Below, piece by piece: positions 1 to 39,324 of a stretch of 39,324 nt of DNA. Within the stretch, counting starts at the first letter, position 1. Each line of letters starts with the position of its first letter. A program made the translations under genes and the position numbers. This DNA comes from Desulfosporosinus sp. (lineage in GTDB: Bacteria; Bacillota; Desulfitobacteriia; Desulfitobacteriales; Desulfitobacteriaceae). The stretch covers positions 1 to 39,324 of the forward strand of contig DAIEHY010000005.1 in the NCBI GenBank assembly GCA_027353165.1. The letters run 5' to 3'. The notes beneath the pieces were generated by a model. The model made no database searches. It had not been told where the DNA came from and saw only the letters and a program-made list of their open reading frames with translations.

Positions 1-21
1 AGATTTTAATTTATCTGACAT
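1..21 (-). CDS. Start of an unidentified late gene, cut by the window edge
   Basis: An ATG at 21 on the minus strand is preceded by an AAGGATG-type ribosome binding site, and the frame (M-S-D-K-L-K-S) stays open to the window edge. It lies just downstream of the endolysin gene and in the same direction, so it would be the last gene of the lysis end of the prophage or a lysogenic-conversion gene. Only seven codons are visible, so the product cannot be named and the gene itself is uncertain. An ATG three codons upstream is an alternative start. Confidence 0.4.
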
Positions 22-58
22 GCTAATCATCCTTTCAAATAGGTTTTTGAGATTACTC

Positions 59-1396
59 TTAGCCCTTGAAGAAATCCAACAACAGGGCTAAAACTTTCCG
101 GAGTAGCGCAACTGCCCCGCTCTCCGACACTGAAGGAACTATGACTACCTCCTTGGCTATCTCACCGTAGATCCGGACAACGTCCTCACCATACCCATTC
201 CCGGGTACTGCCCAATGCCCATTCAAGTCTTCCCAGTTTGGGCGACTGCCCCGCTGAACCAAACCAAAGCGCGGATCTATCTGTGCGTAGTCACCTAGAT
301 CACCCGTCGAGGCATAGGCAAAAAGGTGTTGCAGCTGCGCGATCACTCCTGCCTCTGGAGTTAAGAACGTCGCGCCCGTGACTCCCTCTCCGACCGCTCC
401 AATTCCGGCGAAGTTATTTTGTCCTGGCTTTACGTCTCCGCCAAACTTCAGGTACCCAGTTTCCTTAATCATCTGGGCCACAGCGTAACCCCATCGGATT
501 CCCAGTACTTCACCATGTTTCTTATAGTGAGGAATGATGTCCAGAGCAACAGGATTATGCTTGAGTAAGAACTGTCGGCACTGTTCGACTGTGACCGTTT
601 CTATGCCCATTATTGGCGTTTTAGGCAGTGTAGGCTCTGGCGCAGGTGTTTGTGCCTTAACGTACTCAAAGACGCTTGCACCATCCGTATTGCGTTGCAC
701 AAGTCCTTTTTGTGCTTGCCCATCATTGACCGCCCTTTTGACTTCGGCAACTGCCGCGTCTTGTGAGCTAAGTGCCATGGTTTGCTTGCCGTCTAGGATT
801 ACGCGGTACAGAATCAGGAGTGGCGGCTGGGTAATAGGTGGAATCGTTGGCTCTGTATAAGCGACCCCCATCGCACGACTGAGGCCTTTACAGATAGCTG
901 TAGCTACAAGCTCATCCCATGAATCCTTCATCATCAGTAACTCTTCGGCTGGATTCGATATAAATCCGATCTCGGTCAAGACAGCTGGGTAACCAATGGT
1001 TTCGCGGAGAACGTGATAGTTAGCAAACTTTACTCCACGATCGGTAAGTCCTGTTGCCTCGACGAGCTCTTTCTGAATCTCTCGAGCGATCTTTTCCCCC
1101 ATTCCTCCTGGAGATAAGGCATAGGTCTCAACCCCGTGTGCACTTGGATCGCTGACGGAGTTAGCGTGAATCGAGAGAAAAACATCCGGTTTGAAATCGT
1201 TCGACTGATCGGTGACATCTTCTAGGTCTCCGTCCTGGATCGCAAGTATATCCCATCCGCTGGCTTTTAGTTTTGCAACTGTCTTAACTCCGACCTCGCG
1301 GGTCTCCGTAGCTTCCTGTAATCCAGTCGGGCCAATAGCACCTGGATCGTATCCTACATCTTTAGGTCCATGGCCGTAGTTAATTACACCTTTCAT
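59..1396 (-). CDS. Two-domain endolysin: N-acetylmuramoyl-L-alanine amidase plus glucosaminidase-like domain
   Basis: This is the cell-wall lysin that releases phage progeny. Residues 1-178 form an Amidase_3 zinc amidase: H9 in YGHG, E28, H77 in SIHAN and the catalytic E142 in LTEIGFISNP are all present. A Pro-rich linker follows at about 180-195, then a short spacer domain (about 195-250) and a second Pro-rich linker at 250-262. Residues 265-420 look like a bacterial glucosaminidase domain with a candidate catalytic Glu at 312 (QMIKETGYL) and the N-N-F-A-G-I-G motif. There is no signal peptide, so export depends on the holin next door, whose reading frame overlaps this gene by 17 bases. Two catalytic domains cutting peptide and glycan bonds are unusual but known in clostridial phage lysins. 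Confidence 0.92.
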   Translation of the reverse strand: MKGVINYGHGPKDVGYDPGAIGPTGLQEATETREVGVKTVAKLKASGWDILAIQDGDLEDVTDQSNDFKPDVFLSIHANSVSDPSAHGVETYALSPGGMGEKIAREIQKELVEATGLTDRGVKFANYHVLRETIGYPAVLTEIGFISNPAEELLMMKDSWDELVATAICKGLSRAMGVAYTEPTIPPITQPPLLILYRVILDGKQTMALSSQDAAVAEVKRAVNDGQAQKGLVQRNTDGASVFEYVKAQTPAPEPTLPKTPIMGIETVTVEQCRQFLLKHNPVALDIIPHYKKHGEVLGIRWGYAVAQMIKETGYLKFGGDVKPGQNNFAGIGAVGEGVTGATFLTPEAGVIAQLQHLFAYASTGDLGDYAQIDPRFGLVQRGSRPNWEDLNGHWAVPGNGYGEDVVRIYGEIAKEVVIVPSVSESGAVALLRKVLALLLDFFKG

Positions 1397-1802
1397 TTTC
1401 TTTACCCTCTCCTTCTTGGGTCTTGCTCTTTAACTTATCAAGAGCCTGGAAAAACTGTTTTGGTATAGGTATACCCATTTTGCCAGCATTCTCTAGAATA
1501 CTAATTGTCTCATTAGAAATTAAACTGTAAATGATGGCATTACGAACAAAGTCGTTTCCACCGATCAGAAAATCTATCTTCTCTGCTACAACCACCAAGG
1601 AGATCAACGCGAGCTTTTTAACGATCCCGCGCAGGCCCTTCTGGCTATTGAGCTCTTTATTGATCCAAGCTTTGGACAACCCAGTGAGATAGTCGATGAT
1701 GATAAAGGTCACTAGGATTTGTACTAACGAATCATATCCCCCGATCAGCCACGCTAAGAATGCGCCTATACCGGCTAGATAACCCCAATAATCATTCAAC
1801 AA
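1380..1802 (-). CDS. Phage holin (toxin secretion/phage lysis holin family)
   Basis: A 140-residue membrane protein that would make the inner-membrane holes through which the endolysin reaches peptidoglycan. Hydrophobic segments are visible at about residues 7-22, 26-42 and 62-80, and the segment F-I-I-I-D-Y-L-T-G followed by the G-L-R-G-I-V-K-K-L motif is typical of the Phage_holin_4 (Cph1/BhlA-like) family. The C-terminus is charged, as expected for the cytoplasmic tail. Its 3' end overlaps the endolysin gene, so the two form a lysis cassette. Length fits the family. Confidence 0.9.
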   Translation of the reverse strand: MLNDYWGYLAGIGAFLAWLIGGYDSLVQILVTFIIIDYLTGLSKAWINKELNSQKGLRGIVKKLALISLVVVAEKIDFLIGGNDFVRNAIIYSLISNETISILENAGKMGIPIPKQFFQALDKLKSKTQEGEGKENERCN

Positions 1803-1821
1803 ATCCCCCGCCTTTCGCGAA

Positions 1822-1851
1822 ACAAAAAAAAAATAACGCCTTGTAAGGCGT
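1822..1851 (-). terminator. Intrinsic terminator between tail and lysis genes
   Basis: Read on the minus strand, ACGCCTT and AAGGCGT (1836-1842 and 1845-1851) form a hairpin followed at once by a run of about ten U residues. It lies between the XkdX gene and the holin, so it should reduce read-through into the lysis cassette or separate tail and lysis transcripts. Confidence 0.75.
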
Positions 1852-1870
1852 GTACATTGTGTTAGTAGAA

Positions 1871-1910
1871 GGGCAAAGAAAAAAGACTATCTCTAGTCCC
1901 TGCTTTGCCC
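1871..1910 (-). terminator. Second hairpin downstream of XkdX gene
   Basis: GGGCAAAG (1871-1878) and CTTTGCCC (1903-1910) are perfect 8-bp arms. Inside them, on the minus strand, GACTA-GAGA-TAGTC is followed by TTTTTT, which by itself has the form of a weak intrinsic terminator. With the hairpin at 1822-1851 it makes a tandem termination region. Confidence 0.55.
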
Positions 1911-1920
1911 GTATTTAAAT

Positions 1921-2061
1921 TTAAACCATTAAGTATACATCACCAGTGATTTCAAGATACTGCTCAGGTGTAATCTTCTCAAACCCGACATATCTACCTA
2001 CTTGAGCCCTTGTCGCCCAGCCTTTGTCGTAATACATCTTAATGCGCTCGAAGTCAGTCAT
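1921..2061 (-). CDS. xkdX: XkdX family small tail protein
   Basis: A 46-residue protein starting at ATG 2061. The sequence begins M-T-D-F-E-R-I-K-M-Y-Y-D-K-G-W and continues with K-I-T-P-E-Q-Y-L-E-I-T-G, the hallmark pattern of XkdX family proteins, which sit between tail fibre and lysis genes in Bacillota phages. The molecular role is not established. The start lies one base beyond the stop of the preceding gene, implying translational coupling. It is followed by two hairpins, so it probably ends the tail transcript. Confidence 0.9.
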   Translation of the reverse strand: MTDFERIKMYYDKGWATRAQVGRYVGFEKITPEQYLEITGDVYLMV

Positions 2062-2062
2062 C

Positions 2063-2350
2063 TTACATCCCTCCCATCAATAGGCGTAAATCAATGTCGA
2101 CGAGTTGCTGGCCTAATATTTGGTTTTCCTGTTGCATTCCTAGAATTTGTAAGTCTTTTTCGACGAGTTGTTGACCGAGGATTTCGGTTTCGGATGGTAT
2201 TCGAATTGGTGCTGGTAGTTCTGCTAACCTTTGCAAGTACGATTCACTAGGTACAACAAGAGTCCTAACAACCATTCCGTTATCCAATTCCTCTATTTCG
2301 TGTAAACCGTCCTCGTCAGTTATCTGATAAGAGTTTAAAATTTCAGGCAA
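2063..2350 (-). CDS. Small tail-region protein with Gln/Leu-rich coiled-coil C-terminus
   Basis: A 95-residue protein of the kind usually found just before XkdX. The N-terminal part (1-50) is a short compact segment (V-V-R-T-L-V-V-P-S). Residues 55-92 contain two near-copies of I-L-G-Q-Q-L-V-[ED]-x-D-L, with hydrophobic spacing that suggests a coiled coil, possibly for trimerisation with the fibre. Function is unknown. It is coupled to XkdX with one base between stop and start. Confidence 0.75.
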   Translation of the reverse strand: MPEILNSYQITDEDGLHEIEELDNGMVVRTLVVPSESYLQRLAELPAPIRIPSETEILGQQLVEKDLQILGMQQENQILGQQLVDIDLRLLMGGM

Positions 2351-2376
2351 AACGTCTCACCCCTATTCGCTTATTT

Positions 2377-3306
2377 TTAAACTAAGGATTTACTACCAAA
2401 AAGCTTTATTTTGGAATCAGAATCGAACAGTGCGGAAAGCGTTATGCGACTTATGGTTGCATTGTAATCCCAAGTTCCGTCCATCTTTAAAAATTTACCC
2501 TCATAACTTGTTGAACCCATAATTGTATGGTAGGCGGGGTTATGGTTAGAAATTAATATATCAACAATATTTGTTCCATAAGGTGCTCCGAATTCCTTAA
2601 CCGCACCCGTAAATACGACGTCTGAGGAATTAAGCACAGAGGTTATAACACCATTGTTATTAGTCCATGCGCTATGCGTGGTCATTATTCCGTTGAATCG
2701 GATAGATAGGTCCCTTACATTTACATCGCTGCTCTTTACATGGGCAATTATCCTGTAAGTGTTATAAGCCGGTATGCTTGTAAAGTCGGCGGAAGTAAAG
2801 TCAGTGGCAGATGTCTTTGTTGCGAGTAATTCCCACACTATTGAACTTGTGTTTATGGCTGAGATAACATTTCCCAGATGCGTAGTTGGGACTAAATTAG
2901 AGGCATCTAAGGGAGCAACGCCGTTTGCAATACCCCTATCGGCGGGGGTTAGTACTTTAGTCCATGCTGACCATACGCTATTTTGAGACTGCCTTATGTA
3001 AGGCGAATTTACACCCAAGGGATAGGCTATTTGGATAGCATACCCGGCCATGTTGATATGTTGAATCACCTCAACATAATGCCATGTAGCCGCTGTTGGT
3101 GCATTTATTAAACCACTACCCTCATAAAATCCCGTCGCTATTACGGTGTTTAAGTCTAGCCCAGTAATAGTAATGGCAGTCCCATTATCGGCGCAAAGCT
3201 GTGTCAATTGCTTTAGATCAAATAGTCTTTGCTCAATCTTGTTCATGTTTAATGCTGATATAGGTGTCGCGCCATCAGCCCAAGTGGTTTTTACATATGC
3301 TGCCAT
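2377..3306 (-). CDS. Tail fibre protein with pyocin-knob domain
   Basis: A 309-residue receptor-binding candidate. Residues 1-40 (TTWADGATPISALNMNKIEQ) are the conserved N-terminus of many Bacillota phage fibres that docks to the tail. Residues about 50-115 match the pyocin-knob pattern: D-L-N-x-V-x-x-T-G-F-Y, T-W-H-Y-V-E-V-I and S-x-W-S-A-W-T-K-V. The remaining 150 residues are beta-rich and unrecognised, and probably form the host-specific tip. The stop of the upstream gene and this ATG share one base (TAATG), showing tight coupling. Confidence 0.85.
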   Translation of the reverse strand: MAAYVKTTWADGATPISALNMNKIEQRLFDLKQLTQLCADNGTAITITGLDLNTVIATGFYEGSGLINAPTAATWHYVEVIQHINMAGYAIQIAYPLGVNSPYIRQSQNSVWSAWTKVLTPADRGIANGVAPLDASNLVPTTHLGNVISAINTSSIVWELLATKTSATDFTSADFTSIPAYNTYRIIAHVKSSDVNVRDLSIRFNGIMTTHSAWTNNNGVITSVLNSSDVVFTGAVKEFGAPYGTNIVDILISNHNPAYHTIMGSTSYEGKFLKMDGTWDYNATISRITLSALFDSDSKIKLFGSKSLV

Positions 3307-3641
3307 TACTGTATCACCTCCACTGTCCAGACTACGGTTAGGCTGTTGGCATTATCCTTCTCTATAGTTACGGATTGAGTCACTATTTCTGTCCCTGTGC
3401 CTAAAGTTGTTGTTGCTCCATTTCCATACAAGGATAAAGTTATTATGCTTCCATTACCTTCTATTTCGGATAACCAAAAGGTAAACTGCTTCTTTTTTGA
3501 GGTAATCACATCAACGCTAGTAGGTATCTTTCTAAAAATCTCCCCAGAAGCAGTCTTTATAGAGATTACAGTTATCGAGTCCATGCTCGCTGCAATCGTT
3601 GCAGCCAACACCAGCGCATTCGCCGCAGTTGTCACACTCAT
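3306..3641 (-). CDS. Small beta-rich tail protein of unknown function
   Basis: I place the start at ATG 3641, giving 111 residues, because it overlaps the TGA of the upstream gene (ATGA) and is preceded by GGGGTGAT; a longer frame starting at 3701 would lie inside the upstream gene. The protein opens with an Ala-rich helix (T-T-A-A-N-A-L-V-L-A-A-T-I-A-A) and continues as alternating beta segments. Position between tail hub and fibre suggests a baseplate or fibre-adaptor part. No family is recognised. Confidence 0.7.
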   Translation of the reverse strand: MSVTTAANALVLAATIAASMDSITVISIKTASGEIFRKIPTSVDVITSKKKQFTFWLSEIEGNGSIITLSLYGNGATTTLGTGTEIVTQSVTIEKDNANSLTVVWTVEVIQ

Positions 3642-5044
3642 AGGATCACCCCGGTTCCACAAATTGTCTGACCGCAGATATGATATTGGTGCAGGAACCA
3701 CGTCAAACCATCATCGACAAATGTCGGAGTGGATATGCTGTCGCCAAAATAAACATACTTCTCAACTACTCCGTCGTTATCATTAAACAAAGTTTTTTCG
3801 AGCGCAGCTAGGCGTTTGTTCATATCCTTTAGTATGCTTACGGCATCACGTTCCCTACTTGCGAGCTGTAGAGCGGGGTTTATGATACCGCTAGTGTCCG
3901 ACTCATAGACGACTTCTTTGATTTGCATGTACTCGTCGATATTGAGAAAGGGGATCTCGATTTTGATAAGCTCACCAGGCTTATAAGTTCCTTCGATTGG
4001 CTCGATCTTTCCATAGATAACGGGGCTCGAATACCTGGACAAATACTGCAGACCCATTTCCTTGGCAAGTATTTTATCGTCTACGTCCACTTTATAGATG
4101 TCCTCGAATAACCCGTATTTCAATTGGGAAGCGAGATCTTCTAGCAGTAGTTTAAAGGGGTACTCATAACTGTAAACGATTGTTCCTGTCCCGCTTACGC
4201 ATAGGTCTGGGATTAATAATTTCTCACTGGCGTTTAGCAGAAAATGCTTGGTTCCTACTTTATTGATGTTCTGTATCCCGACTGTTTTCACTACGCCCCC
4301 AATTGTCACAGCTACGCTTGTTCCATCAGGCGCTCGCGGGGTATATAAAAGGGGTATCGGAACTGTGCCGACTGTTATGCTTTGCGTGAATGGGTCAGAA
4401 GTTGCCTTACCACCTTTTACCCAAAGCTTATTGACAAGCTTGCTTGCGTCTGGCGTAAAGCTTGATGTACCACCTTTGAAATTTATATTTGCCTGACTCA
4501 GAACTATTGGGTTTACCCTGGAAGATTTATCAAAGAAATTAACGTCTAGGTTTTCGTCCACATACCAATCGTAAGCAGCGATCTGACAAAGTTGCTCCAT
4601 GGCGTCCCAGAGGTAATTGTCACCAAAGCGTATGGTCACGACCTTGGTGCAAGATTGGATGTTTATTCTTGTCGCCCAAGGGACGTACTTACTAAACAGG
4701 TCCGTCACAATATCGCTTACTGCTACGTCCGTATAACTCTCTGTTACAATAATCTTCTGCGTCCGGGAGGTGTAAGATGACCCCTCGAAATCCAATGTCC
4801 GGAATGTGCCGTCTAGTGACTTTGGCGGCTTAACCACCCAACCCCTGAATACGTTTTCATCTTGAAAAATTTGGACGTCGGATCCTACTGGGAAGGTATC
4901 AACGAGTGACTCATCAAAGCTTAGTAAGGATAGGCTGAACGAGCCCGCTCTATCATTTGTGGATAGAGCTGTTTTGCAAGACTCATAAGACACTATTTCC
5001 TGTTGCACTCCACCAGGGGGCGTCATCTTGATTCTTGTGCCCAT
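3638..5044 (-). CDS. Tail hub / baseplate-type tail protein
   Basis: A 468-residue protein directly after the tape measure gene, the place of the tail hub in siphoviruses. The N-terminal 100 residues (S-L-L-S-F-D-E-S, G-S-D-V-Q-I-F-Q-D, V-F-R-G-W-V) and the central A-Y-D-W-Y-V-D-E-N-L-D-V-N-F-F segment resemble the gp27/gp37-like hub fold with its first two beta-barrel domains. The region E-L-I-K-I-E-I-P-F-L-N-I-D-E-Y-M-Q-I-K-E-V resembles the closing barrel segment of this fold, and residues 405-420 form a short coiled coil. No peptidase or lysozyme domain is visible. The start ATG shares a base with the tape measure stop. Confidence 0.75.
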   Translation of the reverse strand: MGTRIKMTPPGGVQQEIVSYESCKTALSTNDRAGSFSLSLLSFDESLVDTFPVGSDVQIFQDENVFRGWVVKPPKSLDGTFRTLDFEGSSYTSRTQKIIVTESYTDVAVSDIVTDLFSKYVPWATRINIQSCTKVVTIRFGDNYLWDAMEQLCQIAAYDWYVDENLDVNFFDKSSRVNPIVLSQANINFKGGTSSFTPDASKLVNKLWVKGGKATSDPFTQSITVGTVPIPLLYTPRAPDGTSVAVTIGGVVKTVGIQNINKVGTKHFLLNASEKLLIPDLCVSGTGTIVYSYEYPFKLLLEDLASQLKYGLFEDIYKVDVDDKILAKEMGLQYLSRYSSPVIYGKIEPIEGTYKPGELIKIEIPFLNIDEYMQIKEVVYESDTSGIINPALQLASRERDAVSILKDMNKRLAALEKTLFNDNDGVVEKYVYFGDSISTPTFVDDGLTWFLHQYHICGQTICGTGVIL

Positions 5045-6807
5045 TAAAAATCGCCCCCTGTGCTAAGCCCGTAAGTATTGGCTATCTCCCCACTAACTAT
5101 CTTTGCGAGCTCTTTCATGCCTCCAGATCCAACCACTGTTCCTTGATTAATAAATTGTACAATTAGCCCGCCGGTGCTTTTGCGATTGATCGCAGAGTTC
5201 TTTGCCATCTCCATGCTCACATCATGTGGGATAATCCTTGTCCCACTGGGGAGGTCTAGGATCTCACCGCCCAGCTCATTGACCCAAGTCAATCCACCCT
5301 CAAAGTTATCTGTCCCACCTGCGTGCTCTGGAACGTTCTTTGAGAGCTTCGAGCTTGTGCTAACGTTCTTACTTGAGGCAGGAGTACTGTTCCAACTTTT
5401 CAGCCAATCAATGGCGGTCTTGATTGCCCCGGTAACTTTCTCGAAAACGCTTACCACATCTTCGACCACTCCAATCACGATATCAAAAGCCGCCTTAACG
5501 ACGTCCCCGATGAGAGGAAATGTCGGAGAAATAAAGTCCCATAACGCTTTAAGAATAGGCAATAATAGGTTTTTAAAGATATCCCAAACGATCGTGACGA
5601 CATTTTTAATAACTGTAAATACGCCCGATACGATAGTTTCTATTTGAGGCATATAACTACTAATCATGTTGTACAGACCAGCGATGATCGGTAATAGATT
5701 TTCCTTAAAAAACGTCCAGGCTCCGGTTACGACTAGCAATATCGCGTCAAAAACACTTTGCATCGTTGACTGTATTTCTGGCATGTGCAACATCACATAA
5801 TCGTATACCTCTTTGTAAATCGGCAATATATTCGTCTTGAAGAAGTCCCAAAGGGTTTTAACCACAGTTATGATAGCATTGAAAACGGTTTCGCTAGTCG
5901 CCTGAATGGCTGGCCAATTGGTCTGGATAAACGAAGAAACCCCTTGAATAATTGGCATGAAGTTTTTCTGGAAAACGTCTGTGGCCCCCCCAACAACACT
6001 CCCGATAGCGCCAAAAACATTTGTGAAGAAATTAGCGATAGCGGGAAGGTGAGGCGTAACCCAGTTTAAGAACTCCGTCATTTTTGGCAGTAACGCGGTT
6101 CCAATAGTTTCAGTCACATTTCCCATGGCGTTCTTTGCGATCTCCAACTGACCCGCGAATGTTTTACCGGCTGCCTCTGCAGATCCGCCAAACTCCTTGT
6201 TAAGCTCAGCCAGGATGATCTTTTGAGCCCCCGCCATGTCGCCGGTCTCCTGGAGCTTCTTGATCACAGATTTCTGATCTTCGCTAAAACTAACGCCAAC
6301 TCGACTTAAGGCCGTAATCCCGTTTATCGGATCGTTCAACGCTTTACCCAGGGCTATGGATTGCCCGGCAGCATCTCCACCCAAAGCTGTGGCCATATCG
6401 AGCGCTGTTTTAGTTGCATCGGGAAATACGTCTTTACCGATATTGGTAAATGTGAGAAGCAATGATTCAGCGGCCTGCGTGGATTCAGCTGAAAACTTTG
6501 TTGTCCCTTCTAGGGCATCCGCTAGATCGGTCAGCTCATCCCGTGTAACTCCTGCTGCCCCACCAGTAGATTCCAGGACCGCGTCTAGCTGAGCAAGAGA
6601 CGATTCTGCTTCTGCCGCATCCCCAATGGATGCTAAGGCTATACCGCCCAAAGCCACCGCGAGTCCAGCACCCCATTTAGCAACCGACCCGATCATACTC
6701 CCAAAACTACCTGATGTTTTTTGAGCCTTAGTTTCTATGTCGTCGAGCTTGCCCTCAACACCTTCGTCTTTTAGAAGGATCGAGCCAAAAAGACTGAATA
6801 TCTCCAA
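5044..6807 (-). CDS. Tail tape measure protein
   Basis: A 587-residue tape measure protein that sets tail length. The N-terminal 240 residues contain the TP901-type core (L-T-D-L-A-D-A-L-E-G-T-T-K-F-S and G-K-A-L-N-D-P-I-N-G-I-T-A-L-S-R-V-G-V-S-F). From about 260 to 460 there are four to five degenerate repeats of roughly 45 residues, each with a W-x-F-F-K-x-N-I/L-L-P-I core followed by a P-x-I-x-x-x-x-x-x-V-F motif. The C-terminus carries the usual G-G-x-x-W-V-N-E-x-G-G-E-I-L segment. At the commonly used 0.15 nm per residue this predicts a fairly short tail near 90 nm. Confidence 0.93.
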   Translation of the reverse strand: MEIFSLFGSILLKDEGVEGKLDDIETKAQKTSGSFGSMIGSVAKWGAGLAVALGGIALASIGDAAEAESSLAQLDAVLESTGGAAGVTRDELTDLADALEGTTKFSAESTQAAESLLLTFTNIGKDVFPDATKTALDMATALGGDAAGQSIALGKALNDPINGITALSRVGVSFSEDQKSVIKKLQETGDMAGAQKIILAELNKEFGGSAEAAGKTFAGQLEIAKNAMGNVTETIGTALLPKMTEFLNWVTPHLPAIANFFTNVFGAIGSVVGGATDVFQKNFMPIIQGVSSFIQTNWPAIQATSETVFNAIITVVKTLWDFFKTNILPIYKEVYDYVMLHMPEIQSTMQSVFDAILLVVTGAWTFFKENLLPIIAGLYNMISSYMPQIETIVSGVFTVIKNVVTIVWDIFKNLLLPILKALWDFISPTFPLIGDVVKAAFDIVIGVVEDVVSVFEKVTGAIKTAIDWLKSWNSTPASSKNVSTSSKLSKNVPEHAGGTDNFEGGLTWVNELGGEILDLPSGTRIIPHDVSMEMAKNSAINRKSTGGLIVQFINQGTVVGSGGMKELAKIVSGEIANTYGLSTGGDF

Positions 6808-6841
6808 ATCGTGTCACCTCCTTCGGGCATTGCAAGGGCAT

Positions 6842-7165
6842 CTATTGACTAATAGATGCCCTTTGATCAACTTCTTTAATTCTCTCGGCAGCCTCGAGGA
6901 TCTGTTTAATGTCGGCTTTCTCTACTGTCTTCGTCTTGGCCTTGAATGCTAAATCCTTGTAATCTTTGAAAGACATGAACGTTTCCGCGTTCATTTTTCC
7001 AAAGTCAACGAGCCACTGCTGCCAAAGCCTATCTTCAATATCTTTCCTGTGTGCGTCTACAAGCAGCCGTGTGACGTTTTTCAAGCTAGATTTTGTAGTT
7101 GGGGTAATCCCATAGTGGCTATGCAATAAATATAATGTTTTCGAGTAACCTACTGCATAGCCTGT
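6842..7165 (-). CDS. Frameshift extension of the tail assembly chaperone (GT-like part)
   Basis: This 107-residue frame has no ribosome binding site and no good start of its own; the nearest start codon is a TTG at 7126. It is open, in the -1 frame, through the end of the upstream chaperone gene, and is expected to be made by -1 slippage at 7165-7171. The joined product would be 215 residues. The segment around the join (L-Y-L-L-H-S-H-Y-G-I-T-P) resembles the short-helix motif seen at the start of second chaperone parts. The downstream half is charged and helical (W-Q-Q-W-L-V-D-F-G-K-M-N). Position just before the tape measure gene is the classical place of G/GT proteins, which load the tape measure for tail assembly. 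Confidence 0.8.
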   Translation of the reverse strand, partial: TGYAVGYSKTLYLLHSHYGITPTTKSSLKNVTRLLVDAHRKDIEDRLWQQWLVDFGKMNAETFMSFKDYKDLAFKAKTKTVEKADIKQILEAAERIKEVDQRASISQ

Positions 7166-7171
7166 TTTAAA
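7117..7171 (-). promoter_or_regulatory. Programmed -1 ribosomal frameshift signal
   Basis: On the mRNA the heptamer U UUA AAA (7171-7165) sits in the zero frame of the first chaperone gene, five codons before its stop. Two bases later a perfect 9-bp stem begins: GGCUAUGCA (7162-7154) pairs with UGCAUAGCC (7125-7117) across a 28-base loop. Slippage by -1 leads into a frame open for 107 residues. Slippery site, stem, overlapping open frame and genomic position all agree. The 2-base spacer is shorter than the usual 5-9, so the first pairs may be melted in the paused ribosome. Confidence 0.82.
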
Positions 7172-7488
7172 AAATCCGTCGTATCCTTGTCCTCAAAGAT
7201 AGTTCTAACGCTGTTGATGGTTTTCATAAAACTTTGCGTTTTAACTTCTTCAACGGTTTTATCTTCAAAGACTGCAACAATCTCAAAGATTTCGGTCTTT
7301 ACCTTTGCGGAATTAGCTAAGACAAATTTCAGGAGACCAATCCCCAGAATCTTCTCATTGGGTTTTTCTTTCCCTTTAATTTCTTTGGCAATTTTCTCTC
7401 TGTAACCGTCCATGTCTAATTTGTCATACATCGCTACGACGCTAGGTAGCATGTCAAAGGCTTTCTCAGTGTTAAACAATTTAATCAC
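7150..7488 (-). CDS. Tail assembly chaperone (G-like protein)
   Basis: A 112-residue acidic and helical protein located between the major tail protein and the tape measure, where siphoviruses encode the first tail assembly chaperone. The sequence (F-D-M-L-P-S-V-V-A-M-Y-D-K-L-D near the N-terminus and a C-terminal E-D-K-D-T-T-D-F-L-K-Q-A-M-Q) fits the helical chaperone families of Bacillota phages. Most ribosomes would stop at 7150; a minority would slip at 7165-7171 and make the fused form. A hairpin terminator upstream (7514-7544) should lower its mRNA relative to the tail tube protein. Confidence 0.82.
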   Translation of the reverse strand: MIKLFNTEKAFDMLPSVVAMYDKLDMDGYREKIAKEIKGKEKPNEKILGIGLLKFVLANSAKVKTEIFEIVAVFEDKTVEEVKTQSFMKTINSVRTIFEDKDTTDFLKQAMQ

Positions 7489-7513
7489 GCCATTTCAAAT
7501 TATTTTGAGAGTA

Positions 7514-7544
7514 TAAGAAGCACCCTTTCATCGGGTGCTTCTTA
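7514..7544 (-). terminator. Hairpin between tail tube and chaperone genes
   Basis: TAAGAAGCACCC (7514-7525) and GGGTGCTTCTTA (7533-7543/44) make a perfect 12-bp stem with a 7-base loop. The sequence after it on the minus strand is only moderately U-rich, so partial termination is likely, which would favour high expression of the tail tube protein over the chaperones. Confidence 0.65.
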
Positions 7545-7548
7545 AGAT

Positions 7549-8427
7549 TTAGTTATTTACAACTGATAGCTCTGCAAAGGTTTGTAATTCCACTGCACTG
7601 ACTGACTTGATCCTAACACCGGCAAGTGGCAGCGTGTACGCGATGGTAACAGCCTGTCCACTCGTAGGAGGAGTAGTTAGTGTTAATAGGATCGTGTTGA
7701 GTTGATTCGTGCCTCTTGCGATGGCGGTGATTACGTTGGCGACATCATTGACCTTAGCTACAAACCCATCTTTAAATACGGCCGCATTTACAGTGTCGCT
7801 AAAAGTGAGTTGAATCTTAGCGTTGTCTATCACCGGGGATCCTGATAGATTAAACGGCACTCCTATACTCGCTTTTGGATATCGGATTTCGTAAGGCATT
7901 ACACTTGGCGTTGCTGGATCCACGTGAGCGGTAAACGTCACCGGCAGGACTATGTCTTTTTGATCCTCGGTTTTGATCTGCAATCCGCCTAAGCAAAGAG
8001 CATTTTTCAAAAGGATTACAACTGGGTAAGTACTCCCACTAAGGATCCCGACAATAGCAATATTCTCCAGATAATCCGCGTCTGCGATTACCGTCTTGCC
8101 GGTAATGATGTCGTAATTTGTATCACTCGCAGTATCTATGCTCCCGATTAGCGCCATCTGTAAAATTTCAGGTGTAACCTCAAGGAAATTCGCCTTTAAG
8201 GTGGTCTCAACATCCGTGATTATCTCTAATCCTTTTGCAAAACTAGATTTGATACCGTCGATCTTAGGTTGTCGCATTTTTATCTTGACTTCAAATTGGT
8301 TTCCGCCCGAGGTAGCACCAATAAGCTTCTCAGTGGGTAATCCATAATTTTTATATACCGCCCCGGCATCAATTAACAGATTGTTAGGGGTTACTGCCGT
8401 ATACCCCGTGGTCGCAGTACTGAACAT
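7549..8427 (-). CDS. Major tail (tube) protein with C-terminal Ig-like domain
   Basis: A 292-residue protein with a GGAGGG ribosome binding site before its ATG. Residues 1-200 have the layout of siphovirus tail tube proteins (V-Y-K-N-Y-G at the front, a K-I-K-M-R-Q-P-K-I-D-G loop and a P-V-T-F-T-A-H-V-D-P segment). Residues about 208-292 (F-N-L-S-G-S-P-V-I-D-N-A-K-I then L-T-L-T-T-P-P-T-S-G-Q-A-V-T-I-A-Y-T) look like an immunoglobulin-like or SwmB-like beta domain, a common surface decoration of tail tubes that may bind carbohydrate. It is followed by a strong hairpin. Confidence 0.85.
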   Translation of the reverse strand: MFSTATTGYTAVTPNNLLIDAGAVYKNYGLPTEKLIGATSGGNQFEVKIKMRQPKIDGIKSSFAKGLEIITDVETTLKANFLEVTPEILQMALIGSIDTASDTNYDIITGKTVIADADYLENIAIVGILSGSTYPVVILLKNALCLGGLQIKTEDQKDIVLPVTFTAHVDPATPSVMPYEIRYPKASIGVPFNLSGSPVIDNAKIQLTFSDTVNAAVFKDGFVAKVNDVANVITAIARGTNQLNTILLTLTTPPTSGQAVTIAYTLPLAGVRIKSVSAVELQTFAELSVVNN

Positions 8428-8441
8428 CCAAATCCCTCCTT

Positions 8442-8816
8442 TTATTTGTAATAGACTTTGACCACATACCTCAACTCTCGACGCTGGATATGCATCTCAG
8501 GGTCGTCCAAGCTCAGCCTAAACGGCGTATTCCTGTTAACGGTAATTTGTATAGCCGTATCATTGTGCCGTAGCCGGTCTAATGCTTTGTGGACAGCATC
8601 GGTGATCGTCTCGATCTCTTGGATATCAGATCCTTTGTCATTCCAAATACTCACTGATAACAAATTATTATCTGAGAAACTGTTATTCGGGACGATATTT
8701 GGAAACTTGATCTCCGCATAGGGATAGACCTTTTCTTCTGTTTCCGGATAATGGTCAACGAAACACGAACAAATAGGATCTACTATGCCCGCGAGCAATC
8801 CGTATAGTTCTAGCAT
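8442..8816 (-). CDS. Putative tail terminator / tail completion protein
   Basis: The start is taken as ATG 8816, which shares one base with the TGA of the upstream gene and follows GGGTGG; the TTG three bases upstream is less likely. The 124-residue product has an alternating beta-alpha pattern (K-V-Y-P-Y-A-E-I-K-F, a long helix I-Q-E-I-E-T-I-T-D-A-V-H-K-A-L and a final Y-V-V-K-V-Y-Y-K strand) like the gpU/gp17 tail terminator fold. Assignment is mainly from gene order between the gp10-like protein and the tail tube protein. Confidence 0.65.
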   Translation of the reverse strand: MLELYGLLAGIVDPICSCFVDHYPETEEKVYPYAEIKFPNIVPNNSFSDNNLLSVSIWNDKGSDIQEIETITDAVHKALDRLRHNDTAIQITVNRNTPFRLSLDDPEMHIQRRELRYVVKVYYK

Positions 8817-9154
8817 CAAGCACCACCCATCTTGTCCCTATAGACTTGTTCTGCAACCTTAACGATCTTTGGAATGCTATCCATTGCCGCCGGTTCCAGA
8901 AAGGGCTGAGCCTTGTGCCCGGCTAACCCTTTCTCGATTGTCAGACCATAGGGCGCTTCTTCGGTTACCCCGACATGAACGCCTTCATTGTTTGGCATAA
9001 CTTCATAGACTTCTGACCTTCTGAGATTGCCCGTGTCCACTACAGTCCTTGCTTGTGCTTCAGCGATTACTAGAGTCCCAACGCCTTCACAGAACTCTTT
9101 CTTGCACTGCTTCATGGCCTCTATTACAGCAGCCTTATTGCTCTTGAACTCCAT
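8816..9154 (-). CDS. HK97 gp10-like head-tail joining protein
   Basis: The ATG at 9154 overlaps the upstream stop (TGATG) and follows GGGGGTAATC, so I prefer it to a longer frame beginning at 9193. The 112-residue product matches the gp10-like neck protein family: an N-terminal helix (A-V-I-E-A-M-K-Q-C), the motif V-V-D-T-G-N-L-R-R-S, then A-P-Y-G-L-T-I-E-K-G and the closing A-Q-P-F-L-E-P-A. These residues are the family signature. It works at the head-tail interface and is coupled to both neighbours. Confidence 0.85.
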   Translation of the reverse strand: MEFKSNKAAVIEAMKQCKKEFCEGVGTLVIAEAQARTVVDTGNLRRSEVYEVMPNNEGVHVGVTEEAPYGLTIEKGLAGHKAQPFLEPAAMDSIPKIVKVAEQVYRDKMGGA

Positions 9155-9468
9155 CAGATTACCCCCAAACAAGCAAGCTCCATGTAGTCCCAAGGGATAA
9201 CTACCTTAACTTCATATTTTTCGACTACGCCCTGGGGATTTGTGTAATAAAAAACGGTCCCTATTTTCACATCGGGATCGGCGTCCATAAAAATCCTTTT
9301 GTTAACCTCGATTGAATACCCATAATCCTTCAGTAGCAAAGCCGTAGAGTAGGGCTGAAGGTCAACCATGGAATCCTTAACCCAAGTTAAAACCCCTGGA
9401 ATAGTAATTCCATTAACCTTGGTGCTAGGAAGACGGTTCCACAGGCCTACTTTAAAATTATAAAACAT
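9154..9468 (-). CDS. Head closure / head-tail stopper-like protein
   Basis: A 104-residue protein with GAGGTGATGCT before its ATG. Its position between the connector adaptor and the gp10-like protein is that of the head closure protein (SPP1 gp16 type), which plugs the portal after packaging. The V-G-T-V-F-Y-Y-T-N segment followed by Y-E-V-K-V-V-I-P-W-D-Y-M-E-L fits the small beta-barrel of this group. Sequence alone is not decisive. Confidence 0.65.
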   Translation of the reverse strand: MFYNFKVGLWNRLPSTKVNGITIPGVLTWVKDSMVDLQPYSTALLLKDYGYSIEVNKRIFMDADPDVKIGTVFYYTNPQGVVEKYEVKVVIPWDYMELACLGVI

Positions 9469-9472
9469 AGCA

Positions 9473-9811
9473 TCACCTCATCCTTATGGACGGTAATGGC
9501 AATAGCACCTTGATATCTTGCGTCATTGAAAAGGCTGAGCCTGCGGCGTAAGAGGTAAATCCTTTGTAGGTTACACTCCTGGATCCCTGCGACTCGCTCT
9601 GGACGTTCTCTTTCCCTTTAAGGGTGTAGGCGTTATAGACGAGTTGGACTACGGCATCCGGAAAGTTAGTTTCGATGTACACAGCATCATAGGAACTATT
9701 GTTAAGATAGTTTTTGATTAGTGTTATCGCACGATTCTTTAAGATGTTTAATATGGGATCAGCTGCCGCGTCGGTTTCAGGTAAGAGGACATGCAAATCA
9801 TCCAGTACCAT
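9473..9811 (-). CDS. Head-tail connector (adaptor) protein
   Basis: A 112-residue helical protein of the gp6/YqbG-like adaptor group that binds beneath the portal. Features are the helix containing I-L-K-N-R-A-I-T-L-I-K-N-Y-L-N, the segment F-P-D-A-V-V-Q-L-V-Y-N-A-Y and the S-V-T-Y-K-G motif that recurs in connector adaptors. Its ATG directly follows the TAA of the small gene upstream with no gap. It is the first gene of the connector set after the capsid protein and its terminator. Confidence 0.75.
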   Translation of the reverse strand: MVLDDLHVLLPETDAAADPILNILKNRAITLIKNYLNNSSYDAVYIETNFPDAVVQLVYNAYTLKGKENVQSESQGSRSVTYKGFTSYAAGSAFSMTQDIKVLLPLPSIRMR

Positions 9812-9943
9812 TTATTTATCACCTTTGCTTTTTGCCGCTTCCTTTTTGGTTTTGGCTTCCAGATGCTTAGCTGGCTTTAACTCATTAGCTTCCAAATCCT
9901 TGGCCTGTTCTCTTCGTTTGCGGTTGAAGGCTGTTACACTCAT
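9812..9943 (-). CDS. Small basic head-region protein
   Basis: A 43-residue protein from ATG 9943 to TAA 9812, ending right at the start codon of the connector gene. It is rich in Lys, Glu and Ala (R-K-R-R-E-Q-A-K-D-L-E and T-K-K-E-A-A-K-S-K) and has no hydrophobic core. Small Lys/Ala-rich frames are common at this place between major capsid and connector genes in Bacillota phages, but no function is known. The perfect stop-start junction supports it as real. Confidence 0.6.
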   Translation of the reverse strand: MSVTAFNRKRREQAKDLEANELKPAKHLEAKTKKEAAKSKGDK

Positions 9944-9970
9944 TGTTTATACCCCCGATCATAAAATAAC

Positions 9971-10005
9971 GGGGTCGTATTGAAACTTAGTTTCGCCACG
10001 ACCCT
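9971..10005 (-). terminator. Hairpin after the major capsid gene
   Basis: GGGTCGT (9972-9978) pairs with ACGACCC (9998-10004), and inside it GAAAC (9982-9986) pairs with GTTTC (9990-9994). On the minus strand it is followed by G-T-T-A-T-T-T-T. It sits eight bases after the capsid stop and probably keeps capsid mRNA high compared with the connector genes. Confidence 0.65.
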
Positions 10006-10012
10006 AAATAAA

Positions 10013-10963
10013 TTAGGCTAATTTGTGTTTGAAGATGACAATACGGATATTCTTTCCGTCGTATACTTTGGTCCAGTTAGCAGCGGTAGCGATTTCGGCG
10101 AAGGTAGGTGTTTTGCCAACAACTGCAGCTTCATTCCATTTGATTCCGCGAGGATGGAGAATGAAGTGCTGGCGATTGATGAGGATATCCTCACCGGCGA
10201 GAGAATCACGGTCGGTTTCAGTCGGAACCGGTGCCACCCCATTACCTAATCCGAATGCGCCCTCACCGAACAAGTAAGAAGTATAGACCCCAGCGTCTAC
10301 AGGGCAAGAGTCGTCAACGATAACACGATAACCGAGGTAAGTCGGGATCTGAACATTGGCGTCTGCGGTCGGGAGATAGATGATTAAGTTGTCCTTTTGC
10401 AGTTTGGTATATGTGGCAGAGTGCATCGCAATACCTTTGAGCTTGCTTGCATTGTCCCCGAGTTTTTGCTTAGCGTCCAAGGTAGTCGTGCCGCTGATTA
10501 CCGCCAAGGCCCCGACCAGTGCGGAGATATCGTGAACATTTGTGGCAATTGCTGTTTCAATCCCTGCGAGAGATTTAAGCAACACCTTTGAGCGCTCACC
10601 AACCCAGAACTTAGCAACCTTTGAGGCGATTACGCCCATTGGGTCGGCTCCGGAGAGTGCTTCTGCAAGATCGTTAACGCCCCAAGCTTTACCGCGCATG
10701 TGTAGGCGGGCTTTGTCCTGGCCTGTGGTGATTGCATTGACCGCGAGTGCTGCTGCATCGGAGAGCTCTTCAGAATCCCCCGTGAGGTCATTGAAGAAAG
10801 GCATATTGACAATAGTTCCACCGCTTGCAGCGAGGATGTCAAATGCCTTATCCGGCGCAACGATTCCAGCCTGAACAAAAGCGTCTAAGCGGTTGGTCTC
10901 CTGGATGATGTATGGATTGAATACTGCGGGGACGATGATATCACTGATTTTAGTAGCCGGCAT
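10013..10963 (-). CDS. Major capsid protein
   Basis: A 316-residue HK97-fold-type coat protein, next to the scaffold gene. The N-terminus (T-K-I-S-D-I-I-V-P-A-V-F-N-P-Y and the segment A-S-G-G-T-I-V-N-M-P-F-F-N-D-L) and the later R-G-K-A-W-G-V-N-D-L-A-E-A-L-S-G-A-D-P motif are typical of coat proteins found with DUF4355 scaffolds. The C-terminal half shows I-A-M-H-S-A-T-Y-T-K-L, L-G-Y-R-V-I-V-D-D and H-P-R-G-I-K-W. There is no N-terminal prohead protease site, matching the absence of a protease gene in the cluster. Confidence 0.93.
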   Translation of the reverse strand: MPATKISDIIVPAVFNPYIIQETNRLDAFVQAGIVAPDKAFDILAASGGTIVNMPFFNDLTGDSEELSDAAALAVNAITTGQDKARLHMRGKAWGVNDLAEALSGADPMGVIASKVAKFWVGERSKVLLKSLAGIETAIATNVHDISALVGALAVISGTTTLDAKQKLGDNASKLKGIAMHSATYTKLQKDNLIIYLPTADANVQIPTYLGYRVIVDDSCPVDAGVYTSYLFGEGAFGLGNGVAPVPTETDRDSLAGEDILINRQHFILHPRGIKWNEAAVVGKTPTFAEIATAANWTKVYDGKNIRIVIFKHKLA

Positions 10964-10995
10964 ATTAATAACCTCTTTCTCTCAATTATTTTATA

Positions 10996-11637
10996 TTATT
11001 TAGACTGCGCCATGAACTGGCCCGCAAGAGTTGGGTTTTCGATCAGCATCTTACCCTGTTCTGTCAGATTAAAATGCTCTTTACTCCAGGGATTTTTGGT
11101 ACCGGGAGGAGGAGTGCCGCCTGATGGTGGGACGTACCCGCCTTTTAGACGTTCTGTCACCACGGCCTCAATATGGGTAGCGAATACCTTTTCTAGGGCT
11201 GTTAGGTTGCTCAAGGTGGCTGTTTCATCAGCCCCGATCAGGAAGTCGACCAATTCAAGGGGGAGTTTCTTCTCCGTCGCAATTTTCAAGGCCTTATTTG
11301 TCAAGGCCTCTTTTACTTTTTCCTTTTCAAGCGCTTCGAATTTGTTTTGAAATTCTTGCAACTTGACATCGCGAGGATCTGCATCCGGATGGAGCTCCTT
11401 CACTTTTGCGGTTACTAAAGCCTCCAGGTTGTTGGCCTTCCAAGTTTCCAGACTCTTTGTTGAATGCTTGTCCCTTTCGCTGTCCATAAAACTTTTGAAA
11501 TCGGCGTCATTCAACTTGCCTTTAAATACCTCAAGAGTGGGTTGCACCATTAAACTATTCAGGTAGTTTTTGACTTCCTCATTCTCCTTGTTGGCGTCAA
11601 GATATGTTTTGATTTCTCCGATATTTTCAACTAGCAT
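10996..11637 (-). CDS. Capsid scaffolding protein (DUF4355-like)
   Basis: A 213-residue, strongly helical and charged protein located just before the major capsid gene. The N-terminal helix region, the long coiled segment (about 95-125: F-Q-N-K-F-E-A-L-E-K-E-K-V-K-E-A-L) and the middle L-P-L-E-L-V-D-F-L-I-G-A-D motif match DUF4355 scaffolds. A Gly/Pro linker (G-G-Y-V-P-P-S-G-G-T-P-P-P-G) leads to a C-terminal N-P-W-S-K-E-H-F-N-L-T-E-Q segment likely to touch the coat protein. It would be expelled after prohead assembly. Confidence 0.88.
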   Translation of the reverse strand: MLVENIGEIKTYLDANKENEEVKNYLNSLMVQPTLEVFKGKLNDADFKSFMDSERDKHSTKSLETWKANNLEALVTAKVKELHPDADPRDVKLQEFQNKFEALEKEKVKEALTNKALKIATEKKLPLELVDFLIGADETATLSNLTALEKVFATHIEAVVTERLKGGYVPPSGGTPPPGTKNPWSKEHFNLTEQGKMLIENPTLAGQFMAQSK

Positions 11638-11693
11638 AATTTCATCCCTCTTTCTGCCCAGCTAACTCTTCTGAACTAGCCACGCAATAAATT

Positions 11694-12101
11694 CTAGACT
11701 AATCTTTCTATGTTTTGCCCTTTGTCATTTAACAGATAAGTTTTTTGATTAGTAATTAACACTACAGTGTCATATTCCTTATGCTCATTTAAATAAAGTA
11801 ATATAATGTTTGCTGGTAAGTTCTCATCGACCTTAAACTCTAAAAGATTTTCTATATGGGAATTACCATAACTAACACGGTCAAATATGTCTTCTACAGA
11901 TTCAGCCGCCATTAAATAAGCTTTGTTTTGTGCCGTGATATCCTCGCTACCCTCGACATAAGCTATATTCTCTCTTTTATCATCAGCAACCTCAGCATCA
12001 TACTGCTTGATTAGCTCATCAGTATCAATACCTTTATTTGCGATCTGTCTTACATTGTCGATATATCCCCATACCCCGTTTGTTAAATACTTTACAATCA
12101 T
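11694..12101 (-). CDS. Unknown protein between MuF and scaffold genes
   Basis: A 135-residue acidic protein that I do not recognise. It starts M-I-V-K-Y-L-T-N-G-V-W-G-Y-I-D-N-V and contains D-R-V-S-Y-G-N-S-H-I-E-N-L-L and an end rich in beta residues (T-V-V-L-I-T-N-Q-K-T-Y-L-L-N-D). Its base composition is more A/T-rich than the surrounding head genes, which suggests later acquisition. A decoration or morphogenesis role is possible from location only. No membrane segment or Cys cluster is seen. Confidence 0.65.
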   Translation of the reverse strand: MIVKYLTNGVWGYIDNVRQIANKGIDTDELIKQYDAEVADDKRENIAYVEGSEDITAQNKAYLMAAESVEDIFDRVSYGNSHIENLLEFKVDENLPANIILLYLNEHKEYDTVVLITNQKTYLLNDKGQNIERLV

Positions 12102-12130
12102 TTTCTTACTTCCTTTCTATCTGCCTAAAC

Positions 12131-13018
12131 TTAAATACCTTTACTCTTGGCCCAGTCCGCATAATTAGAATAAGACACTATTTCCTTGGTAGAATTGTCC
12201 TTCCTTGCCGATGGGCTCCACCCAGCATAGGGGATATTGATATAAACACATCTGCACTCCGGGTGCTGTGGTATAGCCGGTTTACTTGGATCGTCAACTT
12301 CGTACTCATTGCCATCGAAGGAAGCGTCAACCGGGTTGGTCTTGCCATCTAACGTGGCCGAGTACAACTGTCGGGCTACTCCGGTTGATCTCGCGATATC
12401 ATCAATGGCCCGACTCTGGACCCTTGCGTTCTCCGTCTTCACCAATCGTCTACTTTCGTAGGCTGATACGTTGAATTGGTCTCGGATCACTCTGCCTATT
12501 TTGTCGATCGTCGTTTTCCCCCGCATTGCGTCGATAATATTGGATTGTAGCCGGTCAATCATCAAAGCTTTGTTCGCCCATATACGGTCAGAAAAAAGTT
12601 CACCTTTGTAGACTTGATTTACGGCCGCATCCACGAACTCTTTCTTCAAAATGTTGAATTTGAGGTTAGCCTTTAGCCCAGACTCCATAACAAAAGCATT
12701 TTTGTAGTATGTCGCGCTAAAGATCTCTGCGAGCAATAAAGTTACCTGCTCAACCTCACTTTTCCCCAGCTCAAGACCCATTTCTTTCAACTTTGCCTTC
12801 ATGCTTGCCTTGATCCGCTTCTGTTGCGCCAATGTTAAGACCATAACCCCATCTTTTGAGTGGGACATATATGCCTTTCCGATTAGAGTTTGTAATTCAT
12901 CCATTGCGGCCTTCTGCTCCAGGTAAACTGACCGCATCGCATCATCAGCGTACTTTTCACCCTCGATTTTGATATCCTCGACCATCTTCTGGTATACTTT
13001 ATCTACTTTTTTTGGCAT
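12131..13018 (-). CDS. Minor head protein, SPP1 gp7 / Mu gpF family
   Basis: A 295-residue protein of the MuF family, which binds the portal and is thought to help DNA exit or stabilise the vertex. The C-terminal domain has the signature order: S-A-Y-E-S-R-R-L-V-K-T-E-N-A-R-V (about 190-205), then the conserved T-L-D-G-K-T-N-P segment and finally the P-Q-H-P-E-C-R-C-V-Y motif. The N-terminal half is helical. Its start overlaps the portal stop by one base, so the two proteins are made together. Confidence 0.92.
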   Translation of the reverse strand: MPKKVDKVYQKMVEDIKIEGEKYADDAMRSVYLEQKAAMDELQTLIGKAYMSHSKDGVMVLTLAQQKRIKASMKAKLKEMGLELGKSEVEQVTLLLAEIFSATYYKNAFVMESGLKANLKFNILKKEFVDAAVNQVYKGELFSDRIWANKALMIDRLQSNIIDAMRGKTTIDKIGRVIRDQFNVSAYESRRLVKTENARVQSRAIDDIARSTGVARQLYSATLDGKTNPVDASFDGNEYEVDDPSKPAIPQHPECRCVYINIPYAGWSPSARKDNSTKEIVSYSNYADWAKSKGI

Positions 13019-14289
13019 TAGGCACCACCACCAATCAGATCAGCGCCTATGCTGCTGGCCTTGTTTTCCTCTTCTAATTGCGCCATTTCATTGTCGACAT
13101 TAGTGACAAAACTGAGCTGCTTGATCCCTGTTTTTGTCGACACCTTTCCGTTAAGTTGACTTAAGATCTGCGACATCACTAAATCATCGCTCGGGATGTT
13201 GGGTGTTAGCTTGATGTCAACATCAGCGTAGGTGTATTCCTTGGCCTGCTTAACTTTCAGATATTCAAACAAGAATTGCAGTCTTAATTTAATGCAATCC
13301 TGTATCGCCTGAATATTGTTTGTGCACTTCTGCTGCAGCCCGATCAGCCGGTTCTTCATGGCAAGGCTTGAGGTGTTACTGGAAAGCTTTTCGTTATGAT
13401 TGATGTGGTTGCTTAACTCGTACATGTTTTCCCGAAGCGTACTCATCGCGTTCTGGATGAAAGTATCTGACATATTTTTGATCAAGAACTGCGCGGTCGC
13501 TTCCTTGCCTGGTAATTGCATCACGCCTAATTTCTTCATGTTTATTAAGTCGGTGTCCTCAACCTGGCAGTTTGTAAAGACTAGGAAAGCGTTCCGCATG
13601 TCTGATATCTCATTAATCAGGTCAGACGAGATCGTCTCATAGCCGTCCTGCGCTCCCTTGATGTTGTTGTATAGCGACTCATAGATGGTTCCGATGTTAC
13701 AAACGCTGACGGGAACTCGGCTGAATATGTGAGTATCTACAACACCCTCGGGCTTGAAGTCTTCACCGTCTAAAAGGTAATGTGTGATGGTGTTGCCTTC
13801 ATAGACGTCAGCATACTTTTTCTCTTCGTCAAAGGGCTTCGTGTAGAACCTAATGAAAAGTACGATAGCTCCGGTGTTGTCCCTGTGGACGTATGAGTCT
13901 CTAGGAGTCAAGATTAAACTCGAGAACAAACCAAGCGCGTCAATGTAATACAGCTCGTAGGCCTCGTTAAACTTAAGGGCCTCCTTGCATAGCTCACGAT
14001 CGTGCTTCTCGCTCCAGTGTACGGTATTTACTCTTACATCTTCGATAATGCCCTGGTCATTTGAATGGCTGGTATAGGTTATCTTATTACCGACACAATA
14101 GGCGGCTTCTTCGAGGATAAACTTCTGAAGCATGTTATTGCTTACCCTGTTACTTGCTCGATCGGATACCATTAGGTAGTTTGCGAGGGCATCTGTTTTC
14201 CCATCGTAATAGTCTTGCATTTTGTTGTACTCGGTTACGCTTACATCAAATGCCTCTTTGCAGTTTTTAAGCAGTAAAAGATCCGGCAC
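13018..14289 (-). CDS. Portal protein, SPP1 gp6 family
   Basis: A 423-residue portal subunit that forms the dodecameric DNA gate at one capsid vertex. Family features are Y-Y-D-G-K near residue 30, N-R-V-S-N-N-M-L-Q-K-F-I-L-E at about 48, and the long helical region around 245-330 (N-E-I-S-D-M-R-N-A-F-L-V-F). The C-terminal segment P-N-I-P-S-D-D-L-V-M-S-Q-I-L-S-Q-L-N-G-K-V-S-T-K-T is the typical crown-side ending. Length is slightly short but within the family range. It is flanked by large terminase and MuF genes as expected. Confidence 0.92.
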   Translation of the reverse strand: MPDLLLLKNCKEAFDVSVTEYNKMQDYYDGKTDALANYLMVSDRASNRVSNNMLQKFILEEAAYCVGNKITYTSHSNDQGIIEDVRVNTVHWSEKHDRELCKEALKFNEAYELYYIDALGLFSSLILTPRDSYVHRDNTGAIVLFIRFYTKPFDEEKKYADVYEGNTITHYLLDGEDFKPEGVVDTHIFSRVPVSVCNIGTIYESLYNNIKGAQDGYETISSDLINEISDMRNAFLVFTNCQVEDTDLINMKKLGVMQLPGKEATAQFLIKNMSDTFIQNAMSTLRENMYELSNHINHNEKLSSNTSSLAMKNRLIGLQQKCTNNIQAIQDCIKLRLQFLFEYLKVKQAKEYTYADVDIKLTPNIPSDDLVMSQILSQLNGKVSTKTGIKQLSFVTNVDNEMAQLEEENKASSIGADLIGGGA

Positions 14290-14304
14290 GCAATCAACTC
14301 CTTT

Positions 14305-16032
14305 CTATACCCCTAATAGACGCCTGTCGCTGAATTTAACCCTTTGGATAACTTCAATTTCCTTAACGTCGATCGTAAACTGAGCGACGCAGTCCGGTGC
14401 GTCATCGTGTTCGCTGAAATCTTGTCCAGAGAAGTCTGTGACCTGGTCATTGAACGCCGTGTCCTCTTCGTTGAAGATCACTTGGCCGGTATTAACTCCC
14501 TGGATAATGGTGGAGATCTTCTCGTCCTTGTTGGTCCTCTGCATTTTGTTCAGATATTCGATTTTTCTGTTTCTCAGTTCTGGTTCTGCCAGTGCCAACT
14601 CTTTTATCTTCGATACATCAGCTCCGGAGTAAAGATTCTTCTCCACCGATACATGCGTGATATCTGGGTATATCTTCAAAAGTTCGATTACCTTCGCGCA
14701 GAAGTCGTCAAAGCATAGTTTGTCGATTATCCCTTTTCTCACATACTTAAAGCCATTAACGGCCACCGATCCAACGCATAAAGCCGAGAAATCTGACTTA
14801 ATAGCCACGCTGGAGGCCGGATCGCAGACGAGCATCGTTTTTTCGAACTCATGGGACTCGATCTCCTCTGCAGGCTGGGTCCTCATGGATTTAAACCACT
14901 TATCACCGATCTTGGAGGCGTCGTTCATCATTTCCTGCTTGAATGCAATGGGGTTATTATAATAATCGATCGCCAGATCCAAGCAATCGTATTTATCATC
15001 CCAAACCGTGGCATACTGCATTTCTGCTTCGTGCTGGTAATAAAATTCCTTCGCTTCAGCCACAGAATCTTTCAGTTTGTCGTCAAAATAAATATTATAG
15101 AACTCTTCCCAGAGTCCTTCGTGGAAATATTCATCTACATCAAAATCAACCACCCTTTTTAGAATGTGTTTATAGTCCTTGTTGAGTAATAACCTCGACA
15201 TATAACAGTTTTTGTGGAGGATCGTGCCCAGGACTATGAACTTTGTCGCGGGTTTAATCTTGACGCCGTTACGGAATACAGCTTTATCCCCTGCGTATGC
15301 TGAGTCCTCAACCCAAGTATTATATTTCTTATCCCTGCTCTCTTGGGTAATGACATCGGCACGGCCCTGAAAGTCATCCGCGATAATACAACTCGGTCGG
15401 GATCCTGCGTATTTCTTCCCCCGCATACTGGACGTGGAGGAGATCGCCTGGATCTTCGTCTTATTTGTGAGCTCGAGCTCCAGTTTATTAACCGTGAAGT
15501 CGTTGGGCTTAATCAGCTTACCGAATGCGGCTATGAGGTACGCGTTTTCCTCGAAAGCCTGCCTTGCCTGCGCGATAAACTCCGTGGAGTCTGACTCAGT
15601 CTTCCCGGCCACCAGTGTATACTTGCTTTTCTCGTAGCAATGCAGCCAAACCGAAAGTGCAAAGTCCAGGACTGTAGTTTTGGCGCACCCTCTTGGCCAC
15701 GCCACTTCCAACTTGTCATATACGTCTTGGAGGAACATATCGTCAAGCTCGTCCCATACCTCGAGGTGAATCTGAGCCAGCTCTCGAGCGGCATTACTCT
15801 TCTTTGGGATGAATGTATCCTGCAAGAAGTACCGGCAGAAGAATGGAATGCTGAGCGATCCGATGCTGTGGGCGAGACCATGGAAACCGAAGAGGTTGTT
15901 GACGTGCTTCAGCATTAACGCCTCGGTGCTTTCGGTTGCTTCTTTTGAATTCGCACCACTCGCGATGAATTGCTTGTAAATTGCCTCGTAGAGAAGCTGT
16001 CTGTTTTGTTCCTCTTCGGTTGTGTACTCCAT
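14305..16032 (-). CDS. terL: Terminase large subunit
   Basis: A 575-residue packaging motor. The ATPase domain shows a Walker A-type loop W-P-R-G-C-A-K-T-T (112-120) and a Walker B strand C-I-I-A-D-D (215-220), where the second Asp stands in for the usual Glu. The coupling motif is L-G-T-I-L (268-272). The nuclease domain has D404 in L-V-C-D-P-A, E464 in V-S-V-E-K-N and acidic D543/D544/D547 in H-D-D-A-P-D, the three acidic metal-binding positions. It works with the small terminase encoded upstream, though a winged-helix gene and a non-coding stretch lie between them. Confidence 0.95.
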   Translation of the reverse strand: MEYTTEEEQNRQLLYEAIYKQFIASGANSKEATESTEALMLKHVNNLFGFHGLAHSIGSLSIPFFCRYFLQDTFIPKKSNAARELAQIHLEVWDELDDMFLQDVYDKLEVAWPRGCAKTTVLDFALSVWLHCYEKSKYTLVAGKTESDSTEFIAQARQAFEENAYLIAAFGKLIKPNDFTVNKLELELTNKTKIQAISSTSSMRGKKYAGSRPSCIIADDFQGRADVITQESRDKKYNTWVEDSAYAGDKAVFRNGVKIKPATKFIVLGTILHKNCYMSRLLLNKDYKHILKRVVDFDVDEYFHEGLWEEFYNIYFDDKLKDSVAEAKEFYYQHEAEMQYATVWDDKYDCLDLAIDYYNNPIAFKQEMMNDASKIGDKWFKSMRTQPAEEIESHEFEKTMLVCDPASSVAIKSDFSALCVGSVAVNGFKYVRKGIIDKLCFDDFCAKVIELLKIYPDITHVSVEKNLYSGADVSKIKELALAEPELRNRKIEYLNKMQRTNKDEKISTIIQGVNTGQVIFNEEDTAFNDQVTDFSGQDFSEHDDAPDCVAQFTIDVKEIEVIQRVKFSDRRLLGV

Positions 16033-16052
16033 GGTTAGATAGGATCACCTCC

Positions 16053-16595
16053 TCATTTCGCTTTATCCCTCGAGGCCGCGTACTCGTCTCTTACCCAACG
16101 GGGAAGAACTTTGTCGAGCTGACTCTTAAATATCAGGTATAGGTTTAACGGGATCCTGTTCGAGCCGAAGAAATAAATAGGGTTGATGTAATACTGCGTG
16201 ATTGTCTCACTGCCCACCAGGACCGTTACCTTTGCGATCATGCTTACCCTGATCATGCTCCGCACAAACTCTTTAGCCTGGTATGCTCTCAGTCCTACAA
16301 GCTCACCGATCTGCTCCTCGTTATAAGCCTTCACCCCACCACTGCCCCGATACCCTAACATGTTGGTGTTGGACCACATATGTTTCACGAGCGTTACCAT
16401 CTGCCCGCGCTCCTTCATCGTCATGGACTCGGGAAAGCCTACATCTGCAAAGGATTTAGCGAAGTTCTTACGCGCCCAAAACAAGTAACCTTTCTCATCA
16501 TGGAACGCGGCTGCTAGATGCTGTACCTTCTCGTTTGTCACTTCTCCTGTATCCGGATTAATGTATTGGGTCTTCTTAATGAGGTTATTACCCAT
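16053..16595 (-). CDS. Putative winged-helix protein, RepL-like
   Basis: A 180-residue protein that I match only loosely. It opens with Q-Y-I-N-P-D-T-G-E-V, as some plasmid RepL proteins do, contains a helix-turn-helix candidate (N-E-E-Q-I-G-E-L-V-G-L-R-A-Y-Q-A-K-E-F-V), and then a wing-like T-I-T-Q-Y-Y-I-N-P-I-Y-F-F-G-S-N-R segment resembling the 'own product is a local DNA-binding protein' layout of RepL. It stands between small and large terminase genes, behind a leader with a perfect 10-bp inverted repeat (16615-16624/16653-16662). It may regulate late genes or take part in packaging. Confidence 0.55.
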   Translation of the reverse strand: MGNNLIKKTQYINPDTGEVTNEKVQHLAAAFHDEKGYLFWARKNFAKSFADVGFPESMTMKERGQMVTLVKHMWSNTNMLGYRGSGGVKAYNEEQIGELVGLRAYQAKEFVRSMIRVSMIAKVTVLVGSETITQYYINPIYFFGSNRIPLNLYLIFKSQLDKVLPRWVRDEYAASRDKAK

Positions 16596-17119
16596 TAATC
16601 CGCGTTCCTTTCCAGTTGGTTTTTGTGCCTAAAAACAGCTTAAAATAGGTCGAAAAACCAACGGCCAAAAATGCTCCAATCCATTGGTGTGAGCGGATGG
16701 CCAAAGTTTACCCATGTAAAGATACTATAGTATCTACGTTGTATCCTTACATGCCTCCCTACCTTGAGGCCGTTTGATAGGGTTATAAGTTTCAAAAAAT
16801 ATGAGAATAATTGTTGAGGCTACCGCCACCCCCTCAGCCGGAAGTGGAAATAGAAGGTGGCGGGCATACTACACTGAATTAGTTGGGTCCGAGAACTATG
16901 ATTATGTAAAGTAGTACCTGTTACACCTAAACCCTGTAGCCCTTGCAGGAGTAGGGCCGTATGCTAGTGGTTACTATGTGTCATGCTGATAGGTTACTAA
17001 CTAGGGTCAACGTCCATGGGTAACGCACGAATTGTTTGTGATTGACAGACAACTCAAGCCCGAGCGGGCCATAGCCACCACAATAGACAATACTCATACA
17101 TAACCTTGGAGGTTAATCA
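16596..17119. other. Gene-free stretch between TerS and winged-helix gene
   Basis: About 524 bases without a supportable gene. It contains a perfect 10-bp inverted repeat (GTTGGTTTTT 16615-16624, AAAAACCAAC 16653-16662), a perfect 14-bp palindrome GATACTATAGTATC (16721-16734), GCCCG-AG-CGGGC (17058-17069) and TAACCT-TGG-AGGTTA (17101-17115). A packaging start site, a late promoter or a structured RNA could be here. A 37-codon plus-strand frame at 16801-16914 has no ribosome binding site. Confidence 0.6.
16615..16662. repeat. Perfect 10-bp inverted repeat in the leader of the winged-helix gene
   Basis: The arms GTTGGTTTTT and AAAAACCAAC are separated by 28 bases and lie 20 bases upstream of the ATG at 16595. 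In the mRNA they would form a stem just before the ribosome binding site, so a role as operator or translational control element is possible. Confidence 0.6.
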
Positions 17120-17656
17120 CTACTCAACTGATTTGATATCGATTGTCTCCACTTTATTTAACTGCCTCATCTGCTTGAATGTATCTTGTATCTCCTCAAG
17201 CATGGGCACCTTGATCTCAATCGTTTTCTCTACCTCGTGCTTATCTCTCCAGTCTTTTGGCTTACGATTCTTAAGCCAGAATATCTGAGCAGTAACGTCT
17301 GATTGCACTTCCTTCGTCACAACTTTAGTGATCTTCAATTCCTGTTTTACCGCCCCATTTTCATCTAGTATGGGATACCCGAACTTATCTTTAATTGTGA
17401 CTAGCTCCCTCGTTATCTCCTCGTACGCATAGCCCTGGGTACGCTTAAACAGTGCATTCTCAACAGCTATGTCAACGACTTCTTTGCCCCTTTTTAAGGC
17501 TTCACGCAATTCAGGATGTGCATGCTTGTACACGTTTAGTGTTTGCTCACTAATACCCAAATTATGGCATATATCTTTTTCAAGTAGGCCGTCCCTGCAC
17601 CATGCTTCAACGAGCACTAACTTGCTTTCGACTTCTGGCCATTTACTCACAGCCAT
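17120..17656 (-). CDS. terS: Terminase small subunit
   Basis: ATG 17656 is preceded by TAGGAG at a suitable distance and is preferred to a TTG nine bases upstream that would abut the binding site. The 178-residue product has an N-terminal helix-turn-helix (L-L-E-K-D-I-C-H-N-L-G-I-S-E-Q-T-L-N-V-Y) that would bind the packaging site, then the G-K-E-V-V-D-I-A-V-E-N-A-L segment and the conserved T-A-Q-I-F-W-L-K-N-R-K-P motif followed by W-R-D-K, characteristic of this phage small-terminase group. The C-terminal tail would contact the large subunit. Confidence 0.88.
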   Translation of the reverse strand: MAVSKWPEVESKLVLVEAWCRDGLLEKDICHNLGISEQTLNVYKHAHPELREALKRGKEVVDIAVENALFKRTQGYAYEEITRELVTIKDKFGYPILDENGAVKQELKITKVVTKEVQSDVTAQIFWLKNRKPKDWRDKHEVEKTIEIKVPMLEEIQDTFKQMRQLNKVETIDIKSVE

Positions 17657-17668
17657 ATGCCCCAACTC

Positions 17669-17854
17669 CTAACCAAGGAATACCCCTTTATTTGAGCGCA
17701 TTAACGAATCCATTGACCTGAACTTCGTGCTCTCTTCATACAGCTCATTGAGCAGCTTTTGAACGAGACACTTTCCATCCCAGTTTTTGCAGTTGGCGCA
17801 GTTTTCTTTAAGCCCAACTTTTTTAGCGTCGAATCCTACACACTTAGCACCCAA
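17669..17854 (-). CDS. Small Cys-rich protein upstream of small terminase
   Basis: A 61-residue protein starting at TTG 17854, which follows an AAGGCGGTGAT-type binding site by six bases; no ATG or GTG is available in frame. It has Cys at 5, 19, 22 and 29 (E-N-C-A-N-C-K-N-W-D-G-K-C), a pattern that suggests a small zinc knuckle. The stop lies 12 bases before the small terminase start, so it is likely the first gene of the late operon. Function unknown. Confidence 0.6.
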   Translation of the reverse strand: MGAKCVGFDAKKVGLKENCANCKNWDGKCLVQKLLNELYEESTKFRSMDSLMRSNKGVFLG

Positions 17855-17884
17855 CCAACAATCACCGCCTTTTTAGACATAAAG

Positions 17885-17905
17885 GAAAGAGCCTAAATGG
17901 CTCTT
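17885..17905 (-). terminator. Hairpin at the early/late boundary
   Basis: AAAGAGCC (17885-17892) and GGCTCTTT (17898-17905) form a perfect 8-bp stem with a 5-base loop, with A/T-rich sequence on both sides, so it can act in either direction. It lies after the ArpU-like gene and before the late operon. Just upstream on the minus strand TTGTCA followed by TATAAG is a weak candidate late promoter, in which case the hairpin would lie at the 5' end of the late transcript. Confidence 0.6.
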
Positions 17906-17983
17906 TAAAAAAGTTCCCTATACTTATAGGTGCAAATCGTATGACAAAACGACGTTTATTTTTTATGGGTACCTCTCGAGAGA

Positions 17984-18505
17984 CTAAAACATTGCCTCTT
18001 GAACGGGCTTTTTAAAGATAATTCCACTGTCGGTTAACTCGGATACCAGGGCGAATATCTTATCTTCTGCCCTTTTGACGAGCGTTTGCACCGTGGCTTT
18101 TTGTACTTTCATCAGCTCGGCTGCTGCAGTGAACGAGTAACCGCTGCCTCTTACATATGAGTAGGCTTCTCGCTCTTTTTTGCTTAGAATACTCAAGACA
18201 ATTCCTAAATCAGCGATGGCCTTTTTCATTTCTGGGCTAATCTCTGGCGGACGACTCTGTATTGCGACTGCCCTTACAAAAGCCGCACTTTGCGGATCCA
18301 CGGGTATTTCCCTTCGTAGAGAGCTTAACCTTGTTATTCCTCGTCTGGAGTCAGGGTTTTTGCCCTTCTCCATATATTTAATTGAGTAACCCAGGCTTTC
18401 GATACAACCGGCTAATAACGATCGATCCTCTCTGCTGGTGGCCACTGTCCGCGCTTTATTAACACTTCGCAGAGCTATTCGATATTCCTTGATGAGTTTT
18501 TTCAC
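17984..18505 (-). CDS. ArpU-like / sigma-region-4-like late transcription regulator
   Basis: I place the start at GTG 18505 (173 residues), which follows GGGGGTGG by six bases and gives the usual V-K-K-L-I-K-E-Y-R N-terminus; an upstream ATG at 18559 would lie inside the preceding small gene without a binding site. The middle (E-S-L-G-Y-S-I-K-Y-M-E-K-G) and the C-terminal sigma-70 region-4-like HTH (L-S-K-K-E-R-E-A-Y-S-Y-V through A-T-V-Q-T-L-V-K-R-A-E-D-K-I) are characteristic of ArpU-type phage proteins. It is the last early gene and probably switches on the late operon beginning 130 bases downstream. Confidence 0.82.
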   Translation of the reverse strand: MKKLIKEYRIALRSVNKARTVATSREDRSLLAGCIESLGYSIKYMEKGKNPDSRRGITRLSSLRREIPVDPQSAAFVRAVAIQSRPPEISPEMKKAIADLGIVLSILSKKEREAYSYVRGSGYSFTAAAELMKVQKATVQTLVKRAEDKIFALVSELTDSGIIFKKPVQEAMF

Positions 18506-18534
18506 CGTTGGCCACCCCCGTCGATCAGTCTTTC

Positions 18535-18645
18535 TTACCCGCACTGGCTCCATCCGCATGACGGATCAGGGCACTGAATACATCCACCTATGTGTATTAC
18601 TGTTAATCCGCAATATGGGCAACCATTACCTTCAGGTTTGGCCAT
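18535..18645 (-). CDS. 36-residue zinc-ribbon-like protein
   Basis: ATG 18645 follows an excellent AGGGAGG binding site located at the end of the dUTPase gene. The product has six or seven Cys in pairs (C-P-Y-C-G near residue 9, then C-I-Q-C-P-D-P-S-C-G and a last C), the pattern of a compact zinc ribbon. Its stop lies 30 bases before the GTG of the ArpU-like gene. Small zinc ribbons like this recur in phage early operons; the role is unknown, possibly binding a host enzyme or nucleic acid. Confidence 0.75.
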   Translation of the reverse strand: MAKPEGNGCPYCGLTVIHIGGCIQCPDPSCGWSQCG

Positions 18646-18647
18646 CC

Positions 18648-19088
18648 TCAAAACCTCCCTGTCGATCCGAATCCATCAACGCCACGATCCGTCTCTGATA
18701 GATCGTCCACTCTGGAGAAACAAGCTGTCAGACAAGGTAAGATCACCAACTGGGCCAGTCTTTCATAGGGCTCGATAACTACGGACTTATCAGTTACGTT
18801 TACAACGACCAGGTGGATCTCCCCTCGGTAGTTTGCATCGATGGTTCCAGAGATCGTAAGTTTACCCTCGACAGCTGCCCCACTTCTTGGCCTTACATCG
18901 CCAACAAATCCTTCAGGTATCTCGACAGCCACACCTGTCGGGATTTTTACTGTTTTCTCGGGATGAAGAAGAATAGGCTGATCGATCCGTGCCCTTAGAT
19001 CTGCCCCCGCGTCATCGGGGAATTTTCTTGAAGGTTCAAAGACAGGGTGGTCAGTATTTATAAGTTTATAATTAACAATCACTCTCAA
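18648..19088 (-). CDS. dut: dUTP diphosphatase
   Basis: A 146-residue trimeric-type dUTPase that hydrolyses dUTP to dUMP and pyrophosphate, lowering uracil incorporation and supplying dTMP synthesis. All five motifs are present: D-A-G-A-D-L-R (26-32), P-R-S-G-A-A (67-72), G-T-I-D-A-N-Y-R-G-E-I (81-91), E-R-L-A-Q-L-V (109-115) and R-G-V-D-G-F-G-S-T-G (135-144). Motif 3 has Asn where most bacterial enzymes have a shorter turn, but Asp84 and Tyr87 are in place. The start overlaps the helicase stop by four bases. Confidence 0.95.
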   Translation of the reverse strand: MRVIVNYKLINTDHPVFEPSRKFPDDAGADLRARIDQPILLHPEKTVKIPTGVAVEIPEGFVGDVRPRSGAAVEGKLTISGTIDANYRGEIHLVVVNVTDKSVVIEPYERLAQLVILPCLTACFSRVDDLSETDRGVDGFGSTGRF

Positions 19089-20467
19089 GATTGGTCACCT
19101 CTCACTTTCTCAATTCTGGCTTTCACCGCATACATCAAGGCATCTTGCCCAGCGGCTTTTCTCTCTAAGGCTTCCACCGCGTCCTCGTCTATGGTCCCCT
19201 CTGCCACAAGTCGCATAACAACGACCCGTCGAGTCTGTCCTTGTCGGTGTACTCTGGCATTCGCTTGCTGGTCCTCTTCTAGACTCCATATTTGATCAAA
19301 CCAGACAACCGTCTGACAACTCGATTCTTGGAGGTTGAGGCCATGACCGGCACTCTTTGGATGCAGTAGCAGCAGGGGTATTTTATCGTTGTTCCAGTCC
19401 GCGATATCTTGACTCCCGTCTTTTCCTTTTCGCAGGATCTGCGCTTTTGGAAAACGTTCTTCGATCCGGGATAACGAGTGCTTGAAGTTGTAAAACACCA
19501 TGACCGGCTTACCGTTTGCAGCCTCAATGATATCCTCTAGTGCGTCCAGCTTGGCGTCGTGGATCTGCTTAACTCCTCGCTCCTCGTCATAGACTGCTCC
19601 GGAGGCCATCTGCAAAAGCTTGTTTGACAGCACTGCTGCGGTAATTGCGACGACATCCGCGTCCAGATAAGGCAGCAACATGTCTTTCTCAAGCTTTTTG
19701 TATAAGTCCCGCGCCGGTTCGGATAATTTGATCGGGACGGCTATGTCAATTCTCTCCGGAAGCTCCAGCCAATCCTCGGACTTCATTGACACCGCGATAT
19801 CTGATATGGCGTCATAGATCCGCTGCTCTGCCTCCTGTTTCTCTTTCCACTCGTAAACAACATGTCCGCTTCTGGCTCCCGGTGTAAAATAATGATCCCT
19901 GTAACTCGTGATTGTCTTACCTAAACGATCCCCCTGGTCAAGTAGGTATATCTCTGGCCAAAGGTCCATTAAGCCGTTAGGTGCTGGGGTGCCGGTTAAT
20001 CCAATCACCCGTTTCATCAGTGGCCGCACTCGACGCAACGCTCGGAATCGTTTAGACTGGCCATTCTTGAAACTGGATAACTCATCGATCACAACGGTGT
20101 CAAAGTTCCAAGCAGTACCCAGCTCACTCACTAACCACTCGACGTTCTCCCTGTTGATCACCCAGATATCGGCATCGGCCTTAAGCGCTTTTCTTCGTGC
20201 CACTGCGGATCCTAACACCTTGCTAATCCGAAGATGCTGTAAGTGGTCCCATTTCTCCGTCTCTCTGGCCCAAGTGTCATCCGCTACTCTCAGGGGTGCG
20301 ATGACCAGGACTCGGGTTGCATCGTAGTAATCATTCAGCAATAAGTCGATCGCGGTTAAGGTGCTCACGGTTTTGCCCAAACCCATTTCTAACAGGAGGG
20401 CTATATAAGGCGTGTCCAATATTCTTTGAGTGGCGTAATCCTGGTATTGATGCGCCTTATATTTCAC
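19085..20467 (-). CDS. SNF2-type DEAD/DEAH-like DNA helicase
   Basis: A 460-residue superfamily 2 ATPase common in Bacillota phage replication modules. Domain 1 has motif I E-M-G-L-G-K-T (27-33), motif II V-I-D-E-L-S-S-F-K (126-134, a D-E-L-S form in place of D-E-A-H) and motif III L-T-G-T-P-A-P-N-G (157-165). Domain 2 has the M-V-F-Y-N-F segment, G-H-G-L-N-L-Q and motif VI Q-A-N-A-R-V-H-R-Q-G-Q. It probably remodels or translocates on DNA during replication. It is coupled to dUTPase and the VRR-NUC gene by four-base overlaps. Confidence 0.93.
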   Translation of the reverse strand: MKYKAHQYQDYATQRILDTPYIALLLEMGLGKTVSTLTAIDLLLNDYYDATRVLVIAPLRVADDTWARETEKWDHLQHLRISKVLGSAVARRKALKADADIWVINRENVEWLVSELGTAWNFDTVVIDELSSFKNGQSKRFRALRRVRPLMKRVIGLTGTPAPNGLMDLWPEIYLLDQGDRLGKTITSYRDHYFTPGARSGHVVYEWKEKQEAEQRIYDAISDIAVSMKSEDWLELPERIDIAVPIKLSEPARDLYKKLEKDMLLPYLDADVVAITAAVLSNKLLQMASGAVYDEERGVKQIHDAKLDALEDIIEAANGKPVMVFYNFKHSLSRIEERFPKAQILRKGKDGSQDIADWNNDKIPLLLLHPKSAGHGLNLQESSCQTVVWFDQIWSLEEDQQANARVHRQGQTRRVVVMRLVAEGTIDEDAVEALERKAAGQDALMYAVKARIEKVRGDQS

Positions 20468-20745
20468 TCACTGCTCACCTCGTTAATAAATTTATCAATA
20501 TCCTCATCGGAGTCGATCTTGTAAACTCGATGTCCTAGATTACGAAGGATCTTTGCCCACCTCACCTGAAGGGGCTCCAAAGGTTTACCCGGTGCTTTCA
20601 TCTCGACATATATCGTTCGTCCGCCTGGGAGAATTACCAATCGATCTGGGACACCTCGGTTTCCTGTTGATACCCACTTCGGCGCTCGCCCTCCGATCCG
20701 TACGACTTCCCTTACCAAGCGACGTTCTAATTTTGATTCACGCAA
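20464..20745 (-). CDS. VRR-NUC domain nuclease
   Basis: A 93-residue PD-(D/E)XK nuclease of the stand-alone phage VRR-NUC type. Catalytic positions visible are E7, D34 in R-G-V-P-D-R, E48-x-K50 in Y-V-E-M-K-A-P-G, and Q60 in the L-Q motif. It probably cuts branched replication intermediates (Holliday-junction-like) and is regularly found beside the SNF2 helicase. The start ATG follows AGGAGGACAACTAAAT-like sequence, and its end overlaps the helicase start. Confidence 0.92.
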   Translation of the reverse strand: MRESKLERRLVREVVRIGGRAPKWVSTGNRGVPDRLVILPGGRTIYVEMKAPGKPLEPLQVRWAKILRNLGHRVYKIDSDEDIDKFINEVSSE

Positions 20746-20898
20746 TTTAGTTGTCCTCCTGAATCGTTGTAACAGATAAATCTCTCACACACGTGTATGT
20801 GCGCAAATACGCGTTTGCATAGGGCGTGCGCTTATACGTGTTTTTATATTCCTATGCTAATTACTTATTATCTTTAATAGGGTTTTTTACTGATACAA

Positions 20899-21048
20899 CT
20901 GTCACAGGATACTCTTAACCCTTGGTATTACTGGGTTTTATGTGTATCAGATAACCTAGTTTTATCTGTCACCTTACTGCTACAACTGTTACAAATCTTG
21001 TGACAGATGTGACAGCAATGTGACAGTAAATATCGGGTTATCTGTCAC
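20899..21048. repeat. Cluster of CTGTCAC/GTGACAG heptamers
   Basis: CTGTCAC occurs at 20899-20905, 20966-20972 and 21042-21048, its complement GTGACAG at 21000-21006, 21009-21015 and 21020-21026, and a variant CTGTTAC at 20986-20992. TTATCTGTCAC is repeated at 20962-20972 and 21038-21048. The cluster begins in the last codons of the primase-helicase gene and fills the gap before the VRR-NUC gene, a plausible place for replication-protein binding sites. Confidence 0.7.
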
Positions 21049-23386
21049 ACTTTTCGAAGACCGTTTGTGTCCCATAACCTGGTACGCGTGCCCTATTTTT
21101 CCGTTCCCTCCATCCAGGTATGCGACGGAAAATATCACAAATCTCACGTGCCTCCCAAGGACGGATAGAACCCGCTTTGTTGTGTAGGCACTCAGCCCAC
21201 ACTTGGGACGCGCATACACGATTAAGGAATCTCTGATCAGTGGTCTCATTGCCGAATTCATCCTCAATAGGTTTTTCTAGCCACTCCTGGATTAGTCCGA
21301 CACGGGGGTCGTCTTCCATATGCAGTCCTTGAATGCGGGATGCCTGCTGCTCGATCTCTGGGGAAAGAGTAAGCAATTCACCGAGTCTGAATGCTTGCAA
21401 GACCTCCGCCCATATTTGTCCGATCTCGTACTCAGAGAGATCTGTAAATATGTTCTTACCCCTTTTGTCTGGGTCGACCACAACCGGCCAGAAGCGACGG
21501 TTGCCTGTCGGGTCCTTCAGGAAATTCCAGTTATTTGTTGTTCCGAAAAACACGCATTTGCGTGGGAAATCTGTAACGACACGGTCATAAGCTACCCGAT
21601 ATTTATCACTGCGCTTAGTGACGAACTGCTTGATTTCGTCTACCTCGGTCTTAGTCATGCCTGCCAACTCACCGAACTCAAATATCCAAGCTGATTGTAG
21701 ATGCTCTCCTGCGTCTTTCGAATCAAAGGTTTTTAGGGAATCACTAAACCAGTTCCTTGCCATCATTTGGACAATCGTGCTTTTACCGGCTCCTTGCGGG
21801 CCAACCAATACCAGCATATAGTCGAATTTGCATCCCGGCTCATAAAGTCTTTTGACAGCCGCTATGAACATTTTCCGGGTTACTTCTTTTACATAATCCG
21901 AGTCTTCTGCTCCTAAGTAATCTATAAATAGCCGATCGATCCGCGGGGATCCATCCCACTCCTGCGCCTCCAGGTATTCAATAATAGGATGGAACCGGTT
22001 GATATGCGCCACCTCGGTGAAAGCGTTCTGAATGATATTTGCTGATTTGATCTCATATTTCTTTCCGAACCAGTGCTGGAGTCTCTTGTCGTCGGCCCCT
22101 AACCATGGTTCGTAATCCTCGTGTTTTCGCTCTCGATCACGCCATGGTAATTTCTTTCGAATGACCTCTGTATTACCAAAAGCATCATAAGCAAGTACCC
22201 CATCCCACAACCCATTTGACAAGATGACCTCCACATTTCGAGACGTCGATAGGGGAAATCCACTCTTTGTGTTCATTTTCAGCTGATCGATCCAGTCAAC
22301 GTCACCAGGCTTTTTTTCGACCTTCTCCTCAGGCTCAGTCCCGTCGAAGTCGTCCGACAGCTCTGATAATCTCTCCCGCTTTACTTTGCCGTCTTGAGTG
22401 GCGAACGCGACCATGGCCGTATGACTCGGCAGTTTATCGATATTGGTTTTCTCACTTGCCCGATCGTCCAACTTCCCGAACTTGTGCAGCCGGACCAAAT
22501 CGAAGGCATTAACCTCTCTACCACTACACGGATCACTCTCATGATGCGAATAAGCGAACGTGTCCTCGTCATACACGACCAATCCCCCAAAGCTACTGGA
22601 GCCAACGTGAGTATACCGTGTAAGGCCATCGTCTACCGGCTCGTATGTCTCCGGCAGGAAGGTATCAATGGCCTCGCTGATGGGGTAGCAGCGGCAAAAG
22701 GCCCCTACTACCCCGAGCTTGGCTTTAGGATCCTCCATACGCTTGGACGTTTGCCGCTGCGCCTTATCATCAACGTGTCGTGGCCACTGAAGCGGATCCC
22801 GCCAATCAGTGTATTGGGCTAAGACTCCATCGACGTTTAAAGGGTCACCTTCGTATACCTCGAGCATCGGCTCAGCATCTTTACTACAACTCGGTAGGTA
22901 CATCAGCCGGTGCACGTCGAAGGTCGTTTTATCGAAATACTCCATGCCGATCTGCTCTGATAGTTTACGACTAACCGCTGCATACTCGTCTGGACTCATA
23001 GCACGATCAACGGGCACGAGTAGACGGTATTTGGGCTTCTCAGGTCGATGGCTGTGCGTGGAGTAGATTACGTAGGCCGTCCCGCCTAGCACGAGCTCAC
23101 AGGCGAATAGGAAGCCCTCGTCCGCGTGATCCACGTCCAGGGTAATCAAACTCCGTGTGTCTACGTTTTCCTTTTTACGTCGCCCGCCCCGGACGAGTCC
23201 GCCCACGAAGGCCGGACCGTCTTTGAGCTTACCGCGGGCGATATTATTCATTTTTTCGTATTGATCCATCGTCTCGGACGTGCGTCTGACCTTGCGCAAC
23301 TTGTCGACGAACTCATCCCAAGTCGGGTATTCCGGCTTCCAGTTCGTGTCGGCCCGGTGCTTTCCGAAGCTAATGTCTAGTTCCAT
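21038..23386 (-). CDS. Primase-helicase of the virulence-associated E (VapE) type
   Basis: A 782-residue replication initiator. The N-terminal 200 residues look like an archaeo-eukaryotic-primase-type domain: L-D-V-D-H-A-D (83-89, a D-x-D metal pair), Y-S-T-H-S-H (108-113) and P-K-Y-R-L-L-V-P (118-125). After a linker, the VapE domain begins near 365; Walker A is G-P-Q-G-A-G-K-S-T (529-537), Walker B-like W-I-F-E-F-G-E-L (567-574), followed by K-R-S-D-K-Y-R, F-F-G-T-T-N-N and T-G-N-R-R-F-W-P-V, all typical of this superfamily 3-like helicase. It probably opens the origin and makes primers for the phage polymerase. Confidence 0.92.
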   Translation of the reverse strand: MELDISFGKHRADTNWKPEYPTWDEFVDKLRKVRRTSETMDQYEKMNNIARGKLKDGPAFVGGLVRGGRRKKENVDTRSLITLDVDHADEGFLFACELVLGGTAYVIYSTHSHRPEKPKYRLLVPVDRAMSPDEYAAVSRKLSEQIGMEYFDKTTFDVHRLMYLPSCSKDAEPMLEVYEGDPLNVDGVLAQYTDWRDPLQWPRHVDDKAQRQTSKRMEDPKAKLGVVGAFCRCYPISEAIDTFLPETYEPVDDGLTRYTHVGSSSFGGLVVYDEDTFAYSHHESDPCSGREVNAFDLVRLHKFGKLDDRASEKTNIDKLPSHTAMVAFATQDGKVKRERLSELSDDFDGTEPEEKVEKKPGDVDWIDQLKMNTKSGFPLSTSRNVEVILSNGLWDGVLAYDAFGNTEVIRKKLPWRDRERKHEDYEPWLGADDKRLQHWFGKKYEIKSANIIQNAFTEVAHINRFHPIIEYLEAQEWDGSPRIDRLFIDYLGAEDSDYVKEVTRKMFIAAVKRLYEPGCKFDYMLVLVGPQGAGKSTIVQMMARNWFSDSLKTFDSKDAGEHLQSAWIFEFGELAGMTKTEVDEIKQFVTKRSDKYRVAYDRVVTDFPRKCVFFGTTNNWNFLKDPTGNRRFWPVVVDPDKRGKNIFTDLSEYEIGQIWAEVLQAFRLGELLTLSPEIEQQASRIQGLHMEDDPRVGLIQEWLEKPIEDEFGNETTDQRFLNRVCASQVWAECLHNKAGSIRPWEAREICDIFRRIPGWRERKNRARVPGYGTQTVFEKCDR

Positions 23387-23399
23387 TGGTTCTCACCTC

Positions 23400-24317
23400 T
23401 CATGCCAGTAGATCGTCGAACTCGATCTCCTGTAAACGATCCTGAATTCGTTGAAGGGTCTGGGTCAATACAATCTTTTCATTGGGTATCTCTTTTATCT
23501 CTACCTGGATGTCATCGCCTGTTAGTAGGACCAGATCACGCCGAACGGGATTAGACATATGTCCCACACGAACGGATTGCTTTTTAATAGCCTGTTCAAT
23601 ACGATTGCGAACTGTTCTGGCGTTTCCGAAATTGGGTTGTAGTTTCTCTTGTCGTAGTTGGTGGCCTAAACCTTGACGAAATTCAGCAGTCATACTGTAA
23701 TCGCGTTCGGAGCACATGAACTCTGCGATTTTGACAAGGTCCTTCGTATCGTAATCCGGGAAGTGAATCACGTTCGAGAAGCGAGACCTGAGTCCTGGAT
23801 TACAATCTAGGAGTTCCTCCATCTCCTTTGGGTACCCCGCCACGATAACAACCAGCTCATCTCGCATATCCTCTAACATCTGGACAATGGCCCCCACTGT
23901 CTTCTCGCTAGTCTTAGCTTCCGATGTTCCCAAAAGGGTGTAAGCCTCGTCGATAAATAGAACCCCGCCTTTTGCCTCTTGAAACTTTTTAACTATGGCC
24001 TTTTCCTCATCCCCGACGTACCTACTTACGAAATCGGCATGATGCACTTCGACAAATGGCGGAGTATCTCTGTTAGATTTTAGTAGCCCCAATGCCGCAA
24101 ACGCTTGTCCAATTAACCTGGCTGCTGTCGACTTTCCCGTCCCTGGGTTGCCTGTGAAAACCATGTGATTGGAATGCGGTTCTGCCTTTAGCCCGTTTCG
24201 CTCTCGGAGTTTAGATACCCGAGCGAACGATGTCATTTGTTCGATCTGATCTTTTACACTGGACATACCAGGCATTGCTCCGAGTTGATCCAATGCCTTT
24301 TTTGCTTTAAAGTTCAC
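23400..24317 (-). CDS. AAA+ ATPase of the CbbX/SpoVK-like group
   Basis: A 305-residue AAA+ protein. Walker A is G-N-P-G-T-G-K-S-T (56-64), Walker B V-L-F-I-D-E-A (119-125), sensor 1 I-V-A-G-Y (158-162), an arginine-finger candidate in G-L-R-S-R-F (175-180), and a Y-V-G-D-E-E-K segment (100-106) like the pore/loop region of CbbX, EccA and SpoVK proteins. Such ATPases remodel protein partners. Here it lies between the primase-helicase and a clamp-like protein, so a role in loading or removing a replication protein is possible. The acidic end E-F-D-D-L-L-A is also notable. Confidence 0.88.
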   Translation of the reverse strand: MNFKAKKALDQLGAMPGMSSVKDQIEQMTSFARVSKLRERNGLKAEPHSNHMVFTGNPGTGKSTAARLIGQAFAALGLLKSNRDTPPFVEVHHADFVSRYVGDEEKAIVKKFQEAKGGVLFIDEAYTLLGTSEAKTSEKTVGAIVQMLEDMRDELVVIVAGYPKEMEELLDCNPGLRSRFSNVIHFPDYDTKDLVKIAEFMCSERDYSMTAEFRQGLGHQLRQEKLQPNFGNARTVRNRIEQAIKKQSVRVGHMSNPVRRDLVLLTGDDIQVEIKEIPNEKIVLTQTLQRIQDRLQEIEFDDLLA

Positions 24318-24335
24318 TCAGTTTATCCCCCTCCT

Positions 24336-24980
24336 TTACATTCTCGAGCGTATGGGTAGAATCAGGACATCGATTCCATTCTCCTCATCGCGGAGGACTA
24401 TCGCGTCGTTCTGGTGCCTGAACTTGATAACGATTGAATTTGATTTCGCACTCTTGAAAATGTTAAAAGCGTTGTATAAGTAATCCGCGTTAAAACTCCA
24501 CGTTTCGTTCTGGTCTTGCGCGAGCTCCCCGAGGTGAACATTCAATTCAACACCTTGGTCCGATACCTGCAAGAAAGCATTTGCTTTGTTAAGAGCAACC
24601 TTTACGATTTTGTCATAGGACTTAAGCTCTTTTTCGATCAGCTGGGCAATCCTTGCATATTTAGTAACGAGCTCTATTTGAGCGGAAGTTTCTAGGGTTA
24701 TCTGATTCACCTGATTCCAGTAAAGCAGATTGTCTATTGAGTCTTTAGACGGGAACACCCCCTCTAGCTCTGCACCAGTAATGGCATGAATCGTTCGCTC
24801 CTCGGTGGAGGATGAAACGTCTTTGATCCGGAGAAGGGTGTGGGTATCCGTCACGCAAGCGGTGCCATCCTTTAGATAACGAATTCCTTGAAAGACTTTA
24901 TTTGTCGCGTTTTTATCGGCAGCGAAGAATTTAGCGTGTTTGGTCAAGAGCTCTTGTTTCTGGGATCTATTAAGAATCAT
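24336..24980 (-). CDS. Putative sliding-clamp-like (DnaN C-terminal-like) protein
   Basis: A 214-residue protein not previously obvious by name. Its C-terminal 60 residues (W-S-F-N-A-D-Y-L-Y-N-A-F-N-I-F, then I-V-I-K-F, A-I-V-L-R-D-E and a final V-L-I-L-P-I-R) follow the pattern of the last domain of the bacterial beta clamp, which normally ends with M-P-M/V-R-L. Earlier parts show two more beta-alpha-beta stretches (T-A-C-V-T-D-T-H-T-L-L-R-I and V-E-L-N-V-H-L-G). It is shorter than DnaN (about 370), so it may carry two rather than three domains. Assignment is by pattern only. Confidence 0.6.
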   Translation of the reverse strand: MILNRSQKQELLTKHAKFFAADKNATNKVFQGIRYLKDGTACVTDTHTLLRIKDVSSSTEERTIHAITGAELEGVFPSKDSIDNLLYWNQVNQITLETSAQIELVTKYARIAQLIEKELKSYDKIVKVALNKANAFLQVSDQGVELNVHLGELAQDQNETWSFNADYLYNAFNIFKSAKSNSIVIKFRHQNDAIVLRDEENGIDVLILPIRSRM

Positions 24981-25249
24981 CTACTCTCACCCCCGGCTTT
25001 GATTAATGCGTGACTCGCGGTATTGAAATGCCTCTTGAGATACCAGTCAGGCATTTTATCCTCAAGGAGCTCAAATAGTTCGTTCAGCGCTTCGTACAAA
25101 TCAGGAGCCGCGGCAATAAGTTGCGCATTTTCTAAAGAACACCTTCCGTCAGCGCCTATCGCGCTTACTAAATGGCTTCGACAAGCAGAATGCCCGCATT
25201 GACACTTTTCAATTTTCCACGGTCCCGGTGTAAATTCAGGATTATTCAT
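24977..25249 (-). CDS. Conserved small phage protein with 'NAQLIAAAPDLYEAL' motif
   Basis: A 90-residue protein containing F-T-P-G-P-W near the start and the signature N-A-Q-L-I-A-A-A-P-D-L-Y-E-A-L (41-55), which is widespread in small phage proteins from many hosts with no established function. Four Cys (C18, C20 and C24 region plus C37) might bind metal. It overlaps the clamp-like gene by four bases (ATGA) and follows the polymerase gene after nine bases, so it is translated with the replication genes. Confidence 0.75.
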   Translation of the reverse strand: MNNPEFTPGPWKIEKCQCGHSACRSHLVSAIGADGRCSLENAQLIAAAPDLYEALNELFELLEDKMPDWYLKRHFNTASHALIKAGGESR

Positions 25250-25258
25250 TTCTCCACC

Positions 25259-27217
25259 TCAATCTTTCATGTAGAAATCACACTCAAACCCTGCTGCCCT
25301 CATCGGCAGTCCTGGAGCCCAGCTGATCGGGTTGCCCATCACAGTCGTTACGTGCTCCAGTGATCCGGTCCCGATTGGAACGTCTAGCACCACTTCGTCA
25401 TGCACGTGCATCACGGTCACGTACCCCTCAGCATCTACTCGCATCATACTCTCGGCCAAACAGTCTCGAGCGATAGCCTGAACAAGATTCTCCACCAACC
25501 GGCCTCCGTATGTTCGGTGTGACATCCATTTCTTTTTCACCTGGTCCATCCCATCGAAGACGAGGCCGTCTTTGTTGAACTTCGGCTCATGCTTAATCCG
25601 TGGATTCACATATGCCAGGCTTCGGCCACTCGGCAGATCCGCGAACAGCATGCCTGCTTCATATCGATACTGAACTCCATGCGCTAACTTTACTGTCGTT
25701 TTATCTCTCACCGCTGTGACAGCTGCGTCCTCAGTGGCGTACCATAGTTTGCGAATATTAGGGTTTGCGTCTCGCCACTGCTTGACTAGGCGGGGATACT
25801 CGTCCGGATCGATCTCATGTTTAGAGTCCATTACTTCCAAGGCTTTCTCACCACCCTGAAATCCGCAGGCGAGCGTCGCAATCTTACCCTTTGCCCTCAG
25901 CGCATAATTCGCGTGGCCCTTGACGATCGTCTCCAGTGCGACATTAAACATGTTGGCTGCTGTGGCTTCGTAGATCTTCCCGTGTCCCTTGAATACCTCG
26001 AGCACCCACTGCTCATCAGCTAACCAAGCGATTACCCTGGCCTCAATGGCGCTGAAGTCTGACACGATGAACCGGCAACCGTCGGAGGGAATGAACGCTG
26101 TGCGGATCAGCTGACTAAGTACAAACGGTGGGGATCCAAATAGCATTTCCACCAGCTCAAAGTCTCCGGATCTTAGCGTCTCCCTCGCTAAGGCCAAGTC
26201 CTTAAATTTGTTTTGAGGGAGATTTTGCACCTGGATCAGACGACCGGCCCAGCGCCATGTCCTGTTCGCTCCGCAAAATTGAAGCAACCCTCTTGCCCTC
26301 TCATCGGCGCACATGCTGCGATCCATAGCGTTGTATTTGTCCACGCTGGTCTTAGACATCTCCTGCCGAAGTTCTAACATCCGGCGGGTCTCATCGTTGG
26401 GTGCCGCGTCCAGTAACCCCGTCATGTAATCCTTTGAAAGCCCGTCAGGCGTGTCTAAACCTTGCTCAGCCAACCATTCTTTGATCTGTGCTAAACTGTT
26501 AGGGTTGTCCAGGTTAGTAAGCTCCTGTGCCTCTTGCACTAGCCGTGTCTCGTAAAGGTTGTCGCAGGTGATCGCTTGGTTGAATAACACTGGATCGAGT
26601 CGAACGCCTCTGTCATTTATTCTCTGATCGAGAGCCCACAATTTCCACTCGTGAGATGGGATCGGGAATCGTTCAAGCTTTCGACGTACCTCGCGTTCGA
26701 CTACTACGTCCTGCCGGTTATACTCTCGGTACTCATCCCACTTCTCTGGATCATGATGCGGATAGTTGCGCTCCCTCATGCCGTTGGTCTTTGTCGGTTT
26801 GCAGGGGATGGAGAAATATTTGATTAAGGCTTTGCCCTTTGCGTCCTTCTGTGCATCCAACTTGAGCACTTCGGCCACACCGGCTAAATTACCAGGTAGT
26901 CCTAAAGCGAGCGCCCATACCGACGTGCAACTCCACTGGAGCGGATCGCATTCAATACCATACTGCTTGGATATACAAGTCCGTTCAAAGTTGGCGTTGT
27001 AAGCTGTTTTAGTTACGGAAGGATTAGTCAGATCGTGCAGCACTTGATCGGGTATATCTTCGAAGGCCGTTAGGTCAATCACCTGAACCGGATCGTCACC
27101 GTAGGCGTATCCGAATAACAGGATTTCGAAGTCTGGCGCCTCAACGTAACGGTATACTCCGCACTTGATCAAGTCTGTGCTACTGTATGTTTCAATGTCG
27201 ATTTGCAGTATGGTCAT
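25259..27217 (-). CDS. Phage family A DNA polymerase with 3'-5' exonuclease domain
   Basis: A 652-residue replicative polymerase. The exonuclease domain has D-I-E-T (7-10), Y-N-A-N-F-E-R (73-79) and Y-N-R-Q-D (166-170), the ExoI-III acidic positions. The polymerase domain has motif A S-D-F-S-A-I-E-A-R-V (386-395), motif B starting R-A-K-G-K-I-A-T-L-A-C-G-F-Q-G-G (441-456), and motif C H-V-H-D-E-V (604-609). Motif B ends C-G-F-Q-G-G instead of N-F-G-x-x-Y-G, as in this phage subfamily. No 5'-3' exonuclease domain is present. The ATG overlaps the HTH gene stop by four bases. Confidence 0.95.
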   Translation of the reverse strand: MTILQIDIETYSSTDLIKCGVYRYVEAPDFEILLFGYAYGDDPVQVIDLTAFEDIPDQVLHDLTNPSVTKTAYNANFERTCISKQYGIECDPLQWSCTSVWALALGLPGNLAGVAEVLKLDAQKDAKGKALIKYFSIPCKPTKTNGMRERNYPHHDPEKWDEYREYNRQDVVVEREVRRKLERFPIPSHEWKLWALDQRINDRGVRLDPVLFNQAITCDNLYETRLVQEAQELTNLDNPNSLAQIKEWLAEQGLDTPDGLSKDYMTGLLDAAPNDETRRMLELRQEMSKTSVDKYNAMDRSMCADERARGLLQFCGANRTWRWAGRLIQVQNLPQNKFKDLALARETLRSGDFELVEMLFGSPPFVLSQLIRTAFIPSDGCRFIVSDFSAIEARVIAWLADEQWVLEVFKGHGKIYEATAANMFNVALETIVKGHANYALRAKGKIATLACGFQGGEKALEVMDSKHEIDPDEYPRLVKQWRDANPNIRKLWYATEDAAVTAVRDKTTVKLAHGVQYRYEAGMLFADLPSGRSLAYVNPRIKHEPKFNKDGLVFDGMDQVKKKWMSHRTYGGRLVENLVQAIARDCLAESMMRVDAEGYVTVMHVHDEVVLDVPIGTGSLEHVTTVMGNPISWAPGLPMRAAGFECDFYMKD

Positions 27218-27645
27218 CTAACTACACAATCGCTGCACGAACACCCGAAGCACTCCTTATCCCCTTCTAACTCTCCGCACTCTTTTCTATCTTTAATTTG
27301 GCTTTTGCTAAGTTTAATGACGGAATACCCGTTTTCTCTAAGAAGTTTAATGGCCACATTGATATTTTCTTCCACGATCAAAACACCTGCAAGCTCAGAT
27401 AATGTAATTCCTTTTTCTTCTAATTTATCTTCGATTATGAAGCTCGCAGATTCTCCAATAATATAGTCTACAGAAACATTGAAATACTCAGCTAGCACGC
27501 CTAAAGCGTTAATTTGAGGATCCTTTGTTCTACCATTAATTATTTGTGTGAGCGTCGTGTATGGTATTCCGGTCGCCTTTGATAGCTTATAACGACTTAC
27601 TTTTTTCTCTTTCATTAAACGCTCCATTTGTGTAGATAAACTCAT
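27214..27645 (-). CDS. XRE-type HTH protein with Cys-rich C-terminal tail
   Basis: A 143-residue regulator. The HTH lies at residues about 5-62 (Y-K-L-S-K-A-T-G-I-P-Y-T-T-L-T-Q-I-I-N-G-R-T and the following L-A-E-Y-F-N-V-S-V-D-Y-I-I-G). A middle helix pair (70-110) may dimerise. The last 25 residues contain five Cys, four of them in C-F-G-C-S-C-S-D-C, suggesting a metal or Fe-S site. An HTH regulator inside the replication operon, directly before and overlapping the polymerase gene, is uncommon and may give feedback control of replication genes. Confidence 0.85.
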   Translation of the reverse strand: MSLSTQMERLMKEKKVSRYKLSKATGIPYTTLTQIINGRTKDPQINALGVLAEYFNVSVDYIIGESASFIIEDKLEEKGITLSELAGVLIVEENINVAIKLLRENGYSVIKLSKSQIKDRKECGELEGDKECFGCSCSDCVVR

Positions 27646-27669
27646 AACGTCAATCTCCCCTTAATCTGG

Positions 27670-28671
27670 TTAGTTCATGAAGTCGTCATCGTCAGGATCT
27701 TCGTCTACTGATTTTTCGATAATTATCCAGCTAAAATTGTTTTTCATTGTGAATGCGTCCATATATGCTTCTAGCTCGGATAACTGATCGTCAGTTCCAG
27801 TGACCTCGTATGTGGCAGTAATCGTACTTCTCGAGGGAGGTACATTTTCGAAGACTGAGTTCCCGACACTGGGAATTTGAGCAGGCCCAGGTGAAGGGAT
27901 AACTTCAATCACTTTTGGGATCGCAGCAGCTTTGGCCGCACGTGCCTCTGCAGCTTTCTTTTCACGATCGACTATCTGCTGGGCATCACCGTTTATCAAT
28001 AAATCGATCTCACCAATGGATTTGTTATACTCTAAGAGCCTTAAATATGGTTCGGGCATTAACGCATTTTCGATAAGCTGATACTCCGCATTGGCCAACT
28101 GGACTTTTGTTTTTATCAAGTCGATGTCCTGAGCCTCTTTATCCTCCTGGACACTTAGAGTGTTTGCGAGTGCAGCCAGCTCAGTCGAAATAGCTTTAAT
28201 GGTTTTACCCTTGTTAAAATACTCTTCCAGGATAACTAGCTTGGCCGCGTATTTATCAGATAAGAGATGATCTGCTACCAAGGAGTCGATAACGCTTTGG
28301 ATCTCTACACGCTTTAACTCTCTGCGGTCAAGCTCGAATTGATCATTTTGGGTCGTCAGCGGGCTAATGACGGTTTCAAACTTATCGTGCAACTTCTTAC
28401 ACTGCTTCTCGAAGTCCGTCACTGATTCGGTAAGTTCCTTTTTAGTTTTTATACGGAAGTCACTTAAAGACTTTTGCCCTTTTCGCAGCTCAGCAATTGT
28501 CTTTTTACATTCTGCAGCGTCGCTATCGGTAAAGGTTAGTCCCTGATATTTGACTAAAACAGCGTCGAGGTTTGCTTCCATCTCTTCATAGTTAAATTTG
28601 ACGACTGCAGGCGTTGTCTCAATGATTCTTAGGGCCACGCTTGTTGGTAAGTTTGCCGGTTTATTACTCAT
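27670..28671 (-). CDS. DUF1351 protein with acidic C-terminal tip
   Basis: I choose ATG 28671 (333 residues, behind GGTGATT) over a TTG twelve bases upstream. The family pattern is clear: K-V-K-F-N-Y-E-E-M-E near residue 25, G-L-T-F-T-D-S-D-A-A-E-C-K-K near 46, a long coiled-coil from 60 to 110, and a middle helical region. After an Ala/Pro linker (about 240-270), the domain near 285-320 with Y-E-V-T-G-T-D-D-Q-L is a small beta-alpha fold, then the tail D-P-D-D-D-D-F-M-N. DUF1351 proteins accompany recombination/replication genes in phages; their role is unknown. Confidence 0.85.
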   Translation of the reverse strand: MSNKPANLPTSVALRIIETTPAVVKFNYEEMEANLDAVLVKYQGLTFTDSDAAECKKTIAELRKGQKSLSDFRIKTKKELTESVTDFEKQCKKLHDKFETVISPLTTQNDQFELDRRELKRVEIQSVIDSLVADHLLSDKYAAKLVILEEYFNKGKTIKAISTELAALANTLSVQEDKEAQDIDLIKTKVQLANAEYQLIENALMPEPYLRLLEYNKSIGEIDLLINGDAQQIVDREKKAAEARAAKAAAIPKVIEVIPSPGPAQIPSVGNSVFENVPPSRSTITATYEVTGTDDQLSELEAYMDAFTMKNNFSWIIIEKSVDEDPDDDDFMN

Positions 28672-28987
28672 GGTAATCACCAAGGTTCTCTAGACTTTCA
28701 TAAAAAATGAACTCTTGGTCGCGGGGCATCTCTAAAGCTTCTACCAGGGTATTCCAGAGCACACTGTTTTTAATTACCTGCTCAAAAAACTCGTCTGGTG
28801 ACATTTTACGAATGTTCTCAGGGCTTGACTGGGTGAGGAAAAAAGCCCGTTTGAGGTAAATGTAGTGGAGAGTATTTCTGACATGTGACTCTTCCATTTC
28901 TGTCTTCGGGTTTAGAACCTCTCCCTGCGCTGTTCTCCACGTTGACTTGTTCAGCACTGTTGACGCGGGTGAAGCAGATTTACTCAT
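28664..28987 (-). CDS. Unknown early protein next to DUF1351
   Basis: A 107-residue protein; ATG 28987 lies eight bases after AGGGAG and is preferred to an ATG two codons earlier that would be too close. Residues 30-50 (H-V-R-N-T-L-H-Y-I-Y-L-K-R-A-F-F-L) and the M-S-P-D-E-F-F-E-Q-V-I segment are helical. No family is recognised. It overlaps the DUF1351 gene by eight bases. Confidence 0.7.
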   Translation of the reverse strand: MSKSASPASTVLNKSTWRTAQGEVLNPKTEMEESHVRNTLHYIYLKRAFFLTQSSPENIRKMSPDEFFEQVIKNSVLWNTLVEALEMPRDQEFIFYESLENLGDYHE

Positions 28988-29053
28988 TTGCATTACTCCC
29001 TCTCATTCCTTGATAGGTTAGGGGATCCAACACATTGAATCCCCCACCGGTTA

Positions 29054-29650
29054 TTAGTTCAGAAAATCGTCGTCGCCCTCAAGATCTGTTTCGAATTCCT
29101 CTTCGGCAAAGTCGTCATTGACATTCGATCTGCCACCTAGGAAGTCTCCATCTTGTACCTTGACTATGTTGTTAAGTCCAGCAGCTACACCGCGATTGCC
29201 TTTTGCATCGAATGGGTAGAAGTTCAGACTAACTTTTGCATAACATCCGGAGTACACTTCCGTGGTGTCCGTAATCTCTTGGAACTTCGTTTTACCATCG
29301 GCACCCTTACCGATCGGCTTAGCGATACCAGGCTTGTTTTTACTCGAGGCATTAAGGAAATAACAGCCTGCGTAGGTTTCATCATCCGGTCGTTCCGCAT
29401 CGCCATCACGCAGAGGCGTTTTGCAGTTAGGCGGGACTTTACCATTTGGCCATTTACTCTTGCCAAGCTCCTTGGCTGCTTCAGTGGCGTCTTTGATCTT
29501 TTGCAGGGTCACCTTGTCCGTCTTAGGAATTAGAATAGCTGTGCTGTACTTTTCGTCCCCACCATCAACACTTGCAGGCTCAAAAACGTGTGCATACGAT
29601 AAACGAACCTTACCCGTAATCACTTTTGTTGCTTGATTGTCAATTGCCAT
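29054..29650 (-). CDS. DUF2815 protein, single-strand-binding-like
   Basis: A 198-residue protein of a family thought to be single-stranded DNA binding. Typical segments are K-V-R-L-S-Y-A-H-V-F-E-P near residue 14, K-Y-S-T-A-I-L-I-P-K at 34-43, G-C-Y-F-L-N-A-S near 95, and V-Y-S-G-C-Y-A-K-V-S-L-N-F-Y-P-F (about 131-146). The C-terminus is strongly acidic and ends G-D-D-D-F-L-N, recalling the D-D-D-I-P-F tip by which SSB proteins recruit partners. It is encoded directly after the DUF2800 nuclease. Confidence 0.88.
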   Translation of the reverse strand: MAIDNQATKVITGKVRLSYAHVFEPASVDGGDEKYSTAILIPKTDKVTLQKIKDATEAAKELGKSKWPNGKVPPNCKTPLRDGDAERPDDETYAGCYFLNASSKNKPGIAKPIGKGADGKTKFQEITDTTEVYSGCYAKVSLNFYPFDAKGNRGVAAGLNNIVKVQDGDFLGGRSNVNDDFAEEEFETDLEGDDDFLN

Positions 29651-29655
29651 TTAAA

Positions 29656-30828
29656 TCAATCCTCCATATCCGTATTTGCGAAATCGTTTTCTACACTATT
29701 CATCGCGGGTCGTGTGTCGGTCTCGGGAGCGAGGGTCGGTTTCCCTGGTGGCTTAACGATCCAAGTCCCCAACAGTGCCGCAAACTCCTTCTTACCTAGA
29801 CGCTTCTCAAGCTCTCCGATACCAAGCAACTCCTCAGGCTTCAGGAATTTATCGGTTCCCAGCTCAGTTGCCCTAAGCGCCGCGATCGCCGCGTCCTTGT
29901 CTGAGATCGATCGATTACTGCGACCTTCGACTAATTTCCACTGTGGGATCGGGTTGCCTTTCATGGCTTGTCCGGAGGCGTAATCCTCGACGTCCTTAGC
30001 CCAGACCTTAAGTTGTTCAGTGATAAACAGGATGGATCCAATCTCTTCGAGATCCATTAACGCCGGATCTTTAAACTCATACGCTAGTGCCTTCATGTTC
30101 TCGTCAGCTCTGGCCCTGCAGTTACCTTTGACCTTGCACCATCGGCAGTGATCACCAGCACAATAATCCCCTTCTCCTGCGAAGGCCAACACGGCTGCGG
30201 GCTTGACCACTGACTCAGCCCACTCGAGCAGATCGGCTATAGGCATGATGTCTGTGCTTACACTGTCTAGACGTGGCTGGATGATGGTCATGTAAACCTC
30301 GTCGATGGAATATAGGTAGTTGTATCCCGCCCATGCTCCGAGGCCGTAGAGCCGGGGCTGTGGGTTGTTGTAGGCACTGACCGGAACGCCTTTACCATAC
30401 TTTAAATCGATGACCTCCAGAACGCCGTCAGCGATCAGCACCACATCGCCCGTGCCGAAACCCTCTTCAACCCAATCACTATAATCAAGATGTTCCTCCA
30501 GGAGTACGACCGCGTCACTGGATCTCGCCTTTGCTGCCATGACTCGTATCTCGACTAGCTCAACGTACTCCTGGACGGCTTGTTCCATCTCTGGGCCATA
30601 AAACGGGTTGGTCTTGATCTTCTCGTACTCTGCATCCAGCGCCTTACGTTGCTTAGAGTCGCATAAGGTCAAACGCCGACGGAGTTTTATCTCAGCGAGC
30701 GCATGCGCCACCGTGCCTTCTTCGGCGTACTCACTCGGGTCTTCCGGCACACTCTCTTGCAGTCGGGCGCTCGGCGGGCAGTTAATCCACTGCGCCGCCT
30801 TTGACGCGCCTAGTAGGGCGTGTTTCAT
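29656..30828 (-). CDS. DUF2800 protein, RecB/Cas4-like nuclease
   Basis: A 390-residue PD-(D/E)XK nuclease. H42 in G-T-V-A-H-A-L, D128 in G-F-G-T-G-D-V, D141-x-K143 in E-V-I-D-L-K-Y-G-K-G and Q157/Y161 make up the RecB-like active site. One Cys near residue 17 and the later cluster Y-C-A-G-D-H-C-R-W-C (about 222-231) with another Cys soon after could hold an Fe-S cluster as in Cas4 and AddB. With DUF2815 it probably forms the phage recombination pair (exonuclease and annealing/SSB protein). Confidence 0.9.
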   Translation of the reverse strand: MKHALLGASKAAQWINCPPSARLQESVPEDPSEYAEEGTVAHALAEIKLRRRLTLCDSKQRKALDAEYEKIKTNPFYGPEMEQAVQEYVELVEIRVMAAKARSSDAVVLLEEHLDYSDWVEEGFGTGDVVLIADGVLEVIDLKYGKGVPVSAYNNPQPRLYGLGAWAGYNYLYSIDEVYMTIIQPRLDSVSTDIMPIADLLEWAESVVKPAAVLAFAGEGDYCAGDHCRWCKVKGNCRARADENMKALAYEFKDPALMDLEEIGSILFITEQLKVWAKDVEDYASGQAMKGNPIPQWKLVEGRSNRSISDKDAAIAALRATELGTDKFLKPEELLGIGELEKRLGKKEFAALLGTWIVKPPGKPTLAPETDTRPAMNSVENDFANTDMED

Positions 30829-31238
30829 TATTTTATCTCTCCCAGCTTTTGCAGGAATTCGGTTCTCCTGTCTTCTGGCACATCAGAGATAGACTTGCTC
30901 CCGAACGCATCTAGCAACGCCTTGATCGCCTTTTTGCCTTCAGGTGTACCGCCTTTCTCCTGAGCCTTGGCTCGCAGTTCCACGACGGTAGGTATATCAT
31001 CCTCGACTTTATCAGATGGTGTTTCAGCGGTATTTTCTACAGCACCAGATCCCACCTCGGGTTCAGTTTCAGGCGCAGCGCCGGGTTGTGTGGTAACTTT
31101 ATTACCCCGTTTTGGTTTCTCTGGCTCTGTTTTGGGAGCGACGACCCCACCAGTCATAACCGCTAAACTTGCTAATCCGTTGATAGCTTCCTGTAATTCC
31201 GCTGAACTGCCAGCTACAATATTAAGTGTGATATTCAT
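30828..31238 (-). CDS. Small linker-rich protein upstream of DUF2800
   Basis: A 136-residue protein with three parts. Residues 1-30 are a helix (A-E-L-Q-E-A-I-N-G-L-A-S-L), 31-80 a Pro/Glu/Thr-rich disordered linker, and 82-136 a compact helical domain (V-E-L-R-A-K-A-Q-E-K-G, K-A-I-K-A-L-L-D-A-F-G) resembling the C-terminal domain of small proteins found at this position in many Bacillota phages. This domain resembles the SAP/rho-N type and may bind DNA. The stop overlaps the DUF2800 start by one base. Confidence 0.72.
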   Translation of the reverse strand: MNITLNIVAGSSAELQEAINGLASLAVMTGGVVAPKTEPEKPKRGNKVTTQPGAAPETEPEVGSGAVENTAETPSDKVEDDIPTVVELRAKAQEKGGTPEGKKAIKALLDAFGSKSISDVPEDRRTEFLQKLGEIK

Positions 31239-31260
31239 TTAATAAAGTCCTCCTCTTAAA

Positions 31261-31386
31261 TTAGATATAAGCCCCATCGACAAAATCCGCTTTGGCCTCT
31301 TCGCGCGTGTCGCAATTACCTACATGCTGACCATCGACCCAGAGTTCAAAGTATCCGCGACGGTTTGGAATGATCTTATAAGGCAC
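31261..31386 (-). CDS. 41-residue conserved-type small early protein
   Basis: GTG 31386 follows AGGAG by eight bases. The product starts M-P-Y-K-I-I-P-N-R-R-G-Y-F-E-L-W-V-D-G and ends with C-D-T-R-E-E-A-K-A-D, a two-strand plus helix layout seen in many tiny Bacillota phage proteins (a Y-x-E-x-Y/W-V core followed by C-x-T/S-x-x-E-A). Function is unknown. Its start lies within the end of the HNH gene, an 11-base overlap, indicating that the two are translated together. Confidence 0.75.
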   Translation of the reverse strand: MPYKIIPNRRGYFELWVDGQHVGNCDTREEAKADFVDGAYI

Positions 31387-32158
31387 GTTTGTATCTCCTC
31401 TCACCAATTTTGCTTTGGATATCTGCGATAATGATCCCTGTCCTTGTTAGGTCAGCGTCGTTTTGTATAAGATGGTTCTGATTCAGTCTTACGAGTTGCT
31501 TCTGAGATACAAGAATTAGATTATCTGGATCGAAGTTTTGCCTATCTCCATCACCGAAAAGTACTACATGCTTATCAGGCCTCGGACCGTTTGCAGCTTC
31601 CCAGATCAAGACGTGTTTCTCTCGCCATTTATTTGGCTCGGCGACCTTCTTCCAAACATAACCGTCAGCTCGTAACCTTTCGGTGCCAACCGGCCACCAG
31701 TTACGCGGTATGTTACCTTTTTTAAATTGAGTGGCCACCATGCCGGGATAAGAATATCCTTTTTTGCCTTTGTTTACTGGTGCATCCCCCTTCCTAAACC
31801 GCCCGGTGCGTCCGCTATTAAGCTTAAATCTGGCATAAATCGCTTTCATCTGGCCTTTGGTGTAATTAGAATCGAATACCTTATTCAACATATCCGCCAT
31901 GCCTTGATGGCCGACACCGATATAATTACTCCTGATAAACTCCCTAACTTCTACTGAATATAATTTCGTTGGTGTCCCTTCTGGGATACCACACATGGTT
32001 CCGCTTTTTAGCCCATGATTGGTCTTATATGATTTCATTTTGCTTTCGGTAAAATCAGTGCCAAATTCCTCATTTACGAGCTTGACAAGGGCTTTTGTCG
32101 TCATTCCTTTAACATTTTCCTTAATGAAAGCTATAATTTCTTCTGAATATTTTTTCAT
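31376..32158 (-). CDS. HNH endonuclease with tandem N-terminal HTH-like repeats
   Basis: A 260-residue protein. Two similar N-terminal blocks at about 1-50 and 67-115 (I-A-F-I-K-E-N-V-K-G and V-R-E-F-I-R-S-N-Y-I-G, each followed by a L-V-N/L-N-x-x-F-x-x-x-x-T/Y-T segment and K-x-K-x-x-x) look like DNA-binding repeats. Residues 120-160 are a basic loop (F-R-K-G-D-A-P-V-N-K-G-K-K-G). The HNH_3-type nuclease core follows: R-E-K-H-V-L-I-W-E-A-A-N-G-P and F-D-P-D-N-L-I-L-V-S. It resembles free-standing homing nucleases. No intron is evident around it. The binding site before its ATG is weak. Confidence 0.88.
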   Translation of the reverse strand: MKKYSEEIIAFIKENVKGMTTKALVKLVNEEFGTDFTESKMKSYKTNHGLKSGTMCGIPEGTPTKLYSVEVREFIRSNYIGVGHQGMADMLNKVFDSNYTKGQMKAIYARFKLNSGRTGRFRKGDAPVNKGKKGYSYPGMVATQFKKGNIPRNWWPVGTERLRADGYVWKKVAEPNKWREKHVLIWEAANGPRPDKHVVLFGDGDRQNFDPDNLILVSQKQLVRLNQNHLIQNDADLTRTGIIIADIQSKIGERRYKRAL

Positions 32159-32161
32159 AGA

Positions 32162-32464
32162 TTAGGCTCGCTTAAATTCAGCCCTGAGGCCACTCGTTAT
32201 GGTTTTCTTATTGTTATCGACCGACAGCGTAGTTGTAGCTGGAAAAATATCAGGTAGAGATGCATTTCCACTAAAATATTCCTCTTTGGTCCTGATGCTG
32301 TTTAGAACCAAATTACCATTGGCTATAATCTGCGATGCAATACCCGTCACAGCTTTAGCACGACCGATTTCCTCTATCAATTTATCACCGCTAATTTCCT
32401 CATCCCCAAGGCGCTCCAGCTGAGCGAATAAATGATTGTGTAAATCGCTTAATGAATTTTTCAT
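32162..32464 (-). CDS. Conserved small phage protein, unknown function
   Basis: A 100-residue protein whose N-terminal half (L-H-N-H-L-F-A-Q-L-E-R-L-G-D-E, then A-K-A-V-T-G-I-A-S-Q-I-I-A-N-G-N-L-V-L-N) is a recurrent motif set in phage early genes of many bacteria. It is helical, with an apparently disordered C-terminus. No biochemical role is known to me. It is preceded by GGAGGTATGAG and ends three bases before the HNH start. Confidence 0.72.
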   Translation of the reverse strand: MKNSLSDLHNHLFAQLERLGDEEISGDKLIEEIGRAKAVTGIASQIIANGNLVLNSIRTKEEYFSGNASLPDIFPATTTLSVDNNKKTITSGLRAEFKRA

Positions 32465-32486
32465 CTCATACCTCCTGTCCCCATTT

Positions 32487-32774
32487 TCAACACCTTGCCT
32501 TTACGTTTTTTCGTCCATTTTTCTTACGGCTTGATTTCGGGTAGTTGATATACTTACTATCCCTGGACTTAACCCCTTTTTGCACTTTCGGCATTGGGAG
32601 AATCGGCGTAAACGCAACTCGTGATCTTCCGTAGGCCCAATACCCTTCTCGCACCCTTTCGAGCACTACGCCACAGCCTGGAGTCCGGCAAAAGGATATA
32701 GTTTCATTGGCCTTGAATCGCATAGCTCGTCCACAGATACAGGTTGGGATTAACGCGGAAACTGACTTCAACAT
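32487..32774 (-). CDS. Small zinc-ribbon-like basic protein
   Basis: ATG 32774 is chosen because GGGGAGG lies seven bases upstream; the longer frame from 32816 overlaps the preceding gene. The 95-residue product has a zinc-ribbon pattern, C-I-C-G near residue 12 and C-R-T-P-G-C-G near residue 29, followed by a very basic tail (S-S-R-K-K-N-G-R-K-N-V-K). It could bind nucleic acid. No family name is assigned. Confidence 0.68.
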   Translation of the reverse strand: MLKSVSALIPTCICGRAMRFKANETISFCRTPGCGVVLERVREGYWAYGRSRVAFTPILPMPKVQKGVKSRDSKYINYPKSSRKKNGRKNVKARC

Positions 32775-32790
32775 GGAACCGCCTCCCCGA

Positions 32791-33402
32791 TTATTCAGAT
32801 TCGCCTTCTGTTTCAACTACCACGCCCCGGAAACGAATTCTGATATATTGGATCAGTACTAAGTAGGCCTCACCATATTGGCTGTCCCCGTGTCGGTTTA
32901 GCACGGCAGCCTCGAATTTATCGATCGACCCTTGGAAGCAACCCCGAGTAATTTCGATAGTTTCCTCCTTGGTCATGTACGCGGTAAGCGTGCCACTCTC
33001 TGAGCCCACTGAAGAAAACCAGGCTATGTGTTTTCTTGAGGACACCTGAGCATCGCCGTACACCTGAGCATCGCCGGACACCCGAGCATCGCCGGACACC
33101 CGAGCATCGCCGTACACCCGAGCATTGCCGGACACCCAAGCATTGCCGGACACCCGAGCATCGCCGTACACCCGAGCATCGCCGTACACCCGAGCATTGC
33201 CGGACACCTGAGCATTGCCGGACACCTGAGCATTGCCGGACACCCAAGCATTGCCGGACACCTGAGCAAGATTATCTTCTTTTTGAACCCAACCGCCCAG
33301 ATCGCCTTCTTTAACGTCCTCGAATGAACGAGTAGCTTTGATTTGGTGTAAAGTAATCCCGAAATATTCCTTGGTAACCTCGGTCAATATGAATTTTTGC
33401 AT
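32791..33402 (-). CDS. Hexapeptide-repeat (beta-solenoid) protein
   Basis: A 203-residue protein. The N-terminal 46 residues contain E-D-V-K-E-G-D-L-G-G-W-V-Q-K-E-D-N-L, the cap motif of YdcK-like and polymer-forming phage proteins. Residues 47-118 are twelve exact-length hexapeptides [QWR]-V-[SY]-G-[ND]-A plus a partial one, which would stack as four turns of a left-handed beta-helix. Residues 125-200 form a C-terminal domain (T-L-T-A-Y-M-T-K-E-E-T, F-E-A-A-V-L-N-R-H-G). The DNA of the repeats is nearly identical from unit to unit, so the number of turns may vary between relatives. Confidence 0.88.
   Translation of the reverse strand: MQKFILTEVTKEYFGITLHQIKATRSFEDVKEGDLGGWVQKEDNLAQVSGNAWVSGNAQVSGNAQVSGNARVYGDARVYGDARVSGNAWVSGNARVYGDARVSGDARVSGDAQVYGDAQVSSRKHIAWFSSVGSESGTLTAYMTKEETIEITRGCFQGSIDKFEAAVLNRHGDSQYGEAYLVLIQYIRIRFRGVVVETEGESE
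33040..33264 (-). repeat. 18-bp tandem repeat inside the solenoid gene
   Basis: Twelve and a half copies of an 18-base unit, on the plus strand about G-C-A-T-T/C-G-C-C-G-G/T-A-C-A-C-C-C/T-G-A. Variation is confined to a few positions that change Q/W/R, S/Y and N/D. The repeat leaves several frames open on both strands, which explains long open frames there that are not genes. Confidence 0.95.
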
Positions 33403-33434
33403 TTAATTGTGTCCTCCTTCAAATTCTTATGTTT

Positions 33435-33692
33435 TTAGCAGAAACTCTTAAATTTGTGGTATACTACAGGTGAATAATTTTCTTTAGCGGCTCTCTTCAG
33501 GAGGCTGCTTTTTTTTATGCGCTGGACTAGGCTATAACAGCTTACGGAGATATCCACCACGATAGGAAGGCTTGTCTGCTGATTGAAACCAACGCGGTTG
33601 ATTCTGATGTCGTCAGTAGCTAATTCCATGGTGTCGCGGAAGTCATTGTCTGACATTGGACCTACGATCGATTCAAGGATCATTCTGAGCAT
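33435..33692 (-). CDS. Unknown early protein, 85 residues
   Basis: ATG 33692 follows AAGGGGG by nine bases; a TTG two codons upstream is less likely. The first 60 residues (M-I-L-E-S-I-V-G-P-M-S-D-N-D-F-R, then E-L-A-T-D-D-I-R-I-N-R and P-I-V-V-D-I-S-V-S-C-Y) look like a folded protein, but no family is recognised. The last 25 residues are read through a promoter-terminator structure that faces the other way (33460-33515), so the C-terminus may simply be what that element encodes. Confidence 0.6.
   Translation of the reverse strand: MLRMILESIVGPMSDNDFRDTMELATDDIRINRVGFNQQTSLPIVVDISVSCYSLVQRIKKSSLLKRAAKENYSPVVYHKFKSFC
33460..33515 (+). ncRNA. Short plus-strand transcription unit: extended -10 promoter and hairpin with U run
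   Basis: TGGTATACT (33457-33465) is an extended -10 promoter element within the near-palindrome TGTGGTATACTACA (33456-33469). About 20 bases later AGCGGCTCTC-TTCA-GGAGGCTGCT forms a hairpin with some G-U pairs followed by eight T. This predicts a transcript of about 45 bases antisense to the 3' end of the 85-residue gene. The -35 region is weak. It is the only plus-strand signal in this operon. Confidence 0.5.
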
Positions 33693-33706
33693 TAGCAACT
33701 ACCCCC

Positions 33707-33847
33707 TTAGTCTGAGCAGCCTTCACAGTATCGCGGGTATCCGACTGGCTCCCCAATATAGCTGCCGCACATCTCACACAGCGTTCCATCAAGGTGCATT
33801 TCGGCAACCTCTGCCTCGCATGGCGTTCCTTCGTTAGAATTTGGCAC
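33707..33847 (-). CDS. 46-residue zinc-binding-type small protein
   Basis: GTG 33847 is preceded by GGGGAGGTG, eight bases upstream. The product has the sequence pattern L-D-G-T-L-C-E-M-C-G-S-Y-I-G-E-P-V-G-Y-P and then R-Y-C-E-G-C, giving two C-x-x-C pairs of a zinc ribbon, which recurs in small phage proteins of Bacillota. A longer frame in another register over the same bases (33673-33858) has no binding site and is rejected. The stop lies 15 bases before the next ATG. Confidence 0.82.
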   Translation of the reverse strand: MPNSNEGTPCEAEVAEMHLDGTLCEMCGSYIGEPVGYPRYCEGCSD

Positions 33848-33883
33848 TTGTTTTTCACCTCCCCTCAATGAGTTGTCCACCAG

Positions 33884-34012
33884 TTACAGTCGCATTGATC
33901 CACCACGGAAAATAACTGAGACTAGATGCTGGTCTTTCATCCGTTGTTGGTAGTCGGCTACGGCCAGACGGATGCGACGGGACTTGAGTAAGAACTTACG
34001 GAGTAGTTTCAT
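33884..34012 (-). CDS. 42-residue basic small protein
   Basis: ATG 34012 follows GCGAGGTGAAAACG, a good binding site. The product (M-K-L-L-R-K-F-L-L-K-S-R-R-I-R-L, then A-D-Y-Q-Q-R-M-K-D-Q-H) is an amphipathic, strongly basic helix. No family is known. It lies between the Rha-like gene and the zinc-binding small gene and is transcribed with them. Its size and charge would allow it to bind nucleic acid or a membrane surface. Confidence 0.65.
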   Translation of the reverse strand: MKLLRKFLLKSRRIRLAVADYQQRMKDQHLVSVIFRGGSMRL

Positions 34013-34050
34013 CGTTTTCACCTCGCTTTCAATAACCCACTTTTTCACAG

Positions 34051-34707
34051 TCACGCTATCGCCTTAACCGACCTGCGACTGAGTTGCTCTGTGAGGATCT
34101 TCTTCCTCTCCTGAAAATCAGGTATCCCCACGATCAGTCCAATATCGATCCGTTGGAGGACCTTAATACTCTCAATCTGTGCCGGTGTTAAGAATGGTCT
34201 GATTGAGGATACTTTGAAGAGATTATGGGTTTCCTTAAACTGCTTCGTTGACATCCCTAAGACGATGCGGTTGATCATGTCTAGTTCGTTTGAGAAGTGG
34301 TAATGCTTTGGCTCCTCGTGCTGGTCCATAATCGCTTGAGTGAATTCGGGGAAGTCTGCTTTGGCCTCGTAGAGATTACGAATGAAGGTTTCCATTTCGT
34401 TGAAGCGATTTATGTAGGCCTCTTTGAATTGTGCTGCCTTCTTTCCGGTGAATCCCATTACGATAAAAGCGAAGCCATCTTTGGTCATTAGGATCTCAGG
34501 CTGCTTTTTTCCTCGTGAATCCTTGTAAGTTGATGGCGTAAAATTCCGCCGCGAGAATTCCTCACTACAGTTACAATTTCTAATTGCTTCCAATACGTCT
34601 TTGTGTTCCTTATTGAAAACTTCAGCCACGTACCGGCTGCTAACAACTGGGACACTATTCTTTTCTGTTACGCCGTATATGTCATTTGGGAGAATTAAGT
34701 TACTCAT
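34051..34707 (-). CDS. Rha family phage regulatory protein
   Basis: A 218-residue protein behind AAGGAGGGACC. The N-terminal 105 residues carry the Rha pattern: V-P-V-V-S-S-R-Y-V-A-E-V-F-N-K-E-H-K-D-V-L, then the F-T-P-S-T-Y-K-D-S-R-G-K segment, M-T-K-D-G-F-A-F-I-V-M-G-F-T-G-K-K-A, and K-E-A-Y-I-N-R-F-N-E-M-E. The C-terminal 100 residues (from about 125) are a different helical domain. Rha proteins are linked to lytic-growth control in temperate phages and interfere with infection in some hosts lacking IHF. It is an early gene, second or third after the switch. Confidence 0.9.
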   Translation of the reverse strand: MSNLILPNDIYGVTEKNSVPVVSSRYVAEVFNKEHKDVLEAIRNCNCSEEFSRRNFTPSTYKDSRGKKQPEILMTKDGFAFIVMGFTGKKAAQFKEAYINRFNEMETFIRNLYEAKADFPEFTQAIMDQHEEPKHYHFSNELDMINRIVLGMSTKQFKETHNLFKVSSIRPFLTPAQIESIKVLQRIDIGLIVGIPDFQERKKILTEQLSRRSVKAIA

Positions 34708-34740
34708 GGTCCCTCCTTTTTGAGGACTAGTTTTTACGAA

Positions 34741-34872
34741 CTAAGCTTTAGCCTGTTCGATCTCCTCTGAAAAGTTCTTTAAAAATAAATTTGCCACTAA
34801 GTCAATCGCTTGCTGTGGGTTTGGGTGTGGTACGATTTTTACAGTAACTGTTAATTTGGGGCATTTCTTCAT
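34741..34872 (-). CDS. 43-residue small early protein
   Basis: ATG 34872 overlaps the stop of the Cro-like gene (ATGA). The product starts M-K-K-C-P-K-L-T-V-T-V-K-I-V-P-H-P and ends in a helix (A-I-D-L-V-A-N-L-F-L-K-N-F-S-E-E-I). This strand-then-helix pattern is common among tiny early phage proteins, without known function. The frame is too short for a family assignment, and coupling to the HTH gene is the main support. Confidence 0.6.
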   Translation of the reverse strand: MKKCPKLTVTVKIVPHPNPQQAIDLVANLFLKNFSEEIEQAKA

Positions 34873-35192
34873 TTTGAATCCACCCTCAGCGTTCCATATT
34901 CGCAAGTTTCTTCACGTGATCGATTCCCGCGCATAGTTGGGCATAAAGGGCTATCTCTTTCTTTTCCCTCTTTTGCTTTATTATCACTATTAGTTGTATT
35001 GAAAGGCAAAAAAATATCTTCCAACTTACACCCAAATAGTTCTGCCATTCTAATAGCTAAGAGTGAACCGGGCCTTTTTAACCCCTCTTCCATTTGGTAC
35101 ATCATTCCTGCGCTTATCCCTAGTTTTTGTGCACTTTTCTTTGCTGTTTCAAATCCGGATCTAACTCTCAGTTGGGTAATGTGGTTTGCCAT
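34869..35192 (-). CDS. XRE-type HTH, Cro-like regulator
   Basis: A 107-residue protein, first gene of the leftward early operon, behind GGTGGTGATGAG. The HTH covers residues about 5-60 (L-R-V-R-S-G-F-E-T-A-K-K-S-A-Q-K-L-G-I-S-A-G-M-M-Y shows the two recognition helices, with E-E-G-L-K-R-P after them). The C-terminal 45 residues are polar and probably disordered. It is transcribed from the promoter at 35215-35243, divergent from the repressor gene, and would repress or balance repressor synthesis. Confidence 0.85.
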   Translation of the reverse strand: MANHITQLRVRSGFETAKKSAQKLGISAGMMYQMEEGLKRPGSLLAIRMAELFGCKLEDIFLPFNTTNSDNKAKEGKERDSPLCPTMRGNRSREETCEYGTLRVDSK

Positions 35193-35214
35193 CTCATCAC
35201 CACCTTTCTAGTTC

Positions 35215-35243
35215 ACAATACAACTATTAGTTACATAAATCAA
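35215..35243 (-). promoter_or_regulatory. Leftward early promoter
   Basis: On the minus strand TTGATT (35243-35238), a 17-base spacer and TATTGT (35220-35215) lie 23 bases before the Cro-like start. A palindromic operator (35222-35232) fills the spacer, so repressor binding would block it directly. Confidence 0.6.
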
Positions 35244-35363
35244 GTCCAAATACAACTAATAGTGTTATATTATGTCGTATTGTCTCTCTAATGCTCCGAA
35301 TTACTCAATCATTCGCAGAATATCACTTAATGTTGTATTGACTGAAATTATAACTAACGGTTA
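35222..35363. promoter_or_regulatory. Three operator-like palindromes of the lysogeny switch
   Basis: AACTATTAGTT at 35222-35232, AACTAATAGTG(TT) at 35254-35266 and TAACTAACGGTTA at 35351-35363 share a T-A-A-C-T-A half-site. The first lies in the spacer of the leftward promoter and the third in the spacer of the rightward promoter. They are the likely binding sites of the repressor and/or the Cro-like protein. Confidence 0.6.
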
Positions 35364-35367
35364 TAAT
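35338..35367 (+). promoter_or_regulatory. Repressor promoter
   Basis: TTGACT (35338-35343), an 18-base spacer and a perfect TATAAT (35362-35367) stand 22 bases before ATG 35389. The position rules out the longer open frame that begins at 35272, because that start would lie upstream of the promoter. Confidence 0.82.
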
Positions 35368-35388
35368 ACAAATAGAGGTGATATAGAA

Positions 35389-35994
35389 ATGATCGGTAGA
35401 ATAATTAAAGACCTTAGGGCCAATAAGAGCGTAACGCAAGAAGAATTAGGTAAGGCTATCAGCCTCACTACTTCTATGATCGGCATGTATGAAACTGAAG
35501 CTAGAAAACCAAGCTTGGAGGTACTAAAGAAACTCGCAGACTATTTTAACGTATCAACCGATTTTCTACTTGGCAGAGGGGATTTTAATGAAGGATGGGT
35601 TATAAGAGAAGAGCGAGAATCCCAAGGACTATCAGCTAAAGAGCTAGGACTAGCCGTGGGCGTAGATGAGTTTGAGATTTTGCAATACGAATCCGATGAC
35701 TCGCCTATTAGTCGTCCGCTGATCGAAAAAATAACAAAAGCGCTGGGCACGTCATTCCTTGCTCTACTTAATAAGCATGGGCTCTACGACGAACAGATAC
35801 CTGCTCATTTCAACGGGGATGTGGATAAATACATAGCTTTCAAAGAGGCTGAAGCCCAAGACGCGCAAAGTGAAACACGCGACGTTGAGACAATAGCCGC
35901 ACACCACGAGAGGGAGGAATGGACGGAGGAAGAATTAACAGATATCGAGAAATTTAAAGAGTTTGTACGTTCTAAACGGAACAACAATAATTGA
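35389..35994 (+). CDS. Prophage repressor with two HTH domains
   Basis: ATG 35389 follows AGAGGTGAT and the promoter at 35338-35367. The 201-residue product has a first XRE HTH at about 3-62 (T-Q-E-E-L-G-K-A-I-S-L-T-T-S-M-I-G-M-Y) with the usual Y-F-N-V-S-T-D-F-L-L-G-R linker, and a second HTH-like region at about 70-125 (S-A-K-E-L-G-L-A-V-G-V-D-E-F-E-I-L). The acidic tail (W-T-E-E-E-L-T-D-I-E-K-F-K-E-F-V) may be the target of the ImmA-like protein encoded next. There is no LexA-like self-cleavage domain, in keeping with an ImmR/ImmA-type switch. Confidence 0.88.
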   Translation: MIGRIIKDLRANKSVTQEELGKAISLTTSMIGMYETEARKPSLEVLKKLADYFNVSTDFLLGRGDFNEGWVIREERESQGLSAKELGLAVGVDEFEILQYESDDSPISRPLIEKITKALGTSFLALLNKHGLYDEQIPAHFNGDVDKYIAFKEAEAQDAQSETRDVETIAAHHEREEWTEEELTDIEKFKEFVRSKRNNNN

Positions 35995-36007
35995 ACTGAG
36001 GTGATCC

Positions 36008-36472
36008 ATGCTTTATCAAATGCTTCTTAACGAAGCGGATAGACAGAATGTTGCCGTGTATGAGAACTCCATGGGATCTAAGATCAAGGGTCTTTACGGA
36101 GATAATATAATTTGGCTTAACCGGGGATTGGCATCGAAGACAGAAAAAACATGCGTCCTTGCTGAAGAGATGGGGCATTACTATACAACCTATGGAAATA
36201 TCTTAAATCAAAAAAAGATAGTCAATGTAAAGCAGGAGAAACGCGCCAGAAATTGGGCCTATGAAAAATTGATGCCTCTTGAAATGTTTACTAAGGCATT
36301 TGAAGCAAGTGTTTCTAATCGTTATGAGTTGGCAGAATTTTTAGGGATAACCGAGGCTTTTTTAGAAAAGGGCATAGGGCATTACAAAGAAAAATTTGGT
36401 TTATACACCGAATGGGATGATTATCTTATTTATTTTGATCCCCTTGGAGTAATTAAGCTATTTGATGGCTAA
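36008..36472 (+). CDS. ImmA/IrrE-type protein, likely repressor-cleaving
   Basis: A 154-residue protein 13 bases after the repressor gene, with GAGGTGATCC before its ATG. The metalloprotease helix reads C-V-L-A-E-E-M-G-H-Y-Y-T-T: the E-x-x-H half of the HExxH motif is present, but the first His is replaced by Glu, as in a phage subgroup of this family. A further region with the pattern R-A-R-N-W-A-Y-E-K-L-M-P and E-L-A-E-F-L-G-I-T follows, typical of ImmA proteins. In ICEBs1 the homologue cleaves the repressor to start excision. Whether the altered motif still binds zinc is not clear from sequence. Confidence 0.85.
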   Translation: MLYQMLLNEADRQNVAVYENSMGSKIKGLYGDNIIWLNRGLASKTEKTCVLAEEMGHYYTTYGNILNQKKIVNVKQEKRARNWAYEKLMPLEMFTKAFEASVSNRYELAEFLGITEAFLEKGIGHYKEKFGLYTEWDDYLIYFDPLGVIKLFDG

Positions 36473-36497
36473 CTTTGAATTAGATGAGGTATTAGAT

Positions 36498-38039
36498 ATG
36501 AATGCTATTCGCGCGGCGGCATACGCAAGATATAGCTCAGACAACCAGCGGGAAGAATCCATTACGGCCCAACTTAGTGCCGTAAAAGAATATTGCCAGC
36601 ATAAAGGTTATGTTCTTACGAACGTGTATACCGATGAAGCCAAAACTGCGACCACAGATCACAGGGCTGGTTTTCAAAAAATGATTGCGGATAGCGGACT
36701 TAATCTATTCGACGTGGTTATCGTACATAAGTTTGATAGGTTTGCCCGTAATCGGTATGACTCAGCCTCTTATAAAAGAAAATTAAAAGTTAATAAGGTT
36801 CGACTTGAAAGCATTTTGGAGCAACTTGACGACTCACCAGAGTCAGTTATCCTAGAATCTGTTTTAGAAGGCATGGCTGAGTATTATTCGAAAAACCTTG
36901 CACGTGAAGTTAGAAAAGGCCTGCAAGAAAACGCAAAAGCGGGGATACACAACGGTGGCCGCGCTCCATACGGTTTAAAGGTCAACCCTATCACTAGAAA
37001 ATACGAGATCGATGAGACTCAGTATAAGGCTGTCCAGATGTATTTCAACGGAGTTATCGCCGGTATACCACTTGCCGAAATTGCCCGCCGAATTAATGCC
37101 GAGGGATTCCGAACATATACCGGCGATAAGTTTAAAATAACTAGTTTTGATACCTGGGCGTATAACAGAAAATATAAGGGTGATTATGCTTGGGATGTTT
37201 CGACTAAGAAAGACGCGGAGGGAAAACGAAACGGACACACTAAAAAACCACTGGAAGAACAAACTATAATACCCGGTGTGATACCGGCCATAATTTCAGT
37301 TGAACTATGGGAAAGGGTGAATTCCTTGATGAAAGAAAGACAGCGAACAGGCGGAAGTATGACAGCGAAAGAAATCTACCTGCTTAGTGGAAAGGTTACT
37401 TGCGGTAGCTGTGGCTCTAATTACTTTGGTGAACGCTATAATAGCCGCGGAAAACACTATGCATATTACAAATGTTCGGGGAAATGCGGAAATAAAGGGA
37501 TTGATAAAGACGTATTAGAAAACTCTGTTTCAGAAAAATTAGTAGCGACTTGTTTCAATGAATATAGCATGAAAGAAATAGCGGATAGGGTTAAACAACT
37601 CTATTCAGAACGAAAGAAGAATATTAATAACGAAATAGAGCCAATAAAAAAGGAAATCAGTAAACTAGCGCTTAAAATAAATAATTGGCTGGATTTGATA
37701 GGTGAAGGAACCCCTGAAAAACACTTGTACGCCCAAAAGATAAGCGAAGCGAATGAGAAGAAAACATTTCTCGAATCACAGCTCGTAAAAATGAATGTTA
37801 TAGCCGATACGCAATCAATCGATGAATCAATTCTCATTAAAGTACTTAACGCCAAAAAAGACCAGCTCCTATCTGCCGATGATGGCGATAGAAAGCAAGT
37901 CTTTCAGGAGTATGTTGATAAAGTTGTTGTTAATAAAGTTCAAGACGATGAGGTTAACATCGAATTAACTGTTAGGTGCTTCAATGGCGGAGGCGAACTG
38001 ACACTCCTGAAGCACCTAACATTTTCCTATCAGAAATAA
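36498..38039 (+). CDS. int: Large serine recombinase (integrase)
   Basis: I set the start at ATG 36498 (513 residues), eight bases after GATGAGG; ATG 36465 inside the ImmA gene lacks a well-placed site. The resolvase domain (1-150) has the catalytic serine in Y-A-R-Y-S-S-D and conserved H-K-F-D-R-F-A-R-N. The recombinase domain follows with G-G-R-A-P-Y-G-L and A-R-R-I-N-A-E-G-F, then a zinc ribbon (C-G-S-C-G ... C-S-G-K-C) near 310-340 and a coiled coil (about 370-430). It would insert and, with a directionality factor, excise the prophage. The 3' end contains perfect inverted repeats. Confidence 0.95.
   Translation: MNAIRAAAYARYSSDNQREESITAQLSAVKEYCQHKGYVLTNVYTDEAKTATTDHRAGFQKMIADSGLNLFDVVIVHKFDRFARNRYDSASYKRKLKVNKVRLESILEQLDDSPESVILESVLEGMAEYYSKNLAREVRKGLQENAKAGIHNGGRAPYGLKVNPITRKYEIDETQYKAVQMYFNGVIAGIPLAEIARRINAEGFRTYTGDKFKITSFDTWAYNRKYKGDYAWDVSTKKDAEGKRNGHTKKPLEEQTIIPGVIPAIISVELWERVNSLMKERQRTGGSMTAKEIYLLSGKVTCGSCGSNYFGERYNSRGKHYAYYKCSGKCGNKGIDKDVLENSVSEKLVATCFNEYSMKEIADRVKQLYSERKKNINNEIEPIKKEISKLALKINNWLDLIGEGTPEKHLYAQKISEANEKKTFLESQLVKMNVIADTQSIDESILIKVLNAKKDQLLSADDGDRKQVFQEYVDKVVVNKVQDDEVNIELTVRCFNGGGELTLLKHLTFSYQK
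37971..38020. repeat. Perfect 13-bp inverted repeat in the end of the integrase gene
   Basis: GTTAGGTGCTTCA (37971-37983) and TGAAGCACCTAAC (38008-38020) are exact reverse complements with 24 bases between them, all inside coding sequence. Exact symmetry of this length inside a gene end is unlikely by chance and could mark an attachment-site arm or an RNA structure. Confidence 0.85.
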
Positions 38040-38087
38040 ACCAAAGTCTCCTGCATGGAGTGCCGGGGCTTTTGTTTATTTCTGATA
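38028..38087 (+). terminator. Large hairpin spanning the integrase stop codon
   Basis: TATCAGAAATAAAC (38028-38041) and GTTTATTTCTGATA (38074-38087) are exact 14-bp arms around a 32-base loop that contains CTCC-TGCAT-GGAG and ends GCTTTTG. The TAA stop at 38037-38039 lies in the left arm. It probably ends integrase transcription and blocks read-through from the convergent gene at 38133. Confidence 0.65.
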
Positions 38088-38132
38088 ACTGTTGTATAAT
38101 TTCTTCTCCCCCAGGCGCACTTCTTCCAAAAT

Positions 38133-38444
38133 CTATTTTGCTAAGTTCATGCCTAACGATAGACACTTAAGACAGGCTTTATGAAGTAATGAGTAATCAT
38201 TGAGACTTCTATAACTCTCGTGTTCTAAAAGTAATTTCGTAGGTTTAGCTCCTAAAGCCCTTAAATTTCTTAAAGCATCTATGGATTTATTACTATTATC
38301 TTGAAAGCTTGATTCTAGCAAACATTCTCTGTGGGCTCGATCAATAACACCATCGATTAGATTATTTGTATGCTTAGTTGCTTCATCTAGTAATGTGTAT
38401 TCAGCAGAGATCCCCGCGGATTGCATTGTGGTCTTGAACATCAT
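38133..38444 (-). CDS. Unknown protein paired with an HTH gene
   Basis: A 103-residue protein whose ATG at 38444 overlaps the HTH gene stop (ATGA) and uses the AAGGAGG site in that gene's last codons. It is helical and has two Cys-containing segments near the end (K-A-C-L-K-C-L-S-L-G-M). The central block N-L-I-D-G-V-I-D-R-A-H-R-E-C-L-L is not recognised. Together with the HTH gene it looks like a two-gene unit. It lies outside the core prophage, convergent with the integrase. Confidence 0.65.
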   Translation of the reverse strand: MMFKTTMQSAGISAEYTLLDEATKHTNNLIDGVIDRAHRECLLESSFQDNSNKSIDALRNLRALGAKPTKLLLEHESYRSLNDYSLLHKACLKCLSLGMNLAK

Positions 38445-38635
38445 TCTTCCTCCTTATAAAGCGCGCCTATTTCAACTCCTAGTGCTACTGCAATTATTGA
38501 CAATGCTTTTACTCCAGGATCCCTCCCTTCCTCAATCGCTGCAATGTATCCCTTGCTTAGCCCTGTGGCCTTAGCTAGATCGCTCTGAGTCCATCCTTTT
38601 TCCTTGCGGAGCTTTACAATAAGCTTGCCTACCAT
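38441..38635 (-). CDS. Small XRE-type HTH protein
   Basis: A 64-residue protein that is essentially one HTH domain: I-V-K-L-R-K-E-K-G-W-T-Q-S-D-L-A-K-A-T-G-L-S-K-G-Y-I is the helix-turn-helix in the standard place, then I-E-E-G-R-D-P-G and the closing helix. The last residues are K-E-E-E. It starts with ATG 38635 behind AAGGGAA. The downstream gene overlaps it by four bases. It could be a repressor of its own operon or an antitoxin-like partner. Confidence 0.85.
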   Translation of the reverse strand: MVGKLIVKLRKEKGWTQSDLAKATGLSKGYIAAIEEGRDPGVKALSIIAVALGVEIGALYKEEE

Positions 38636-38680
38636 TTTGTCATTCCCTTGATGCTACCTATAAGTCTATAACTAAAGTCG

Positions 38681-38687
38681 TGTCGAA
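38681..38687 (+). promoter_or_regulatory. Candidate Spo0A box
   Basis: TGTCGAA matches the consensus 0A box exactly, 46 bases before the HTH gene start. Two one-mismatch copies on the other strand (38724-38730 and 38776-38782, TGTCGCA and TGTCGTA) lie in the same intergenic region. The motif is only seven bases, so chance is a real alternative. Confidence 0.25.
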
Positions 38688-38750
38688 TAAGGCAGTATTA
38701 ACTACTTCTAAAAGTACATATTCTGCGACAAAGTTAGACTAAATCAAACT

Positions 38751-38776
38751 AAAATATAGAATTATTTCTATATTTT
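38751..38776. repeat. Palindrome with TATAGAATTATTTCTATA core, left copy
   Basis: AAAATATAGAA and TTCTATATTTT are exact 11-bp arms around TTAT. The 18-base core (38755-38772) is the reverse complement of the core of the right copy at 39093-39110. It lies between the two divergent HTH genes and could be an operator. Confidence 0.85.
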
Positions 38777-38853
38777 ACGACATAACCACCCTATTCCGCC
38801 ATGGAAGGATTTATGAGATATTTGCTGAATGGTTATCCGTGGCGGTGATTTGT

Positions 38854-39063
38854 TTGAATTTAGAGGATAATAACATCCAATTTATATTGGATAAGCGCGG
38901 CTGGTCACAACAAAAGCTTGCAGATAAAGTAGGAGTGTACCAAGGTGACATAAGTGATATAGCATTAGGAAAAAGGACCCGCCTTACGCTTGTTCTTGCA
39001 GCTAAAATATCGAAAGAACTAGGGTATTCCGTAGAATTTCTTTGGCCAAGTTTATTTAAATAA
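38854..39063 (+). CDS. Small XRE-type HTH protein
   Basis: A 69-residue protein if translation starts at TTG 38854, four bases after GGCGGTGAT; the GTG at 38839 would add five residues. The HTH is clear: W-S-Q-Q-K-L-A-D-K-V-G-V-Y-Q-G-D-I-S-D-I-A-L-G-K-R-T-R in the helix-turn-helix order, followed by L-A-A-K-I-S-K-E-L-G-Y-S-V-E-F-L-W. It lies between two palindromes with a common core, which may be its binding sites. Neighbouring genes suggest flanking or host DNA. Confidence 0.8.
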   Translation: MNLEDNNIQFILDKRGWSQQKLADKVGVYQGDISDIALGKRTRLTLVLAAKISKELGYSVEFLWPSLFK

Positions 39064-39082
39064 AATTTTTTCAAAGGAAACG

Positions 39083-39120
39083 TTGCTTGATTTATAGAAA
39101 TAATTCTATAAATCAAGCAA
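39083..39120. repeat. Perfect 17-bp-armed palindrome, right copy
   Basis: TTGCTTGATTTATAGAA (39083-39099) and TTCTATAAATCAAGCAA (39104-39120) are exact arms around ATAA. The core 39093-39110 is the reverse complement of the left copy. It lies 20 bases after the HTH gene stop. Confidence 0.92.
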
Positions 39121-39162
39121 ATAGCAAAACTCCCAACACTAGCATTCGGAGTTTTGCTATTT
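39119..39162. terminator. Strong bidirectional hairpin terminator
   Basis: AAATAGCAAAACTCC (39119-39133) and GGAGTTTTGCTATTT (39148-39162) form a perfect 15-bp stem with a 14-base loop. A/T-rich flanks on both sides would let it work for the plus-strand HTH gene and block incoming transcription. Confidence 0.75.
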
Positions 39163-39270
39163 CCTCACATAATTTGTTGCAAAACCATTAAGATTGTCGA
39201 CGGCAGGAAATCACGCTAACTCATGGAAAGTCTATTGATTAGATAAAGAAGGAATAGGGTGTGTGATTTT

Positions 39271-39324
39271 ATGGGATTCAGATTTAGGCAACAGATAGGT
39301 CCTAAATGGTTGAAATTAAACATC
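39271..39324 (+). CDS. DUF4236 protein, N-terminus only
   Basis: ATG 39271 starts M-G-F-R-F-R-Q-Q-I-G-P-K-W-L-K-L-N-I, which matches the conserved opening M-G-F-R-F-R ... L-N of DUF4236 domain proteins. The gene runs off the window. Homologues are often small multidomain proteins of unknown function. An A/G-rich site (GAAGGAATAGGG) lies upstream. Confidence 0.7.
   Translation, partial: MGFRFRQQIGPKWLKLNI

Follow-up and report, generated by a model that had tools for sequence, protein, structure and literature searches.

Probable programmed −1 frameshifting at a conserved U UUU UUN site followed by a covarying hairpin in tail-chaperone genes of a Desulfosporosinus phage contig

Proposed production of G and G-T

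The G-like and T-like genes of a Desulfosporosinus contig most probably yield two tail-assembly chaperones, G and G-T, by programmed −1 frameshifting like that of lambda G/G-T, with a conserved hairpin as stimulator. The evidence, which is comparative and drawn from sequence, consists of a conserved slippery site, an open −1 frame, a covarying stem and synteny, and it agrees with the frameshift proposed in an earlier note on this DNA. The heptamer itself has to be corrected: judged from the homologs, the conserved shift site is U UUU UUN, and not U UUA AAA as had been put forward.

In the proposed mechanism, the majority of ribosomes would translate G and terminate at UAG 7152. The other, fewer ribosomes would encounter a 15-bp hairpin 5 nt downstream of U UUU UUA while its UUU and UUA codons are paired with tRNA-Phe and tRNA-Leu, shift back by one base onto UUU UUU and proceed through the T domain, reading ...DFL-K-T-GYAV.... 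By analogy with lambda, G could form a coat around the tape measure and G-T, the less abundant product, could recruit the major tail protein.

Genomic context and identity of G and T

The window, i.e., the whole stretch of DNA analysed, is an entire contig of 39,324 bases from a 2.24-Mb metagenome-assembled genome. It is a prophage or a phage, on which family models recognise a serine recombinase, a major capsid protein and a tape measure protein. On the minus strand, the major tail protein gene (7549..8427; phrog_885, 8.6e-57) lies immediately 5' of the G-like ORF, which is followed by the −1 ORF of the T domain and, immediately 3' of the latter, by the tape measure gene (5044..6807; Pfam TMP_2, 1.8e-8; phrog_27166, 5.5e-37). 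The neighbours of the G/T pair are therefore those of lambda-type chaperone genes.

The G-like ORF (7150..7479, minus strand) likely starts at TTG 7479, with GTG 7488 as an alternative, and stops at UAG 7152-7150, encoding 109 aa from the former codon and 112 aa from the latter. TTG 7479 is the likelier start because homologs start there: their alignment begins at this codon, in place of which they have an ATG preceded by a Shine-Dalgarno sequence. The T-domain ORF (6842..7165, minus strand) is open in the −1 frame over 107 codons down to 6845, as had been noted earlier, and ends with a stop at 6844-6842. The G-T fusion would be of 212 aa from TTG 7479 or of 215 aa from GTG 7488, and the likely products are therefore of 109 and 212 aa, and not of 112 and 215 aa; the 215-residue fusion previously announced would be correct if translation started at GTG 7488.

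Across the homolog set, all or most members have a G matched by phrog_18646 and phrog_1021 and a T matched by phrog_1294. No tail-chaperone model of Pfam or NCBIfam matches. The predicted structure of G is all-helical (pLDDT 87), and its weak viral matches include a Lactococcus 1358 protein as long as the G gene of that phage and a Bacillus 'Tail assembly chaperone'. Against the PDB, neither G (Foldseek, VIA-align) nor T (Foldseek) had a meaningful match, which is not to be taken as evidence of a new fold. As G has neither a chaperone match in Pfam or NCBIfam nor a match among solved structures, we infer the chaperone role of the pair from gene order, the predicted frameshift and homology to phage genes at corresponding positions.

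Other structures are observed around these genes. A terminator-like 12-bp hairpin (7514-7544; -20.6 kcal/mol, z -7.2) separates G from the major tail protein gene and probably lowers G expression relative to that of the tail protein. A hairpin with a T-rich tail is present at the equivalent position, ahead of the G Shine-Dalgarno sequence, in most homologs, and the record of Bacillus phage vB_BhaS-171 has a terminator annotated there. A 13-bp hairpin (6834-6863) covers the T stop codon, just 5' of the tape measure Shine-Dalgarno sequence. Elsewhere in the window, a tandem repeat (33040-33268; 18-bp unit, 12.7 copies) within ORF 33402-32791 of the minus strand encodes a VSGNA/VYGDA hexapeptide-like repeat.

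Conservation of the slippery site

Two overlapping heptamers are found in the frame of G, near its end. U UUU UUA (7168..7174, minus strand), which has the in-frame X XXY YYZ form of canonical signals, starts three bases 5' of U UUA AAA (7165..7171, minus strand) and lies 22 nt ahead of the G stop. The latter heptamer is, as had been stated, in the correct frame, i.e., that of ORF 7488-7150. In order to compare them, homologs were collected from viral contigs, genome contigs and whole genomes and, after removal of duplicates, 35 readable junctions were retained.

An in-frame U UUU UU(A/C/U) is present in 32 of the 35 distinct homologs, whereas U UUA AAA is found in the window alone and in 0 of the 34 others, five of which have the related U UUA AAG. 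When 32 sequences are aligned without gaps, the T run (columns 1-6) is invariant except in three rows, and columns 7, 9 and 10, which U UUA AAA requires, are variable. Three members at a greater distance carry U UUU UUA (L008, L010) or U UUU UUG (L009).

The site extends to distant phages, which were found via relatives of the major tail protein. An in-frame U UUU UU site and a −1 T ORF occur together at the same junction in 10 of the 11 distant phages compared, which come from Listeria, Streptococcus, Enterococcus, Lactococcus, Bacillus, Parageobacillus and Stenotrophomonas, together with an unassigned phage from bat faeces. Listeria P35 and P40, Streptococcus Javan215, Enterococcus phiFL4A, Lactococcus BM13 and Stenotrophomonas TPWB-10 carry, at the equal position, G and T genes homologous to those of the window (phrog_1021/phrog_1294), with an in-frame U UUU UUC and a −1 T ORF as in the window's clade. 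Comparison of profiles between this clade and the phage pairs gives E values of 7e-8 for G and 3e-13 for T.

It could be argued that frameshifting is real but takes place, in the window, at U UUA AAA (7171-7165) or at both overlapping heptamers. Shifting at U UUA AAN is on record (PMC5009743), the two heptamers share the frame of G and would give fusions of equal length differing by one residue, and tandem slippage could employ either of them as the ribosome advances. The distribution described above nevertheless shows that U UUA AAA is not what the family has conserved. The 2-base spacer, which the earlier note had held worth recording, falls with it, because the conserved heptamer sits three bases upstream: the distance from U UUU UUA to the stem is 5 nt, within the range of 5-9 nt on which studies have concentrated (PMC5009743). 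We thus regard slippage at U UUA AAA in the window as rather unlikely, and keep U UUU UUA as the preferred site. The two would be distinguished at the junction, since slippage on U UUU UUA should yield both DFLK and DFFK, and slippage on U UUA AAA should yield DFLK alone; the HIV slip site provides a model for such mixed junction peptides (PMC5009743).

Some members depart from the canonical heptamer. L024 (about 1328) has G UUU UUU, and L048 and L051 have G CUU UUC at the end of the G ORF, all three with the hairpin and T kept; in L078 (about 4621), G GUU UUC is found and G and T are still in −1 relation. U UUN is all that these four variants share with each other and with all other members. 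It is conceivable, although we give it little credence, that the hairpin, and not a tandem heptamer, is the essential element in the window's clade, and that one tRNA-Phe slipping on U UUN can suffice. This suggestion comes from L024, L048 and L051 keeping the hairpin and the −1 T ORF despite an upstream codon that re-pairs poorly, and from Lactococcus 1358, whose heptamer is G GUU UUC. If it were true, it would be a case of natural single-tRNA −1 frameshifting in tail chaperones, and these natural variants lacking a canonical heptamer allow one-tRNA and two-tRNA slippage to be tested against each other.

A covarying hairpin downstream of the site

Downstream of the conserved heptamer, a spacer of 5 nt (AAACA, 7163..7167, minus strand) leads to a hairpin made of a 5' arm (7148..7162), a 16-nt loop (7132..7147), which is coding in the −1 frame, and a 3' arm (7117..7131), which encodes LLHS in that frame, all on the minus strand. 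The 9-bp stem and 28-base loop described earlier are part of this structure: GGCUAUGCA (7162-7154) and UGCAUAGCC (7125-7117) are indeed exact complements, 28 nt apart and 2 nt past U UUA AAA, but six further pairs extend the helix to a stem of 15 bp at -20.0 kcal/mol. Dinucleotide shuffles reach -6.1 +/- 1.9 kcal/mol (z -7.3), and none out of 200 is as stable. Canonical signals have a stem-loop or pseudoknot about 5-9 nt downstream of the heptamer, a distance at which the 15-bp stem is found here.

The stem starts 5-6 nt past the heptamer throughout the homologs: the spacer is of 5 nt in the window and of 6 nt in most homologs, in which the outermost G-C pair is absent, and L073, with a shorter stem and a moved 3' arm, keeps this spacing. 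L044, L055 and L073, which are outside the alignment, have differently placed or longer stems starting near the usual distance, and L007 and L056 have weak hairpins. In most members, the 5' arm contains the 0-frame stop, as it does in the window with UAG 7152-7150. In L074, this stop is just 10 nt past the heptamer start and G is devoid of its usual QAM ending, the hairpin and T being retained.

Covariation of the stem among homologs, which had been proposed as a check, is found. Changes on both sides occur in 10 of the 15 pairs, and 84.6% of cells pair. Double-change cells number 37, against 14.5 +/- 2.9 after shuffling, and the covariation score is 0.296, against 0.194 +/- 0.011 after shuffling and 0.065-0.106 in slid controls. 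These two measures and the percentage paired are above all 500 shuffles and every slid register, and RNAalifold independently predicts the identical helix. On a maximum-likelihood tree of G and T (29 rows), from which the residues encoded by the hairpin were left out, parsimony requires at least about 20 Watson-Crick-to-Watson-Crick changes, summed over ten pairs; several homologs share one environment and may be related, and the tree count corrects for kinship only partly. In L012, pairing is preserved by a G-C to A-U switch that changes amino acids in both frames.

Because both frames code across the hairpin, a dual-coding null was used, in which codons are resampled while both protein readings are kept. 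Under this null, 33 of the 34 homologs are more stable than their own null mean, with a mean z of -1.87. The window has a z of -1.85, 34 out of 500 variants being as stable, a result that is suggestive only, as single sequences are seldom decisive.

No Rfam family is found in the region at E <= 1. The covariance model of the clade, searched over 398 genomes of the phylum, matches the window and one more genome only, at the tail-chaperone locus L074; the hairpin is therefore not seen outside the tail-chaperone gene. Nor does this model detect the hairpin in the distant phages, P35, P40 and TPWB-10 having other possible hairpins.

Besides translational frameshifting, the window's U6A4 run could be seen as a place for transcriptional slippage, the shifted copies of a mixed mRNA being then read normally, since homopolymers can slip and six T are here followed by four A. 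In the homologs, however, only the six T are retained, followed by C as often as by A, and six T are fewer than in the T runs usually cited, for which n > 8 (PMC3711429). Moreover, the covarying hairpin is 3' of the site and would form once the polymerase has passed, whereas in the hairpin-stimulated transcriptional case on record the nascent stem adjoins the hybrid (PMC5009743). Transcriptional slippage is thus highly improbable, and we retain slippage of the ribosome.

Access to the T frame

As in the lambda type, T has no credible translation start of its own, in agreement with the absence of a usable start claimed earlier. Near its beginning, the −1 frame offers a single start-like codon, TTG 7126, which has no Shine-Dalgarno sequence and is not conserved, and ATG, GTG and TTG are all absent from the first ~150 nt of this frame in the homologs L013 and L042. 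Independent translation of T, from a start of its own or by reinitiation past the G stop, would find some support in TTG 7126 being in frame and in the annotations of relatives, which start T further downstream. It is nonetheless very hard to reconcile with these features of the −1 frame, with the conservation of this frame 5' of TTG 7126, and with the strong Shine-Dalgarno sequences that are present at the G genes. When homologs are compared, conservation of T begins directly after the heptamer, and variation across the loop is lowest at the second position of the −1 codons. That G and T are a single gene put out of frame by mutation or by an error of sequencing, as a homopolymer at the join of a MAG contig might suggest, can be practically dismissed, given that 35 distinct homologs, most of them assembled independently, and 11 phage records are split at the identical site.

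The name of the T family

phrog_1294 bears the name 'peptide methionine sulfoxide reductase', an enzyme whose chemistry involves a catalytic cysteine. The T domain of the window has no cysteine and no Pfam match. As members of phrog_1294 occupy the position of T and that of the window is devoid of cysteine, this name is very probably wrong; the family corresponds to the T domain. Records of the distant phages list T as a gene of its own, often under this same name. Genes so named correspond to the −1 T domain in L076 (4059-4331), L078 (4717-4977), L079 (4034-4258), L080 (3802-4032) and L081 (3603-3854), the joined G-T being unannotated. A misleading database name can thus be corrected, and joined G-T frames appear to have been overlooked in phage records.

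Comparison with known frameshift systems

The class of mechanism is already known; the novelty lies in identifying the clade, in correcting the site and in documenting the hairpin. The tail chaperones thereby gain a further clade, with phrog_1021/phrog_18646 as G and phrog_1294 as T, whose −1 signal is backed by about 20 compensatory switches in the hairpin. No description of the signal of this clade was found in the open literature; an earlier mention of the P35/P40 chaperone shift is possible, and Dorscht et al. reportedly described frameshifts of Listeria phages in 2009. The G/G-T tail assembly chaperone frameshift of phage lambda is reportedly that of Xu, Hendrix and Duda in 2004. The window's G and T have no detectable sequence similarity to named chaperone families.

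Among known phage sites, that of TP901-1 is GGGAAAG (PMC4493119), and those of Paenibacillus larvae phages are A-rich (PMC6256562). Outside phages, E. coli dnaX likewise combines a heptamer with a simple stem-loop at short distance (PMC5009743; PMC3711429), its stem being of 11 bp; it differs by its heptamer, A AAA AAG, by being a different gene, and by an upstream Shine-Dalgarno stimulator, which was not identified in the window. The lambda G/G-T frameshift, reviewed in PMC5009743, has in common with the window the gene order, a −1 shift predicted near the 3' end of G and leading into T, a likeness seen here at the level of the signal, and a T without its own start. The two nevertheless differ in their heptamer, which is U UUU UUA in the window and not a G/A-type site, and, whereas the lambda signal is described as seemingly devoid of a stimulator, the clade of the window has a covarying hairpin.
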